Made by a program: the position numbers and the translations under genes. DNA of 64,000 nucleotides from Epibacterium sp. Ofav1-8 (GTDB taxonomy: Bacteria > Pseudomonadota > Alphaproteobacteria > Rhodobacterales > Rhodobacteraceae): NCBI RefSeq assembly GCF_022348185.1, contig NZ_JAKRFD010000005.1:186001-250000 (forward strand). Reading direction: 5' to 3'. Below are positions 1-64,000 of the stretch, piece by piece. The stretch's first letter is position 1. Every line of letters starts with the position of its first letter. The notes below the pieces were generated by a model. It was not told the origin of the DNA and did not search any database. It worked only from the letters and a program-made list of their open reading frames with translations.

Positions 1-224
1 TCGCCGGTCTTGCCATCAGCATCCACAGCGCCGCGGTGCCAGATCGCCTTGAGCGCGTCGATGCCGGCCTCGACCACCTTGCGGCTCTTGGAGCCGTCGA
101 CCGAAACCACGAGGCCCACACCACAAGAGGAATGCTCTTCTTCCTCGGAATAGAGACCGTTTTCAGCCATCCACTGGCGCTTTGCTTCCTCGGCACGCAC
201 CCAGTTTTCATCGTATTTCGTCAT
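1..224 (-). CDS. gltB: Glutamate synthase large subunit, N-terminal fragment
   Basis: This is the first 74 codons of the large subunit of NADPH-dependent glutamate synthase, which transfers the glutamine amide nitrogen to 2-oxoglutarate; the gene runs off the left edge. The visible part contains SSCGVGLV, the start of the class II glutamine amidotransferase domain. In this family the cysteine (about residue 34) becomes the N-terminal nucleophile after a short leader is removed. In-frame ATGs lie at 230 and 224. The ribosome site AGAGGAGA abuts the first, so normal spacing favours 224. It follows gltD on the same strand after 75 bases, forming a gltD-gltB operon. Confidence 0.93.
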   Translation of the reverse strand, partial: MTKYDENWVRAEEAKRQWMAENGLYSEEEEHSSCGVGLVVSVDGSKSRKVVEAGIDALKAIWHRGAVDADGKTG

Positions 225-299
225 GTTCATTCTCCTCTGCCTGGCGGTGGCGCCGCGCCTCTTGTCAGGGGCGCCAGACCGCTCGGGGAAACCTGTTGA

Positions 300-1742
300 T
301 TACTCGGCGGCGACGGCGGCCTTTGTGTTGAAACGCTCGATGATCGCTTCGGCACAGTCGCGACCGTCCTTGATCGCCCAGACCACCAGCGACGCGCCGC
401 GCACGATGTCGCCCACGGCATAAACACCATCGAGATTGGTCGCGCCGGTTTTGAACTCCGCCTTGATGGTTCCCCAGCGGGTCACGGGCAGATTTGGTTG
501 GTTCCAGAGCGTCGGCAGCTCCTCGGGTTCAAAGCCAAGCGCCTTGATGACCAGATCGGCGTCTTCGACATAGTCAGCGCCTTCGATCACCTCGGGGGAT
601 TGGCGACCCGACGCATCGGGCTGTCCCAGACGCATCTTCTGCACCATGACGCCCGAAACCTTGCCGCCGTCATCGGTGAAGCCTTTGGGGGCGGAGAGCC
701 ACTCAAAGATCACACCCTCTTCCTCGGCATTTTGCGTTTCACGCTGCGAGCCGGGCATATTCGCGCGGTCACGACGATAGAGACATTTCACCGACTCGGC
801 GCCCTGACGGACCGATGTCCGCACACAGTCCATCGCGGTGTCACCGCCACCGATGACCACGACTTTCTTGCCCTTGGCATTGAAGGTGCCGTCCTCATAC
901 TCGGGCACGGTGTCACCAAAGTTCGCCACCCGGTTGGATGCGGTCAGGAAGTCGATCGCCTTGACGATTCCCGTCGCACCGGAGCCCGGCATGTTCAGAT
1001 CACGGGATTTATAAACGCCGGTGGCAATGATGACCGCATCATGCTTGGCCCGGATCTCCTCAAACGAGATATCTTCGCCAATGTTGCAGTTCATCACGAA
1101 GGTCACGCCACCCTCTGCCAGCAGCTCATTGCGGCGCATGACGATCTCTTTTTCCAGCTTGAAGCCGGGGATGCCATAAGTCAGCAGACCGCCCGCACGA
1201 TCATAGCGGTCATAGACGGTGACCTGGACACCGGCCTTGCGCAGCATGTCGGCGGCCGCCAGACCACCGGGACCTGCGCCAATGATACCGACGGATTCCT
1301 CGCGCTCGGCCCGTGGCGCATTGGGTTTCACCCAGCCTTTGTCCCAGGCGGTGTCAGTGATGTACTTTTCGACCGCACCGATGGTCACGGTGCCATGGCC
1401 GGATTGTTCGATCACACAGTTGCCCTCGCAGAGGCGATCCTGCGGGCAGATGCGACCACAGATTTCGGGAAACGTGTTTGTCGCCTGCGAGGTTGCATAG
1501 GCTTCCTCAAGCCGCCCGGTTGCGGTCAGACGCAGCCAGTCGGGGATGTTGTTGTGCAAGGGGCAGTGCGACTGGCAGTAGGGCACGCCACACTGGCTGC
1601 ACCGGCTCGCCTGTTCCTCTGCCTTCACCGCCGCGAATTCCGCGTAGATTTCGTCGAAATCCTCCCTGCGAGTCTCGGCAGTTCGTTTCTCGGGCATATC
1701 GCGATCAATGTTCACGAATTTCAGCATCGGTTGCTTGGCCAC
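300..1742 (-). CDS. gltD: Glutamate synthase small subunit
   Basis: Small (beta) subunit of glutamate synthase, 480 residues, which passes electrons from NADPH through FAD and iron-sulfur centres to GltB for ammonia assimilation in the cytoplasm. The N-terminal ferredoxin-like domain shows cysteine clusters CSQCGVPYC and CGRICPQDRLCEGNC. Two dinucleotide folds follow, marked by GAGPGGLAAA and GGGDTAMD. A GTG start at 1742 is chosen because AAGGAGA lies eight bases upstream; the open frame continues to 1796 without a better site. The length fits the family. The gene is transcribed leftward, divergent from uppP, with gltB downstream. Confidence 0.95.
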   Translation of the reverse strand: MAKQPMLKFVNIDRDMPEKRTAETRREDFDEIYAEFAAVKAEEQASRCSQCGVPYCQSHCPLHNNIPDWLRLTATGRLEEAYATSQATNTFPEICGRICPQDRLCEGNCVIEQSGHGTVTIGAVEKYITDTAWDKGWVKPNAPRAEREESVGIIGAGPGGLAAADMLRKAGVQVTVYDRYDRAGGLLTYGIPGFKLEKEIVMRRNELLAEGGVTFVMNCNIGEDISFEEIRAKHDAVIIATGVYKSRDLNMPGSGATGIVKAIDFLTASNRVANFGDTVPEYEDGTFNAKGKKVVVIGGGDTAMDCVRTSVRQGAESVKCLYRRDRANMPGSQRETQNAEEEGVIFEWLSAPKGFTDDGGKVSGVMVQKMRLGQPDASGRQSPEVIEGADYVEDADLVIKALGFEPEELPTLWNQPNLPVTRWGTIKAEFKTGATNLDGVYAVGDIVRGASLVVWAIKDGRDCAEAIIERFNTKAAVAAE

Positions 1743-1801
1743 GGCGAAACTCTCCTTTTGGCTGGCGGCGACAGTATGAATACCTTGAAGCTCCAATTAA
1801 A

Positions 1802-1816
1802 GTCAGTGCTACTGAC
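1802..1816. promoter_or_regulatory. Inverted repeat upstream of gltD
   Basis: GTCAGT-GCT-ACTGAC is a perfect 6-3-6 inverted repeat about 60 bases upstream of the gltD start. Its position suits an operator for gltDB, but I do not recognise the cognate regulator. A chance palindrome is possible. Confidence 0.25.
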
Positions 1817-1875
1817 CTATTTATGGGCTAGCTGTCTGTGAATACTGCTTTTGACAGGCTTGTACAGGGCATTTC

Positions 1876-1892
1876 AGGTCCGTTTCGGACCT
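1876..1892. promoter_or_regulatory. Inverted repeat upstream of uppP
   Basis: AGGTCCG-TTT-CGGACCT is a perfect 7-3-7 inverted repeat about 50 bases before uppP. An AT-rich TATAAA lies at 1908-1913. The repeat would sit around the -35 region of a promoter using that box, so an operator or leader hairpin is plausible. The regulator is unknown. Confidence 0.3.
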
Positions 1893-1944
1893 AAATTGCG
1901 ACTTTCTTATAAAAATAAAGGGGTTATACAAGAGGTGAAATCAC

Positions 1945-2784
1945 GTGCCTTTTGCCGAAACCGCAGCGGACGACCTATCCATGCCTCTGTTTCAGTTGAT
2001 CCTCATCGCTTTGATTCAAGGCATTACAGAGTTTCTGCCGATCTCATCCTCCGGCCACCTGATTCTCCTGCCCGCGTTGACCGGCCTGCAAGATCAAGGT
2101 CAGGCCATCGACGTCGCAGTCCATGTCGGGACCCTACTGGCGGTCATTCTCTACTTCTGGCGAGATGTGAAAACCGGGCTTGCCGGCCTGCCAAGAGCCC
2201 TCTGCGGCCATATGGACACGCCCGGAACACGGCTGGCGATGGGGCTGATCGTGGCCACCGTACCGACGGTGGTGTTCGGCATTTTCCTGCACCTCACCGG
2301 CCTGAGCGACATGTTGCGCTCGATCGCGGTGATCGGCTGGGCAATGCTGGTGTTTGGTCTTGTTCTCTATGTTGCGGACCAGCGCGGCCACACAGAGAAA
2401 ACACTGGAGAACTGGGGGCTGCGTGACGCCCTTATCATGGGCCTGTGGCAGATGATTGCCCTGATCCCGGGCACATCCCGCTCCGGTATTACAATCACCG
2501 GTGCCCGCCAGCTTGGCTATAGCCGGGAAGAGGGGGCACGGATTGCCATGTTGATGTCGATCCCGACGATCACGGCATCCGGTCTGTTCCTGGGCACGGA
2601 GGTGGCGCTGGATGCCAATACGGCGCTGATGCGGGACATGGGCATCGCCGCCGCCCTCGCCATGTTGTCTGCGCTTGCCGCGCTGACCCTGATGATGCGG
2701 CTGCTAAGATCGGTCAGCTTCACGCCCTATGTGATCTATCGGGTCATCCTGGGCCTGGTGCTTCTGAGCATCGCCTACAGCTGA
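1945..2784 (+). CDS. uppP: Undecaprenyl-diphosphatase UppP (BacA)
   Basis: Integral membrane phosphatase that converts undecaprenyl diphosphate to the monophosphate, recycling the lipid carrier for peptidoglycan and other envelope polymers; overexpression is associated with bacitracin resistance. The family signatures are visible: QGITEFLPISSSGH near the N-terminus and PGTSRSGITIT in the second half, with about eight hydrophobic segments. The GTG at 1945 has GAGGTGA upstream at good spacing. An internal ATG at 1981 would give 267 residues, nearer the usual length, but lacks a clear ribosome site, so the true start is uncertain. It is a single gene divergent from gltD. Confidence 0.93.
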   Translation: MPFAETAADDLSMPLFQLILIALIQGITEFLPISSSGHLILLPALTGLQDQGQAIDVAVHVGTLLAVILYFWRDVKTGLAGLPRALCGHMDTPGTRLAMGLIVATVPTVVFGIFLHLTGLSDMLRSIAVIGWAMLVFGLVLYVADQRGHTEKTLENWGLRDALIMGLWQMIALIPGTSRSGITITGARQLGYSREEGARIAMLMSIPTITASGLFLGTEVALDANTALMRDMGIAAALAMLSALAALTLMMRLLRSVSFTPYVIYRVILGLVLLSIAYS

Positions 2785-2846
2785 CGCGCCAACCGCCGAA
2801 CAACCAGCGTCCGCAGTTCTGCGACGGTTGCGACAGAGCGAAAGCC

Positions 2847-3836
2847 TCAAACGTCGCCGCGAATGTTCCGGGCGGATCGCATCAGTTCGTCATACTGGCC
2901 CGAGGGGCGGAACTTCCACAGGTAGTCCGGTAGCACAGATACCAAGGCCACTGGCTCGATGCCAAGCTCGGCAAAGCCCTTGGCCCCTTCAGCCACCACA
3001 TTGTCGTTCTTGAGATTCTTGAGCTGATCGCGCGTCAGCAGCGTATTCTCGAACAGCCCGAAAGAGATCGACTGCGCCAGGTCAAAGCTCCATGCCATCA
3101 CGCGGGCTACGACATGCGGCAGGGACACGACCAGACGACGGCGGTGAATGACCGCCAACATATCCTGCATCAATGCTGAGAACGACTTTACCTCGGGACC
3201 GCCAAGCTCGTAGACGCCGGGCGTGATCTCCCCCGTCAGTCCCGCAACCGCTGCCTGCGCCACGTCATCGACATACACGGGCTGAAACCGGCTTTCCCCA
3301 CCGGCGATCGGCAGGATGGGGCCAAAACGGGTCATGGCGGCGAACCTGTTGAAGAACTGGTCTTCCGCACCAAAAATGACCGACGGTCGCAGGATCATCG
3401 CCTCAGGGAAGGCTTCGAGGACCAGATCCTCACCACGGGCCTTGCTTTGCGCATAGACGCTCTCGGCCTGCGAATCCGCGCCGATCGCAGAAACATGGAC
3501 CAGTTTTCCAACACCGTTTTGCGCTGCAATGCTGGCGATGCGCCCCGCGCCCTCCGCCTGCACCGCCGAAAAGGTATTCTTGCCCACCTCGTTGAGCACG
3601 CCAACGCAGTTTACCACCGCGTCGGCGCCAGCCATGACAGCCGCAACGGACTCGTCATTGCGGATATTGCAGAACACCGGCTCGACCTGGCCAGGAACGC
3701 CATAGGGTTTGACATGCATCGCCTCGTTGGGGCGCCGGACCGCCACACGGACGCGCCAGCCTGCCTTTGCCATGCGGCGTACGATGTAACGACCGACAAA
3801 GCCCGATCCGCCATAGATGGTGACCAGTTTGGACAT
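2847..3836 (-). CDS. NAD(P)-binding SDR-like protein, complex I NDUFA9 type
   Basis: A 329-residue atypical short-chain dehydrogenase/reductase. The Rossmann motif GGSGFVG occurs at residues 9-15, and a degraded active-site region follows (YAQSKARGE). The sequence resembles the NDUFA9 accessory subunit of mitochondrial complex I and related alphaproteobacterial proteins, which bind NADPH without known catalysis. A role in respiratory complex stability or quinone chemistry is inference. The ATG at 3836 is preferred because AGGAG precedes it by seven bases; the open frame extends to 3896. It stands alone between uppP and tRNA-Leu. Confidence 0.8.
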   Translation of the reverse strand: MSKLVTIYGGSGFVGRYIVRRMAKAGWRVRVAVRRPNEAMHVKPYGVPGQVEPVFCNIRNDESVAAVMAGADAVVNCVGVLNEVGKNTFSAVQAEGAGRIASIAAQNGVGKLVHVSAIGADSQAESVYAQSKARGEDLVLEAFPEAMILRPSVIFGAEDQFFNRFAAMTRFGPILPIAGGESRFQPVYVDDVAQAAVAGLTGEITPGVYELGGPEVKSFSALMQDMLAVIHRRRLVVSLPHVVARVMAWSFDLAQSISFGLFENTLLTRDQLKNLKNDNVVAEGAKGFAELGIEPVALVSVLPDYLWKFRPSGQYDELMRSARNIRGDV

Positions 3837-4026
3837 GACTTGGCTCCTCTCACGTAGCTGTTGTTCCGATTTACCCCTCCAAGCCCTTTGAAACAAGGCG
3901 CAAAACGTCGCTGATTGTTCCTGAGCCGCGACCGGGGTCCGGCTCCGTCATCGTATTTTGGAAAAATGTCAAAAATCCATTTGACGCCCCGCCCGACTCT
4001 CCTTATACGGCCCTTCACCAACCCGT

Positions 4027-4113
4027 GCCCAGATGGCGGAATTGGTAGACGCGCTAGCTTCAGGTGCTAGTGTCCGTATGGACGTGGAGGTTCGAGTCCT
4101 CTTCTGGGCACCA
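4027..4113 (+). tRNA. tRNA-Leu (CAG)
   Basis: An 87-base tRNA with acceptor stem GCCCAGA pairing with TCTGGGC, followed by A and an encoded CCA. The anticodon stem CTAGC/GCTAG encloses loop TTCAGGT, giving anticodon CAG at 4061-4063. The long variable arm and the GGTTCGAGTCC T-loop region fit a class II leucine tRNA. No terminator is obvious downstream. Confidence 0.97.
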
Positions 4114-4352
4114 ATTTGGACCTTCCCCAATCCAGTTTTCGCCACCGCCTCATGGATTATGAGCGTATCACTTCGGTCGCCTAGCTTGAGCGATACACGA
4201 ATGACGCCCATGCCCCGGGTGCGACGATCACCGCAGAAACACAACACCGCGCCGCCGCTGCCCGCAAGAAGCCGTGCGACGGCTCAGGTCACGGGACCCT
4301 GGCCCAACTGCTGCCCCCGGCCAGCCAAGGACGTGGCCAGGGGGTGTTGGTT

Positions 4353-5873
4353 CTATTTGGTGCCGTCAGACGCATTCGGGCGCTGATCTTCCGCGTCGCT
4401 CTCCGATGCGCCCTCGGACGAAGGAGCCTCCGTCACGTCCTTGAGATCAGGACCCGGGTCAGGATCGACAATGGTCAATGCACCGGTGCTGTTTTCCGCG
4501 CGCCCGGCCAGCAACGGCAACATGGCTGCCCCGGTGGCAGTGCTGAACTCCGGCGCATCAGGGCGCTTCCAGGTCAGCGTATCAAAGCTGGCGCAGTTTT
4601 CACATGTCGGCGTCCATGCCGCCTGAATATGATTGCAGCTCTCGCAGACCCACTGCGGACCGCGCGGTGCCGACAGCGCCTTGGTCAGCCAGCCCTGCAC
4701 CATGGCGTCCGGGCCACCTTCGCCCTTTTCGATCGCGGCCATCAGCGTCAACGCCCGTGCATCCGGCGCCCGATCAACCAGATCGCCCAGCGCCCGGCGC
4801 GCTTCGGGGAAATCCTCTGCCACAATCAAAAGCTCTGCCCTGACCAGACGGGTTTCATCATGGTCGGGTTTCACACGCAGCAGGGTCTCGAACCGCTTTA
4901 CCCGGTCCTGTGCGGTCTCATCCGGCTCGATCTCGGCAAAGGCATGGGCAAGATCGGGATGCGGCTGCGCCTCCCAGGCTTTTTTCAGGATCCGCACGGC
5001 GTTGCGCGGCTTGCCTTTGGCGATATAGCTGCGGGCCGCCAGCGCCGCGGCGGGAACCAGATCCGGCGAGAGGCGGTTGGCTTCGATGGCCTGTTCCTGC
5101 TGCTCCGGTGAGGCCTCCTCGGACAGAAGCGCCTTGGACGACGACAGCGCCAACACCGCATCCCGACGCTTGAACACCTCCCGCGGGAGTGTCCCGGTCT
5201 TGAGCTTTGTCGCCAGCGTCTGTCGCGCACCGGCCCAGTCTTCGGCCTGCGCCTGCAGTTTCAGCAGGGTATCCTGCACTTCCTCATGCTTGGGTCGCAA
5301 AGCAAGCGCCTTTTCCGCCAGGTGCCGCGCAGTCTCGGTATCCCCCTCCGACAATTTTTGCTTCATGATTCCGCGCACACCCACAAAACGGGTGGACTGA
5401 TCCGACAACAGGCGTTTGTAGGCTTCCGACGCCTTGCGGCTGTCACCGGCCATTTCCGCCGCCTGCGCCACAACCAGATCGGTCAGAGCCGGATCCTGAA
5501 GGTAGCGTTCGGCGCGTGCCGCTTTGGTCAGTGCGGTGCGTCCCTCGCCAACTGCCAGCGCCATCAGACTGTCGGCAAGCGCCTGATAGCCACGGCGCTC
5601 ACGTCCCTTGTCGAAATAGCGCGACAGCGCCGTTTCATCGCCGTTCAGAAACCGCAACGTTGCGATCAACAGCGACAGCAGCTTGAAAAACAGCCACGTC
5701 AGCACCATCAGAGCCAAGAGGGCGATCACCGATTGCAATGCACCAAGCGTGTACTCCGTGCCCGCAAGGGTGATCTGCACGCCTCCGGCGGTTTCCATCA
5801 GGACGCCCGCGCCAAAGGCCAGAAGCGCGACGATCGCGACGAATACGAGAATCTTCAACAATGACCAGAGCAT
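4353..5873 (-). CDS. hemY: HemY-like inner membrane TPR protein with zinc ribbon
   Basis: A 506-residue protein of the proteobacterial HemY family, named for its place in heme operons; its exact role in late heme synthesis is unsettled. Two membrane segments (about residues 4-25 and 44-66) are followed by tetratricopeptide-like helices. A C-terminal metal-binding ribbon has cysteines at 410, 413, 424 and 427 (CESC and CENC). The last 75 residues are acidic and probably disordered. It begins ten bases after mic60 in the hemD-mic60-hemY operon. This HemY is unrelated to the Gram-positive protoporphyrinogen oxidase of the same name. Confidence 0.88.
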   Translation of the reverse strand: MLWSLLKILVFVAIVALLAFGAGVLMETAGGVQITLAGTEYTLGALQSVIALLALMVLTWLFFKLLSLLIATLRFLNGDETALSRYFDKGRERRGYQALADSLMALAVGEGRTALTKAARAERYLQDPALTDLVVAQAAEMAGDSRKASEAYKRLLSDQSTRFVGVRGIMKQKLSEGDTETARHLAEKALALRPKHEEVQDTLLKLQAQAEDWAGARQTLATKLKTGTLPREVFKRRDAVLALSSSKALLSEEASPEQQEQAIEANRLSPDLVPAAALAARSYIAKGKPRNAVRILKKAWEAQPHPDLAHAFAEIEPDETAQDRVKRFETLLRVKPDHDETRLVRAELLIVAEDFPEARRALGDLVDRAPDARALTLMAAIEKGEGGPDAMVQGWLTKALSAPRGPQWVCESCNHIQAAWTPTCENCASFDTLTWKRPDAPEFSTATGAAMLPLLAGRAENSTGALTIVDPDPGPDLKDVTEAPSSEGASESDAEDQRPNASDGTK

Positions 5874-5883
5874 GGCGACGTCC

Positions 5884-7218
<1,335 letters not shown>

Positions 7219-7232
7219 AATACAGGATGACC

Positions 7233-7970
7233 CTAGTCTCCGGGTCGCTCCGCCTCAACCCGAAGCCAATCCTGTGCGACATCACGCACCAAATCCGCCA
7301 TCGCCTCGGCTGATGGAAACTTACTTACGTGTCGTGCCCCACTTTGCAAGCGCGGCATGACCTCTGCCACCGCGTCACTCATCGCAATCAGCGACAAATG
7401 CGCGGTTTCCGGACATAAGCTGGCAAAATGCGCCGCAGTGCGCGGTGAAAAAAGCGGCACGATCAATGGGACCTGCGTCGCCAGCGCATCCGACGCTTCT
7501 GTCGTCAAAGGACAGAGATCCTGACGGTAAATCGCCTGCCCCCTGCACAAAATCCCACCATCGGTCAGACGTTTGGCCACCGCGCCACGGGTGTATTCTC
7601 CGTGCAGATGCAGCAAAGCGCCCGCGGGCTGATCCGCGAGCAAGGCCGCAACCAGCGCATCAGCGGTGTCTCCCAGACAATCCGCCTGCCACCCCGCATC
7701 GCGCGCCGCCTGGGTTGTGCGTTCCCCAACGCAATAAGCTCTCATACGATGAGGTTGTGCCTCGGATGTGACCCGCACGCCCTCGCCCGAGGTGAAGATC
7801 ACCGCCTCGATACCGCCGAGATCGATTTTGACCGGCAAGGCAGAGATACGCATCAACGGGGAATGGATCACCGGCAACTGCGCGCGCAGCGCCACTGGAA
7901 GAAGCTCCAAAAAACGCTCTCCCGCCTCGCGCGGGCGCGTCATCAGAAGAGCTGGCCCGTTCCTGTGCAC
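7233..7970 (-). CDS. hemD: Uroporphyrinogen-III synthase
   Basis: A 245-residue cytosolic enzyme that closes hydroxymethylbilane with inversion of ring D to uroporphyrinogen III, the common precursor of heme, siroheme, cobalamin and bacteriochlorophyll. The family is poorly conserved. The recognisable parts are the N-terminal LLMTRP, the middle FTSGEGVRV, and the FSPRTAAHF region near the C-terminus. A GTG at 7970 is used as start, with an in-frame ATG at LLMTRP as alternative. It is first in the hemD-mic60-hemY operon and divergent from tsaD across 74 bases. hemC is not in the operon. Confidence 0.88.
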
Positions 7971-8044
7971 CTGCGCGCTCCCGGGATTGTTTGCATCACT
8001 TCATGGTGGTAGCCCCGCAGCACAAAGGATGCAACGGTAGGCCC

Positions 8045-9142
8045 ATGACCCAAACGCTCACTCTTCTCGGACTGGAAAGCAGCTGCGACGATACCGCGGC
8101 AGCCGTTGTGCGCCAAACAGCGGACGAGCGGGCAGAGATCCTGTCGTCGGTGGTCTTTGGCCAGACCGCGTTGCACAGCGCCTTTGGCGGCGTCGTGCCG
8201 GAGATCGCCGCCCGCGCTCACGCGGAAAAGCTCGATACGTGCGTACGGGATGCCTTGTCTGAGGCAAATCTGACGCTGGATGATCTTGACGCCATTGCCG
8301 TGACCGCAGGTCCGGGCCTGATCGGCGGCGTGATGTCGGGTGTGATGTGTGCAAAGGGGATCGCGGCGGCAAAGGGGCTGCCTTTGGTGGGTGTTAATCA
8401 CCTTGCGGGGCATGCGCTGACGCCCCGGCTGACGGATGATGTCGCTTACCCCTATCTGATGCTGTTGGTGTCAGGTGGCCATTGCCAATATCTGATTGCG
8501 CGCGGGCCAGAGTCGTTCTCTCGCCTCGGTGGAACGATTGACGATGCGCCGGGTGAGGCGTTTGACAAAACCGCACGTCTGCTTGGCCTGCCACAGCCCG
8601 GCGGCCCATCCGTGCAAAAAGAAGCGGAGCACGGCGACCCGGTTCGGTTCCGTTTTCCACGCCCCCTGCTGGACCGCCCCGATTGCAACTTGTCCTTTTC
8701 CGGACTGAAGACCGCCTTGATGCGGATGCGGGATCAGATCGTGACGGAGAAAGGCGGCTTGACCCGGCAAGACCGCGCCGATCTCTGCGCCGGTTTTCAG
8801 GCTGCCATCGTCGATACATTGGTTGAAAAAACACGCCGCGCGCTCAGGCTCTACCTGGATGAGAACCCCACGCACCCCAGGCTGGCGGTGGCAGGAGGCG
8901 TTGCCGCCAATACGGAAATTCGCGCTGGCCTAATGGCGCTTTGCGCCCAATTAGAGACTGATTTCCTCGCACCACCCTTAAATCTATGCACGGACAATGC
9001 GGCCATGATCGCCTACGCCGGGCTTGAGCGATTTCGCACCGGCGCACGCGACGGCATGGATTTGGTTGCCCGCCCGCGCTGGCCGCTGGACCAGACCAGC
9101 CCCGCGCTTATTGGCAGCGGGAAAAAGGGAGCAAAAGCATGA
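8045..9142 (+). CDS. tsaD: tRNA N6-threonylcarbamoyladenosine transferase TsaD
   Basis: A 365-residue catalytic subunit of the t6A complex, which transfers the threonylcarbamoyl group from its adenylate to A37 of ANN-decoding tRNAs. The Kae1/Gcp motifs are visible: [10 protein letters not shown] at the N-terminus, the metal-binding VNHLAGHA, and GGHCQYL. The ATG at 8045 gives the standard MTQTLTLLG start. Its 3' end overlaps gpsA by four bases (ATGA), suggesting translational coupling. Another t6A gene, tsaE, lies at 20.4 kb; tsaB and tsaC are not in the window. Confidence 0.96.
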
Positions 9143-10101
9143 GCGTCGCGGTCCTCGGCGCAGGTGCTTTTGGCACCGCCCTGGCGATTTCACTGGCGCG
9201 CAAAGCACCTGCAACGCTCTGGTGTCGTGATGAGACCCATGCGGCCGAAATGCAGGCCTCTCGGGAAAACACCCGCCGCCTGCCGGACGCGCCCCTGCCC
9301 GCGTCCCTGACCGTCACCTCGGACACCGCCTGTTTCGAGGCGCATGATGTGATCCTCCTTGCGGTGCCGATGCAGAAAATGCGCAGCTTTCTGGCGCAGC
9401 ATCGCACGGCACTTGCGACCAAGACACTGGTGGCCTGTTGCAAAGGGATCGAGCTCGACACTGGGTTGGGTCCGATTTCCGTGCTGCGCGAAGCGGCTCC
9501 CGAGGCAACAGCGGCCTTGCTCACTGGCCCCAGTTTTGCCGCAGATATCGCAAAGGGTTTGCCCACCGCGCTGACGCTGGCCTGCGACCCGGACGAGACC
9601 GGCAAGACGTTGCAATCCAGCCTTTCCACGGACAATCTGCGGCTCTACCGCACCACGGATCTGGTCGGTGCCGAGATTGGTGGCGCGCTGAAGAACGTCA
9701 TCGCGATCGCCTGTGGTGCCGTCATCGGCGCACAGTTGGGCGACAGTGCCCGTGCGGCGCTGATGACACGCGGCTATGCAGAGATGCAGCGACTGGCCCT
9801 TGCGCGCGGTGCGCGGCCGGAAACCCTCGCCGGACTTTCCGGATTTGGCGATCTGACGCTGACCTGTAGCTCGGAGCAGTCGCGCAACTTCCGCCTTGGC
9901 CTCAGCCTGGGGCGTGGCGAAGTTTTTGACCCGTCGATCACCGTTGAAGGCGCCGCGACCGCTCGCGCAACGGCAAAAGCCGCCCAGGTGATGGGACTGG
10001 AGATGCCGATCACGCAAACGGTAACCAATTTGCTGGATCAAAGGTTGACGATCTCCGACGCTGCGGATCAATTGCTTAAAAGACCACTCAAAGAGGAATA
10101 A
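9139..10101 (+). CDS. gpsA: NAD(P)-dependent glycerol-3-phosphate dehydrogenase
   Basis: A 320-residue cytosolic dehydrogenase that reduces dihydroxyacetone phosphate to sn-glycerol 3-phosphate, the backbone for phospholipid synthesis. The N-terminal [10 protein letters not shown] is the nucleotide-binding loop, and [12 protein letters not shown] carries the catalytic lysine. The GFGDLTLTC motif of the C-terminal domain is intact and the length is typical. The start overlaps tsaD by four bases and yciI begins one base after its stop, so tsaD-gpsA-yciI-EVE forms a tight operon. Confidence 0.96.
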
Positions 10102-10102
10102 A

Positions 10103-10375
10103 ATGCTCATTGCATTGATTGCCCGCGACAAACCCGACCATCTGCAAACCCGTCTCGACAATCGTGCGGCTCATCTGGCCTATATCGAGGAGACCGGAGT
10201 TGTCGCCCAAGCGGGCCCTCTGTTGGATCAGGACGGCGAGATGGTTGGCTCACTGGTTATTCTGGACGTCGAAGATATGGCGGCTGGTGAAGCCTGGGCC
10301 GCAAATGATCCCTACAACAAGGCCGGTCTTTTTGAAGCGGTCGAGTTGATCACCTGGAAGAAGGTCGTCGGCTGA
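10103..10375 (+). CDS. YciI-like protein
   Basis: A 90-residue dimeric ferredoxin-like fold protein of the YciI family. The conserved His (HLAYIEE) and Asp (ANDPYNKAGL) of the proposed active site are present. Substrates of most family members are unknown. AGAGGAA precedes the ATG at 10103. The stop overlaps the start of the EVE gene (TGATG), so it is translationally linked between gpsA and the EVE protein. Co-occurrence of YciI with EVE and tsaD is common in alphaproteobacteria, but a shared function is only inference. Confidence 0.85.
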   Translation: MLIALIARDKPDHLQTRLDNRAAHLAYIEETGVVAQAGPLLDQDGEMVGSLVILDVEDMAAGEAWAANDPYNKAGLFEAVELITWKKVVG

Positions 10376-10797
10376 TGGCGTATTGGCTGTTCAAATCCGA
10401 ACCCAACACCTGGGGCTGGGACGACCAGGTCGCCAAAGGGGATGCTGGCGAGGAATGGGACGGCGTGCGCAACTATCAGGCCCGCAATTTCATGCGGGAG
10501 ATGAAACTGGGGGATCGCGGGTTCTTCTATCATTCCCTGAAGGAAAAATCCGTGGTCGGGATCGTCGAGGTCTGCGCCGAGGTGCACCCAGACAGCAAAA
10601 CGGATGATCCACGCTGGGAATGCGTGGACATCAAGGCCATTCGCGCCTTCGTACAGCCGGTTTCTCTGGACCAGATCAAGTCCAACCTCGCCCTGGAAAA
10701 CATGGTCCTGGTCAAGAACTCGCGGCTCTCGGTCCAGCCCGTGACAGAGGCCGAGTGGAACGAAATCTGCAAGATGGGACACACGCAAGCCGATTGA
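10375..10797 (+). CDS. EVE domain protein
   Basis: A 140-residue protein that is essentially a single EVE domain, a PUA-related fold that binds modified nucleobases in DNA or RNA. Typical features are the N-terminal YWLFKSEP, the WDGVRNYQARN segment and the aromatic cage region GFFYHS. It overlaps yciI by one base and is downstream of tsaD. A role reading a modified base, for example in tRNA, is suggested by the neighbours but is not demonstrated. The family also occurs fused to nucleases in defence systems; no such fusion is present here. Confidence 0.9.
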   Translation: MAYWLFKSEPNTWGWDDQVAKGDAGEEWDGVRNYQARNFMREMKLGDRGFFYHSLKEKSVVGIVEVCAEVHPDSKTDDPRWECVDIKAIRAFVQPVSLDQIKSNLALENMVLVKNSRLSVQPVTEAEWNEICKMGHTQAD

Positions 10798-10854
10798 CCG
10801 GATCACCCGATCTGGCATTCTTGTCCCGGATCAGTGTCAGGGAGGGACAACGGC

Positions 10855-11250
10855 TTGGAACTTTTTGGTGTGCTTGTGGCGACACTCGCCGCTTTTGCAG
10901 CAGGGGCGGCCTATTACGGCGCATTGGCAGACCCCTGGATGACAGCCTCTGGCATCGAACGCGATGCAGCGGGAAAACCCAAAGGCGGCCAGACCCCGGC
11001 CATGTTTGCCATCGGTTTCCTCTGCCAATTGGTGGTCTGCGGCATGATGCGCCATGTGTTCAGCCTGTCCGGTATTGAAACACTCGGCGCCGGTGTTGTG
11101 GCGGGGCTGGGCATAGGGTTGTTTTTCATCACGCCCTGGATTGCGCTCAACAACCTCTATGGCATGCGGCCGCGCCTGTTGACGGTGATCGATGGCGGAT
11201 ACGCAACGCTTGCCTGTGCCACCATGGGCCTTGTCCTGACCGTATTCTGA
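10855..11250 (+). CDS. DUF1761 family membrane protein
   Basis: A 131-residue four-helix membrane protein resembling the DUF1761 family, function unknown. The start is decided by the ribosome site: GGGAGGG at 10840-10846 lies eight bases before a TTG at 10855, giving an N-terminus that enters the first membrane helix directly, as is usual for the family. A longer frame with GTG at 10834 would place this site inside the gene. TTG is a rare start here. It is the last gene after tsaD-gpsA-yciI-EVE, separated by 57 bases, and may be cotranscribed. Confidence 0.75.
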   Translation: MELFGVLVATLAAFAAGAAYYGALADPWMTASGIERDAAGKPKGGQTPAMFAIGFLCQLVVCGMMRHVFSLSGIETLGAGVVAGLGIGLFFITPWIALNNLYGMRPRLLTVIDGGYATLACATMGLVLTVF

Positions 11251-11482
11251 TCTGCCGGCAGAGGTGGCGAAACAAAAAGACCGCAGACATCCGCCGCGGC
11301 CTTCTCGTCACTCAACACCCACTCCCACCGTGCGCGTTGGATATTGCGCCGTCACTGCGCCGAGAGGCTTCTACCCGAGGCCGCCAACGGCCACAATTCC
11401 CGGTGCGCGGCAATCTGGTTAAAACCTGACCGACTGGTCAAAATGTCCACCCCAAACGCAGCTGTCGGCCACAGGGGCTGAG

Positions 11483-11824
11483 TCAGCCGTAGATCGCCTC
11501 TTTGCCGAAATGCTTGGTCAGGAGGTAATAGACCACGGCGCGGTACTTGTTGCGCTCGGACTTGCCATAGATCTCGATGACCTCGTTGATCCCCGCCATC
11601 AACTCTGGTCCGTCCGTCAGGCCAAGCTTCTTGATCAGAAAGTTGTTTTTTACCGTTTCCAGCTCCTCGGGCTGGCTGGAGGCAACCGTAGACGCATCCG
11701 CATTGTAAATGGCCGGGCCGCAGCCGATCGTCACCTTGGTGAGCAGATCCATGTCCGGCGTCACACCGCATTTGGCCTGCAGATCATCCGCATATTGCGC
11801 AATCAGCTCTTCACGTTTGCCCAT
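11483..11824 (-). CDS. DUF2853 family protein
   Basis: A 113-residue soluble protein of the small DUF2853 family, function unknown. It begins MGKREELIAQYA and is mostly helical, with a conserved C-terminal NKYRAVVYYLL segment. The ATG at 11824 has AGGAGAA nine bases upstream, which argues against the longer frame to 11908. It is a single gene on the minus strand. The upstream 228 bases to ahcY hold the ahcY terminator. The downstream gap (11251-11482) shows no clear gene. Confidence 0.8.
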   Translation of the reverse strand: MGKREELIAQYADDLQAKCGVTPDMDLLTKVTIGCGPAIYNADASTVASSQPEELETVKNNFLIKKLGLTDGPELMAGINEVIEIYGKSERNKYRAVVYYLLTKHFGKEAIYG

Positions 11825-12000
11825 GGTCACATTCTCCTGTCCTGGATCTGCTGCCTCTTTGGCAGCGTTGCGATGGCGTGACGGTAGGAAGATTCCAAAA
11901 TCCAACAAAGGGGTTTTTCTTCGCAGTCCACATCAGAAATGCGGTTTGGGATGGTGGGCGGGGCGATGTTCCGTTGGAACGAGCGCCGGACAACATCACG

Positions 12001-12028
12001 AAAAAACCCGGCGCAATGGCCGGGTTTT
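12001..12028 (-). terminator. Rho-independent terminator of ahcY
   Basis: Read on the minus strand, AAAACCCGG and CCGGGTTTT pair around a short loop and run into six T residues. It lies 24 bases after the ahcY stop codon. Confidence 0.85.
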
Positions 12029-12052
12029 CCAATTCTTCAAATATCCGGTCGC

Positions 12053-13438
12053 TCAGTAGCGGTAGTGTTCCGGCTTGAACGGGCCTTCAGGCTTGACGCC
12101 AATATAGGCGGCCTGCTCAGGCGTCAGCTTGGTCAGTTTTGCACCGACACGCTCCAGATGCAGCGCCGCGACTTTCTCATCAAGATGCTTGGGCAGGATA
12201 TAGACCTTATTGTCGTACTCATCGCCCCGGGTCCACAATTCGATCTGCGCCAGAACCTGGTTGGTAAAGGAGGCAGACATCACGAACGACGGATGCCCGG
12301 TCGCATTGCCGAGGTTCAGCAGACGCCCCTCAGAGAGCAGGATGATCCGGTTGCCCGAAGGCATCTCGACCATATCCACCTGTTCCTTGATGTTGGTCCA
12401 CTTGTGGTTCTTCAGGTTCGCCACCTGAATTTCATTGTCGAAGTGGCCGATATTGCCGACGATGGCCATATCCTTCATCTCGCGCATGTGTTCGATGCGC
12501 AGAATGTCCTTGTTGCCGGTGGTGGTGATGAAGATATCCGCGTCCAGCGCCTCTTCCAGCAGAACCACCTCATAACCGTCCATGGCGGCCTGCAACGCGC
12601 AGATCGGGTCTGCTTCGGTCACTTTGACCCGCGCACCGGCACCGCTCAGCGACGCGGCAGAGCCTTTGCCCACGTCACCATAGCCACAGACAACGGCAAC
12701 CTTGCCCGCCATCATGGTGTCGGTGGCGCGGCGAATACCGTCCACGAGGCTCTCTTTGCAGCCGTATTTGTTGTCGAACTTCGACTTGGTGACAGAATCG
12801 TTCACGTTGATCGCCGGGAAAGGCAGTTGACCCTGTTTCACCAGCTCATAGAGACGGTGCACACCGGTGGTGGTTTCCTCGGAAACACCCTTGATCTGAT
12901 CGCGCATCTTGGTGAACCAGCCGGGGGACTGTTCCATCCGCTTCTTGATCTGCGCCTTGATGACCTCTTCTTCCTCGGAGGTCGGAACCGCGATCACGTC
13001 TTCACCCGCCTCGGCACGCGCGCCCAGCAGAATATAGAGGGTCGCATCGCCGCCATCATCAAGGATCAGGTTCGGGCCTTCGGGGAACTGGAAGGACCGG
13101 TCGAGATAGTCCCAATGCTCCTCAAGGCTCTGACCCTTGATCGCAAAAACCGGAACACCCGCTTCGGCGATGACCGCAGCAGCATGATCCTGGGTCGAAA
13201 AGATGTTGCACGACGCCCAACGCACATCGGCACCCAACGCCACCAGCGTTTCGATCAGCACAGCGGTCTGGATCGTCATATGCAGCGAGCCGACAATGCG
13301 GGAGCCCTTCAGCGGCTTTTCCTCACCGTATTCCTTACGCAGCGCCATCAGGCCCGGCATTTCGGTTTCTGCAATGTCCAGCTCTTTGCGGCCAAAGCCC
13401 GCCAGCGCGATGTCCTTGACGATATAATCTCCGGCCAT
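12053..13438 (-). CDS. ahcY: Adenosylhomocysteinase
   Basis: A 461-residue NAD-dependent hydrolase that splits S-adenosylhomocysteine into adenosine and homocysteine, relieving product inhibition of methyltransferases. The Rossmann loop [10 protein letters not shown] and the C-terminal [12 protein letters not shown] tail that completes the partner subunit's active site are present. The ATG at 13438 follows CGGAG by seven bases; the open frame extends to 13555 without support. A strong terminator follows. I looked for a SAH-type riboswitch in the leader and did not recognise one. In Rhodobacter capsulatus ahcY is also close to regA. Confidence 0.97.
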
Positions 13439-13564
13439 GTTCTGCTCCGTTTGAGATTTCAACAGGTTTCTTGGTTTTGGGAGGTAACACCGCAAAGGTT
13501 GATAAGCAACGAAGATGGCGTCGGACATCTGCCATACCGATCTCCGGAATCGCACCGGACCGCG

Positions 13565-13879
13565 TCAGCTGGCCGGATCGTTGCGTCGGTCATGCTCCGG
13601 GACGATGAAGTAGTGCTGACCCGAGGCCACCAGACAGCTCAGTCCCGTCGGATGGGACAGCAATACGGTAAAGGTACCGCTTCCCTGCGAGGACCAGATC
13701 TCGACGATCACGTCCACGGGTCGCCCTTTCTGCAACCCCGCCGAACTCAGACTTTCATCGAACTGGTGTTTCAACCGCTCAACGATCACCTCGCGCGGGG
13801 CGCAGGTCTGTGCCTGTGCCGGCGGCGCGATCGCCGCCATGCCAAATACCAATGCCGCGGATATGAGACGTTTGAACAC
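13565..13879 (-). CDS. Small exported protein, function unknown
   Basis: A 104-residue protein with a clear signal peptide: the positively charged start FKR, a hydrophobic stretch, and an AQA cleavage site near residue 24. The mature part begins TCAPREVIVERL and has a second cysteine, so a periplasmic disulfide is possible. I do not recognise a functional domain. The start is a GTG at 13879 because AAAGGAGAA precedes it; the frame to 13924 would mask the signal peptide. It lies upstream of ahcY on the same strand with 126 bases between. Confidence 0.65.
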   Translation of the reverse strand: MFKRLISAALVFGMAAIAPPAQAQTCAPREVIVERLKHQFDESLSSAGLQKGRPVDVIVEIWSSQGSGTFTVLLSHPTGLSCLVASGQHYFIVPEHDRRNDPAS

Positions 13880-14089
13880 TGTGCTTCTCCTTTCCTGTGT
13901 GAGCACCGGAAAAGGGCAAGCCATGTCGGGGACGCGCCCCTTTCAATCTATATTTGATGTCTGAACTGGCCTGTATCAACCAGCATCCTCGTCAACTCAT
14001 CGTTTCTGGATGTGAAGATTTATGGAGATTTCACGCCCGTTTTGCCCGGGCATTGTGGGTTTGCAACCGGCTGACGACGGGGGTAGCTA

Positions 14090-14716
14090 GTGCCCAGCGC
14101 GACAACGACGGATGACCTCATGCCCCCTAAATCCCCCCGTGCCTGGCAACGAATGCTGTCCGGGCGCCGCCTTGATCTGCTGGACCCGACGCCGGTCGAC
14201 ATCGAGATCGAGGATATAGCGCATGGACTGGCCTTTGTGGCGCGCTGGAACGGGCAGACGCGCGGAGATTTCGCCTATTCCGTCGCCGAACACTCGCTGC
14301 TGGTGGAGGATATTCACGGCCGTATGTATCCCAAGGCACCGGTCAAATGGAAACTTGCGGCGCTTTTGCACGATGCGCCGGAATATGTGATCGGCGACAT
14401 GATTTCGCCGGTCAAGGCAGCGGTCGGCTCCGGCTATGGAGAGCTGGATGCGCGGCTGACGTCGGCGATCCACATCCGGTTCGGTCTTCCGGCCGCGCTT
14501 CCCAAGACGGTCAAGGCGCAGATCAAACGCGCGGACAAGGTCTCCGCCTGGATGGAAGCGGTCCAGATTGCCGGGTTTTCAGAGGCCGAGGCGACGAAAT
14601 TCTTCGGCAGACCCAATGCCGAGTTGATCGAGGGGCTGGAGATTCACCTGCGCCCGCCCGTCGAGGTGCGTCGGGATTTTGTCAGCCGTCACGAGGCGCT
14701 GTTGCAGCAGCTCTGA
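14090..14716 (+). CDS. HD domain phosphohydrolase, YfbR-like
   Basis: A 208-residue protein with an HD metal-binding core: AEHSLLV supplies one histidine, LLHDAPE the His-Asp pair and KRADKVSAWMEA a distal aspartate. The family includes YfbR-type deoxynucleoside 5'-monophosphatases, so a role in nucleotide pool control is likely but unproven. The start is uncertain: GTG at 14090 gives the full frame, and ATG at 14120 would remove ten residues; neither has a strong ribosome site. It is convergent with GT61, with three bases between the stops. Confidence 0.75.
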   Translation: MPSATTTDDLMPPKSPRAWQRMLSGRRLDLLDPTPVDIEIEDIAHGLAFVARWNGQTRGDFAYSVAEHSLLVEDIHGRMYPKAPVKWKLAALLHDAPEYVIGDMISPVKAAVGSGYGELDARLTSAIHIRFGLPAALPKTVKAQIKRADKVSAWMEAVQIAGFSEAEATKFFGRPNAELIEGLEIHLRPPVEVRRDFVSRHEALLQQL

Positions 14717-14719
14717 CAG

Positions 14720-15937
14720 TCATCCGTCATTCTGCGCGGCCTGCCTGGCTTCGCGCCGCGCGCGCCGTGCCGCGCGGCGGGCACGACGTTCCGCGCGCTC
14801 CTGCTCCTCACGCGCCTTGCGAAACTCGGGCGACTCGACAAAACGGTGGCTCTTGATGCCCTTGTCCCTGAGCAGCTGTTGGCGTGCGGCGTCATCCAGC
14901 ACTGGCCAGTTTTTACCGCCCTTGATGAACCCGCCGGCCTTCAGCGCCCGTCCGATCACGGAATGGTCCAGCTCTCCGAAACTCAGGCGACTGGAGCGCT
15001 GCTTGCCCTTGGGCACCCATTCCGTGCGCAGGGCCCCGATCACCAGGGGATCACATTTGCAGAAGTGCCGCACATTGTCGGTCAGCAAGGTATGCGCGGT
15101 CGACTTGCGCCGCAGCACCATTGCCACCTTCTGGTCCGGCCGTCCCACCATCGCATAGAGATGCAGCGCGGAGCCATCAGCCGCGATGATCTTCCGCGCC
15201 GCCTTGTAGCGCGCCAGTTGTGCGGACAGGCTGTGCTCCTGAGGGTGGAAAATCTCGTAGCCTTCGGCCGCGAGATAGGCTTCCATCTGCTCTTCCCCGA
15301 GGAGCCCGCCTTTGCCAAGCCCAAGTTTCGAGCGCGAAATATAGAGTTTCTCCGGCCCCTCGGGGGTAATATCGCGGGCAAACTGCGCGTGAATGGCATT
15401 GCGATAGCTGCGTGTCGCCTGGGTAATTTCGCCCAGTCCGAAACCCTGCCCGGGCACCACCAGTTCCTGAACCCGGGACGGCTCCGCCGCCACGCGCACC
15501 GGCAGGCCCGGCTGCATCAAATGGACGAACTCGGACTGAAATCCGCGCACCTGGTCCCCCACGGCGGGCCGTTTGGGGATGAACAACACGCCATCCACCG
15601 GCGCATCCAGATTGGCCAGCGCCCAGAGACGGGCAGTGCTCTCCACGAGGAAATGCCCGAAATGCGCCCAGAGCACCCCACCCCAGAGCCAACGCCCGGA
15701 GATTTCCTGTGAAATCTCCTCCGGCATATCCGGTTCGGTGGTTATGGGGCGGTGGCGCCGCCACAGGGCGCCCTCGGGGCAATAGCTGCCGTCCGCGTGC
15801 AACAGCCCCGCAGCTTGCACCATTCCGCTCTCGACCGGCGGCACGACGGTGACATTGCGCAACACCGTCGTCTCCTCGGACCAACCGCCCTTTGGCGAAG
15901 GACGGTTCAATGGATCGGGCTCGCCGGCTGTGCGCAT
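14720..15937 (-). CDS. Glycosyltransferase family 61 protein
   Basis: A 405-residue protein of the GT61 (DUF563) group, which includes xylosyl- and N-acetylglucosaminyltransferases. Visible signatures are the histidine motif HFGHFLVE in the N-terminal third and ADGSALHLYAM in the C-terminal half. The last 40 residues are an arginine- and alanine-rich basic helix, not part of the usual domain. The substrate is unknown; surface polysaccharide synthesis is plausible. It begins ten bases after the regA stop on the same strand, where R. capsulatus carries hvrA, so it may be transcribed with regA. Confidence 0.8.
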   Translation of the reverse strand: MRTAGEPDPLNRPSPKGGWSEETTVLRNVTVVPPVESGMVQAAGLLHADGSYCPEGALWRRHRPITTEPDMPEEISQEISGRWLWGGVLWAHFGHFLVESTARLWALANLDAPVDGVLFIPKRPAVGDQVRGFQSEFVHLMQPGLPVRVAAEPSRVQELVVPGQGFGLGEITQATRSYRNAIHAQFARDITPEGPEKLYISRSKLGLGKGGLLGEEQMEAYLAAEGYEIFHPQEHSLSAQLARYKAARKIIAADGSALHLYAMVGRPDQKVAMVLRRKSTAHTLLTDNVRHFCKCDPLVIGALRTEWVPKGKQRSSRLSFGELDHSVIGRALKAGGFIKGGKNWPVLDDAARQQLLRDKGIKSHRFVESPEFRKAREEQERAERRARRAARRARREARQAAQNDG

Positions 15938-15946
15938 ACGCTGACC

Positions 15947-16501
15947 TTACTTGGGGCTGCGTTTGGCAAGAATGCGCTGCAAGGTCCTGCGATGCATGTT
16001 CAGACGGCGCGCGGTTTCCGAGACATTGCGATCACAGAGCTCATACACCCGCTGAATATGCTCCCAGCGCACACGATCCGCGCTCATCGGGTTCTCCGGC
16101 GGCGGCGGCAAGGCGTCATCGCCGGCGAGCAGCGCATTGGTGATGTCGGTCGCATCCGCCGGTTTGGACAGGTAATCCGTCGCCCCGATCTTGACCGCCG
16201 CAACGGCCGTGGCGATCGCACCATAGCCGGTCAACACGACGATGCGGCTGTCGGGCCGTTTTTCCCGCAGCACCTCGACCACATCAAGACCATTGCCATC
16301 TTCGAGGCGCAGATCCACCACCGCATAGGCGGGGGGCCGCGCGGTCACGATCGCTTGCCCGGAGGCCACGGAGTCCGCTGTCTCCACGGCAAAGCCGCGT
16401 TTCTCCATCGCCTTGGCCAGACGGCGCAGAAACGGTTCGTCATCATCGACCAAGAGGAGCGAGGGGTCAGGTCCAACCTCGGACTGAACTGCTTCGGCCA
16501 T
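15947..16501 (-). CDS. regA: Redox response regulator RegA/PrrA
   Basis: A 184-residue response regulator of the RegA/PrrA/ActR family, which in Rhodobacter controls photosynthesis, carbon and nitrogen fixation and respiratory genes in response to redox state. The receiver domain has the acidic pocket VDDDE, phosphoacceptor Asp63 (VVDLRL) and Lys in LSKPAD. A proline-rich linker leads to a Fis-type helix-turn-helix ending in MHRRTLQRILAK, which is nearly invariant in the family. It lies downstream of senC on the minus strand and its partner regB is divergent, the standard locus layout. Confidence 0.95.
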   Translation of the reverse strand: MAEAVQSEVGPDPSLLLVDDDEPFLRRLAKAMEKRGFAVETADSVASGQAIVTARPPAYAVVDLRLEDGNGLDVVEVLREKRPDSRIVVLTGYGAIATAVAAVKIGATDYLSKPADATDITNALLAGDDALPPPPENPMSADRVRWEHIQRVYELCDRNVSETARRLNMHRRTLQRILAKRSPK

Positions 16502-16581
16502 TCACTTTCCTTCCAGCGTCAAACGCATTTGTTTCCAGAGATATTACGTCCCGCAAGAAAAACGTCAAATCTCCACCGGCA

Positions 16582-17202
16582 TCAGCTGTTGTCGATGAAA
16601 CAGGCCACACGGTCGGCCATCTGCTCCGGCGTCACATCACGGCGGAAGAAATCCACAAACCCGTGCTCGGGCAGCACCAGATAGGACATGGTGGTGTGAT
16701 CCACGAGATAGTAATCCTCATCGCCCTCCTGCACCTTGTAATAGGTCTTGTAGGCCTGGCTTGCAGCCTTGACCTGTTCCGGCGATCCGGTCAGCCCGAT
16801 CATCTTTTCATGCAGGTTATAGGCAAAATCGCCAACCACTTCGGGTGTGTCGCGCTTGGGGTCGATCGAGATGAAGACCGGCGTGGTGGAGTAGCCACGT
16901 TCGTTCAGCACATCCACCGCCTCTGCATTGCGGGCCGTATCCAGCGGGCAGACATCGGGGCAGAAGGTATAGCCGAAATAGAGGATCGAGGGTTCCGTGA
17001 TCACATCTGCGTCAGTGACCGTCTCTCCCTTTGCATTCACCAGTTCGAAGGGCCCGCCGATCGCATCGGTGCCACCCGCAACGCTGCTGGCACGGCATTG
17101 GGCAAAGCTATCGCCGGATCCTCCGCGCAAGGTCATGTACCAGATCCCCCCCAACAGGGCGACGACGCCGGCAAACGCCAGAATTGCAATGTTTCGAACC
17201 AT
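16582..17202 (-). CDS. senC: SCO1/SenC/PrrC copper chaperone
   Basis: A 206-residue membrane-anchored periplasmic thioredoxin-fold protein that helps deliver copper to cytochrome c oxidase; in Rhodobacter the PrrC/SenC form is linked to redox signalling. A single N-terminal helix precedes the copper site: Cys81 and Cys85 (CPDVC) and His169 (VDHTT). The ATG at 17202 is favoured because GAGGAAA precedes it; an ATG at 17217 and a GTG at 17238 would extend it without a ribosome site. It sits between regB (divergent) and regA, as in other Rhodobacterales. Confidence 0.92.
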   Translation of the reverse strand: MVRNIAILAFAGVVALLGGIWYMTLRGGSGDSFAQCRASSVAGGTDAIGGPFELVNAKGETVTDADVITEPSILYFGYTFCPDVCPLDTARNAEAVDVLNERGYSTTPVFISIDPKRDTPEVVGDFAYNLHEKMIGLTGSPEQVKAASQAYKTYYKVQEGDEDYYLVDHTTMSYLVLPEHGFVDFFRRDVTPEQMADRVACFIDNS

Positions 17203-17321
17203 GTCTCGTTTCCTCATTGAGCCCAGCGGGACAAGCACGCAGGGAAAACGTGCCGCAGTTGATCCCGATCCGCGCCAGACCTATCAACAATTACCGGCGA
17301 TGCAACGGGAGCAAACGTCAC

Positions 17322-18719
17322 ATGAGTGAGACCACCTTTGGACTGATGTCCGGCCAGAAACGCAGCCACTGGATCCGGCTGCGCACATTGATCTTGCTGC
17401 GCTGGGTGGCGATCGTCGGACAGGCCACTGCCATTGGCGTGGCTCAGATGCAGTACGACCTCCAGCTGTCGGTCTTGCCATGCTATCTGGCGATCGGGAT
17501 TTCCGCGCTGGCCAATCTGGTCGCGCTGATCGTGTTCCCGGAAAACAAGCGCCTGACGGAGTTCCAGAACTTCCTGATGGTGCTGTTTGACCTGCTGCAA
17601 CTGTGCTTCCTGCTCTATATGACCGGCGGGCTGAACAACCCCTTTGCCTTGCTCGTGCTTGGCCCGGTGACAATCTCAGCCTCGGTGATGGGGCTGCGCT
17701 CCACGCTCATCATCGGCACCAGTGCCATCATCCTGGTTTCGCTGCTGGTGCCGTTCCACATGCCGCTTGAAACCGCGCAGGGAGAGATCCTGCACATGCC
17801 GACCTTGTTCGTGTTCGGACACTGGGCGGCACTGATCATCGCGATTCTGTTCATTGGCGCCTATTCCTATCGGATCAGCGCCGAGATCCGGTCGATGTCG
17901 GACGCATTGGCCGCCACCCAGTTTGCCCTGTCCCGCGAACAGAAGCTCACCGATCTGGGCGGCGTCATCGCGGCGGCAGCGCATGAGTTGGGCACCCCGC
18001 TGGCCACCATCAAGCTCACCAGCTCTGAACTGATCGAAGAACTGGACGATCATCCGGATCTGCAGGAGGACGCGCGATTGATCCGCGAGCAGGCCGACCG
18101 CTGCCGTGACATCCTGCGCAGCATGGGACGGGCGGGAAAGGATGATCTGCACTTGCGCCAGACCCCTCTGTCCGCCCTGGTGCACGAGGCTGCGGAGCCG
18201 CATTTTGATCGCGGCAAGGACATTCATTTCAGCGAACACCCCGCGGCGGGGGACGACCTGCATCAGCCCAGCATCCTGCGCAAACCGGAGATCATTCACG
18301 GGCTGCGCAACCTGGTTCAGAACGCTGTGGATTTTGCACAGGCCAAGGTCTGGATCGAACTGCATTGGAGCGAGGACAGCGTGTCGGTGCGGATCTGCGA
18401 TGATGGCAACGGGTTTCCGGGGCACCTGCTCGGGCGGCTCGGCGATCCGTTCATGCGCCGTCGCGCACCGCATGCGGATCGCGGCAAACGCCCGGAATAC
18501 GAAGGCATGGGGCTTGGTCTGTTCATCGCAAAAACACTGCTGGAGCGCACCGGCGCCAGGCTGGAGTTCGCCAATGGACGGGATGTACGGATCTCGCAAA
18601 ACCTGACACCAACGCAGCAGGGCGCGCTGATCACCGTCACCTGGCCGCGCCGCAAGATCGATGCGATCCACGGCGATACCCCGGTTCCCTCCGGAGAAAA
18701 TATTCCCATACAGTTTTAA
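17322..18719 (+). CDS. regB: Redox sensor histidine kinase RegB/PrrB
   Basis: A 465-residue membrane histidine kinase that phosphorylates RegA. Six hydrophobic segments fill the N-terminal 180 residues, with the quinone-sensing motif GGLNNPF at 102-108. The dimerisation domain has His221 in AAHELGTPLATI. A cysteine at 261 (DRCRDIL) occupies the place of the redox-active Cys265 of R. capsulatus RegB. The ATPase domain shows NLVQNAVDF and GMGLGLFIA. The ATG at 17322 is used, with GGGAG ten bases upstream; the open frame extends far upstream but overlaps senC. It is divergent from senC across 119 bases. Confidence 0.94.
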   Translation: MSETTFGLMSGQKRSHWIRLRTLILLRWVAIVGQATAIGVAQMQYDLQLSVLPCYLAIGISALANLVALIVFPENKRLTEFQNFLMVLFDLLQLCFLLYMTGGLNNPFALLVLGPVTISASVMGLRSTLIIGTSAIILVSLLVPFHMPLETAQGEILHMPTLFVFGHWAALIIAILFIGAYSYRISAEIRSMSDALAATQFALSREQKLTDLGGVIAAAAHELGTPLATIKLTSSELIEELDDHPDLQEDARLIREQADRCRDILRSMGRAGKDDLHLRQTPLSALVHEAAEPHFDRGKDIHFSEHPAAGDDLHQPSILRKPEIIHGLRNLVQNAVDFAQAKVWIELHWSEDSVSVRICDDGNGFPGHLLGRLGDPFMRRRAPHADRGKRPEYEGMGLGLFIAKTLLERTGARLEFANGRDVRISQNLTPTQQGALITVTWPRRKIDAIHGDTPVPSGENIPIQF

Positions 18720-18741
18720 GTATTCACTTTTGGGAAACCAA

Positions 18742-18757
18742 TTAAACTTCGTTTAAC
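18742..18757. promoter_or_regulatory. CtrA binding site (TTAA-N7-TTAAC)
   Basis: TTAA at 18742-18745, seven bases, then TTAAC at 18753-18757 is an exact match to the full CtrA box of alphaproteobacteria. It lies 48 bases before the start codon of the DivL-like gene, in the 85-base gap after regB, a position suited to promoter control of the downstream run. Confidence 0.65.
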
Positions 18758-18804
18758 CATTGTGGGGGAACATACGCTCAAGGAGAACAAGCGAGGCAGT
18801 GTCC

Positions 18805-20355
18805 ATGCAGAATTTGATGTCCGTAGAGTGGTTCGTTCTGGTGACCCTATGTATCGCCAGCGCCGCGGTCGCCGTCTGGTTCCTCAGCCCCCGCACCGAG
18901 CGCAAGGGAATGGAACATGATCTGCTGATTGCAGACGGTCGCACAGACGCCGTGTTTCTGTTTGACGATCAGACCCTGATCGCCTGGTCCTCTGGCGCGC
19001 GCAAATTCCTGGGCGACGATGCCGAGAGCTTCAGCTGGACAAAACTGCGCGACAAGCTTTCGCGCAGTTACCCGGGCCTGCCGCAATCTCCGGGATTTCT
19101 ACGCGATGTTGGCTCCCTGACGCTTTCGGGCACCGCAGAGGCGGATAGCCGCGAAGCACATTGCGAATGGATCGACGGTGTCACCCGGGTGCAGCTGCGC
19201 CGCAGCGCCTCGGAGCTTGGCCAACCCGGCGACGACCAGGAACTGACCACCCTGCGGGCAGCCGTGCATCAGGCACCCTACCCGGTCTGGCTGCAATCGG
19301 ACGATGCCCGTGTCACCTGGACCAACCTCGCCTATGACCGGCTGAACCAGAAAATCCGGGGGCGCGGCAATGATACCTCTGCGCCGCTGTTTCCCAATCT
19401 TGATGCCCCGATGAACAGTGGCCGTGCGGAGCGGATCTCTGTCGAATTGCCCGAGACCGACAAGAAGCTCTGGTACAATGTGTCTACCACCGAGACCGAA
19501 GCGGGCTGGTTGTGCCATGCGATGGATGTGAACGCCGTGGTGGACGCCGAAGTCGCCCAGCGCAATTTCGTGCAGACCTTGGCCAAAACCTTTGCCCAGC
19601 TGTCGATCGGGCTTGCGATCTTTGACCGCAATCGGCAACTGGTGCTGTTCAACCCGGTATTGATCGACCTGACCGCGCTGCCCGCCAGTTTTCTCAGCTC
19701 GCGGCCCAACATGATGTCCTTCTTCGACCGCCTGCGCGACCAGCGCATGATGCCGGAACCAAAGAATTATTCCAGCTGGCGGCACCAGATGGCGGATCTG
19801 CTCGAAGCGGCGGCAGAGGGACGCTATCAGGAAACCTGGTCCCTGCCGTCCGGCTCGGTCTACTCGGTGTCCGGCCGCCCGCATCCCGATGGGGCCATTG
19901 CCTTCCTGTTCGAAGACATCACCGCAGAGATCACGCTGACCCGTCAATTCCGCTCTGAACTGGAGCTTGGCCAGTCGATCCTGGATCACATGGACGACGC
20001 CTTTGCGGTTTTTGGCACCGACGGCAACATGGTCTACTCCAACACGGCCTACCACAAGATGTGGAAAACCGATCCCGAGGCAAGCTTTGCCAAGATCACC
20101 GTGACCGATGCCTGCCGCACCTGGCAGGAACTGTCGGGACCAACCCCGACCTGGGGCGAAATCCGCGACTTCATCGCCGGTGGAACGGAGGATCGGTCGG
20201 ACTGGTGGTCGCGTGTGAACATGCGAAACGGCGATCAATTGCTCTGCCGGGTGCAATCGCTTCAGAACGGATCCACCATGGTGCGTTTCCAGCAGGTTGG
20301 ACTGCCCCTCGCCCCGCCGGAAGATGAGCGTTTCGCGGCCTCCAGAGAAGGCTGA
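18805..20355 (+). CDS. divL: DivL-like multi-PAS protein without kinase domain
   Basis: A 516-residue protein with one N-terminal transmembrane helix (about residues 5-24), then several PAS-like sensor modules filling the rest; the last (ILDHMDDAFAVFGTDG to the C-terminus) is PAS-7 type. There is no dimerisation/phosphotransfer or ATPase domain, unlike Caulobacter DivL. In Rhodobacter capsulatus a similar PAS-only DivL influences CtrA activity and gene transfer agent production. Placement before tsaE and a perfect CtrA box upstream support the assignment. The ATG at 18805 follows GAGG by eight bases. The call rests on architecture and context, not on an alignment. Confidence 0.7.
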   Translation: MQNLMSVEWFVLVTLCIASAAVAVWFLSPRTERKGMEHDLLIADGRTDAVFLFDDQTLIAWSSGARKFLGDDAESFSWTKLRDKLSRSYPGLPQSPGFLRDVGSLTLSGTAEADSREAHCEWIDGVTRVQLRRSASELGQPGDDQELTTLRAAVHQAPYPVWLQSDDARVTWTNLAYDRLNQKIRGRGNDTSAPLFPNLDAPMNSGRAERISVELPETDKKLWYNVSTTETEAGWLCHAMDVNAVVDAEVAQRNFVQTLAKTFAQLSIGLAIFDRNRQLVLFNPVLIDLTALPASFLSSRPNMMSFFDRLRDQRMMPEPKNYSSWRHQMADLLEAAAEGRYQETWSLPSGSVYSVSGRPHPDGAIAFLFEDITAEITLTRQFRSELELGQSILDHMDDAFAVFGTDGNMVYSNTAYHKMWKTDPEASFAKITVTDACRTWQELSGPTPTWGEIRDFIAGGTEDRSDWWSRVNMRNGDQLLCRVQSLQNGSTMVRFQQVGLPLAPPEDERFAASREG

Positions 20356-20396
20356 ACCCGCTTGCGGAGCCCTGCGCGCAACGTCATTGTGGCGCC

Positions 20397-20873
20397 ATGA
20401 CAAAACGCTCCGCAACCTGCCGGCTGCTCAGTAGCGAGGCAACTTCAGAATTGGCCCAGACCATCGCCCGGATCCTCGTTCCGGGCGATGTTGTCTTGCT
20501 TGACGGGCCGATCGGCGCCGGAAAAACCCATTTCGCCCGCAGCCTGATCCAATCCCTCATGGAGGTGCCCGAGGATGTGCCCTCCCCCACCTTTACGCTG
20601 GTGCAAACCTATGAGGTACCCACGGGTGAGCTGTGGCATGCGGACCTCTACCGGCTATCGCATGTGGACGAGGTCGAGGAACTCGGGTTGATCGCCGCCT
20701 TTGACGACGCAATCTGCCTGGTCGAATGGCCGGAGAAACTCGAAGATCTGCGCCCCGAAAACGCTCTCACGCTGCGCTTTTCACTGGACGAGGACAGCGA
20801 GGACGCGCGGCAGATGGAGCTTGTCTGGAGCGCGGACAAATGGGACTCGCGGCTGAAAGGGATCATGCCATGA
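20397..20873 (+). CDS. tsaE: tRNA t6A biosynthesis ATPase TsaE
   Basis: A 158-residue P-loop ATPase that cycles the TsaB-TsaD complex during t6A37 synthesis. The Walker A motif [12 protein letters not shown], the [11 protein letters not shown] segment and HADLYRL are all family hallmarks. The start at 20397 has no strong ribosome site. Its stop overlaps the amgK start by four bases. Position between the divL-like gene and amgK-murU is shared with other alphaproteobacteria. Only TsaD and TsaE of the pathway are in this window, 11 kb apart. Confidence 0.94.
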
Positions 20874-21868
20874 CCACGCGCAAGAGCGAAATCGACAGCT
20901 TTCTGGCGGCACATGGCTACGCGGGCTGGAACGTCACCCCGCTTGCCGGTGATGCCTCCAGCCGCCGCTATCAGCGGCTGACCTCCACCGGTGGCACACC
21001 TGCGGTCCTGATGGATTGGCCCCCCGCAGATGGCGGCGATACCCGGCCATTTGCGGAGCTTGCGGAAGACCTGCGCGCGCGTGGCGTATCCGCACCGGAG
21101 ATCCTGGCAGAGGATCACGCAAAGGGCCTGCTGCTGATCGAGGATCTGGGCGACGCGCTGTTCACGGAGGTGATCGCCGCTGATGCGACCGCCGAACTGC
21201 CGCTTTACCGCGCGGCTGTAGATCTGCTGGTGCATCTTCATGACACCCCAGCGCCGGCCCTGCCCCCGCTCGGGCCGCGGATCATGGCGGAAATGACCGG
21301 ACTTGCCTTCAGTGAGTACCGCAGCGCCATCCTCGGCGATCCCGCAGAGGCGGCCCGTATTCGGTTCGAGAACAGGTTCGAGGATATCCTGCGCAACCAC
21401 CTGCAAGGCGACATGGTGTTTGTGCATCGCGATTTTCACGCCCAGAACCTGCTCTGGCTGCCGGAACGGGACGGGATTGCCAAAGTCGGGGTCATCGACT
21501 TTCAGGACGCCAAAGCCGGTCATCGCGCCTATGATCTGGTGTCGCTGTTGCAGGACGCCCGCCGCGATGTCCCTGCTGGCGTCGAGATGCAGATGATTGA
21601 CCACTATATTCGTAAAACGGGTGTGGATGAGTCCAGATTTCGCAGCGCCTATGCTGTGATCGGTGTTCAGCGCAATATGCGTATCCTTGGCATTTTTGCG
21701 CGCCTGTCGCAGCAGTTTGGCAAACACCACTATATCGATCTTGTACCGCGCGTCTGGGATCATTTCGAACGCGGGCTGAGCCACCCCGCCCTCGCCAGCG
21801 TGGCGGAGGAATTGCTCTCCGCCCTGCCCGCCCCAACCCCCGAGGCCATGGAGAGGCTGCGCGCATGA
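20870..21868 (+). CDS. amgK: Amino sugar kinase AmgK (MurNAc/GlcNAc anomeric kinase)
   Basis: A 332-residue aminoglycoside-phosphotransferase-fold kinase. The catalytic loop HRDFHAQNL and the metal-binding GVIDFQDA are intact. In Pseudomonas and Caulobacter, AmgK phosphorylates N-acetylmuramate at C1 and works with MurU to return peptidoglycan fragments to UDP-MurNAc, bypassing de novo synthesis and lowering fosfomycin sensitivity. The overlap of four bases with tsaE and with murU supports that pairing. The ATG at 20870 is fixed by the ATGA overlap. An alternative general annotation is phosphotransferase family protein. Confidence 0.88.
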
Positions 21869-22554
21869 CTGCCCCAACTGCTGTTATGATCTTTGCTGCC
21901 GGATTTGGCACCCGCATGGGGGCGCTCACCGCCGACAGACCAAAGCCGATGATCCCCGTGGCTGGGCGGCCGCTGATTGATCATGCGCTGGATCTGGTCT
22001 CTGACATCACGCCCCAGCGCGTTGTTATCAATACGCATTATAAGGCCGAGGTTCTGGCGACCCACCTAGAAGGGCGTGATGTCCTCATCAGTCATGAGGG
22101 GGACGAAATCCTTGATACCGGTGGTGGGCTGAAACATGCGCGCCCCCTGCTCGATGCGACCTGCAGCTATACGCTGAACCCCGATGTTGCATGGCGAGGG
22201 CCCAATCCTCTCATGGTGCTGCGGGACGCTTGGCGACCGGAACACATGGATGCGCTGTTGCTCTGCGTGCCGACCGCGCGCGCCGTAGGGCGACTGGGGG
22301 CTGGAGATTTCACCGCCAGTAACGCAGGTCACATCACCCGTGGGGGCGATCTCGTCTACACGGGTGCGCAGATCATCAAACTCGACCAGCTGGATCGCGT
22401 GACTGAAAAGGTCTTCTCCCTCAACGCCTTGTGGGACCTTCTCATTCCCGACGCACGCGTTTCGGCGGTTGAATACCCCGGCCACTGGTGCGACGTGGGC
22501 CGCCCCGAGGGGATCACCTTGGCCGAAAACATGATGGCGCATGCAGATGTTTGA
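21865..22554 (+). CDS. murU: N-acetylmuramate-1-phosphate uridylyltransferase MurU
   Basis: A 229-residue nucleotidyltransferase that makes UDP-MurNAc from MurNAc-1-phosphate and UTP in cell wall recycling. The signature AAGFGTRM and [12 protein letters not shown] at the N-terminus bind the nucleotide, and NPDVAW supplies a metal-binding aspartate. The length and the adjacent amgK favour MurU over other sugar-1-phosphate nucleotidyltransferases, such as mannose-1-phosphate guanylyltransferase-like proteins. It overlaps amgK by four bases and addB by fourteen, so the run tsaE-amgK-murU-addB-addA is translationally linked. Confidence 0.87.
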
Positions 22555-25480
22555 CCCCAGCCAGACCACACCGCGTCTGTTCGCCGTTCCTTGTGGTGTG
22601 GATTTCCCGCGCGCGCTTGTGGATGGGCTAAGCCAGCGATTTGCAGATCAACCACCAGAGGCGCTGGCCCGGGTTGAGCTGATCCTGAACACAGAACGTA
22701 TGCAGCGCCGGGTGCGTCACCTGTTCGACAGCGGCCCGGCGCGGCTTTTGCCACGTATTTCGCTGCTGTCAGGCCTCAGCAAACAGGCCAATCTGCGCGG
22801 TCTGCCCCCGGCATTGCCGCCGCTGCGCCGCCGGTTGGAGCTGTCACAACTGATTGCAAAACTCCTTGATGCGCAGCCCGATCTGGCGGCGCGCTCGTCG
22901 CTCTATGATCTCTCGGACAGTCTGGCCGAGTTGATCGACGAGATGCAAAGCGAAGGCGTGACCACCGACCAGATCCGCGCGCTGGATGTGTCGGATATGT
23001 CCGGGCACTGGAAACGCGCGCAGGATTTCATCGGCATCGCCGATCAGTTTGTCGAGATGCACGACGGCGCGCTTGATGTGAATGCGCGGCAACGGCAGGT
23101 GGTTCTGGATCTGATTGCGGAGTGGGAACACACGCCCCCGCAACACCCGATCATTCTGGCGGGCTCCACCGGTTCGCGTGGCACCACGCTTTTGCTGATG
23201 GAAGCCATTGCGCGCCTGCCGCAGGGCGCCGTGGTCCTGCCGGGGTTCGATTTCGACCAACCGGACCCTGTCTGGGACAGTCTGGCCGACGGGTTGGTTG
23301 CAGAGGATCATCCGCAATACCGCTTTTTCAAGTTGATGCGCGATCTCGATCTGCGCCCGCGCGACATACGCGCTTGGGTCGATACGATACCCGTGTCCCC
23401 ACCGCGTAACAAGTTGATTTCGCTGGCTCTGCGCCCCGCGCCCGTGACCGATGCATGGATGACCGAAGGCCCGCATCTGACCGATCTGGATCAAGCCACA
23501 GACGCGTTGACGCTCATCGAGGCCGCAAGCCCCCGCAGCGAGGCCTTGGCAATTGCACTGCGTCTGCGTCAGGCCGCCGAGGACGGGCAGACGGCGGCAT
23601 TGATCACACCGGATCGGATGCTCACCCGTCAGGTCTCTGCCGCGCTGGATCGCTGGAACATCCTGCCGGACGATTCCGCGGGTCTGCCGCTACAGCTGTC
23701 GCCACCGGGTCGGTTCCTGCGCCATGTCGCGGATCTGTTTTGCCGGCCCTTGCAGGCCGATATGCTGCTGACGCTGCTGAAACACCCGTTGACCCACTCC
23801 GGCGAGGGGCGTGGTTTGCACCTGCTGCACACCCACGATCTGGAACTGCATACCCGTCGCTACGGTCCACCCTTCCCGGATCATGAGAGCCTGAGCACCT
23901 TTGGAACCACGCGCGACCTGCAACCGGGCTGGTCTGACTGGCTCGCACAGAGCTTTGCCGGGCGCGAGCAGACGGGCCCGCGCGCATTGAGCAATTGGGT
24001 CGCTGACCTGCGTACAGCCGCCGAGTTTATCGCTGCGGGATCGCAAACAGGTGGAACTGGCGAACTCTGGGACAAGAAGGCCGGGCGCAAGGCGCTTGAG
24101 ATTTTTGAAGAGCTTGAAGCCGAGGCACCTCATGGCGGCGAGATGACCGCACGCGATTTTGCGGACCTTCTGGGCGCGCTGCTGTCACAAGGCGAAGTGC
24201 GTGATCGCGATGCGCCCTATGGGTCTATCATGATCTGGGGCACTCTGGAGGCACGGGTGCAAGGCGCTGATCTGGTCATCCTTGGCGGCCTGAATGAGGG
24301 CAGCTGGCCCGAAGCCGCAAGCCCCGATCCATGGCTCAACCGCAAACTGCGCCACGAGGCTGGTTTGCTCTTGCCAGAGCGGCGCATCGGTCTGTCGGCG
24401 CATGATTTCCAGCAGGCGGTCGCCGCACCCGAAGTCTGGCTCACCCGCGCGGTGCGGTCCGAAGAGGCCGACACAGTGCCCTCGCGTTGGCTCAATCGAA
24501 TGACCAACCTCCTGGGTGGGTTGCCGGATCAGGGCGGTCAGGCCGCGCTGTCCGCGATGCGCATGCGGGGGCAGGTCTGGCTGGATTGGGCCAGCGTTCT
24601 GGACGCGCCGCAGCCCTCACCGCTCAGCCCCCGGCCCTCGCCGCGCCCGCCGGTTGCGGCACGGCCCCGTCGTCTGACTGTGACGGAGATCCCCAAACTG
24701 ATCCGCGACCCTTATGCGATCTACGCCAAACACGTGTTGCGGCTGAAACCTGTGGACCCTTTGTTGCAAGAACCAGACGCCCTGCTGCGCGGCACCATCA
24801 TCCATAAGGTGCTGGAAGATTTCATAAAGTCCGCTCAGGAACAGCCAGAAACTCTCACCGCCCGTGCGTTTATCGAACAATCGCAGCGCGTCTTGGAGGC
24901 GGAGGTGCCATGGCCGGTTGCCCGCACGCTCTGGCTGACACGCTTGAAAAAAGTGGCCGAGGATTTTGTCGCTGGTGAGCGGGAGCGCCAATTGCGTGCC
25001 CGCCCGTCGGGGTTTGAGAAATCCGGTCAGGTCCGCCTTCATCCCCTCGATTTCGAGATTGCCGCAAAGGCCGACAGGATTGATGTGGATGAACGCGGCA
25101 TGCTGCATCTTTATGACTATAAAACAGGGGATCCGCCCTCGGAAAAACAACAGAAATCCTTTGAAAAGCAGCTCTTGATCGAGACCGCCATGGCAGAGCA
25201 AGGCGCATTCGAGGACTATGGTGCAGCACGGGTGGAACGGTCGCTCTACATCGGGCTGAAGCCTCCGGTGAAAGAGGTCGCGGCCCCTATTCTGGATGAA
25301 CCACCCGCCAAAGTCTGGAAAGAGTTGCGCAGCCTGATTGAGGCTTATTTTGACGCCGAACAGGGCTACAGCAGCCGCCGCATGGTGCACCGGGATGACT
25401 TTGCCGGGGATTACGACCACCTCGCCCGTTACGGCGAATGGGATCGCAGCTCGGACCCTGTGCCGGAGGATTTGACATGA
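22541..25480 (+). CDS. addB: Double-strand break repair protein AddB, alphaproteobacterial type
   Basis: A 979-residue partner of AddA in the helicase-nuclease that resects double-strand breaks and loads RecA. An inactivated helicase-like N-terminal part is followed by a C-terminal RecB-type nuclease with RIDVDERGMLHLYDYKTG carrying the catalytic Asp and Lys. Only two cysteines are seen (near residues 18 and 397), so the four-cysteine iron-sulfur staple of Firmicute AddB is absent, as expected for the alphaproteobacterial form. It starts inside murU (14-base overlap) and overlaps addA by four. Confidence 0.94.
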   Translation: MQMFDPSQTTPRLFAVPCGVDFPRALVDGLSQRFADQPPEALARVELILNTERMQRRVRHLFDSGPARLLPRISLLSGLSKQANLRGLPPALPPLRRRLELSQLIAKLLDAQPDLAARSSLYDLSDSLAELIDEMQSEGVTTDQIRALDVSDMSGHWKRAQDFIGIADQFVEMHDGALDVNARQRQVVLDLIAEWEHTPPQHPIILAGSTGSRGTTLLLMEAIARLPQGAVVLPGFDFDQPDPVWDSLADGLVAEDHPQYRFFKLMRDLDLRPRDIRAWVDTIPVSPPRNKLISLALRPAPVTDAWMTEGPHLTDLDQATDALTLIEAASPRSEALAIALRLRQAAEDGQTAALITPDRMLTRQVSAALDRWNILPDDSAGLPLQLSPPGRFLRHVADLFCRPLQADMLLTLLKHPLTHSGEGRGLHLLHTHDLELHTRRYGPPFPDHESLSTFGTTRDLQPGWSDWLAQSFAGREQTGPRALSNWVADLRTAAEFIAAGSQTGGTGELWDKKAGRKALEIFEELEAEAPHGGEMTARDFADLLGALLSQGEVRDRDAPYGSIMIWGTLEARVQGADLVILGGLNEGSWPEAASPDPWLNRKLRHEAGLLLPERRIGLSAHDFQQAVAAPEVWLTRAVRSEEADTVPSRWLNRMTNLLGGLPDQGGQAALSAMRMRGQVWLDWASVLDAPQPSPLSPRPSPRPPVAARPRRLTVTEIPKLIRDPYAIYAKHVLRLKPVDPLLQEPDALLRGTIIHKVLEDFIKSAQEQPETLTARAFIEQSQRVLEAEVPWPVARTLWLTRLKKVAEDFVAGERERQLRARPSGFEKSGQVRLHPLDFEIAAKADRIDVDERGMLHLYDYKTGDPPSEKQQKSFEKQLLIETAMAEQGAFEDYGAARVERSLYIGLKPPVKEVAAPILDEPPAKVWKELRSLIEAYFDAEQGYSSRRMVHRDDFAGDYDHLARYGEWDRSSDPVPEDLT

Positions 25481-28400
25481 GCCGCAACGCCGCGTCCGAG
25501 GCGCAGTTTCGCGCCGCCCGCCCCGATGCCTCCACTTGGCTCGCGGCCAATGCCGGATCGGGCAAGACCAAGGTTCTGACCGACCGGGTTGCACGGCTGC
25601 TGCTGCGCGGGGTGGAACCGCAACATATTCTCTGCCTGACCTACACCAAGGCCGCCGCCAGCGAGATGCAGAACCGGCTGTTTCAGCGCTTGGGGGAATG
25701 GGCGATGCTGCCCGATGCCAAACTGCGCGCGGCACTGGTGGACCTCGGCGCCGAAGATGCCTCTGTCGGGGACGGGCTGGCGCAGGCACGCACCCTTTTT
25801 GCGCGCGCGATCGAGACGCCCGGTGGTCTCAAGATCCAGACCATTCACTCGTTTTGTTCATCGCTCCTGCGCCGTTTTCCGTTGGAGGCCGGTGTCAGCC
25901 CGCAGTTTTCCGAAATGGAAGATCGCGCGGCCGCCATGCTGCGTGCGGAAATAACCGAGGATATGGCGCAAGGCCCTGACGCGCATCTGGTTGAGGCTGC
26001 CTCCTTTCATATCGGTGGTCTGGATTTTGAGAGCCTGACCGCCGAGATTTGCCGCCGGCAAGCTGGATTTGACCCCGACCTCAACCGCAATGCGCTGGGT
26101 GAAGTGTTCGATCTGCCCGCTGGCTATGATCTGGAGGCGCTGAGATCCGAGGTGTTTCTCGGCAATGAGGCCGACATCCTGTCGCGCACCATCGAGATGC
26201 TCAAGACTGGCGGGGCGACGGATGCCAAGAACGCCGAGAAACTCGCGCGGATTACCTCCGTCACGCCCGAGGTCTTGCCCATTCTGGAGGATGTGTTCCT
26301 CACCGGGAAAAGCGCAAAAGAGCCCTTCAGCGCCAAAATCGGCAGCTTTCCCACCAAGAAACTGCGCGAAAGCCATGGCACGCTGATGGATCAGCTGGAG
26401 CCCTTCATGGCGCGGGTCGAAACAGCCCGCCCCCGTCGCCTGGCGCTGGATGCGATGCATAAATCGCTCGTCCTGCATGATTTTGCCCGGGTGTTCCTGC
26501 CGGAATATGAGCGGCGCAAACAGCTGCGTGGCTGGCTTGATTTCGACGACCTGATCGTCAAGGCCCGTAACCTTCTGAATGATCCAGCGGTGGCGGCTTG
26601 GGTGCTCTATCGGCTGGACGGCGGCATCGACCATATCCTTGTGGACGAGGCCCAGGACACCAGCCCGGTGCAATGGGATGTGGTGGAAAAACTGGCGCAG
26701 GAGTTCACCGCCGGCGAAGGTGCCCGCGCTGATGTTGAGCGCACCATTTTTGTGGTCGGCGACAAGAAACAGTCGATCTATTCCTTTCAAGGGGCCGACC
26801 CGGATGCCTTTGATCGCATGCAGGCGGAGTTCGGGCGCAGGTTGGAGGAGACCGGCGAGGGCTTGCAGAACGCAAGTCTTGCGTTTTCGTTCCGCTCCTC
26901 TGCGGCGATCCTTGGTCTGGTTGACGTGGTGTTTGATGGTCAGGACCGGGCCGGGTTTGCGCGCGATGCCAAACACCAGGCGTTTAAATCCGACCTGCCG
27001 GGACGGGTGGACCTGTGGCCGCTGGTGGAAAAGACAGAGGATGAGGAAGACCGCGACTGGACAGACCCGGTCGACCGCCCAAGCCCACGTCACCATTCCG
27101 TAATCCTCGCCGAACGGATCGCTGGGCAGATCAAGGAGATGATCGACAGCGGCGTCACCATCCCCGAAGATGGCCCCGAGCGTGGCACGTTCCAGCGCCG
27201 CCCCGTGCACGCAGGTGATTTCCTGATCCTTGTGCAGCGCCGGTCGGACCTGTTTTCCGAGATCATTCGCGCCTGCAAGGCCGCCGGGCTGCCAATCGCG
27301 GGCGCCGACCGCCTCAAGGTTGGGGCCGAGCTCGCGGTAAAGGATATTGCAGCCTTGCTGCGGTTTCTCGCGCTGCCCGAGGATTCTCTGTCGCTTGCCG
27401 AAGCCCTGAAATCACCGATCTTTGGCTGGAGCGAGCAACAGCTCTTCGACCTCGCGCATCGACGCACAGAGATGCACCTCTGGCCTGCGTTGCGTGCGCG
27501 ATCAGAGGCATTCCCCGAAACCATGGCGATCCTCGATGATCTACGGGGTCAGGCGGATTTCCTGCGCCCCTATGATCTGATCGAACGTATCCTGACCCGC
27601 CATCTGGGCCGTGCAAAGTTGCTGGGGCGTCTGGGCACCGAGGCTGAGGATGGCATCAACGCGCTGTTGTCGCAGGCCTTGGCCTATGAACGCACGGAGG
27701 TGCCAAGCCTCACCGGGTTCCTTGTCTGGATGCAGACCGATGATCTGGAGATCAAGCGCCAGATGGGGGCTGCCAGTTCGATGATCCGGGTGATGTCGGT
27801 GCATGGCTCCAAGGGGCTGGAGGCCCCGATCGTGATCCTGCCCGACACCACCAAGCGCCGCCCTTCGCCTGCACCAGAGGTAATGGAGGTCGAAGGCACG
27901 CCCCTATGGCGCATGAGCAGTGACCAGATGCCACCGGCCATGGATGCCGCCCGCGCGTTTGCACAGGAAAAACAGGCCAACGAACGGTTGCGACTGCTCT
28001 ATGTGGCGCTGACGCGGGCGGAAAAATGGCTGATCGTCGCCGGGGCCGGTGATCTCGATAAGGGCGGAGACAGCTGGTATCAGCGGGTTGAAGCGGCCCT
28101 GAAAACCATGGGCGCCCTGCCCTTTGATGCCCCCGGCGGAGACGGCTTGCGGTGGGCGCATGGGGACTGGAATGCCCCGCCGTTTGTACCGTCCGATCTG
28201 ACCGAAGAAGAAGAGATCAAACTTCCAGACGTCTTTCGCCGCGCAGCCCCCGCCTATGTGGCGCCCACAGCGACCCTGCGCCCGTCCGAAGATCTGGGCG
28301 GGGCCAAGGCCTTGCCCGGTGACAGCGGCCTCAGCGAAGAGGAGGCCAAGGCCCGCGGCACAGCACTGCACCTCCTGCTCGAACATCTGCCGACTGTGCC

Positions 28401-28842
28401 GCAGGCAGAGTGGCACAGTCGCGCCGAACATATCGCGCAACATGACGACTGGCAGGCTCTGCTGACAGAGGCGCGGCGGGTTCTCAACGCCCCGGAGTGC
28501 AAGGAGGTGTTCGCCCCGAACACGCTGGCCGAAGTGCCCATCACCGCAGATCTGGGTGAGACCCGCATGCATGGCATTATCGACCGACTGGTGGTCACGC
28601 CAGACCGGGTGCTTGCGGTCGATTTCAAATCCAATGCGGTTGTTCCCCAAAGCCCTGAAACCTGTCCCGAAGGTCTGTTGCGGCAGATGGGGGCCTATGA
28701 CGCCGCACTGCGCCAGATCTATCCGGATCGCCAGATTGAGACCGCGATCCTGTGGACGCGCACTGCCACTCTGATGCCGCTTCCGGTCACCTTGATCACA
28801 CAGGCGCGTGAACGCGCTGCTTTCCAGCGGCTGGAACCTTGA
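25477..28842 (+). CDS. addA: Double-strand break repair helicase-nuclease AddA
   Basis: A 1121-residue UvrD-like helicase with a C-terminal nuclease. Motif I is [11 protein letters not shown], motif II is [13 protein letters not shown] and motif III is [14 protein letters not shown]. The [11 protein letters not shown] and [11 protein letters not shown] helicase motifs are intact, and VLAVDFKSN near the end is the nuclease core. With AddB it processes broken DNA ends to 3' single strands. The start at 25477 is set by the ATGA overlap with addB. The trxA gene follows after 62 bases, a frequent neighbour in alphaproteobacteria. Confidence 0.96.
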
Positions 28843-28904
28843 CGCCGCCTGCTGGCGTCCATAGGTTCCGGGTCCAGTTGCCAAACTTCTCAGGAGACAT
28901 ACCC

Positions 28905-29225
28905 ATGTCCACCGTAGCCGTTACCGACGCGACCTTCGACGCCGAAGTCAAGAATTCCGATGTCCCCGTTGTGGTGGACTTCTGGGCCGAATGGTGCGGC
29001 CCCTGTAAACAGATCGGCCCCGCTCTCGAAGAGCTGGCCGCCGAATACGGCGACAAGGTGAAAATCGCCAAAGTCGACGTTGACAGCAACCCGAACGCCG
29101 CCGCCGCAATGGGCGTGCGTGGCATTCCTGCGCTTTTCGTCTTCAAGGATGGCCAGGTGGTATCCAACCGCGCCGGCGCCGCCCCAAAAGCTGCGCTGAA
29201 AAGCTGGATCGACGAGGCCATCTGA
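28905..29225 (+). CDS. trxA: Thioredoxin
   Basis: A 106-residue cytosolic thioredoxin that reduces protein disulfides with electrons from thioredoxin reductase. The active site WCGPC and the cis-proline loop GIPALFVF are present. The ATG at 28905 follows AGGAGA by eight bases; the open frame begins earlier but overlaps the addA end. It closes the long divL-tsaE-amgK-murU-addBA run and is followed by a strong terminator. Confidence 0.97.
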
Positions 29226-29248
29226 TCCTCCAGATCACCGAAATAGAG

Positions 29249-29279
29249 AAAGGCGCGTCCCGCGGGAGGCGCCTTTTTT
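29249..29279 (+). terminator. Rho-independent terminator after trxA
   Basis: AAGGCGC and GCGCCTT pair, with an inner TCCC/GGGA extension, and six T residues follow. It begins about 25 bases after the trxA stop. Confidence 0.88.
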
Positions 29280-29313
29280 CATGGCGGATCGACTCGCCAG
29301 GCCCGGACAAAGG

Positions 29314-29342
29314 AAAAGCCGCCCTGCGTCAGGACGGCTTTT
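29314..29342 (-). terminator. Terminator of the DUF1127 gene
   Basis: AAAAGCCG and CGGCTTTT form the outer stem with an inner CCTG/CAGG helix. It is symmetrical enough to act on both strands and lies 25 bases after the DUF1127 stop codon. Confidence 0.8.
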
Positions 29343-29367
29343 ACGCTACCGGATATGTCATCTGGAT

Positions 29368-29562
29368 TTAGAGCGCTTGGATTTCGGCGCGGGTCAGGCC
29401 GATGTCTTCGAGTTGTGCATCGGTCAGCGAGGACAGCGCCTTGCGGGTGATGCGGGCTTCGTTCCAGTCAGCAAAGTTGCTGCGCAGGTTGAAGAAGAAA
29501 TCGACTGCGCGCAGAACTGCGACGGAGCCGGCCGGTGCAATGATGGTGCTTGCGTTTGCCAT
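29368..29562 (-). CDS. DUF1127 (YjiS-like) small protein
   Basis: A 64-residue protein with a C-terminal DUF1127 motif (LSSLTDAQLEDIGLTRAEI), a short arginine- and leucine-rich helix common in alphaproteobacteria. Members in other species affect phosphate and carbon metabolism or bind RNA, but the function here is unknown. The ATG at 29562 has AAGGAA eight bases upstream; the frame runs on to 29649 without a ribosome site. It has its own terminator and is divergent from hslV. Confidence 0.8.
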   Translation of the reverse strand: MANASTIIAPAGSVAVLRAVDFFFNLRSNFADWNEARITRKALSSLTDAQLEDIGLTRAEIQAL

Positions 29563-29798
29563 GATCGTGTTCCTTGATAGATCCAGCCGACCCCTTGTCG
29601 GTTGTTGATGACCATGTAGGCGCGTCTGCTGAGTCTCACAATTGCCCATTCTTCAGCCCCGAATTGCACCGGATGCATAGCAAATGAGCAGTTTGTTAAC
29701 GCGCGCACGTGCTTGCGAAGATCCGGTGGAGTTTGGCCCTGCCCTTGTGCCGGGCCAGCGATACTTCCATATAGGTCGGCAAAGAAACGGAGGCTTTT

Positions 29799-30356
29799 AT
29801 GGCAGAGGATCAATTCCCCGGCTGGCACGGCACCACCATCATCGGCGTCCGCAAGGGCGGTGAGGTCGTGGTGGCCGGTGACGGGCAGGTATCGCTGGGA
29901 CAGACCGTGATCAAAGGCAGTGCCCGGAAGGTCCGCAGGCTGTCGCCGGGCGGATATGACGTCGTGGCGGGATTCGCCGGATCGACCGCCGATGCCTTTA
30001 CCCTGCTGGAACGGCTCGAAGCCAAGCTGGAGGCAACGCCCGGGCAGCTTCAGCGTGCCAGTGTCGAGCTGGCCAAGGACTGGCGCACCGACAAATACCT
30101 GCAAAAGCTCGAGGCCATGCTGATCGTCACCGATGGCAAGGATCTCTACGTCATCACCGGCGCAGGCGACGTGCTGGAGCCGGAACATGACGTCGCGGCG
30201 ATCGGCTCTGGCGGCAATTTCGCGCTGGCCGCCGCGCGCGGCATGATGGACAGCGACCGTGACGCAGAAACAGTGGCCCGTGACGCAATGGCGATCGCCT
30301 CCGACATCTGCGTTTACACCAACGGCAACCTCACCGTGGAGCGCATCGCCAAATGA
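29799..30356 (+). CDS. hslV: ATP-dependent protease subunit HslV
   Basis: A 185-residue peptidase subunit of the HslUV (ClpYQ) proteasome-like complex. The catalytic threonine lies in HGTTIIGV, so a propeptide of about eleven residues must be removed, typical of alphaproteobacterial Hsl[10 protein letters not shown] and [11 protein letters not shown] are conserved. The ATG at 29799 follows GAGG by eight bases. Unusually, the next gene is not hslU: a membrane protein gene overlaps hslV by four bases. Confidence 0.96.
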
Positions 30357-31408
30357 TTTCGCGTGACGATCTCCGGGCGGCGGTTGGCTCCGGGCTGCTG
30401 TCCGAAGCGCAGGCGGCGTCGCTGTCGGCGCTGGCGGACAGTCGGCGCGGGGCGCGCGAGAATTTGGCACCAGGCGATGAGCCCTTTGAGCTGTTCAAGG
30501 GCTTCAACGAGATTTTCATCGTTGTCGGGCTGGGGATCCTCGCCATGGGGTGGATCGCTGTGAACACCGCCTCGATGCTGACCGAGATCGTCAACTATCG
30601 CACCCAAGCCACCACCGCCGCGCTGATTGGCGCTGCTGTGCTCTGGGGGCTTGCCGAGTATTTCATCCGCCGCCGCCGGATGGTGGCACCTGCCATTGCC
30701 CTGTCGGTGATGTTTGCAGGCAATGCCGCAACCGGGTTTATTGCCCAATACGCCCAGCCTTTCATGATCGCGCAGCAGGATTATTCCTCGCTCCCGATAG
30801 CATTGAGCCTGTCGACGCTGGCGCTGTTTGCGTTCTGGGGACGGTTCCGCGTGCCCTTTGCCATGGCGCTGATCGCGCTTGGCCTGTTTGCAGTGGCGCT
30901 GATTGTCGCGGCGGATCAATCAGGTGTCCCCACCGAGCTGGGTGATCTGTTCCGCCTCAGCGCCAATGGGCCATTTGCGTGGATCACGCTGGCGGTGGGT
31001 CTGCTGGTCTTTGCGGTCGCCATGGCCTTTGACCTCAGCGACCCGCATCGCGTGACCCGCCGCTCCGCCCAAGGGTTCTGGCTCCATGTGGTGGCGGCAC
31101 CGGCGCTGGTGAACACCATCGCGCTATCGCTCCTCGAAGGCGATCAGGGGCTGCTGCTGGCGCTGGTGCTGGCGTTCTTTGCGCTCGTTGCCATCGTAAT
31201 CGATCGCCGATCGTTCCTGATCACCGCCATCGGCTATATCGTGGCGCTGAGCACAACCGTCTTCGACAGCGAGGGCACCGGGATCAGCATCCTGGCGCTT
31301 GGCGTGGTGCTGGTGATCCTCGGTGCCTTCTGGGCCCGGATTCGCGCCGCGCTGCTCTCGCTTCTTTCCGGCGTGCTGCCGCTGCATCGGCTGCCGCCTT
31401 CTCACTGA
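30353..31408 (+). CDS. DUF2157-like polytopic membrane protein between hslV and hslU
   Basis: A 351-residue integral membrane protein. The soluble N-terminus (about 45 residues, [19 protein letters not shown]) resembles DUF2157 members, and about ten hydrophobic segments follow. No catalytic motif is recognised. It overlaps hslV by four bases (ATGA), and hslU begins 15 bases after its stop, so it is translated from the hslVU transcript. Function is unknown. A partner role with HslUV, such as a membrane substrate or adaptor, is speculation from position only. Confidence 0.78.
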
Positions 31409-31423
31409 CCTCAAGGGATAGAC

Positions 31424-32734
31424 ATGACTGATCTGACCCCCCGCGAAATCGTTTCCGAACTCGACCGGTTCATCATCGGCCAAAAAGACGCCAAGCGCGC
31501 TGTCGCCGTGGCCCTGCGCAACCGCTGGCGGCGCAAGCAGCTGCCGGATGATCTGCGTGACGAGGTGCACCCCAAGAACATCCTGATGATCGGCCCCACC
31601 GGTGTCGGCAAGACCGAGATCTCGCGCCGCCTCGCCAAGCTTGCCCGCGCGCCCTTCATCAAGGTCGAGGCCACCAAGTTCACCGAGGTTGGCTATGTCG
31701 GCCGCGATGTCGAACAGATCGTGCGTGATCTGGTCGATGCGGCGATCGTTCAGACCCGTGAGCACATGCGCAATGATGTAAAAAGCAAGGCGCACAAGGC
31801 AGCAGAGGACCGCGTCCTGCACGCGATCGCAGGCGAAGATGCCCGTGACAGCACGCTGGACATGTTCCGCAAGAAGCTCAAAGCGGGGGAACTGGATGAC
31901 ACCGTGATCGAGCTGGACATCGCCGACACCTCGAACCCGATGGGGGGCATGTTCGAGATCCCCGGACAGCCGGGCGGCAATATGGGGATGATGAACCTTG
32001 GTGACCTCTTTGGCAAAGCCATGGGTGGCCGCACGACGCGCAAGAAGATGACAGTGGCCGAAAGCTATGACGTGCTGATCGGCGAAGAGGCGGACAAGCT
32101 GCTGGATGATGAAACCGTCACCAAGGCGGCCCTGACCTCTGTGGAGCAGAACGGCATCGTGTTCCTTGATGAGATCGACAAGGTCTGTGCGCGCACGGAC
32201 GCACGCGGTGGTGATGTCAGCCGCGAAGGCGTCCAACGGGACCTGTTGCCCCTGATCGAAGGCACCACCGTCAGCACCAAACATGGCCCGGTCAAGACCG
32301 ACCACATCCTGTTTATCGCCTCGGGTGCCTTTCACATCGCCAAACCCTCGGATCTGCTGCCAGAACTCCAGGGGCGTTTGCCGATCCGAGTCAACCTGCG
32401 TGCGCTCAGCGAAGAGGATTTTGTCCGTATTCTGACCGAAACCGACAATGCGCTGACCCGTCAGTACGAAGCCCTCCTCGGCACCGAGAAGGTCAAGGTC
32501 ACCTTTACCAAGGACGGCATTCACGCGCTTGCCCAGATTGCGGCAGAGGTCAACCACAGCGTTGAGAACATCGGCGCGCGGCGCCTTTATACGGTGATGG
32601 AACGTGTCTTCGAGGAGCTATCCTTTGCTGCACCGGACCGGTCCGGCGAAGAGATCACCGTCGATGAGGCCTTTGTGAACAAGAACCTTGGCGAATTGAC
32701 AAAATCCGCCGATCTCAGCCGCTACGTCCTCTAG
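31424..32734 (+). CDS. hslU: HslU, AAA+ unfoldase of HslUV
   Basis: A 436-residue AAA+ ATPase that unfolds substrates and feeds them to HslV. Walker A is GPTGVGKTE, Walker B is VFLDEIDK, and the pore motif GYVGRD is intact. The intermediate domain has a methionine- and glycine-rich loop. The C-terminal residues SRYVL would insert into HslV to open its gate. AAGGG precedes the ATG at 31424. It is separated from hslV by the DUF2157-like gene. Confidence 0.97.
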
Positions 32735-32780
32735 GCGTAAGGGGCGGCGTCTCCTCGATCCCGGCCGGATGTGGTTTGAT

Positions 32781-32808
32781 CCCCTGATGACGTAGGATCA
32801 GGGGCTTT
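32781..32808 (+). terminator. Probable terminator after hslU
   Basis: CCCCTGAT and ATCAGGGG form a perfect eight-pair stem with an eight-base loop, followed by CTTTCC. The T run is weak. It lies 47 bases after hslU. Confidence 0.5.
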
Positions 32809-32903
32809 CCCCGCACTCGTGGGCTAGATCTTTGCGTCTCATTCGCTACCTTTCGCACGCAGATCGCGACGTGGTCGGCGATCAAGGTGTAAAGGGTCAT
32901 GAG

Positions 32904-34025
32904 ATGATAAAACACGTGCTGGCGATCTGCATGGCCGTCCTGCTGACAGGCTGTGCGGATCGGGATCTGATGCCGATCTTGCCTGACGCCGTTCAGGTCG
33001 GCACGCCTCTTACCGTGTTTGCGACCACCACGCGCGAGATGGAACCGGATGGCACCTTCGGGTTCGGCAGATCCGATCAGTTGCAGATGATGGAGCTGAC
33101 CGTCACCATCCCGCCGACCCACAGCCCCGGAGAGCTGTCCTACCGGCACAAGAATCCTGATCCGCACAAGAACTTCGCGATCGCGGCAGAGCACCCCGTT
33201 GCCTCTGTTGCGGAGTTGCGCAGCCGATTCATTCGAGAGCAGCAGGAAAACAACTGGCCGCTGCGTGAGGTGACGATTTTTGTGCATGGCTACAACAGCA
33301 CCCATCCCGAGACCGCCTATCGCGCCGCACAAATGGCGCATGATGTGGATCTGCCGGGATCGCTGGTGATGTATTCCTGGCCCAGTCGAGGCCGGGCCTT
33401 CGGATACGCCTACGACATCGACAGCATGCTCTTTGCCCGCGACGGGTTGGAAGAAACCATCAGACGGGTCAAACGGGCAGGGGCGCAGCGTATCATTCTG
33501 GTGGCGCATTCCATGGGCTCTGCGCTGACGATGGAAATGTTGCGACAGGCGGATCTGCATGATCCCGGCTGGGCGGCACGCACGCTCAATGGCGGTGTGA
33601 TGCTGATTTCGCCCGACCTCGACGTGGATCTGTTCGAGAGCCAGATGGCGGATCTGCGGACAGTCCCGCAACCTTTTGCGGTGATGGTGTCGGAGAAGGA
33701 TCGCATCCTCAATATCTCCGGTCGCTTGCGCGGCACCAATCAGGGCGAACGCCTCGGCAATATCAAATCCGCGGATCGGCTGGAGAAATGGCCGATCGAG
33801 GTGATCGACCTGACTGCGTTCAATGCCGATGCGGCATCCGGGCATTTTGTGGCCGCGACATCACCAAGCCTGCTCGCCGTGCTGCGATCAGCGGGCAACG
33901 TGAGCCGTGTCTTTGGCCCCGTCGATCCCAGCCTGCTCCAGCAGATTCTGCCCCAATCCCAAAAGGTCGTGAACACGCAGGGCAAACTGATGATCGAACG
34001 TCAGCAACGCCGCGAAAACCGCTAG
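32904..34025 (+). CDS. Alpha/beta hydrolase lipoprotein (DUF900)
   Basis: A 373-residue lipoprotein with lipobox LTGC (Cys17) after a short hydrophobic signal. The DUF900 esterase-like domain shows VHGYNSTHPE, SWPSRGRAFGY and the nucleophile elbow VAHSMGSALTMEML. The natural substrate is unknown; an envelope location follows from the lipobox. The ATG at 32904 is chosen since AAGGG precedes it and it places the lipobox correctly, whereas the frame starting at 32832 would bury it. It stands alone after the hslU hairpin and is convergent with smr. Confidence 0.82.
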   Translation: MIKHVLAICMAVLLTGCADRDLMPILPDAVQVGTPLTVFATTTREMEPDGTFGFGRSDQLQMMELTVTIPPTHSPGELSYRHKNPDPHKNFAIAAEHPVASVAELRSRFIREQQENNWPLREVTIFVHGYNSTHPETAYRAAQMAHDVDLPGSLVMYSWPSRGRAFGYAYDIDSMLFARDGLEETIRRVKRAGAQRIILVAHSMGSALTMEMLRQADLHDPGWAARTLNGGVMLISPDLDVDLFESQMADLRTVPQPFAVMVSEKDRILNISGRLRGTNQGERLGNIKSADRLEKWPIEVIDLTAFNADAASGHFVAATSPSLLAVLRSAGNVSRVFGPVDPSLLQQILPQSQKVVNTQGKLMIERQQRRENR

Positions 34026-34032
34026 GCTGAGC

Positions 34033-34635
34033 TTAACGGTTTCGGCGCAAGTAGACGTAATAGGCGCCCTCTCCGCCGTGGCTGAGATGCGCAGGGGTGA
34101 CTTGCAGCACCGCCTGGGCCAACGGCGGGATTGTCAGCCATTGTGGAACCTGATGGCGCAGGACCCCGCGCGGCACCGGCATCGGCCCCTCGACATCGCG
34201 ATCCTTGCCCTTGCCGGTAATCACCAGGACCAACCGTTTGTCAGCGGCCTGCGCCGTCAGGATAAAGCGCGTCAGCGCCCCATGTGCCGCATCTATCCGC
34301 ATGCCATGCAGATCCAGCTTGCCTTCCGGCTTCAGTTTGCCCCGCTTCATCCGGCGATAGGCCTTTTCATCCATGCGCAAGGGGGCCGTTGCCAGTTTAC
34401 GACCGGGAGAGGGCTTCAGGTCATGACCCATCGCCTTGTCACGCGCCTGGCTGCCCACTTCGAAATGGGGCAGGGCGGCGTTCGGGGCGCGTTGCGGTTT
34501 TGGCTTTGGTTTCGGGGCAGGGGGGACCGCATGATCCCCCGCCTTCTTGTCGCGATCCGCATGCAGGCGTTCGGCGTGTTTAACAACCTTTTGCCAGAGG
34601 TCGATCTCGTCATCTGTCAGTTTGCGCCGGGTCAT
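34033..34635 (-). CDS. Smr domain protein
   Basis: A 200-residue protein with a disordered, proline- and lysine-rich N-terminal half (PPAPKPKPKPQ) and a C-terminal Smr (small MutS-related) domain with KLDLHGMRID and LVITGKGKD. Stand-alone Smr proteins are nucleases acting on RNA or branched DNA; recent work links bacterial ones to ribosome rescue. The start ATG at 34635 overlaps the mltA stop (TGATG), which suggests coupled translation from the tim44-mltA-smr operon. Confidence 0.87.
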   Translation of the reverse strand: MTRRKLTDDEIDLWQKVVKHAERLHADRDKKAGDHAVPPAPKPKPKPQRAPNAALPHFEVGSQARDKAMGHDLKPSPGRKLATAPLRMDEKAYRRMKRGKLKPEGKLDLHGMRIDAAHGALTRFILTAQAADKRLVLVITGKGKDRDVEGPMPVPRGVLRHQVPQWLTIPPLAQAVLQVTPAHLSHGGEGAYYVYLRRNR

Positions 34636-35693
34636 CACAGATCATCCGGCAACAGGGCATAGGCGCGCTGTATCGGCATCAGGACCAGCATCCTGCCGGG
34701 ATCACGCAGCTGTCCGGCCTTCCGCCCGGCCTCGTCGCCAGCCCCAAAGAAGATATCGGCACGTTGCGCCCCCTTGATGGCAGAGCCTGTGTCCTGCGCG
34801 ATCATCAATCGATGCATCCTCGACTGACCGTTTTTCTCGATCCAGACCGGGGCACCAAGCGGCGTATAGGCGGGATCGACCGCGATCGACCGCATGGGTG
34901 TAATCGACCTGTTCATCGCGCCCAGAGGTCCTCTGTGTGCCGCGACACGTTTGATTTCCCGAAAGAAAACATAAGACGGATTGTGCATCAGCAGCTCTGC
35001 GCCCGGTCCCGGATTTCGCCGCACCCAGTTCTGGATCACTTGGGCGCTGACCTGATGCAGATTGTAGATGCCGCGTCGGACCAGCTCTTGCCCGATCGAA
35101 CGGTAGGGGTGCCCGTTTGCGCCGCCATAGCCCAGCCGAATGGTTGATCCATCCTCAAGCCGAATACGGCCAGAGCCCTGAATTTGCAAGAAGAACAGCT
35201 CGACCGGGTCATCGACCCAGGCGATCTCCAGCCCCCGGCCTTTCATCACCCCCGAGGTCAGAATATCGCGGCGAGACAACCACAAAGAGGTCTGCCGAGC
35301 CTCCGGCGGCATTCGATAGACCGGGTAACGATACCGGGCATTTGGTGTGCGTGCGCCGTTCAACTCCGGTTCGAAATAGCCGGTAAACAGGCCCGCCTTG
35401 CCATCCTCGATCAGCACCGGGCGGAAAAACAGTTCAAAGAAGGCCCGCGCGCCACCATCATCCGCATTATGCGCCATGGCGCAGAGCGATTGCCAATCCG
35501 CCCCGTCCATGTCCATGCAGGTTTCCCTGAAGACGCGAAGGGCCTCGACATGGTTGTCGAGGTCCCAGTCCGGAAGATCCGAAAACTCCAGTATCTGATG
35601 CGACGGACCGGTCGCGGGTTGCGCTCCGGCGCCGGAACAGAGGGCTGCGAGCAGAACGCCCGCGCCCAGTCCCCGCCGGAGCGCCCCGATCAT
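34635..35693 (-). CDS. mltA: Membrane-bound lytic murein transglycosylase A
   Basis: A 352-residue transglycosylase that cleaves peptidoglycan glycan strands to anhydromuropeptides. A signal peptide ends at about residue 24 (GAGAQ), without a lipobox cysteine in the usual place, so the protein may be periplasmic and soluble. The MltA barrel (FTGYFEPELNG, GSGRIRLEDG) and the 3D domain with its three aspartates (VDPAYTPLGAP, AQDTGSAIKG, DIFFGAGDEAG) are complete. It overlaps the tim44-like gene by four bases and smr by one. Confidence 0.93.
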   Translation of the reverse strand: MIGALRRGLGAGVLLAALCSGAGAQPATGPSHQILEFSDLPDWDLDNHVEALRVFRETCMDMDGADWQSLCAMAHNADDGGARAFFELFFRPVLIEDGKAGLFTGYFEPELNGARTPNARYRYPVYRMPPEARQTSLWLSRRDILTSGVMKGRGLEIAWVDDPVELFFLQIQGSGRIRLEDGSTIRLGYGGANGHPYRSIGQELVRRGIYNLHQVSAQVIQNWVRRNPGPGAELLMHNPSYVFFREIKRVAAHRGPLGAMNRSITPMRSIAVDPAYTPLGAPVWIEKNGQSRMHRLMIAQDTGSAIKGAQRADIFFGAGDEAGRKAGQLRDPGRMLVLMPIQRAYALLPDDL

Positions 35694-36346
35694 GCGTCCG
35701 TCGCCACCAGTTGCCAGTTCGGATCGTCGCCGCCCATCTGGCGGGAGAACGTCCAGGTGTCCTTCTGGCGCTTCACCGCCTTCGGGTCACCCTCGACAAT
35801 TTCGCCCGACCGATCCCGCACGGCAGAGGTCAGCTCGCCGACAAACCGAACCGTGATGTCAGCCGTCGAGGTGGCCGCATCAAAGGTCGCATCCTCGATC
35901 ACGGTTTCCCGGACGCCAATAAATTCGGCTTCGATCGTCAGCCCCTGATCTTCGCGCGCGGCAACGGCGTCAACAAAGCTCTGGAAGATTTCATCGGAGA
36001 TAAACGGCTGAATCCCGTCAAGTTCCCCGGTTTCGAACCCCATCAGGATCATCTCGTAGGCGCCGCGGGCACCCTGCACGAATTCAGCCACGTGGAAAGA
36101 GGGCTCTGCCCGCTTCATTTCCGCAAGCGCCTGCGCCTGGGGGCTGCCCTCATCGACATAGGCGACGATGTCATCATCAGGACTCCCCTCGATCACCTCA
36201 AACTTGCGTTGCGGCGTACGGGGCTCGCTCCCCGCCAACGGGGGTTTCTCGAACCCTTCGCGTGTACCCAGAACGCTTTTCAGGCGCAGGATCAGGAAGA
36301 CCGCGATGCCAGCCAGGACCAAAAGCTCTATCAAGGGCGACTCCAT
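35690..36346 (-). CDS. Tim44-like domain protein
   Basis: A 218-residue protein with a single N-terminal membrane helix (residues 5-20), a variable linker and a C-terminal Tim44-like fold, related to the mitochondrial import motor subunit Tim44. In alphaproteobacteria this protein is an inner-membrane factor of uncertain role in protein assembly. The segment EFVQGARGAYEMILMGF is diagnostic. It is first in the tim44-mltA-smr operon and divergent from fxsA, which is itself beside secB. Confidence 0.88.
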   Translation of the reverse strand: MESPLIELLVLAGIAVFLILRLKSVLGTREGFEKPPLAGSEPRTPQRKFEVIEGSPDDDIVAYVDEGSPQAQALAEMKRAEPSFHVAEFVQGARGAYEMILMGFETGELDGIQPFISDEIFQSFVDAVAAREDQGLTIEAEFIGVRETVIEDATFDAATSTADITVRFVGELTSAVRDRSGEIVEGDPKAVKRQKDTWTFSRQMGGDDPNWQLVATDA

Positions 36347-36460
36347 TTATACCTCTTCGTCCATCAGGACCTGTCGGTTTGAAACCGACGCACTCTGCTC
36401 TTATGTAGGTGACAGGCGGGACCAAGTCCACCGTTCTGCCCTATCGAGAGGACGCCTATC

Positions 36461-36961
36461 ATGCCCCTTTTTCTGGCTTTTATGCTGGTACCCATCATCG
36501 AGATCGCCCTGTTCATTCAGGTTGGCAGCTTGATTGGCCTGTGGCCCACTCTCGGGATCGTAATCCTGACGGCGGTGTTGGGCACGTGGCTGGTCCGGAC
36601 GCAGGGTCAACTGGCGCTGGGGCAGCTGCGCGGATCATTCGAACGGCTGTCTGATCCCACCGAACCGCTGGCCCATGGTGCGATGATCCTGTTGGCCGGC
36701 GCGTTGTTGTTGACCCCCGGCTTCTTTACCGACGCCTTCGGGTTCCTGTTGCTGATGCCGGGATTTCGCACCCGCGCCTTCGCCTATCTGCGGTCCAAGG
36801 TGCATGTGACCTCGTTTCAGATGGGCTCCCAGCACAGCCATCCGCGGTCAACCATGCATCCGTCCGGCCCAGAAGGTGACGTGATCGACGGCGATTTCGA
36901 AGAGGTCACCCCACGTCGCCGTCCCGAAGACCGGTCCGGCTGGGTTGAGGGCCCGAAATAA
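36461..36961 (+). CDS. fxsA: FxsA family membrane protein
   Basis: A 166-residue inner membrane protein of the FxsA family, named after suppression of F-factor exclusion of phage T7 in E. coli. Three to four hydrophobic segments occupy the first 115 residues, with the family pattern VPIIEIALFIQVG and LLTPGFFTDAFG. The C-terminus is polar and cytoplasmic. GAGAGGA precedes the ATG. The physiological role is unknown. It is 64 bases upstream of secB and may be cotranscribed. Confidence 0.9.
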   Translation: MPLFLAFMLVPIIEIALFIQVGSLIGLWPTLGIVILTAVLGTWLVRTQGQLALGQLRGSFERLSDPTEPLAHGAMILLAGALLLTPGFFTDAFGFLLLMPGFRTRAFAYLRSKVHVTSFQMGSQHSHPRSTMHPSGPEGDVIDGDFEEVTPRRRPEDRSGWVEGPK

Positions 36962-37025
36962 GACTTTGAGGATGTTTCCCCAAGCTGGTAAGCACGCTGC
37001 GACACGTTAAATTCAGGAGATTTCC

Positions 37026-37523
37026 ATGGCCGAAAATGGCGCAGCCGAAGGCACAGGTCAGCAGCAAGTCCAGATGAATATTCTCGGACAGTTCATTCGC
37101 GATCTGTCCTTTGAAAATGTGATGGCGCAAAAGGGCGTCGGCGGTGAAGTGCAGCCGGACGTCAACGTTCAGGTTGCACTTGATGCCAAGAAGCGCAGCA
37201 CCGAGAACCAGTATGAAGTCATCACCAAGCTGACCATCGAATCCAAGAACAAGTCCGGCGGCGAAGTTCTGTTCGTGCTGGAGCTGGAATATGTCGGCAT
37301 CTTCAACATCGCTGGCGTCCCCGAAGACCAGCTGCATCCGTTCCTGCTGATCGAATGCCCGCGGATGCTGTTCCCGTTCCTGCGTCGTATCGTTTCCGAC
37401 ATCAGCCGCGACGGTGGTTTCCCGCCGCTGAACCTCGACAATATCGACTTTGTCGCAATCTATCGCAATGAACTGGCCCGCCGCCAGTCCGAAGGCGCTG
37501 CCGCGAGCGAGACGCCCAACTGA
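37026..37523 (+). CDS. secB: Protein-export chaperone SecB
   Basis: A 165-residue tetrameric export chaperone that holds preproteins unfolded and hands them to SecA. The family pattern GQFIRDLSFENV and the conserved CPRMLFPFLRRIVSD segment are present. CAGGAGA precedes the ATG at 37026 by six bases. A bidirectional terminator separates it from dnaQ, with which it is convergent; secB beside dnaQ and near the origin is common in alphaproteobacteria. Confidence 0.97.
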   Translation: MAENGAAEGTGQQQVQMNILGQFIRDLSFENVMAQKGVGGEVQPDVNVQVALDAKKRSTENQYEVITKLTIESKNKSGGEVLFVLELEYVGIFNIAGVPEDQLHPFLLIECPRMLFPFLRRIVSDISRDGGFPPLNLDNIDFVAIYRNELARRQSEGAAASETPN

Positions 37524-37552
37524 TCCCGTTTGGGTTTTGTTGAATTGAACAC

Positions 37553-37586
37553 AAAGCGCTGCGACTTCAGGTCGCGGCGCTTTTTA
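37553..37586. terminator. Shared terminator between secB and dnaQ
   Basis: AAAGCGC-TGCGAC pairs with GTCGCGGCGCTTT and is flanked by five T residues on the plus strand and three on the minus strand, so it can serve both convergent genes. The plus-strand T run overlaps the dnaQ stop codon (37584-37586). Confidence 0.85.
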
Positions 37587-38318
37587 CGTGTCGGGCGCCG
37601 CGTTCCAGAGCGCGTCTTCCCCGAGCTTTGCCACAAATTTCTCATGCTCCGCCTTTTCATCGGCGGTGAGCCGGGAGGGCAGGGCGGTGGCGCGGGGTTG
37701 CGGGCGCCAGTCGAGGTCCCCGGCGCTGGGTCCGCTATCTGACTGGGACGACAGACCAAAATCCGGCTGCCGACCACCGATCAGTTCCAGATAGACATCC
37801 GCAAGAATTTCAGAGTCCAGAAGCGCGCCGTGCAGCGTTCGGTTGGAATTGTCGATGCTGAAACGCCGGCACAGCGCATCCAGCGTCGCCGGCGATCCGG
37901 GAAACCGTTTGCGCGCCATCGCCAGGGTGTCGATCGCCTGATCCATGGGCAGCTGCGGCAGGTTCATCCAGCCCAATTCGGCGTTCAGAAACTTCATATC
38001 GAAGCTGGCATTGTGAATGACCATCTTGGAATCACGCACAAAATCCAGAAACGCCTGCCCGACTTCGGCAAACAGCGGCTTGTCCTTCAGGGTCACCTGT
38101 CCGGGGCCCGGCGGCTGCGGCGGCTCCAGCAGGTCCGGCCCGATGCCATGTACGCCAAACGCCTCCTGCGGCATTGAGCGCTGCGGGTTGATATAGACGT
38201 GAAATGTCTCTCCGGTGGGCATGTGGTTGAGCAGTTCAACCGCCCCGATTTCGACGATGCGGTCGCCGGAAAACGGGTCAAAACCGGTGGTTTCCGTATC
38301 AAGTACGATTTCACGCAT
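37584..38318 (-). CDS. dnaQ: DNA polymerase III epsilon subunit
   Basis: A 244-residue 3'-5' proofreading exonuclease of the replicative polymerase. ExoI is VLDTETTGFDP, ExoII is HNASFDMKFLN and ExoIII includes HGALLDSEILADVY, giving the full acidic active site. The C-terminal tail would bind the polymerase alpha subunit. It overlaps coaE by eight bases at its start and is last in the maf-aroE-coaE-dnaQ operon that leads away from the proposed origin. Confidence 0.96.
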   Translation of the reverse strand: MREIVLDTETTGFDPFSGDRIVEIGAVELLNHMPTGETFHVYINPQRSMPQEAFGVHGIGPDLLEPPQPPGPGQVTLKDKPLFAEVGQAFLDFVRDSKMVIHNASFDMKFLNAELGWMNLPQLPMDQAIDTLAMARKRFPGSPATLDALCRRFSIDNSNRTLHGALLDSEILADVYLELIGGRQPDFGLSSQSDSGPSAGDLDWRPQPRATALPSRLTADEKAEHEKFVAKLGEDALWNAAPDT

Positions 38319-38904
38319 GCTCTGTCCTCCGTCTTATGTCCGCCAATATCTCTGCGACCTGGCTTCGGGCATGGTCGAGCGTATCGGTTTCGATCCTGTA
38401 GTCACTGCGGGCCAGCTTCTCGGAGATCGGCATCTGTTTTGCAAGGATCTGGCGGAATTGTTCGTCGCTCATGGTCCCGCGAGCCATCACCCGGTCTCGC
38501 TGCACCGCCGGTGGGACGTGGACGCAGGCCACAGCATCCATTTCGGCGTCCCCCCCGGTTTCGAACAGAAGCGGGATGTCGAAGACAAGCACATCGGACT
38601 GCGTGGTTTCGCGAAACCTTTGCCGGTCTGCCTGTACCAGCGGATGCACGATCGCCTCGATCTTCGGAAGGGCGGAGGGATCTTCCGCGATCAGTGTTTT
38701 CAGGACCGACCGGTTAACCATCCCGCCAACCGTTGCCTGCGGAAACAGCGCCGTGATCGGGCCGACCGCCGCGCCCCCCTCGTCGTACAACCGGTGCACC
38801 GCAGCGTCCGCATCCCAAACGGCACACCCGGCCTGCGCAAAGAGATCGGCCGTGGTCGATTTGCCCATGCCGATCGAACCGGTCAGCCCCAGTGCAAATG
38901 TCAT
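38311..38904 (-). CDS. coaE: Dephospho-CoA kinase
   Basis: A 197-residue P-loop kinase that phosphorylates the 3' hydroxyl of dephospho-CoA, the last step of coenzyme A synthesis. Walker A is GSIGMGKST, and DADAAVHRLY and FDIPLLFETG are conserved substrate-binding segments. It overlaps aroE by four bases and dnaQ by eight. Length and start agree with the family. Confidence 0.96.
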   Translation of the reverse strand: MTFALGLTGSIGMGKSTTADLFAQAGCAVWDADAAVHRLYDEGGAAVGPITALFPQATVGGMVNRSVLKTLIAEDPSALPKIEAIVHPLVQADRQRFRETTQSDVLVFDIPLLFETGGDAEMDAVACVHVPPAVQRDRVMARGTMSDEQFRQILAKQMPISEKLARSDYRIETDTLDHARSQVAEILADIRRRTEHA

Positions 38905-39734
38905 TTTAATGCCGCTTCGCGGGCGGCGTCATCAACGTCCGGGCGTTGGCCGAACCAGCGTTCAAACCCCGGAACCGCCTGGTGCAACAGCATGCCAAGG
39001 CCGTTGACCACCGTGCAGCCCGCATCCTCAGCGGCTTGCAACAATCCGGTCTTGAGCGGAGCGTATACCAGATCCGTCACCACGGTCCCTGGCTGCAACC
39101 CATCGAGAGGCACGCGCAGCGCGCGTTGACCAACCATGCCAAGGGACGTCGTATTCACCACCAGCGCGGCATCTTCGAGGATATTCCCGGCCTGGACCCA
39201 GTCTACGACCTTGATTTTCTGACCAAAGGCCTCGGCCAGATCATCGGCACGCGCGCGGGTACGGTTAGTGAGGCGGATTTCGGGAACGCCCGCCTCGATC
39301 AGGGACGCAACGACAGCACGGCTGGCCCCGCCTGCGCCAAACACCGTCGCCGGCCCCGACTTGGGATCCCACTCCGGCGCCCCGTCATGCAGATTGGTGA
39401 TAAAACCGTATCCGTCGGTGTTGTCAGCGACAACAGATCCGTCCTCGCGAAAGATCAACGTGTTGGCCGCGCCCATCAGCTTGGCCCGGTCCGTGACCTT
39501 GTCGGCGATGTCCATGATCGCCTGCTTGTGCGGGATGGTGACATTGGCACCGACAAACCCCATCCGCGGCATCATCCGGACGACGGTTTCGAGGTCTTCG
39601 GGCTCCACGTGCATCGGCATGTAATGACCGTTGATGCCATGGGTCGTCAGCCAGTGACGATGAATCTGCGGCGACTTCGAATGCGCGATGGGGCAGCCGA
39701 TCACACCGGCGAGGGGGACTTTCTGCTCTGTCAT
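38901..39734 (-). CDS. aroE: Shikimate dehydrogenase
   Basis: A 277-residue NADPH-dependent enzyme that reduces 3-dehydroshikimate in aromatic amino acid synthesis. The substrate site GCPIAHSKSPQIH, the catalytic lysine in NVTIPHKQAIM and the nucleotide loop GAGGASRAV are all present. It overlaps maf and coaE by four bases each, so the operon is translationally coupled throughout. Confidence 0.96.
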   Translation of the reverse strand: MTEQKVPLAGVIGCPIAHSKSPQIHRHWLTTHGINGHYMPMHVEPEDLETVVRMMPRMGFVGANVTIPHKQAIMDIADKVTDRAKLMGAANTLIFREDGSVVADNTDGYGFITNLHDGAPEWDPKSGPATVFGAGGASRAVVASLIEAGVPEIRLTNRTRARADDLAEAFGQKIKVVDWVQAGNILEDAALVVNTTSLGMVGQRALRVPLDGLQPGTVVTDLVYAPLKTGLLQAAEDAGCTVVNGLGMLLHQAVPGFERWFGQRPDVDDAAREAALK

Positions 39735-40330
39735 TGTTCGATAATCCCCTGCAATCCCAGATAGTTTATGAGTTCCAACATCGGCAATCCCAAGACATTA
39801 AAGTAGCTGCCGTCAATGGTTGTAAACAGCCGCACGCCCTCTTCTTCGAGTTTGTAGGCGCCGACCGCGCGGCGAATGCTCTCCCAGTTGCGGTCCACGT
39901 AGCTCTCCAGATAGGCGTCGCTGGCCATGCGCATCACCAGCCGTACCTGTCCGACATGGCGCCAGAGCGGCTCCCCATCGCGGTAGATCACTGCGGCCGA
40001 CAACAACATGTGACGTTTGCCGCGCATCGCCTTGAGCTGATCCAGCGCCTGGTCCTTTGTGTCGGGCTTCGACAGCAGCGTGCCCTCAAAATCGAGCACC
40101 TGATCGCAGCCCAGAACCATCTCGCCGGGATGTTTTCCCGACACTTTGCGGGCTTTGGCCTCTGCAAGCGTGTCAGCAATGTCGCGTGGCGCTGCCCCTT
40201 CGGCCAGAAGCGCAGCCTTGATTGCGCCTTCATCGACGCGCGCGACCTCCACACGGAACGCAACCCCCGCCTGACGGAGCAGGTGAGCGCGGATCTCCGA
40301 TCCGGAAGCAAGCAGGATGTGGGTACTCAT
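39731..40330 (-). CDS. maf: Maf-like nucleotide pyrophosphatase
   Basis: A 199-residue Maf/YceF-type protein, a house-cleaning pyrophosphatase of noncanonical nucleotides. The N-terminal LASGSEIRAHLL and the SKPDTKDQA segment fit the family, and the core GCDQVLDFEG is intact. The start ATG at 40330 gives MSTHILLASGS; the open frame runs on to 40450 inside the origin region. The ribosome site is weak. The start codon touches a DnaA-box-like TGTGGACAA, so this promoter lies within the proposed origin. Confidence 0.93.
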   Translation of the reverse strand: MSTHILLASGSEIRAHLLRQAGVAFRVEVARVDEGAIKAALLAEGAAPRDIADTLAEAKARKVSGKHPGEMVLGCDQVLDFEGTLLSKPDTKDQALDQLKAMRGKRHMLLSAAVIYRDGEPLWRHVGQVRLVMRMASDAYLESYVDRNWESIRRAVGAYKLEEEGVRLFTTIDGSYFNVLGLPMLELINYLGLQGIIEQ

Positions 40331-40338
40331 GTGGACAA
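40330..40338 (-). promoter_or_regulatory. DnaA-box-like nonamer 1
   Basis: TGTGGACAA, reverse complement TTGTCCACA, differs from TTATCCACA at one base. It overlaps the maf start codon. Confidence 0.5.
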
Positions 40339-40474
40339 CCCTATGGGAAAACGTCTGATCATTCAGGGACGTTTTGTATGATTTTCCACCCTCAGCGCAA
40401 GGGTGGGACAACTCCCGAAATCTCAGGTGATTCCTCCGCGATTCCTCCATCGGGGATTGGGATAACTTTGACCA

Positions 40475-40483
40475 CGTGGATAA
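40475..40483 (-). promoter_or_regulatory. DnaA-box-like nonamer 2
   Basis: CGTGGATAA, reverse complement TTATCCACG, differs from TTATCCACA only in the last base. Confidence 0.55.
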
Positions 40484-40510
40484 GTCGCACTCTCCCGGTT
40501 TGTCCCGATG

Positions 40511-40519
40511 TTATCCCCA
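40511..40519 (+). promoter_or_regulatory. DnaA-box-like nonamer 3
   Basis: TTATCCCCA differs from TTATCCACA at one position and is directly left of the first AT-rich block. Confidence 0.5.
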
Positions 40520-40522
40520 GAG

Positions 40523-40570
40523 TCTCATATGTAAATATTTTGTTAACGCCTCTAATTTTAAGGGCGTTAA
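40523..40570. other. AT-rich block 1 with near-CtrA box
   Basis: An AT-rich stretch holding TAAA-N7-TTAAC at 40532-40547, one base away from a full CtrA box, and further TTAA motifs at 40558 and 40567. It is a candidate unwinding or regulatory segment of the origin. Confidence 0.4.
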
Positions 40571-40645
40571 GGAGTTGTTCACCCTTCTGGCGGGAATAAG
40601 GCAGGAAAACTGTCCACCCTGTGCAGAACCGGTGTGAAGACTCGA

Positions 40646-40654
40646 TAATCCACG
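40646..40654 (+). promoter_or_regulatory. Weak DnaA-box-like nonamer 4
   Basis: TAATCCACG has two differences from TTATCCACA and lies between the two AT-rich blocks. Confidence 0.3.
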
Positions 40655-40684
40655 GATTCCGGGGTGCACTACAAAAACATCATC

Positions 40685-40709
40685 CTTATAAAACTTATTA
40701 ATTATATTA
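40685..40709. other. AT-rich block 2, candidate unwinding element
   Basis: A 25-base run with only two G or C bases, unlike the GC-rich surroundings, about 40 bases before hemJ. It could be the DNA unwinding element, although the hemJ promoter could also lie here. Confidence 0.4.
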
Positions 40710-40748
40710 GGGTGGCCCACCGACCCGACTGCACCAAGGAAGCCTTCC

Positions 40749-41204
40749 ATGGATCTGACTGATCTGATGTTCACCCTCTATCCTTACGTGAAATCTCTTC
40801 ACATCATGGCAGTGATCAGTTGGATGGCGGGTCTTTTCTACCTCCCACGTCTGTTTGTGTATCACGTGGAGGAGGCTGAGAAGGTCCAGGATGTAGCGCC
40901 GATCTTCCTCACCATGGAACACAAGCTGCTCAGAGTGATCATGGGCCCAGCAAGCGTTGTGACCTGGGTTGCAGGGCTGTTTATGGTGTTCACGCCGGGG
41001 CTGGTGGATTGGTCCTACATCTGGCCCTGGACCAAGGGCGCATCGGTGCTTGCGATGACATGGTTCCATCATTGGCTGATGTTTCGTCACAAGGACTTCA
41101 AAGCGGGCAAGAACACCCTCACAGGGCGTCAGTATCGCCTGATGAACGAGGTTCCGACCCTTCTGATGGTGGTGATCGTGGTCTCTGTGATCTTCAAGTT
41201 CTGA
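40749..41204 (+). CDS. hemJ: Protoporphyrinogen oxidase HemJ
   Basis: A 151-residue four-helix membrane protein of the HemJ (UPF0093) family, which oxidises protoporphyrinogen IX to protoporphyrin IX in most alphaproteobacteria. The family pattern VKSLHIMAVISWMAGLFYLP carries the conserved histidine, and LGR-type positively charged loops follow. AAGGAA lies seven bases before the ATG. In other alphaproteobacteria hemE or hemH occupies this place next to the origin. Confidence 0.93.
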   Translation: MDLTDLMFTLYPYVKSLHIMAVISWMAGLFYLPRLFVYHVEEAEKVQDVAPIFLTMEHKLLRVIMGPASVVTWVAGLFMVFTPGLVDWSYIWPWTKGASVLAMTWFHHWLMFRHKDFKAGKNTLTGRQYRLMNEVPTLLMVVIVVSVIFKF

Positions 41205-41331
41205 CGCGGGGTTTGACTCACCTTCGGAGACTCACTATCTAGCGATAAAGCGGCCCCGTCCGGGATTCCCGCATTTTCCGTATTTGATACTGTGACGCCC
41301 TCCACCCTGAGGGAATAAAGGCCGTGTGCAT

Positions 41332-42603
41332 ATGACCGAGCAATCCCTGAACCTTTCCGATCTCAAGGCGCAAAGCCCAAAAGCCCTCCTGGCAATGGCC
41401 GAGGAGCTGGAGATCGAAAACGCCTCCACCATGCGCAAGGGCGAGATGATGTTCCAGATCCTGCGTGAACGCGCGGATGAGGGCTGGAACATCGGTGGGG
41501 ACGGGGTTCTGGAAGTGCTCCAGGACGGTTTTGGCTTTCTGCGCTCGCCAGAGGCCAACTATCTGCCCGGTCCGGACGATATCTACGTCTCTCCTGACAT
41601 GATCCGCCAGTTCTCGCTGCGCACCGGCGACACGGTTGAGGGGCAGATCAAGGCACCACTGGAGAACGAGCGTTACTTCGCCCTGACGACAGTGACCAAG
41701 ATCAACTTCGAAGAGCCTGAGAAGGCCCGTCACAAGATCGCATTCGACAACCTGACGCCGCTGTACCCGGATGAGCGCCTGAACATGGAGATCGAGGATC
41801 CCACCGTGAAGGATCGCTCCGCACGTGTGATCGACCTGGTTTCGCCGATCGGTAAGGGTCAGCGTTCGCTCATCGTGGCGCCGCCGCGGACCGGTAAGAC
41901 TGTTCTGCTGCAAAATATCGCCCACTCGATCGAGCAGAACCACCCGGAATGCTATCTGATCGTCCTTCTGATCGACGAACGTCCCGAAGAAGTCACCGAC
42001 ATGCAGCGCTCCGTCAAAGGCGAGGTCGTATCCTCCACCTTTGACGAGCCCGCAGCGCGTCACGTGGCGGTGTCCGAGATGGTCATTGAAAAAGCCAAAC
42101 GCTTGGTTGAGCACAAGCGTGACGTGGTGATCCTGCTCGACTCGATCACGCGTCTCGGCCGTGCCTTCAACACGGTTGTGCCGTCGTCTGGTAAGGTCCT
42201 GACCGGTGGTGTCGACGCAAACGCCCTGCAACGTCCCAAGCGCTTCTTTGGGGCTGCGCGGAACATCGAAGAGGGCGGCTCGCTCACCATTATCGCAACC
42301 GCGCTGATCGACACAGGCAGCCGGATGGACGAGGTTATCTTTGAAGAATTCAAAGGTACGGGTAACTCTGAGATCGTTCTGGACCGTAAGATCGCCGACA
42401 AGCGCGTGTTCCCCGCCATCGACATTCTTAAGTCCGGAACGCGGAAAGAGGACCTTCTGGTTGACAAGGCGGATCTGGCCAAAACCTTTGTCCTGCGTCG
42501 TATCCTGAATCCGATGGGCACCACGGATGCGATCGAGTTCTTGCTTTCTAAGCTTAAGCAAACAAAGACAAATTCTGAGTTCTTCGACTCGATGAACACG
42601 TAA
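41332..42603 (+). CDS. rho: Transcription termination factor Rho
   Basis: A 423-residue hexameric RNA helicase that ends untranslated transcripts. The N-terminal helical domain is followed by the RNA-binding cold-shock-like domain (DGFGFLRS) and the ATPase core with Walker A PPRTGKTV and Walker [11 protein letters not shown]. An ATG at 41332 is preferred to the GTG at 41326 because it gives the family start [12 protein letters not shown] and follows AAAGG. It is 127 bases after hemJ, a gap that may hold the rho promoter or attenuator. Confidence 0.97.
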
Positions 42604-42633
42604 ACGGAGCAGGGCGAGGAAAGAGGCCATCTC

Positions 42634-43920
42634 ATGGATACGATCTTTGCGTTGGCCACCGCCCAGGGAAAGGCCGGTGTCGCCGTCATTCGTGTCTCCG
42701 GCCCAGATGCACCTGAGATCGGAGAGTTTCTGACGCGTCGGACGCTTCCTGCGCGGGGCATGATATTTTCGAAATTGAAAGATAGAGATGGCCAGATCTT
42801 GGATGAGGCCCTGGTCCTGTCGTTCACGGCTCCGGATAGCTTTACCGGTGAAAATATTGTTGAATTTCAAATACATGGAAGCGTGGCCGTCGCCGATGCC
42901 GTACTGGATGCAATCCGGGCAACAGAGCGAGCCCGTTTGGCTGATCCCGGAGAGTTTACGCGCCGCGCCTTGGATAACGGCAAGCTCGACCTGACGCAGG
43001 TCGAGGGTCTTGCAGACCTGATTGATGCCGAAACCGAGGCGCAGCGCAAACAGGCCCAGGTCATCCTGTCTGGCGGTCTGGGAAAAATCGCGGATGGCTG
43101 GCGATCGGATCTGATTCGGGCAGCGTCGTTGATCGAAGTGACGATCGATTTTGCCGATGAGGATGTGCCTGTTGACGTGACACCCGAAGTGACAGCGCTG
43201 CTGCAGAACGTTCTGACCGGATTAAAAACACAGGTCGAAGGTGTCGGGATCGCTGAACGAATCCGCACTGGATTTGAAGTCGCGATCGTCGGCGCTCCGA
43301 ATGTCGGAAAATCCACCCTTCTCAACGCGCTGGCGGGCCGAAATGCGGCCATCACATCAGAATATGCAGGCACGACGCGAGACGTGATCGAGGTTCGCAT
43401 GGATCTCGCCGGACTCCCGGTAACGCTTTTGGACACCGCAGGAATTCGTGCCACTGACGATCACGTCGAAGGGATCGGCATCAAGTTGGCACAGGAACGG
43501 GCAGAGGCCGCCGATCTACGCGTTTTTCTTGCCGAGCCAGATGATGTTCTGGATGTCCCTATGAAAGAAGGTGATTTGCGGCTGCTGCCAAAGGCGGACC
43601 AGAGAGAAGACGCGGCGGGTGCGGTGTCGGGAAAAACCGGTGCAGGAATAGACGAACTGGTTTTGCACATTTCGTCGACATTGAAGAATCGGTCTGCTCA
43701 TGCTGGGATTGCGACGCGCGCCCGTCACCGCGATGCGATGCAAACTGCTCTGGAGAGCTTGCATCAGGCGGTCACGATGCTTGAGAATGGTTCCGAATTC
43801 TATGATCTCGCGGCTGAAGATATGAGGTCGGCGATACGCGCGTTGGAACTTCTGGTGGGGCGTATCGATGTTGAAAATCTTTTGGACGAGATCTTTTCAA
43901 GTTTTTGCCTGGGAAAGTGA
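42634..43920 (+). CDS. mnmE: tRNA modification GTPase MnmE
   Basis: A 428-residue GTPase that works with MnmG to add the carboxymethylaminomethyl group to wobble U34 of tRNAs. The N-terminal folate-binding domain ([17 protein letters not shown]) leads to a helical domain with an inserted G domain: GAPNVGKST, then LLDTAGIR. The C-terminal FCLGK holds the catalytic cysteine (usually CIGK). GAGG precedes the ATG. The stop TGA is followed three bases later by the mnmG frame. Third-position A and T are more frequent than in the flanking genes. Confidence 0.96.
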
Positions 43921-43924
43921 GGAG

Positions 43925-43940
43925 TGTTTCACGTGAAACA
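43925..43940. other. parS site 1
   Basis: TGTTTCACGTGAAACA is a perfect 16-base match to the bacterial parS consensus, the loading site of ParB. It overlaps the translation start of mnmG and lies about 3.2 kb right of the proposed origin and 2.5 kb left of parA. Confidence 0.95.
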
Positions 43941-45807
43941 TCCGGACTATGATGTTGTGGTTATCGGTGGTGGGCATGCAGGGACCGAAGCGGCCCATGC
44001 GTCAGCGCGCATGGGTGCAAAGACTGCGCTGATCTCCCTCCGTAAGGATGGAATCGGGATTATGTCCTGTAATCCTGCGATCGGAGGTCTCGGTAAAGGG
44101 CACCTCGTCCGCGAGATTGACGCACTAGATGGCGTGATGGGCAAGGTCGCCGACCTCGCTGGGATTCAGTTTCGGCTACTGAATCGCCGCAAGGGACCAG
44201 CGGTCCAAGGCCCCCGTGCCCAAGCGGATCGCGAGATCTATCGCCGAGAGATTCTTAAGGCGACGGAGCAGCAAGAAAATCTGGATATTGTCGAAGCAGA
44301 GGTCACGGATTTCCTGATGTCTGGTGATCAGAGGGTGACCGGAGTCAAGCTTGCGGACGGTTCCGAAATCTGTGCTCCTTCGGTCGTACTTACATCCGGA
44401 ACGTTTCTGAACGGCGTCATCCATATCGGGGATGTTGCTGTCTCCGGCGGCCGTATGGGGGATAAGCCTTCCATCAAGCTCGCTGAGAGATTGCAGGCGT
44501 TTGCGTTGCCAATGGGACGTTTGAAAACCGGGACGCCACCGCGTCTGGATGGGCGCACGATAAACTGGGACATTTTGGATGCCCAACCTGGTGATGAGGA
44601 GCCGACGCTGTTCTCATTTCTCAGTACTGGGGTATCGGCAAAGCAAATCTCCTGTGGGATCACGCATACGAACGAGCGTACGCACGAGATTATTCGCGGA
44701 AATCTTGATCGTTCGGCGATGTATGGTGGGCATATCGAAGGGGTGGGCCCTAGGTATTGTCCATCGATCGAAGACAAGGTCGTGCGCTTCGCAGAAAAGT
44801 CCTCGCATCAGATTTTCCTGGAGCCCGAAGGTGTCGATGACCATACGGTTTATCCAAATGGTATCTCGACGAGTCTTCCCGAGGAAGTTCAGCTGGACTA
44901 CGTGCAGTCCATCGTTGGATTGGAACAGGCCAAGGTCCTGCAGCCAGGATATGCGATCGAATATGACTATGTAGATCCCAGAGCCCTGCATGCGACGCTT
45001 CAGCTCCGCAAAATCGATGGTTTGTATCTTGCTGGGCAAATCAATGGTACCACCGGCTATGAAGAGGCGGCGGCGCAAGGCTTGATCGCCGGGTTGAACG
45101 CGGCGAGACATGCATTGGGCGGTGATGACATCGTGCTGGGACGCTCCAGCAGCTACATTGGTGTCATGATTGATGACCTCATCACCAACGGGGTGAGTGA
45201 ACCCTACCGGATGTTTACATCTCGCGCTGAATTTCGGCTATCGCTGCGAGCAGACAACGCGGACCAGAGGCTGACGCCGCTTGGTCTTTCTATTGGATGT
45301 GTCGGTGAACATCGCAAGGTGGTGTTTGAAGAGAAGAGAGAAGCACTTGAACGTGCAAAGCGCGTTCTCACTTCGTCAGTCTTTACGCCCAAGCAACTGG
45401 TCGAAGCTGGTCTTGAGGTCAATCAGGATGGTAAGCGTCGAAATGGCGTAGATGTCCTGGCTTTTCCGAACGTCGGCTTTGAGGATATCCTTAAGCTCTT
45501 TCCAGAGTTGGGCACCATTTCGAAAGAGGTGCGAACACAACTCGAAAGAGATTCGTTGTACGCGAACTATATCTCCCGGCAAGAGCGCGAAGTGCTCGCT
45601 CTCAAGAAGGATGAATCTCAAATTATCCCAGCTGAATTCGTCTACCAAATCGAGGGGCTGTCGTTTGAGCTACAGCAAAAGCTCGAGCGCGCGCGCCCGT
45701 CGAATCTCGCGCAAGCCGCACGAATTGACGGGATGACACCGGCAGCGCTTGCGCTTATTCTCGGGAACCTAAAGCGTTTACAGAGAGTTGGAGCGCAATC
45801 TGCATGA
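43933..45807 (+). CDS. mnmG: tRNA uridine 5-carboxymethylaminomethyl modification enzyme MnmG
   Basis: FAD-dependent partner of MnmE in U34 modification. The dinucleotide fold [14 protein letters not shown], the CNPAIGG motif and the [16 protein letters not shown] segment are conserved. Two GTG starts are possible. At 43924 the ribosome site AGGAG would touch the start codon; at 43933 it has eight bases of spacing, so 43933 (624 residues, starting KHPDYD) is preferred. With the longer start the peptide FHVKH is encoded by the parS site. It overlaps rsmG by four bases at its end. Confidence 0.95.
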
Positions 45808-46421
45808 GCCTCGAAATGGTAACGGAGCGCTTCAATGTTTCACGTGAAACATCAGAACGCTTGAAGATATATGCGGATACGCTGACCAAATGGAACCCCA
45901 AGATCAATCTGGTTTCGCGAAGGAGCCTCGAGGATCTTTGGACACGGCATATCCTTGATAGCGTGCAGGTATTTGAAGCAGTCGAACCAGCCGAGACATG
46001 GCTCGACATTGGCAGCGGTGGCGGGCTGCCGGGCATTATCGTGGCGATCATGGCTGCAGAACAAGCGCCGGATATGTCTGTCACGCTGATGGAGAGTGAT
46101 CAGCGCAAGTCCGCGTTCTTGCGCAGCGTGGCCAGAGAATGTGGAGTGAACGTCGCGGTAAAAGCCGAGAGAATTGAACATGCGTCACCAGTGGGTGCAG
46201 GGGTTCTTTCCGCGCGCGCGTTGGCCGATCTGTCTGATCTTCTGAGTTTTTCTGAGCGTCACTTGCATCCAGGTGGCGTTTCTGTGTTCCCAAAGGGCGC
46301 CAGTTGGAAAAAAGAAGTGGATAACGCACGCAAACAATGGCGGTTTGAGTGTGAAGAGATTACAAGTCTTACTGAGCCAGAGGCTGTCATTCTCAAAATC
46401 AAGGGAGTAGAGCGTGTCTGA
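45804..46421 (+). CDS. rsmG: 16S rRNA (guanine-N7)-methyltransferase RsmG
   Basis: A 205-residue SAM-dependent enzyme that methylates G527 of 16S rRNA; loss gives low-level streptomycin resistance. The SAM-binding motif [11 protein letters not shown] is intact. Residues 11-15, NVSRE, are encoded by the second parS site, so this coding stretch doubles as a partition element. The gene overlaps mnmG by four and parA by eight bases. Codon use is relatively AT-rich, like mnmG. Confidence 0.95.
45836..45851. other. parS site 2
   Basis: A second perfect TGTTTCACGTGAAACA, within the 5' coding part of rsmG, where it encodes NVSRET. It is 1.9 kb from site 1 and 563 bases upstream of parA. Confidence 0.95.
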
Positions 46422-47226
46422 AGTGTCCCGTTCGGGAGACCCCCGCATTGTTGCAATTGCAAATCAGAAAGGCGGGGTAGGGAAGACAACCACAGCCATC
46501 AACCTCGCCGCTGCGATGGTGGAAGAGGGGATGCGGGTGCTTCTTGTTGACCTCGATCCGCAGGGAAATGCTTCCACCGGCTTGGGTGTTGAGGCGGATG
46601 AGCGGGATCATACGACGTATGATCTTCTGGTCGAGGAAGCCGAGCTATCGCAATGCATTCGCGAAACCGACCTCGAAGATCTCTGTATAATCCCTGCAAC
46701 CGTTGATTTAAGCTCTGCAGACATTGAGTTGTTTTCCAACGAGAAGCGCAGTTTCCTTCTTCATGATGCTTTGCGACAGCCGGCCATGGGCGAATACGAT
46801 TGGGATTACATCCTGATCGACTGCCCGCCATCGTTAAACCTATTGACTGTGAATGCGATGGTTGCGGCACATTCGGTACTGATTCCGCTTCAGAGCGAGT
46901 TTTTTGCGCTTGAAGGTCTGTCGCAACTGATGCTGACAATTCGAGAAGTCCGCCAGGCCGCAAACCCCGATCTTCGGATCGAGGGGGTCGTATTGACAAT
47001 GTACGACCGGCGGAACAACCTTTCTCAGCAGGTTGAACAGGATGCGAGAGACAATCTCGGTGATCTGGTCTTTCGTACCAAGATTCCGCGCAACGTCCGG
47101 GTCAGCGAAGCTCCATCCTACGCCATGCCGGTGCTGAATTATGATCCCGGGTCGCTCGGCGCAAAGGCTTATCGGCAACTTGCGGGTGAGATCATTGGAA
47201 ACCATGAAGATGTTGCGGCGGAATAA
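46414..47226 (+). CDS. parA: Chromosome partitioning ATPase ParA
   Basis: A 270-residue deviant Walker A ATPase (ANQKGGVGKTTTAINLA) that forms the nucleoid-bound gradient for moving ParB-parS complexes, hence newly replicated origins. LVDLDPQGNA and LIDCPPSLNLLT are conserved. It begins with GTG at 46414, inside rsmG, preceded by AAGGGAG. The position beside parB, parS and the probable origin identifies it as the chromosomal copy rather than a plasmid-type ParA. Confidence 0.96.
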   Translation: MSEVSRSGDPRIVAIANQKGGVGKTTTAINLAAAMVEEGMRVLLVDLDPQGNASTGLGVEADERDHTTYDLLVEEAELSQCIRETDLEDLCIIPATVDLSSADIELFSNEKRSFLLHDALRQPAMGEYDWDYILIDCPPSLNLLTVNAMVAAHSVLIPLQSEFFALEGLSQLMLTIREVRQAANPDLRIEGVVLTMYDRRNNLSQQVEQDARDNLGDLVFRTKIPRNVRVSEAPSYAMPVLNYDPGSLGAKAYRQLAGEIIGNHEDVAAE

Positions 47227-47243
47227 GAACAAGAGGGGCAGAA

Positions 47244-48143
47244 ATGGCAGATAAGAAACCGAAACCGCGCGGCCTTGGCCGCGGATTGTCGGCATTGATG
47301 GCGGATGTGAATGCGGAACCGGTGAGTACCGAGGGTGGCACTGCGCCTCGGAACGCCGTTGTTCTTGTTCCGATCGAGAAGGTTCAAGCCAATCCTGATC
47401 AGCCCCGACGCCAGTTCCTGCAAGAAGATCTGGATGATCTGACAGCATCGATCAAGGAAAAAGGGGTGCTTCAACCCCTGATCGTGCGGCCGCGAGAGGG
47501 TGGTATCTACGAGATCGTCGCGGGCGAACGTCGTTGGCGGGCTGCTCAGGCCGCGCAGCTGCACGAGGTTCCGGTTCTGATCCGCGACTACTCCGATGTG
47601 GAGATGCTCGAAGTCGCGATCATCGAGAATATCCAGCGATCGGATCTGAACGCGTTGGAAGAAGCACAGAGCTACAAGCAGCTGATGGACAAGTTCGGCC
47701 ATACGCAGGAAAAGATGGCCGAGGCTCTTGGTAAAAGCCGGAGCCACATCGCCAATCTGGTGCGGTTGCTGCACTTGCCAGAGGATGTCCAAGGTCTTGT
47801 TCTGGATCGCAAGTTGTCCGCAGGTCACGCGCGCGCGCTGATTACATCTGACAATGCGTCTGAACTCGCGAAGAAAATTGTCAAAGGCGGCTTGTCGGTC
47901 CGTGCGACAGAATCTCTGGTGAAAAAGGATGCGGCGGGGATCTCTGGTGGCACCGGGACCAAGAAGCCAAAGTCCCAGGCGGAGAAGGATGCAGACACGC
48001 GTGCGCTGGAGGGCGATTTGTCAGCGATGATCCGCATGAAGGTTTCCATCGATCACAAACCGGGCGAAGAGTCCGGTACAATGACAATCTCGTATGAGAC
48101 TTTGGATCAGCTGGACGAGCTGTGCAATCTGCTTAGCCGTTAG
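47244..48143 (+). CDS. parB: Chromosome partitioning protein ParB
   Basis: A 299-residue CTP-dependent DNA clamp that loads at parS and spreads, recruiting ParA and SMC. The CTP-binding GERRWRAAQ motif, the ENIQRSDLNALEEA segment and the helix-turn-helix (KMAEALGKSRSHIANLVRLL) are all present. A lysine-rich linker precedes the dimerisation domain. AGAGGGG precedes the ATG at 47244. Its last 11 bases overlap the 3' end of the convergent DUF454 gene. Confidence 0.97.
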   Translation: MADKKPKPRGLGRGLSALMADVNAEPVSTEGGTAPRNAVVLVPIEKVQANPDQPRRQFLQEDLDDLTASIKEKGVLQPLIVRPREGGIYEIVAGERRWRAAQAAQLHEVPVLIRDYSDVEMLEVAIIENIQRSDLNALEEAQSYKQLMDKFGHTQEKMAEALGKSRSHIANLVRLLHLPEDVQGLVLDRKLSAGHARALITSDNASELAKKIVKGGLSVRATESLVKKDAAGISGGTGTKKPKSQAEKDADTRALEGDLSAMIRMKVSIDHKPGEESGTMTISYETLDQLDELCNLLSR

Positions 48144-48486
48144 GGCGGGTCCAGATAAAGATCATCACCGCGGCCAAGGTCACCGATTGTATCAACAGGA
48201 TGTGGCCGGGAAGTTGAAGAAAGATCGAGAGCAATAAGACAGCGGCGACCGACACGGTGGCCGCTTTTTTTGCGCCAATGCGAATGGCGCCGTGTTCGTT
48301 CCAGTCCGAGATCATTGGGCCAAAGGTGGCGTGGGAGAGCAACCAGTCATGCAAGCGATCAGAGGAGCGCGCGAAAAAGAAGGCAGCCAATAGGAGAAAC
48401 GGAACGGTTGGTAGCAATGGAAGTGCGATCCCTACCATCGCCATCAGGACGCAGAACAGACCAAGGCAGAGGTAGATAATCTTCAT
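48133..48486 (-). CDS. DUF454 (YbaN-like) membrane protein
   Basis: A 117-residue inner membrane protein of the DUF454 family, unknown function. The N-terminal helix with GIALPLLPTVPFLLLAAF is the family signature, followed by a short RSSDRLHDWLLSH segment and two further helices. It begins four bases after hemW ends on the same strand. Its tail overlaps the end of parB by 11 bases in opposite orientation. Confidence 0.85.
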   Translation of the reverse strand: MKIIYLCLGLFCVLMAMVGIALPLLPTVPFLLLAAFFFARSSDRLHDWLLSHATFGPMISDWNEHGAIRIGAKKAATVSVAAVLLLSIFLQLPGHILLIQSVTLAAVMIFIWTRPNG

Positions 48487-48489
48487 AAA

Positions 48490-49644
48490 TCAATCCATTA
48501 GGAGTTCACGGAGCACAGCGTTCAAAACCGCTCGTCCCTCAGAAGTAGCCTTGAGCCGTGATCCGTCCACGTCAATCATTCCCAGCTCAAGGAGCTGGTG
48601 AATTTTGGTCGTGGAGAGCGGGAGACCCGCGAGACTGGAATGGCGATCGAGGTCTAGGCCCTCATGTAAACGCATCCCCATCATCATGTGTTCAGCCACT
48701 TGATCTTCTTGGGACAGCGGGTCGAAAGGGAGGAGGCCGCTCCCCTTTTTCACGGCGTCAAGCCAAGCACCGGGCGCGCGAGGGGCTTCGGTTGCATACC
48801 GCTGACCATTCAGCGTGATTCTGCCATGCGCGCCGGGACCAACCCCAACGTAATCGCCATAGCGCCAGTAGATCTGATTGTGGCGGCTTTCCGCGCCGGG
48901 AGGGGCGTGGTTGGAAATCTCATATCCGGGAAGACCGTAGGCGTCGCAGATGTCTTGAGTCGCAAGATACATATCGGCGGCGTTGTCGTCTGTGGGGAGG
49001 TCACGGAGTTTGCCACGTGCGTAGCGATCCCCAAAGGCGGTGCCGTCCTCGATCGTGAGCTGGTAGAGGGAGAGGTGGTCGATCGCCATGCTGAGGGCCT
49101 CGGAAAGCTCTGCCTTCCACGCCGCCAAGGTCTGACCCTGACGTGCGTAGATCAGATCAAAGCTGACGCGATCAAAACAATTCCGCGCCACGTCAATGGC
49201 TGTCCGCGCCTCATCGACAGAATGAATGCGGCCCAGGCGACGCAGGTCATCGTCGTTCAGCGCCTGTACTCCCATCGAGATGCGATTTACGCCAGCATCA
49301 CGATAACCGGCAAATCGCCCCGCCTCGACGGAACCCGGATTGGCCTCTAGCGAGATCTCGATGTCGTTGGCAAAGGTCCAGTTCTCGCGCGCCGCTTCAA
49401 TCACCGCAGCGACGGTATCCGGATGCATCAGCGAGGGTGTGCCACCGCCAAAAAAGATGGAATTCAGCAGGCGATCCGGGAGCAGCTCGCCCATGCGGCG
49501 CAGCTCGGATTGATAGGCGGTCACCCAGGCCGATTGATCGATCTGGGAAACCACATGGCTATTGAAGTCGCAGTAGGGGCATTTGGCCTGACAGAACGGC
49601 CAATGCACGTAGAGACCAAAGCCCCCGTTGCGCCAATCATCCAC
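48490..49644 (-). CDS. hemW: Radical SAM protein HemW
   Basis: A 384-residue HemW, a radical SAM protein that resembles the oxygen-independent coproporphyrinogen oxidase HemN but is a heme-binding, heme-inserting chaperone. The iron-sulfur motif CQAKCPYC is in HWPFCQAKCPYCDF, and the FGGGTPSL motif follows. A GTG at 49644 is preferred since it places the start ([10 protein letters not shown]) close to the usual one and overlaps rdgB by only eight bases; the frame reaches 49683. Its neighbour rdgB is a very common partner. Confidence 0.9.
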   Translation of the reverse strand: MDDWRNGGFGLYVHWPFCQAKCPYCDFNSHVVSQIDQSAWVTAYQSELRRMGELLPDRLLNSIFFGGGTPSLMHPDTVAAVIEAARENWTFANDIEISLEANPGSVEAGRFAGYRDAGVNRISMGVQALNDDDLRRLGRIHSVDEARTAIDVARNCFDRVSFDLIYARQGQTLAAWKAELSEALSMAIDHLSLYQLTIEDGTAFGDRYARGKLRDLPTDDNAADMYLATQDICDAYGLPGYEISNHAPPGAESRHNQIYWRYGDYVGVGPGAHGRITLNGQRYATEAPRAPGAWLDAVKKGSGLLPFDPLSQEDQVAEHMMMGMRLHEGLDLDRHSSLAGLPLSTTKIHQLLELGMIDVDGSRLKATSEGRAVLNAVLRELLMD

Positions 49645-50251
49645 CAAAACACCCCTGTACAAACTGGGCCAATGCGCGGCCACGATGGCTGATGCGGTTT
49701 TTCTCCGCCTTGTCCATCTGCGCGCAGGTCACGTCATAGCCTTCGGGCATGAACATCGGATCATAGCCAAAGCCGCCCTCGCCACGGATGGGCCAGACAA
49801 GGCGTCCGGGCATCACGCCCTCAAAGACCTCATCGTGACCGTCGGGCCACGCCAGAACCAAAGTGCAGCGAAATTGCGCAGTACGGGGGGCATCCGGGCC
49901 TTTTGCGGTAATTTCATCATTGGCGCGGGTCATCGCCATCATGAAGTCCCGCCCCTGATCGGTCTCGGCCCAATCTGCGGTATAGACGCCGGGCGCACCA
50001 TCGAGCGCGTCGATGGTGATGCCGCTGTCATCCGAAAGGGCTGGGAGGCCGGTGGCCGTTGCCGCGGCATGCGCCTTGATGCGGGCGTTGCCGACGAAAG
50101 TGTCTTCGGTCTCTTCGGGTTCGGGCAGGTTCATTTCGCCCGCACCGACAACCTTCACGCCAAAGGGCGCGAGGATCTCGGTGATCTCGCCCAGCTTTCC
50201 TGCGTTATGTGTGGCGACCAGTAAGGTATCGCCTTCGAATTTGCGGGTCAT
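49637..50251 (-). CDS. rdgB: Non-canonical purine NTP pyrophosphatase RdgB
   Basis: A 204-residue HAM1-type enzyme that hydrolyses dITP, XTP and similar damaged nucleotides. The N-terminal substrate-binding [28 protein letters not shown] and the terminal ISHRGRALA are conserved. It overlaps the rph end by four bases at its start and the hemW start by eight at its end, giving the coupled rph-rdgB-hemW arrangement. Confidence 0.96.
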
Positions 50252-50961
50252 GCGCAGGCTGCCTTCTGCATCTCTGCGAGTTCGGATGTGCCTTTGGCCG
50301 CAAGGTCCATCAGCTCATTCATCTGATCGCGAGAGAAAACAGAGCCCTCGGCGCTCATCTGAACCTCGATGAGTTTGCCCGAACCCGTCATGATAAAGTT
50401 GCCATCGACGCCGGCCTCGGAATCCTCGGGGTAGTCGAGATCAAGCACGGGCTGGCCCGCATAGATGCCGCAGGAAATGGCGGACACCGGATCAACCAGC
50501 GGGTCCATTGTGACGTCGCCCGCTTTCATCAGCTTGTTGACAGCCAGACGCAGCGCCACCCAACCACCGGTGATCGACGCGCAGCGGGTACCACCGTCGG
50601 CCTGAAGCACATCGCAGTCAACGGTGATCTGGCGTTCGCCCAGGGCGACGCGGTCAACACCTGCACGCAGTGCACGGCCGATCAGACGCTGAATTTCGAC
50701 GGTGCGCCCGCCTTGTTTGCCGGACGCAGCCTCACGACGCATACGGGTGTTGGTCGCGCGGGGCAGCATGCCGTATTCAGCGGTGACCCAACCCAGGCCA
50801 GAGCCTTTGATGAAGGGGGGAACGCGGTCCTCGATCGTTGCGGTACACAGAACGTGGGTGTCGCCCATCTTGATCAGGCAGGATCCTTCTGCATGTTTGG
50901 TAAAGCCGGTTTCAATGGAAACGCTGCGCATTTCATTCAGGGCACGTCCGGAGGGTCGCAT
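50248..50961 (-). CDS. rph: Ribonuclease PH
   Basis: A 237-residue phosphorolytic 3'-5' exoribonuclease that trims tRNA precursors. The N-terminal [23 protein letters not shown] and the phosphate-site [10 protein letters not shown] are typical. The ATG at 50961 follows AAGGATA by seven bases; the frame runs back to 51120 without support. It is first in the rph-rdgB-hemW-DUF454 operon and divergent from hrcA. Confidence 0.96.
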
Positions 50962-51100
50962 GTGGATATCCTTTTGTTGTTGCCCCGTCGATACCGCCCG
51001 TGGGGTTGGCGATGCAAGGGTCATTGACCATATCTGAGGATGCGCTTTAGTGACAAATGAGGGGTATGAAGGCCTTCGGGTCGGAAACATCGGGTAAGAG

Positions 51101-52165
51101 ATGACGAACGCGAATTCCATTCTCCAGGATATGAATGATCGCTCACGCGAGGTGTTTCGGATACTGGTGGAGAACTATCTGGATACCGGTGGGCCTGTCG
51201 GCAGCCGGACCCTGACGCGATCCCTGAGTGAGAAGGTCAGCGCCGCGACTGTTCGGAATGTCATGCAGGATCTGGAATATCTCGGCCTGCTCGACAGCCC
51301 GCATGTCAGCGCGGGCCGTATTCCAACGCAGATGGGGTTGCGGTTGTTTGTTGATGGCCTGTTGCAGATGGGCGATCCGAGCCGGCAGGATCGCGAGATG
51401 ATCGACCGTACGTTGGGGGACAATTCCAGCGATGTGGGCGGCATGCTGGATCGTGTGGGGGCTGCGCTTTCGGGTGTGACGCATGGAGCATCGCTGGTGC
51501 TGACGCCCAAGCACGAGGCGGAACTGCGCCATATCGAATTTGTGTCTCTGGCGCAGGATCGTGCGCTGGTGGTTCTGGTGTTCTCGGACGGGCATGTGGA
51601 AAACCGGCTGTTCACGCCGCCGCCGGGGCAGACGCCAAGCTCGATGCGGGAAGCGGCCAATTTCCTCAATGCGCTGATTGAGGGGCGCACATTGAGCGAC
51701 GTGCGCAAGGATGTGCAGGTCGAGATCGAAAAGCGCCGTCAGGAGATCGACACGCTTGCAAGCGACATGATCGAAAGCGGGCTTGCGGCCTGGGAAGATG
51801 AGAACGGCGATCAGGCACGTTTGATCGTGCGGGGACGGGCGAATCTCCTCTCGGAAGACGGTGCGCCGGACGAATTGGAGAAGATCCGCAGCCTGTTTGA
51901 CGATCTGGAACGCAAACGTGACATCGCCGAATTCCTTGAACTGACCGAAGAAGGCGACGGTGTGCGCATTTTTATCGGCTCGGAGAACAAACTTTTCTCA
52001 CTTTCGGGTTCCTCTTTGGTGGTGTCTCCATATATGAACGCTGATCGAAAGATCATCGGTGCGGTCGGGGTCATCGGCCCCACGCGCCTGAACTACGGAC
52101 GGATTGTGCCGATCGTGGACTACACGGCACAACTGGTCGGGAAAATGGTATCCGACCGGAGCTAG
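51101..52165 (+). CDS. hrcA: Heat-inducible transcription repressor HrcA
   Basis: A 354-residue repressor of class I heat-shock genes; it binds CIRCE (TTAGCACTC-N9-GAGTGCTAA) with help from GroEL. The winged-helix N-terminus shows [21 protein letters not shown] and a [18 protein letters not shown] recognition region. I found no CIRCE element in the 139 bases upstream, so autoregulation is not indicated. It is followed after nine bases by grpE. Confidence 0.95.
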
Positions 52166-52174
52166 AGGTGGATT

Positions 52175-52738
52175 ATGGCAGAGCCCAAGAACGAAGACTT
52201 TTTGGACGATATCGAGGCAGCCGAAGCCGAGGAGCTGTCGGCTCAGACCGAGGAATTCGACGACGAAGCGCTGGAGCTGGACAGCTTGCGTGCGGAGCGT
52301 GATGAATACAAGGACCGCTTCATGCGCGCCTTGGCCGATGCGGAAAACGCGCGCAAGCGTGGCGACAAAGCACGGCGTGAGGCGGAGCAGTATGGCGGCT
52401 CCAAACTGGCGCGGGACATGCTGCCGGTTTATGACAACATGAAGCGTGCGGTTGAGGCTGCAACCGAAGAGCAGAAGGCCGTGTCCGCTGCGTTGATCGA
52501 AGGGGTCGAACTGACCATGCGCGCGCTGCTGGACGTGTTCCAAAAGCACGGTATTCAGGTGGTAACACCTGAGGTTGGAGACCGGTTTGACCCGCAGGTG
52601 CATGAGGCCATGTTCGAGGCACCCGTGCCCGGAACAAAGGCCGGTGACATCATTCAGGTGTCCGCGGAGGGCTTTATGCTGCATGACCGCCTGCTGCGAC
52701 CCGCACAGGTTGGTGTGTCGTCGACGCCCGCGTCCTAA
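52175..52738 (+). CDS. grpE: Nucleotide exchange factor GrpE
   Basis: A 187-residue cochaperone that releases ADP from DnaK. An acidic N-terminal tail is followed by the long dimer helix (DSLRAERDEYKDRFMRALAD) and the C-terminal beta domain (PQVHEAMFEAPV, GFMLHDRLLRPAQVGV). It is cotranscribed with hrcA. Three hairpins follow before the convergent mutS. Confidence 0.96.
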   Translation: MAEPKNEDFLDDIEAAEAEELSAQTEEFDDEALELDSLRAERDEYKDRFMRALADAENARKRGDKARREAEQYGGSKLARDMLPVYDNMKRAVEAATEEQKAVSAALIEGVELTMRALLDVFQKHGIQVVTPEVGDRFDPQVHEAMFEAPVPGTKAGDIIQVSAEGFMLHDRLLRPAQVGVSSTPAS

Positions 52739-52743
52739 TAGAA

Positions 52744-52763
52744 ATGGGCCCTGATGGGCCCAT
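52744..52763. repeat. Perfect hairpin after grpE
   Basis: ATGGGCCC-TGAT-GGGCCCAT is a perfect eight-pair stem with a four-base loop, five bases after the grpE stop. There is no T run, so it is more likely an RNA stability or protection stem than a terminator. Confidence 0.6.
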
Positions 52764-52764
52764 G

Positions 52765-52784
52765 CCTCCGGCGGAGGTATTTTT
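52765..52784 (+). terminator. CCTCC-type terminator after grpE
   Basis: CCTCC-GGC-GGAGG followed by TATTTTT. The same core is frequent between genes in Roseobacter-group genomes, as I recall them. It directly follows the GGGCCC hairpin. Confidence 0.65.
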
Positions 52785-52793
52785 AAAAAGATG

Positions 52794-52824
52794 AAAGGGC
52801 GGCCGTTTGGGACCGCCTTTTTTT
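52794..52824. terminator. Terminator between grpE and mutS
   Basis: AAAGGGCGG and CCGCCTTTTTTT form a GC-rich stem with T tract, ending two bases before the mutS stop codon. It likely serves grpE on the plus strand and, through the facing A run, mutS on the minus strand. Confidence 0.8.
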
Positions 52825-52825
52825 C

Positions 52826-55465
52826 TTAGCTCTTGCTGGCGTCTTTGAGCCGGTAGAGTGCTTCGAGTGCTTCACGCGGGGTGAGATCATCGGGGAAGAT
52901 CTCTTCGAGGAGCTTTTCTGCCGGCGAGGGGCCTTTGGCGGGTTTGGGCTGCGGCGCTGGCGCTGCGGCGAACAGTGGCAGGTCATCGATTTGTACCTTG
53001 CCCGCGCCGCCGCCTTCGCGGCTGCTTTTCTCCAGCATATCAAGGACGCTGCGTGCGCGTTCCACGACGGAAGCGGGTAGGCCCGCCAGTTGCGCCACTT
53101 GCACACCGTAGGAGCGATCTGCGGCGCCTTTTTTGACTTCATGCAGGAAGATTACTTCGCCTTCCCACTCCTTGACCGACACCGTGGCATTGTCGACACC
53201 GGGCAGCTTTGCGGCGAGCTGGGTCAATTCGTGGTAGTGGGTGGCAAAGAGCGCGCGGGAGCGGTTGACCTCATGCAGATGTTCAAGCGTCGCCCAGGCG
53301 ATCGACAGGCCATCGTAGGTGGCCGTGCCACGTCCGATTTCATCAAGGATCACCAGCGCGCGGTCATCGGCTTGGTTCAGGATGGCGGCAGTTTCCACCA
53401 TCTCCACCATGAAGGTTGAGCGCCCCCGGGCGAGGTCGTCGGAAGCTCCGACGCGGCTGAACAGCTGGCTGACCATGCCGATGTGGGCGGATTCAGCCGG
53501 TACATAGCTGCCCATCTGGGCCAGAACTGCGATCAGCGCATTCTGACGCAGGAAGGTTGATTTACCAGCCATGTTCGGACCGGTCAGCAACCAGACAGCG
53601 GCGCCATCGTCCGTGCTGAGGTCGCAGTCATTGGCAACGAAAGTCTCGCCCCCTTGTTGGCGCAGCGCCTGTTCCACGACCGGATGGCGGCCCCCGTCCA
53701 CGTGAAACGCGCGCGAGGTATCAACCCGTGGCCGGGTCCAGTTTTCACCGCGGGCCAGATCGGCCAATGCGGTCACCAGATCAATCTCGGCAAAGCCACG
53801 TGCAGCCTGGTTGAGACGCGCGGCGCAGTCGAGAATTGCGCCGGAAAGCCTTTGATAGAGCCGCTTTTCGATCTCCAGGGCCAGGTTTCCGGCATTGAGG
53901 ATCTTGGTTTCAATCTCGCTCAACTCCACCGTTGTGAACCGCACCTGATTTGCGGTGGTTTGCCGGTGGATGTAGGTTTCCGACATCGGTGCCGACTGCA
54001 TTTTGGCGGCGTGGGTCGCGGTGGTTTCGATGAAATAGCCAAGCACGTTGTTGTGCTTGATCTTCAGCGAGCTGATGCCGGTGTGTTCCGCGTATTTCTT
54101 CTGGAGACCTGCGATGACGGAGCGGCCCTCGTCGCGCAGGGTCCGGGCCTCGTCCAATTCGCTGTCATATCCTGCCGCGATAAAACCGCCATCACGGGCG
54201 AGCAAGGGGGGCTCTGCGATCAAGGCTGCATCCAGCAAGGACAGAAGCTCATCAAAGCCGCCAAGGGCGTTTCTGGCCTCTGTCAGAAGAGGCGGTAGAT
54301 CTTCGCCCTGAAGTTCGCGCTCGATCTCTTCGCCTTGGCTCAGCGCGTTGCGAATGGCGGCGAGGTCGCGGGGGCCGCCGCGGTCCAGCGCAAGTCGCGA
54401 CAGGGCCCGGTCGATATCAGGCGTTTTGCGCAAAAGACCCCGCAGCGCATCGCTTCGCGTCGGGTCCTCAACGGCGGCATCGAGCGCAGCAAGACGCGAA
54501 GAGATCACATCGAGATTGCGCGAGGGGCTGGACAGCCGTTGTTCCAGTAGACGCGCGCCCCCCGGGGTCACGGTACGATCCACGACCGCGAGGAGCGATC
54601 CGGCGCGCCCCCCAGAAAGTGAGCGGGTGAGCTCCAAATTGCGCCGCGTCGAGGCGTCGATTTGAACGGTGCGATCTTCGGACTCTTGCAAGGGCGGCTG
54701 CAACAGCGGCAGTTTGCCCTTCTGTGTGATCTCCAGATAGTCCACCACAGCGCCCATCGCGGAAATTTCGGCGCGGCTGAAGGTGCCAAACCCATCGAGT
54801 GCGCCCACGTTGAACAGGCTACAGAGACGTTTTTCGGCGGCGGTGCTGTCAAAACTGGCCTTGCCCAGCGGGGTCAGCGGGATCTTGTATTCCTCCGCCA
54901 GCGGTAGCGTGGCGTCATAAACTGCGCCATCGGCGACGATCAACTCTGACGGAGCAAGGCGCGCGAGCTCCGGGCTGAGCCGTACACGGGCGACCGGCAT
55001 CACGTGGAACACACCGGTGGAAATATCGGCCCAGGCAAGCGCGGCTTGATCGCGCAGTTCCGAATAGGCCACGAGGAAATTATGCCGACGGGCCTCCAGC
55101 AGGGAATCCTCGGTCAATGTGCCGGGGGTGACCAGACGCACCACATCGCGTTTCACAACGGATTTGGAACCGCGTTTTTTGGCCTCGGCCGGGCTTTCCA
55201 TCTGTTCCCCGACAGCAACCCGAAACCCCTTGCGGATCAGGGTCAGGAGATAGCCCTCTGCCGCGTGCACGGGCACGCCGCACATGGGGATGTCTTCACC
55301 TTCGTGTTTGCCGCGTTTGGTGAGGGCGATATCAAGCGCCTCGGCGGCGTTCACCGCGTCCTCAAAGAACATCTCGTAGAAATCGCCCATGCGATAGAAA
55401 AGCAGCGCATCCGGGTATTGCGCCTTGATCTCGAGATATTGCGCCATCATCGGCGTGACAGACAT
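52826..55465 (-). CDS. mutS: DNA mismatch repair protein MutS
   Basis: An 879-residue mismatch sensor. The N-terminal Phe-X-Glu reading motif is in RMGDFYEMFFEDA. The ATPase has Walker A GPNMAGKSTFLRQ, Walker B LVILDEIGRGTATYDG and the signature STFMVEM. The C-terminal tail is proline-rich, with a short tetramer segment. The ATG at 55465 is preferred over 55477 as GGGGG precedes it. mutL is not in the window. It is convergent with grpE. Confidence 0.97.
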   Translation of the reverse strand: MSVTPMMAQYLEIKAQYPDALLFYRMGDFYEMFFEDAVNAAEALDIALTKRGKHEGEDIPMCGVPVHAAEGYLLTLIRKGFRVAVGEQMESPAEAKKRGSKSVVKRDVVRLVTPGTLTEDSLLEARRHNFLVAYSELRDQAALAWADISTGVFHVMPVARVRLSPELARLAPSELIVADGAVYDATLPLAEEYKIPLTPLGKASFDSTAAEKRLCSLFNVGALDGFGTFSRAEISAMGAVVDYLEITQKGKLPLLQPPLQESEDRTVQIDASTRRNLELTRSLSGGRAGSLLAVVDRTVTPGGARLLEQRLSSPSRNLDVISSRLAALDAAVEDPTRSDALRGLLRKTPDIDRALSRLALDRGGPRDLAAIRNALSQGEEIERELQGEDLPPLLTEARNALGGFDELLSLLDAALIAEPPLLARDGGFIAAGYDSELDEARTLRDEGRSVIAGLQKKYAEHTGISSLKIKHNNVLGYFIETTATHAAKMQSAPMSETYIHRQTTANQVRFTTVELSEIETKILNAGNLALEIEKRLYQRLSGAILDCAARLNQAARGFAEIDLVTALADLARGENWTRPRVDTSRAFHVDGGRHPVVEQALRQQGGETFVANDCDLSTDDGAAVWLLTGPNMAGKSTFLRQNALIAVLAQMGSYVPAESAHIGMVSQLFSRVGASDDLARGRSTFMVEMVETAAILNQADDRALVILDEIGRGTATYDGLSIAWATLEHLHEVNRSRALFATHYHELTQLAAKLPGVDNATVSVKEWEGEVIFLHEVKKGAADRSYGVQVAQLAGLPASVVERARSVLDMLEKSSREGGGAGKVQIDDLPLFAAAPAPQPKPAKGPSPAEKLLEEIFPDDLTPREALEALYRLKDASKS

Positions 55466-55537
55466 GCGAGCCCCCATTCGTCAGGTCGCATGACGTTTAC
55501 ATGGCTCGAGTCGCGAGGAAAACCCGGCAATCCAAAG

Positions 55538-55569
55538 GCCGAACCCCGCATCTGCGGAACTCGGCCAGA
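55538..55569 (-). terminator. Probable terminator of the flagellin gene
   Basis: On the minus strand TGGCCGA pairs with TCGGCC around an inner CCGCA/TGCGG helix, then TTTGG. The T run is short. It lies about 20 bases after the flagellin stop and before the mutS start. Confidence 0.5.
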
Positions 55570-55588
55570 GGTATTGTTTTCAGGGCGA

Positions 55589-56437
55589 TCAGGAGTAGAG
55601 CGACCGCAAGGATCCCGGTGAGGCGTTGGCGATCGAGAGCGACAGCCCGCTGAGCTGTTCCTGAGCGCTGAGGGCCTCGTATCGGGCGGCGGCGTCTTCC
55701 ATGTCCGTATCGGTCAGCTCGCTGATGCCCATTTTCACGGCGTCGCTCAGCTTGTTGAGAAAGACATCCTGCTCTGCCATCTGCTGCGCACCGGCACCGA
55801 GAGCCGCGGCACTGTCGGTGGCATAGCGCAAGAAACCCTCGATTTCGCCAAGGGCGGTACGGGCCGAGGCTGCATCTGTCACCGTGGTACGATTGTTGAT
55901 GTCAAAGCTGGTGCTGCTTTCGAAATCGACGCTGTCGACGGTGATCGTGGATTGCGTCGGCGCCGCGTCACCGGAGCGATCCTGAGACGCCGCGACCGTC
56001 AGACCCGTGCCGCCATTGCCATCGGCGTCGGTTGCCAGAAGATTGACGCCGTTGAAGCCAGAGGACGAAATGATCGTGTTGATCTGCTCTGTCTTCTGGG
56101 CCAGCTGTTCCTCGATCATCGAGTAGTCGCCGACACCGGAGCTGGCCTGGACCGTCAGCTCCTTCATGTCGGTGAGGATCGAGGTGATCTGTTCCGCACC
56201 GGCAGAGGCAACGGAGACGGTGGCCTCGCCGACGTTCAAGCCACTGGAGGTGGCTTCGAACCCGGCTAGATCAGACCCCATGATTTCGGAAATGGCCCAG
56301 ATCGCCGGAGCGTCCTTGGCCTTGTCGACCTCTTTGCCGGTGGAGATGTCGTCCTGGACATCCTCCTTTTCCACCTGCTTGTCGGTGAGAACCCGAAGCG
56401 CGATCTCTGCGCCCGGGTTGGTGTTGATACTTGTCAT
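55589..56437 (-). CDS. Orphan flagellin-like protein
   Basis: A 282-residue flagellin with conserved D0/D1 ends: the start TSINTNPGAEIALRVL and TGKEVDKAKDAPAIWAISE, and the C-terminal SAQEQLSGLSLSIANASPGSLRSLYS. The central variable domain is short. The ATG at 56437 follows AGGGG by eight bases. No other flagellar gene is near, so it is an orphan flagellin far from the main cluster. It could be a minor filament protein or a paralogue with another use. The same frame stays open through the antisense of maeB, but that extension is not coding. Confidence 0.85.
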   Translation of the reverse strand: MTSINTNPGAEIALRVLTDKQVEKEDVQDDISTGKEVDKAKDAPAIWAISEIMGSDLAGFEATSSGLNVGEATVSVASAGAEQITSILTDMKELTVQASSGVGDYSMIEEQLAQKTEQINTIISSSGFNGVNLLATDADGNGGTGLTVAASQDRSGDAAPTQSTITVDSVDFESSTSFDINNRTTVTDAASARTALGEIEGFLRYATDSAAALGAGAQQMAEQDVFLNKLSDAVKMGISELTDTDMEDAAARYEALSAQEQLSGLSLSIANASPGSLRSLYS

Positions 56438-56761
56438 TTGTGCACCCCTATATAACCCAATACCTGGTATGCATGCTTCATTGGCCCGCGCGGAAAAGGC
56501 CCGAACGGACGGGGGATGCCATTCTGACATATGCAGTCGACAGATGAGTCGCTGCGCCACTTGGGCAGCAAGTGCAGTTAAGAAACACCAAGGAAGTGTA
56601 GCAAAGACGGGTCTGGATTGGGGCCAAACTTTGACAAACCCTTTCGATTTTAAGCCGTGATTTGAAAGAAATGCAAAAGAGTGAATTGTGAAAGCGGTGG
56701 ATTGAGAGGCTGCGGCCGCTGGGATATGACAGTTTTCGACTAGGAGAGGACGAAGACCGAC
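56438..56761. other. Divergent intergenic region, flagellin and maeB
   Basis: This 324-base gap between the divergent flagellin and maeB genes contains no supported gene. A small inverted repeat ATACC-T-GGTAT is at 56460-56470, about 23 bases upstream of the flagellin start. I saw no sigma-28, sigma-54 or full CtrA site. The ribosome site GGAGAGGA precedes maeB. Confidence 0.6.
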
Positions 56762-59017
56762 ATGCCCAAAGCCAAGATCACCAATGAAGAGGCGCTGGCC
56801 TTTCACCTGGAACCCAGCCCCGGCAAATGGGAGGTCACCGCGACGGTCCCCATGACCACCCAGCGGGATCTGTCCTTGGCCTATAGCCCCGGCGTGGCGG
56901 TCCCCTGTGAGGCGATCGCCGAAAACCCCGAACTTGCCTATGATTACACCAACAAGGGCAATCTTGTTGCGGTGATCTCCAACGGGACGGCGGTTCTGGG
57001 GCTTGGTAATCTCGGCGCACTCGGCTCCAAACCGGTGATGGAAGGCAAATCGGTCCTTTTCAAACGTTTTGCGGATGTGAATTCGATCGACATCGAGCTC
57101 GACACCGAGGACCCGGACGAGTTCATCAAGGCTGTGAAGCTGATGGGGCCGACCTTTGGCGGTATCAACCTCGAAGACATCAAGGCGCCCGAGTGTTTCA
57201 TCATCGAGCAGAAGCTCAAGGAAGAGATGGATATTCCGGTCTTCCACGATGACCAGCACGGCACCGCGGTGATCTGTGCCGCTGGCCTGATCAATGCTTT
57301 GCATCTGTCTGGCAAGAAAATCGAAGATGTCCGGATTGTCCTCAATGGGGCAGGGGCTGCAGGCATCGCCTGTATCGAGCTGTTGAAATCCATGGGCGCG
57401 CGGCATGAGAACTGCATCGTCTGCGACACCAAGGGCGTGATCTACCAGGGTCGGACCGAAGGGATGAACCAGTGGAAGTCGGCCCACGCGGTCAAGACCG
57501 AGCTGCGGTCCCTCGAAGACGCCATGAACGGCGCGGATGTTTTCCTCGGCGTGTCGGTCCGGGGCGCTGTGACCCAAGAGATGGTGAAATCCATGGCCGA
57601 TAATCCGGTCATCTTTGCCATGGCGAACCCCGATCCCGAGATCACCCCCGAAGAGGCGCATGAGGTCCGTGTGGATGCCATCGTTGCCACTGGGCGTTCG
57701 GACTATCCGAACCAGGTGAACAATGTGCTGGGCTTTCCCTACCTGTTCCGTGGGGCGCTCGACATTCATGCGCGCGCCATCAACGACGAGATGAAGATCG
57801 CCTGTGCCCACGCACTGGCCCGTCTGGCCCGTGAGGATGTGCCGGATGAGGTGGCGCTGGCCTACGGCAAATCGCTGTCCTTTGGTCGCGACTACATCAT
57901 CCCGACGCCGTTTGACCCGCGTTTGATCCACCGCATCCCGCCTGCGGTTGCCAAGGCCGGTATGGATACCGGCGTGGCGCGCCGTCCGATCATCGACATG
58001 GACGCCTACGAACACGGCCTGCGGGGACGGATGGACCCGACGCAATCGATCCTGCGCGGCCTCAACGCGCGCGCCCGTGCGGCACAGTCTCGTATGATCT
58101 TTGCCGAAGGGGATGATCCGCGTGTGCTGCGTGCGGCTGTGACCTATCAGCGCTCGGGCTTTGGCAAGGCGCTGGTGGTTGGCCGTCAGGAGGATGTCAA
58201 AGCCAAGCTCGAAGAGGCCGGTCTGGGCGATGCGGTGCGCGAATTGGAGGTGGTCAACGCGGCCAATACGCACCACTTTGATGCCTATAAGGAATTCCTT
58301 TATAACCGCCTGAACCGTAAGGGTTTTGATCGCAAGGATATCCACCGTTTGGTGGGACGTGACCGGCATGTGTTTTCTGCGCTGATGCTGGCACATGGGC
58401 ACGGCGATGGTCTGGTGACCGGGGCGACCCGGAAATCCGCGCATGTGCTGGAACGCATCAACCATGTGTTCGACGCCGATGCGGACCACGGTGTGGCCGG
58501 GGTGACGGCGCTCTTGCACAAGGGGCGGATCGTGTTGATCGGCGACACGCTGGTGCATGAATGGCCAAACGAGAACGACCTTGCCACCATTGCGGAACGC
58601 GCCGCCGGTGTGGCCCGCCACATGGGGCTTGAACCCCGGGTGGCCTTCGTGAGCTTCTCGACCTTTGGCTATCCGGTGTCGGAGCGGGCGGAGAAGATGC
58701 ATATCGCGCCGACCGTTCTGGATAAACGCGGCGTCGATTTCGAATATGAGGGTGAGATGACCGTGGATGTGGCGCTGAATGCCAAGTCGCAGGAGCATTA
58801 CCCGTTCCAGCGCCTGTCCGGTCCGGCCAATATCCTGGTGGTTCCGGCACGGCACTCGGCTTCGATCTCGGTCAAGCTGATGCAGGAAATGGGCGGGGCG
58901 ACTGTTGTGGGGCCGATCCTGTCGGGCGTCGACAAGCCGATCCAGATCTGCTCTACCAGCTCGACCGCCAATGACGTGCTGAACATGGCCGTTCTGGCGG
59001 CCTGCAACATCGGCTGA
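56762..59017 (+). CDS. maeB: NADP-dependent malic enzyme, MaeB type
   Basis: A 751-residue enzyme that decarboxylates malate to pyruvate with NADP. The N-terminal malic domain shows SPGVAVPC, the DDQHGTAV metal-site and the nucleotide loop LNGAGAAGIACIELL. From about residue 430 on it carries a phosphotransacetylase-like domain (RMIFAEGDDPRVLRAAV), usually catalytically silent and regulatory, for example for acetyl-CoA inhibition. Length fits the two-domain MaeB. A PfkB kinase gene begins 20 bases downstream. Confidence 0.95.
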   Translation: MPKAKITNEEALAFHLEPSPGKWEVTATVPMTTQRDLSLAYSPGVAVPCEAIAENPELAYDYTNKGNLVAVISNGTAVLGLGNLGALGSKPVMEGKSVLFKRFADVNSIDIELDTEDPDEFIKAVKLMGPTFGGINLEDIKAPECFIIEQKLKEEMDIPVFHDDQHGTAVICAAGLINALHLSGKKIEDVRIVLNGAGAAGIACIELLKSMGARHENCIVCDTKGVIYQGRTEGMNQWKSAHAVKTELRSLEDAMNGADVFLGVSVRGAVTQEMVKSMADNPVIFAMANPDPEITPEEAHEVRVDAIVATGRSDYPNQVNNVLGFPYLFRGALDIHARAINDEMKIACAHALARLAREDVPDEVALAYGKSLSFGRDYIIPTPFDPRLIHRIPPAVAKAGMDTGVARRPIIDMDAYEHGLRGRMDPTQSILRGLNARARAAQSRMIFAEGDDPRVLRAAVTYQRSGFGKALVVGRQEDVKAKLEEAGLGDAVRELEVVNAANTHHFDAYKEFLYNRLNRKGFDRKDIHRLVGRDRHVFSALMLAHGHGDGLVTGATRKSAHVLERINHVFDADADHGVAGVTALLHKGRIVLIGDTLVHEWPNENDLATIAERAAGVARHMGLEPRVAFVSFSTFGYPVSERAEKMHIAPTVLDKRGVDFEYEGEMTVDVALNAKSQEHYPFQRLSGPANILVVPARHSASISVKLMQEMGGATVVGPILSGVDKPIQICSTSSTANDVLNMAVLAACNIG

Positions 59018-59037
59018 ACCACGAGGGGGCACGCATC

Positions 59038-59910
59038 ATGGCAATCTGGAACCTTGGGTCGATCAATATAGACATGGTCTATGCCCTGCCGCATATGCCG
59101 GCCCCCGGCGAAACGCTGGCCGCCAACTCTCTGGAACAGGGGCTTGGCGGCAAGGGCGCGAATATGTCGGTTGCGGCGGCGCGGGCCGGTGCGCATGCCT
59201 GTCACATCGGTGCAGTCGGCCCGGAGGGCAAATGGTGCGTTGATCGGTTGACCGAATACGGCGTCGATACGCGCCACATCGCGCAGATGGATACCGCCAC
59301 CGGGCATGCGATCATCGCGGTCGACCCGGCGGGGGAGAACCAGATCATTCTCTATCCCGGTGCGAACCGGGCCCTGAGCGCGGATCAAATCGGTCAGGCC
59401 CTGACCGCTGCGCATGCCGGTGACATTCTTCTGATGCAGAATGAGACGAACATGCAGGCCGAGGCAGCCGAGATCGGTCGCAAGCTTGGCCTGCGTGTAG
59501 CCTATGCGGCAGCGCCGTTTGATGCAGCGGCGGTGCAGGCGGTTTTGCCATTCATGGATCTGTTGTTCCTCAATGAAGTCGAGGCGGCGCAGCTTCAGGA
59601 TGCGACCGGCAAAGCACCGCAGGATCTGGGCGTGGACGATGTGATCGTCACACTTGGTGCCGAGGGCGCGCGCCATTTTGATGGCCGTACCGGGACCGCT
59701 ACAGATATTCCTGCGCAGAAAGTGACGCCCGTGGATACCACCGGCGCGGGCGATACCTTTACCGGCTACGTGCTCGCCGCATTGGACCGTGGCCTGCCGA
59801 TGGCACAAGCTATGGCGCAGGCGTCGCGCGCCGGTGCGTTGATGGTCACACGTCACGGGGCCGCGGATGTGATCCCAGATTTGAAAGAGGTGCAGGAGGC
59901 CAGTTTCTGA
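59038..59910 (+). CDS. PfkB-family (ribokinase-like) carbohydrate kinase
   Basis: A 290-residue kinase with the ribokinase signatures GGKGANMSVAAARAG near residue 40 and the catalytic DTTGAGDTFTGY near 240. It is therefore a member of the PfkB family and closest in feel to ribokinase, but the sugar substrate cannot be told from the motifs. GAGGGG precedes the ATG at 59038. It may be cotranscribed with maeB, and a strong terminator follows. Confidence 0.85.
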   Translation: MAIWNLGSINIDMVYALPHMPAPGETLAANSLEQGLGGKGANMSVAAARAGAHACHIGAVGPEGKWCVDRLTEYGVDTRHIAQMDTATGHAIIAVDPAGENQIILYPGANRALSADQIGQALTAAHAGDILLMQNETNMQAEAAEIGRKLGLRVAYAAAPFDAAAVQAVLPFMDLLFLNEVEAAQLQDATGKAPQDLGVDDVIVTLGAEGARHFDGRTGTATDIPAQKVTPVDTTGAGDTFTGYVLAALDRGLPMAQAMAQASRAGALMVTRHGAADVIPDLKEVQEASF

Positions 59911-59931
59911 GGCCTGGACATTTCAACCTGT

Positions 59932-59960
59932 AGAAAGGGGCCCTCTGAGGCCCCTTTTCT
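59932..59960. terminator. Bidirectional terminator
   Basis: AAAGGGGCC and GGCCCCTTT pair with a six-base loop, with T residues on both strands. It lies between the convergent PfkB kinase and msrA genes. Confidence 0.87.
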
Positions 59961-59978
59961 GCACCTGTTGCGCAGGGT

Positions 59979-60644
59979 TTAATGTGTTCCGACAAAGGGC
60001 GCCTCGTCGCCCCACAGGTCTGCAACCCGCGCATCACGACCACAGGCGGTGCGATAGCGTTTGTAGGCTTTGGATTGGCGCAGCGGGCCAAAACGGGTCA
60101 ACACCAGCCCGTCGCCCTTGTAGTAGTCCTGATGATAGTCCTCGGCGTCGTAGAATGTTTTGGCATCCAGGATCGGTGTGACGATTTTCTGGCCAAGCTC
60201 CCTCTGGGCGTCGGATCGGACTTGCTCGGCGAGAGCCTTTTCTGCCTTGTTAGAGACGAATATCGCGGTTCGGTAGACCTCGCCCCGATCGCAGAACTGT
60301 CCGCCGGCGTCGGTCGGATCGATCGAACGGAAGAACAACTCCAGTAGGCTCTCGCGCCGGATGACAGAGGGATCGAAGAGGATTTTAACCGCCTCGTAAT
60401 GCCCGGTGCCGCCGCGTCCGACCTGTTTGTAGGTGGGGTTCTTGGTGGTGCCGCCGGTGTAACCGGAGATCACCTCCGAGACACCTTTTACCGATTCAAA
60501 ATCGCTCTCGACGCACCAGAAACAGCCGCCTGCCACAATCAGTTCCTGTTGCGACTGGGCGCGTGCTTCGATGCCCTTTGCCAGCGATCCGATCATGATG
60601 AACGCGGCGAGCGTGATGTGTTTCAGTGTATCCAGACGACCCAT
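59979..60644 (-). CDS. msrA: Peptide methionine sulfoxide reductase MsrA, exported
   Basis: A 221-residue MsrA that reduces the S-form of methionine sulfoxide in proteins. The active site GGCFWCVES and the GYTGGTTKNPTY segment are intact, with extra cysteines near the end for recycling. An N-terminal hydrophobic signal with likely cleavage after ARA (about residue 29) indicates a periplasmic form. The ATG at 60644 has AGGAGG five bases upstream. The longer frame to 60722 lacks a ribosome site. Confidence 0.92.
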   Translation of the reverse strand: MGRLDTLKHITLAAFIMIGSLAKGIEARAQSQQELIVAGGCFWCVESDFESVKGVSEVISGYTGGTTKNPTYKQVGRGGTGHYEAVKILFDPSVIRRESLLELFFRSIDPTDAGGQFCDRGEVYRTAIFVSNKAEKALAEQVRSDAQRELGQKIVTPILDAKTFYDAEDYHQDYYKGDGLVLTRFGPLRQSKAYKRYRTACGRDARVADLWGDEAPFVGTH

Positions 60645-60819
60645 GGCATCCTCCTGAATGAAGGGGTTCCTGCATTGCGACGAGCCTGCCTGACGCGACG
60701 TGCTGCGCCAAGGGAGTGACATCGAATGTCACGCATCGGTGACGGCAGTTTACCGGTTGGCGCGCCGGGGAGTTTCTTCTAGCGTCGGCAAAAATTGCAT
60801 GAGGTCAGGGAGTATAGTG

Positions 60820-61533
60820 ATGCGGATTGCCATGTGGTCGGGACCGAGGAACCTGTCTACCGCCATGATGTATGCCTTTGGGGCGCGCAGCGATTGCGCG
60901 GTTGTGGACGAACCGTTCTACGCCGCCTATCTGGCCCGCACCGGCCTTGAGCATCCGATGCGCGACGACATTCTGGACAGCCAACCGCAGGATCCATCGG
61001 TCGTCGCAGAGCAGCTCCTGGGACCGGTGCCCGGCGCCAGGCCGCATTTCTATCAGAAACACATGTGCCAGCACATGATCGCGGAGGTGCCCCGTGAGTG
61101 GCTGCGTGATGTCACCAATGTCTTTCTCATCCGCCATCCCGCGCGGGTGATCGCCTCCTTTGCCGCGAAATATGACCAGATTGGCCTCGACGACATCGGG
61201 TTCAGCCAGCAGATGGAGCTGATCGAGCTTGTGCGCAGATGGGGACAGAAACCGCTGGTGATCGACAGCTACGATATCCGCCAGAACCCCAGGGAAAAGC
61301 TGGAACAGCTGTGCGAGGCGATCGGCTTGCCGTTTTCGCCCGAGATGTTGAGCTGGCCGAAGGGCGGCCACAAGGATGACGGCGTCTGGGCGCCGCATTG
61401 GTACGGGGCGGTGTGGAACTCGACCGGTTTCGCCGGGCCAGAAGGGGCATTGCCCGAGGCTCCGGCGCGTCTGCAACCGGTTTTGGAACAGGCAATGGAA
61501 ATCTACGAGGAGATGCGGGCGATCAAGATCTGA
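60820..61533 (+). CDS. Sulfotransferase-like P-loop protein
   Basis: A 237-residue protein with the sulfotransferase nucleotide-binding pattern WSGPRNLSTAMMYAF at the N-terminus (5'-phosphosulfate loop) and FLIRHPARVIASF (3'-phosphate site). Homologues are variously annotated as sulfotransferase or misassigned to branched-chain aminotransferase. The acceptor is unknown. The ATG at 60820 follows GGGAG by eight bases. It is convergent with the SCP2 gene, with 11 bases between. Confidence 0.75.
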   Translation: MRIAMWSGPRNLSTAMMYAFGARSDCAVVDEPFYAAYLARTGLEHPMRDDILDSQPQDPSVVAEQLLGPVPGARPHFYQKHMCQHMIAEVPREWLRDVTNVFLIRHPARVIASFAAKYDQIGLDDIGFSQQMELIELVRRWGQKPLVIDSYDIRQNPREKLEQLCEAIGLPFSPEMLSWPKGGHKDDGVWAPHWYGAVWNSTGFAGPEGALPEAPARLQPVLEQAMEIYEEMRAIKI

Positions 61534-61544
61534 GCCCGCAGCGG

Positions 61545-61826
61545 TCAGCCGATCAGTTTGCCGAGCTTCATCGCGACCGCCATGTCGCCGGAAATCTTGA
61601 TCTTCCCCATCATCACGGCGGTCATCGGATTCAGCTGCCCGCGCAGGAGCTTTTTCAGGTTTTCGATGCTCAGGCGCAATGTGCAATCGGTGGCTTGTTC
61701 CCGGGTGGTGACATTGCCGTTGTCGAGAACGATCACACCCTCGGAGCCACAGTCGAACTTCAACGACCCGTCAAAGCTCTTGCCATCCAGACCGTTGCGA
61801 ATATCCGTTGCGATCTCTTCCATCAT
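61545..61826 (-). CDS. SCP2 sterol-binding domain protein
   Basis: A 93-residue protein consisting of one SCP2 domain, a small hydrophobic-ligand binding fold. The C-terminal segment NPMTAVMMGKIKISGDMAVAMKLG is typical. In bacteria the ligand is unknown, likely fatty acyl or other lipids. Two adjacent ATGs (61826 and 61823) are possible; a nine-G run at 61839-61831 supplies the ribosome site. Confidence 0.87.
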   Translation of the reverse strand: MMEEIATDIRNGLDGKSFDGSLKFDCGSEGVIVLDNGNVTTREQATDCTLRLSIENLKKLLRGQLNPMTAVMMGKIKISGDMAVAMKLGKLIG

Positions 61827-61830
61827 TGCG

Positions 61831-61839
61831 CCCCCCCCC
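61831..61839. repeat. Homopolymer C9/G9 at the SCP2 ribosome site
   Basis: Nine consecutive C residues on the plus strand, read as G9 just before the SCP2 start codons, where they act as the ribosome-binding sequence. Confidence 0.9.
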
Positions 61840-61914
61840 AACTGCGGTGATGCGCACAGGCTTAGGGGGTCGGGGCATAAACTGACAAGCGTGACCAAGG
61901 GGCAGCGGGACGGC

Positions 61915-62301
61915 TCAATCCGTCAGGTTCTGGGTCCAGTCCAGAGCATTGCCGGTGTCGACCTCAAAGAAGCCTCCGGTCTTGTAGCCACGAGAGGTGC
62001 AGTTCTCGTCGCCACGAATGGTGTAGGCGTCGTTGATGTAGCAAAAGGAATAATCACCGGTCCAGTTCCCGGTCTCGCTCTCGGCGCGGATGTAGTAGTA
62101 GCGGTTCTTCAGATCGCCAACGACAGGAATGCTGCAATCGCCCGGTTCGATCGTCCACCAGCCCTCTGACACCCATGTGTCGCCATCCTTGTAGCCGATG
62201 GAGGCAAAGGCCTTGCTGTTTGTCTTGTTGCAGATGTTGAAATCTGCAAGCACAGGCGAGGCCAGACAAAGCATCAGGCCGCTGAGGATCATAGGCTTCA
62301 C
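61915..62301 (-). CDS. DUF1036 exported protein
   Basis: A 128-residue secreted protein with a signal peptide ending near VLA (residue 19) and a DUF1036 domain beginning FNICNKTNSKAFASIGYK. Six cysteines in the mature part suggest disulfides. The function is unknown. A GTG at 62301 is the start, with GGGAG seven bases upstream; the next ATG is four codons in. It lies between SCP2 and DUF1810 genes on the same strand. Confidence 0.83.
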   Translation of the reverse strand: MKPMILSGLMLCLASPVLADFNICNKTNSKAFASIGYKDGDTWVSEGWWTIEPGDCSIPVVGDLKNRYYYIRAESETGNWTGDYSFCYINDAYTIRGDENCTSRGYKTGGFFEVDTGNALDWTQNLTD

Positions 62302-62413
62302 TGCGCCACTCCCGGTTTGTGTCTCAGGTCATGCCAAGCTTAGCAAAACTTGCCCGGAGCGCGACAGGTCTTTTGCCTGCAAGTTGCCCGGTTTTGCACA
62401 GGAACAGCCGAGT

Positions 62414-62872
62414 TCAGCCGATTTCATCCGCAGTATGGGAGCAGGGTTCACCGGCGTAGAACAGTTGCAGGATCTGGGCGCAGTGATCGGGCGCATTCGG
62501 TGCAGCGGCAAAGAGCGTCATGGACGAGCGCAGCTTTTTGGCATCCACCGGGCCCAGGATCTCTGCGGCGTCCTTGCCGGCATGACCCAGCATCAGATCG
62601 CAAACCTCGATCAGGCGTTGCCGCAGGACCGGGTGATCCAGATAGATCTGCGCTTCTTTCAGATCTTCCAGACCGTAGAGCTGCGCCATGTGGGATTGCC
62701 CGAGGCTGGCCAGCTGCGGAAAGACGAACCACATCCAGTGGCTCGTCTTCTTTCCAGCCTTGAGTTCGGCCACGACATCGCCCCAGACCGCGTCCTGGGC
62801 CTCGACGAACATGTCGAGCTCCTCTTCCAGATCGTCCTCTGGAAAGTCGTCTTCGAAGTCGTCCCCGGCCAT
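62414..62872 (-). CDS. DUF1810 family protein
   Basis: A 152-residue soluble protein of the DUF1810 family (calpastatin-like by older naming), function unknown. An acidic N-terminus (DDFEDDFPEDDLEEELD) precedes the domain with KTSHWMWFVFPQLASLG and LRSSMTLFAAA. Its ATG lies two bases downstream of the argG stop codon, so it is likely read from the argG transcript. Confidence 0.85.
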   Translation of the reverse strand: MAGDDFEDDFPEDDLEEELDMFVEAQDAVWGDVVAELKAGKKTSHWMWFVFPQLASLGQSHMAQLYGLEDLKEAQIYLDHPVLRQRLIEVCDLMLGHAGKDAAEILGPVDAKKLRSSMTLFAAAPNAPDHCAQILQLFYAGEPCSHTADEIG

Positions 62873-62873
62873 A

Positions 62874-64000
62874 TTATTTCACGCGCTTGTTGCGTGCGGC
62901 GAGCAACTTCAGGCGCAGCGCATTGAGCTGGATGAAGCCCTGTGCGTCTTTCTGGTCATAGGCGCCCGCGTCTTCTTCAAACGTCACATGCGCCTCGGAA
63001 TAGAGCGAATGCTCGGACCAGCGGCCAACGGTTTTGGCGGAGCCTTTGTAGAGTTTCAGACGGACGGTGCCGGTGACATGCTTCTGGCTCTCATCAATCA
63101 GTGCCTGAAGCATCTCACGCTCCGGGGAATACCAGAAGCCGTTGTAGATCAGTTCCGCATAGCGCGGCATGATCGAGTCCTTCAGGTGGCCAGCGCCGCT
63201 GTCGAGCGTGATCTGTTCGATACCGCGGTGCGCTTCCAGCAGGATGTCGCCGCCGGGGGTCTCGTAGATGCCGCGGGACTTCATGCCCACAAAGCGGTTC
63301 TCGACGAAATCGAGACGACCGATGCCATGCTTGCGGCCGTATTCGTTGAGCTGGGTCAGGATCGTTGCCGGGCTCATGGCCTCACCGTTGATCGCAACCG
63401 CATCGCCTTGTTCAAAGGTGATCTCGATGAATTCGGGTTCATCCGGCGCGTCTTCGGGGTTCACGGTACGCTGGAATACGTAGTCTGGCGCCATTTCGGC
63501 CGGGTCTTCCAGCACCTTGCCCTCGGAGGAGGTGTGCAGCAGGTTGGCATCAACCGAGAAGGGCGCTTCGCCGCGCTTGTCCTTGGCGATCGGGATCTGG
63601 TTTGCCTCGGCAAATTCCAGCAGTTTGGTGCGCGAGGTCAGATCCCACTCACGCCAGGGCGCGATCACCTTGATGTCGGGGTTCAGCGCGTAGGCCGAGA
63701 GTTCGAACCGCACCTGATCGTTGCCCTTGCCGGTCGCGCCGTGCGACACGGCGTCGGCGCCGGTGGCTTCCGCGATCTCGACAAGACGTTTGGAGATCAG
63801 CGGACGCGCGATCGAGGTGCCCAGCAGATAGAGGCCCTCGTAGACCGCATTGGCGCGGAACATCGGGAAGACAAAATCGCGCACGAACTCTTCGCGGATG
63901 TCCTCGATAAAGATGTTCTCCGGTTTGATGCCCAGAAGCTCTGCCTTCTTTCGCGCCGGTTCCAGTTCCTCGCCCTGGCCGAGATCGGCGGTGAAGGTGA
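62874..64000 (-). CDS. argG: Argininosuccinate synthase, missing N-terminus
   Basis: The C-terminal 375 or so codons of argininosuccinate synthase, which joins citrulline and aspartate using ATP; the first roughly 30 residues lie beyond the right edge. Visible are TADLGQGEE, the [15 protein letters not shown] substrate loop, and the [19 protein letters not shown] segment. The frame is open across 63885-64000, so the apparent start at 63884 is only an internal ATG. DUF1810 follows two bases after the stop. Confidence 0.95.

Follow-up and report, generated by a model that had tools for sequence, protein, structure and literature searches.

The maf-hemJ spacer of a Tritonibacter-like roseobacter as a probable chromosomal origin related to Cori, with a proposed trio-type opening module

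Results

The spacer and its neighbourhood

The 418-bp spacer between the divergent genes maf and hemJ is very probably the oriC of a Tritonibacter-like roseobacter, homologous to Cori and carrying what we propose to be a trio-type opening module. We analysed a window of 64,000 nucleotides (positions 186001-250000 of the 357,213-bp contig C33) from a genome of 4.76 Mb in 37 contigs, whose closest named hemJ among the loci fetched is that of Tritonibacter mobilis (99%). The spacer has a GC content of 48%, compared with 60% for the window. On its left side the gene order is dnaQ, coaE, aroE, and maf, pointing leftward, and to its right it is hemJ, rho, mnmE, mnmG, rsmG, parA, and parB, pointing rightward. 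Both perfect copies of parS lie 3-5 kb to the right, and parS and parAB together lie within 3-7 kb:

40331..40748, unstranded: candidate oriC, the maf-hemJ intergenic region (skew minimum, DnaA-box cluster, conservation)
39731..40330, minus strand: maf (TIGR00172, 110 bits, under its cut-off of 117.15)
40749..41204, plus strand: hemJ (TIGR00701, 123.8 bits, under its cut-off of 138.05)
41326..42603, plus strand: rho (TIGR00767)
43925..43940, plus strand: perfect parS TGTTTCACGTGAAACA at the start of mnmG (sequence match)
45836..45851, plus strand: perfect parS TGTTTCACGTGAAACA within rsmG (sequence match)
46414..47226, plus strand: parA (ParA/MinD-family matches, under curated cut-offs)
47244..48143, plus strand: parB (TIGR00180, 199.3 bits)

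An earlier, sequence-only reading of this DNA had described a 418-base gap with no gene between divergent maf and hemJ, flanked by gene blocks typical of alphaproteobacterial origins. The gap is real: a mechanical ORF for maf extends to 40450, but alignments to the Maf family profiles start at residues 1-7 of the version whose start is at 40330. The second statement holds in part, in that these genes belong to the neighbourhood of the Caulobacter origin; however, a profile search of this genome found no DUF299 (PF03618), and hemE is located on contig C11 rather than at the spacer.

Skew minima

The same reading had proposed a probable origin here and had named cumulative GC and keto skew as a check on which the proposal could fail. 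On C33 the cumulative GC-skew minimum falls at window position 40805, which is 57 bp beyond the right-hand edge of the spacer, mean skew being -0.033 over the left 226 kb and +0.052 over the right 130 kb. The purine-skew minimum is at 41308, 560 bp right of the spacer, but that of keto skew, shallower than the GC-skew one, is 19 kb to the left. In a near-complete genome of the same genus (G008), 40 samples of 20 kb across the 3.2-Mb contig placed the cumulative GC-skew minimum at the maf-hemJ spacer, and at base level, in a 140-kb stretch, it fell at 3,030,353, inside maf and about 60 bp from the spacer. Skew in G008 is positive up to 1.30 Mb, negative to 2.74 Mb, and positive from 3.04 Mb, a pattern broken by one positive sample at 2.80 Mb followed by two negative ones. 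Two genomes of other genera agree less closely: skew has two phases in both, and the local minimum lies 1.6 kb from the spacer in G020 and 18 kb from it in G030. Taken with parAB, the two parS copies, the clustering of DnaA boxes, and conservation across the family, the skew minima support the proposed location, and the maf-hemJ spacer is almost certainly where the chromosomal origin lies, insofar as firing can be predicted from sequence.

DnaA boxes and AT-rich DNA

DnaA boxes were scored as nonamers by their mismatches to the consensus TTATCCACA. The spacer contains the following elements:

40330..40338, minus strand: DnaA box TTGTCCACA, 1 mismatch, overlapping the maf start codon; GTGGA-AACCC conserved in relatives
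40457..40465, minus strand: weak DnaA-like site TTATCCCAA, 2 mismatches; GGATAA conserved
40475..40483, minus strand: DnaA box TTATCCACG, 1 mismatch
40511..40519, plus strand: DnaA box TTATCCCCA, 1 mismatch; TTATCC-CA conserved
40521..40562, unstranded: left AT-rich block, weakly conserved
40543..40570, unstranded: perfect inverted repeat TTAACGCC-N12-GGCGTTAA with TTAA half-sites, seen in the sequence; low conservation in the family
40620..40628, minus strand: degenerate DnaA-like site TTCTGCACA, 2 mismatches; closer to consensus in some relatives
40646..40654, plus strand: anchor DnaA box TAATCCACG, 2 mismatches, adjoining the predicted unwinding module
40669..40686, plus strand: six-triplet module CTA CAA AAA CAT CAT CCT, candidate variant DnaA-trios (C columns, period 3)
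40687..40712, unstranded: A/T-rich tract with almost no G, predicted to serve as the DNA-unwinding element; T-rich in relatives

The three nonamers one base from consensus that had been reported are present, the first of them starting one base outside the spacer. The weaker fourth box that accompanied them is best identified with TAATCCACG, which is the best-conserved box in relatives; additional DnaA-like sites with 2 mismatches lie within the spacer at 40382, 40457, and 40620. The two AT-rich blocks reported in this GC-rich DNA were likewise recovered in 40-bp windows, with 85% A+T at 40670-40709, beside the anchor box, and 75% in the windows from 40521-40523. What is unusual is the clustering of the boxes, not their total in the window: the 64-kb window holds 11 sites at ≤1 mismatch against 5.6 expected, a modest excess, while the spacer is the sole 420-bp stretch of C33 (357 kb, 32 such sites) to contain three. 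Across 81 spacers, the window included, the mean is 2.83 sites at ≤1 mismatch, compared with 0.127 in order-1 randomised sequences.

Control sites like those of Caulobacter were considered and rejected. In a motif scan of the spacer, the full CtrA site TTAA-N7-TTAA had no exact match, two loose CtrA-like sites being present, and the IHF consensus had no full match. Sites for CcrM methylation (GANTC) occur at 40429, 40440, 40520, 40639, and 40655, five in the spacer where the contig's frequency predicts 0.55. Family-wide the excess is small (2.46 vs. 1.68 per spacer), with Leisingera spacers reaching 7-9, and we dropped this cluster as a hallmark of the origin.

Conservation in the Rhodobacteraceae

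We compared the locus with 82 relatives' loci, of which a truncated one (L070) and one in the opposite orientation (L023) were left out; the remaining 80, with the window, give the 81 spacers used here. Divergent maf and hemJ with a spacer of 321-452 bp were found in all 80 scorable relatives, a sample that favours genomes keeping hemJ because the loci were found via that gene. The most conserved stretch is the right side of the spacer, comprising TAATCCAC at 40646, C(C/A)CTACAAAAnCATCATC(C/T)TT at 40667-40687, and then a T-rich tract. Within box TAATCCACG, A at 40648 is present in 81/81 spacers, and T, C, and C at 40649-40651 in 75-78. In some relatives, L112 and L117 among them, an apparent tandem second DnaA box can be made out by eye; in the window it is degenerate. 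In four others (L095, L099, L104, and L123) the box and the triplet module are closer together, about 13 bases being missing between them. One record, L061 (JAHVJD010000003.1), is titled Nocardioides marinus, an actinobacterial name; it has roseobacter-like maf and hemJ (82% in hemJ) with the same spacer, and is probably mislabelled or contaminated.

Homology with the DUF299-hemE origin

From 38 Rhodobacteraceae spacers we built a sequence-only model, R1, of the right-hand 68 bp of the spacer. A strict pattern, ATCCNC..CTAC..CATCATC, had matched 43 of 149 family genomes, many of the matches resembling one recurrent coding sequence, and R1 was used instead. In the genome under study R1 scores 51 bits at the spacer and 11.6 bits at the next best place. 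Among the 149 family genomes, some of which also supplied spacers to the model, 89 matched at E≤0.001, in one place each, and under these strict filters 60 gave no match. All 30 family loci that were checked adjoin maf, and 28 of them also adjoin hemJ; in the other two, L335 and L341, maf and rho flank the site, with no hemJ match beside the element.

In 190 genomes of the class, R1 matched 39 at E≤0.01, three of these being family members. Of 27 out-of-family loci fetched, 10 adjoin maf, and these account for 8 of the 11 highest-scoring loci; the remaining 17, not beside maf, look like chance matches. The 10 maf-side distant loci have the settings DUF299-[site]-hemE (seven), maf-[site]-hemE (two), and DUF299-[site]-rho (one). 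PF03618 adjoins the site in 8/10, and a hemE-like ORF lies to its right in 9/10; Pfam confirmed all six hemE calls tested and four DUF299 calls. At one distant locus (L235) the order is maf, DUF299, [site], hemE, hemJ, which becomes the order of the window if DUF299 and hemE are removed. DUF299-hemE is the origin setting in Caulobacter and Rickettsia (PMC1914354). Since R1 also lands in DUF299-hemE spacers, the maf-hemJ spacer appears to be the ancestral origin with new neighbours, that is, homologous to the alphaproteobacterial Cori, DUF299 having presumably been lost and hemE moved, so that maf and hemJ now flank it.

A C-first triplet module

Between the anchor box and the A/T-rich tract lie six triplets whose complement, read outward from the box, is 3'-GAT GTT TTT GTA GTA GGA-5'. 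C occupies 40669, 40672, 40678, 40681, and 40684 in 75, 79, 75, 77, and 69 of the 81 spacers, respectively, and all five columns together in 57; the third triplet starts at 40675 with A in 58/81 and C in 22/81. Up to 40683, the positions separating the C columns carry A or T in 72-81 of the 81 spacers. In the window the box ends at 40654 and the triplets start at 40669, a spacing of 14 nt; the spacing is 13 in the 52/81 spacers that have a one-base gap, and a length of 13 was the most frequent in the survey of the basal unwinding system (BUS; PMC8287927).

The published search rule for a BUS asks for three middle-A triplets (3'-NAN-5') within 16 nt of a box. The window does have a DnaA box, at ≤2 mismatches, within 16 nt of triplets. 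Three or more middle-A triplets within that distance are absent, the only near one being the first, GAT; the window's middle-A triplets, ATC ATC CTT ATA (40679-40690), begin only 24 nt after the box, which places the module outside the published rule.

Forward runs of C followed by two non-G bases (CHH) were scored against order-1 random sequence. The pattern had been CWW at first and was widened to CHH after inspection of the first 30 DUF299 loci, 25 of which gave usable DUF299-hemE spacers (the other five had no hemE within 700 nt). In this first set C-first runs were longer than expected (4.40 vs. 3.09), with runs of at least five in 9 spacers vs. 1.2; on the reverse strand such runs occurred in 0 vs. 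0.7 expected. Signals were weaker in a base-by-base control (C.. z 3.3, A.. z 2.2, C[not C][not C] z 1.7). Since CHH had been adopted with this set in view, the prediction was fixed before 30 unseen loci were fetched; 21 of these were usable and nine, without hemE within 700 nt, were left out. In this held-out set C-first runs gave z 7.4, runs of at least five occurred in 10/21 vs. 1.0 expected, and 11 of 13 runs of at least four lay at the predicted place; the reverse strand was slightly raised (z 2.0) and had no run of at least five. No run of at least four triplets was found in 8/25 first-set and 8/21 held-out spacers.

Canonical runs with a middle T (.T.) were not enriched in the DUF299-hemE spacers, either in the first set (3.64 vs. 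3.87 expected) or in the held-out one (z 0.0), and canonical trios were therefore rejected as the shared element. In the Rhodobacteraceae, runs of this type were raised (5.80 vs. 4.44; every second spacer, 41 of 81). As a guard against a mere lack of G, letters were permuted within the longest G-free tract in three sets. C-to-C coincidences peaked at lag 3 (ratios 1.51, 1.64, and 1.85) and lag 6 (1.46, 1.48, and 1.28); in two sets lag 4 was also raised, though less so (1.25 and 1.30). A runs were also raised, and in the Rhodobacteraceae T period-3 runs too. Judged on these alignments and runs, a C-first triplet module (complement 3'-GNN-5') between the last DnaA box and the AT tract is class-wide.

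DnaA residues

In the structure of Bacillus subtilis DnaA, contacts to the guanine come from Arg202 and Glu228, while Asn187 holds the middle adenine and Asn196 the third base (PMC10721633); we infer from matching residue numbers that PDB chain 8btg is this protein. The DnaA of the genome under study has Tyr210 at the position of Asn187, Arg219 at that of Asn196, and Lys225 at that of Arg202, and keeps the glutamate. We tabulated 33 alphaproteobacterial DnaA proteins (four from Rhodobacteraceae and 29 others; L321, not a DnaA, was left out). The Asn187 position is Tyr in 26, Phe in 2, His in 2, and Asn, Arg, and Val in 1 each; the Asn196 position is Lys or Arg in 31/33; the Arg202 position is Lys, and Glu228 is kept, in all 33. 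With Lys in place of Arg202, Glu228 kept, and Asn187 changed, the guanine-side residues would be similar and the middle-base reader altered in step with the DNA. This match of DNA and protein is correlative, seen in a single class, and does not amount to proof; the Tyr may be a single clade-level event rather than a response to the repeat.

The sole Asn-bearing DnaA of the 33 belongs to G288 (L280 and L316), and in that genome the spacer on the DUF299 side carries a run, CTA CTA CTT, that is close to canonical. The pairing fits a reading of trios by this residue but is anecdotal, being a single case noticed afterwards.

Discussion

Proposed opening of the origin

We propose that DnaA-ATP would load onto the scattered strong and weak boxes, and that an oligomer of DnaA would start at box TAATCCACG (40646), which is oriented towards the AT-rich tract. 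The oligomer would extend over the GC-rich 14 bp that follow, engage a single strand of the triplets at 40669-40686 (3'-GAT GTT TTT GTA GTA GGA-5'), and then melt the A/T tract at 40687-40712 for helicase loading. In the alphaproteobacterial code suggested here, the first guanine of each trio would be fixed and the middle base relaxed, with Tyr rather than Asn as the middle-base reader of DnaA. We lean slightly towards regarding the C-first triplets as variant DnaA-trios. The broader proposal, of a class-specific code in which DnaA with Tyr or another aromatic residue for Asn187 and Lys for Arg202 reads first-guanine-only trios, in an element that outlived both flanking genes, seems to us an even bet.

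A reading with rather less than an even chance of being correct is that the spacer is oriC but its C-first triplets are not read by DnaA: a G-poor lead-in might be bound by another factor, or DnaA might read the T-rich strand farther on, in the manner of E. coli DnaA. The T-rich nature of 40687-40712 in relatives, the lack of enrichment of canonical middle-A trios in DUF299-hemE spacers, and the period-3 runs of A and T in the Rhodobacteraceae all agree with it. However, the period of C stands out in three sets against permutations made within the G-free tract, the spacing from box to triplets matches the commonest BUS spacing (PMC8287927), and DnaA retains its guanine contact, Glu228, but has a changed middle-base reader, each of which favours reading of the triplets by DnaA.

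It is very improbable that the spacer is a mere promoter region with chance DnaA-box-like sites. The promoters of divergent maf and hemJ probably do lie inside it, but promoters would leave unexplained the skew minima on C33 and in G008 and the density of DnaA boxes, as well as the persistence of the element beside DUF299-hemE, maf-hemE, and DUF299-rho and its retention in the two of 30 family loci that have no hemJ.

Still less credible is a true origin adjoining dnaA, which sits at the very start of the G008 and G020 contigs, a common numbering convention: skew in G008 is positive on either side of the contig junction and switches at maf-hemJ, 171 kb off, and in the genome under study, where dnaA is 186 kb from the spacer, no DnaA box at ≤1 mismatch occurs at C33:38500-43500, about 2 kb either side of dnaA, so that this location was rejected. 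The first 20 kb of G020, at its dnaA end, has weakly negative skew (-0.006). As dnaA marks the start of the near-complete records G008 C3 and G020 C1, and the spacer lies 171 kb away in the former and about 82 kb away in the latter, base 1 of such records should not be taken as the origin.

Significance and comparison with known origins

With the maf-hemJ spacer as oriC, the start of replication would be fixed for a much-studied group of marine bacteria in which the numbering of records may begin at dnaA, and an origin element would be seen to outlive its neighbour genes. Rhodobacteraceae origins have been predicted earlier by Ori-Finder in 101 strains (PMC6699656), and the location is thus of an already known kind. 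For the class-wide C-first module with its DnaA partner change, we found no description in the open-access (PMC) papers that our searches reached; the supplementary tables of the BUS survey may list some of these origins. That survey named a gap concerning such origins and suspected deviant trios (PMC8287927). If the triplets are read as proposed, they would give an outline answer to how origins without middle-adenine trios melt, and the matched changes in DNA and DnaA could be swapped and tested.

The Ori-Finder origins, from the same family, likewise lie near parAB and at skew minima; the passages of that study consulted make no mention of the maf-hemJ spacer or of its element and triplets (PMC6699656). 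Like the Cori of Caulobacter crescentus, and the origins that have been predicted from it in Rickettsia and Wolbachia, the roseobacter spacer is of similar size and has DnaA boxes, TCCCCA-type weak sites, and an AT-rich tract; box TTATCCCCA contains TCCCCA, the sequence of the Caulobacter W-box (PMC4285127). The R1 element is shared with DUF299-hemE spacers of other families, the comparison being with the loci of those families. The roseobacter spacer differs from Cori in being flanked by maf and hemJ, not DUF299 and hemE, and in having no full CtrA or IHF consensus site.

Compared with the BUS of B. subtilis (PMC6669920, PMC8287927, PMC10721633), the later roseobacter triplets (GTT, TTT, GTA, GTA, and GGA) are without a middle A, and roseobacter DnaA has Tyr, not Asn, where the middle A is contacted. 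The order of parts is likewise a box, a 13-14-nt spacer, triplets, and AT-rich DNA, and the first roseobacter triplet is exactly 3'-GAT-5', as in the canonical trios.
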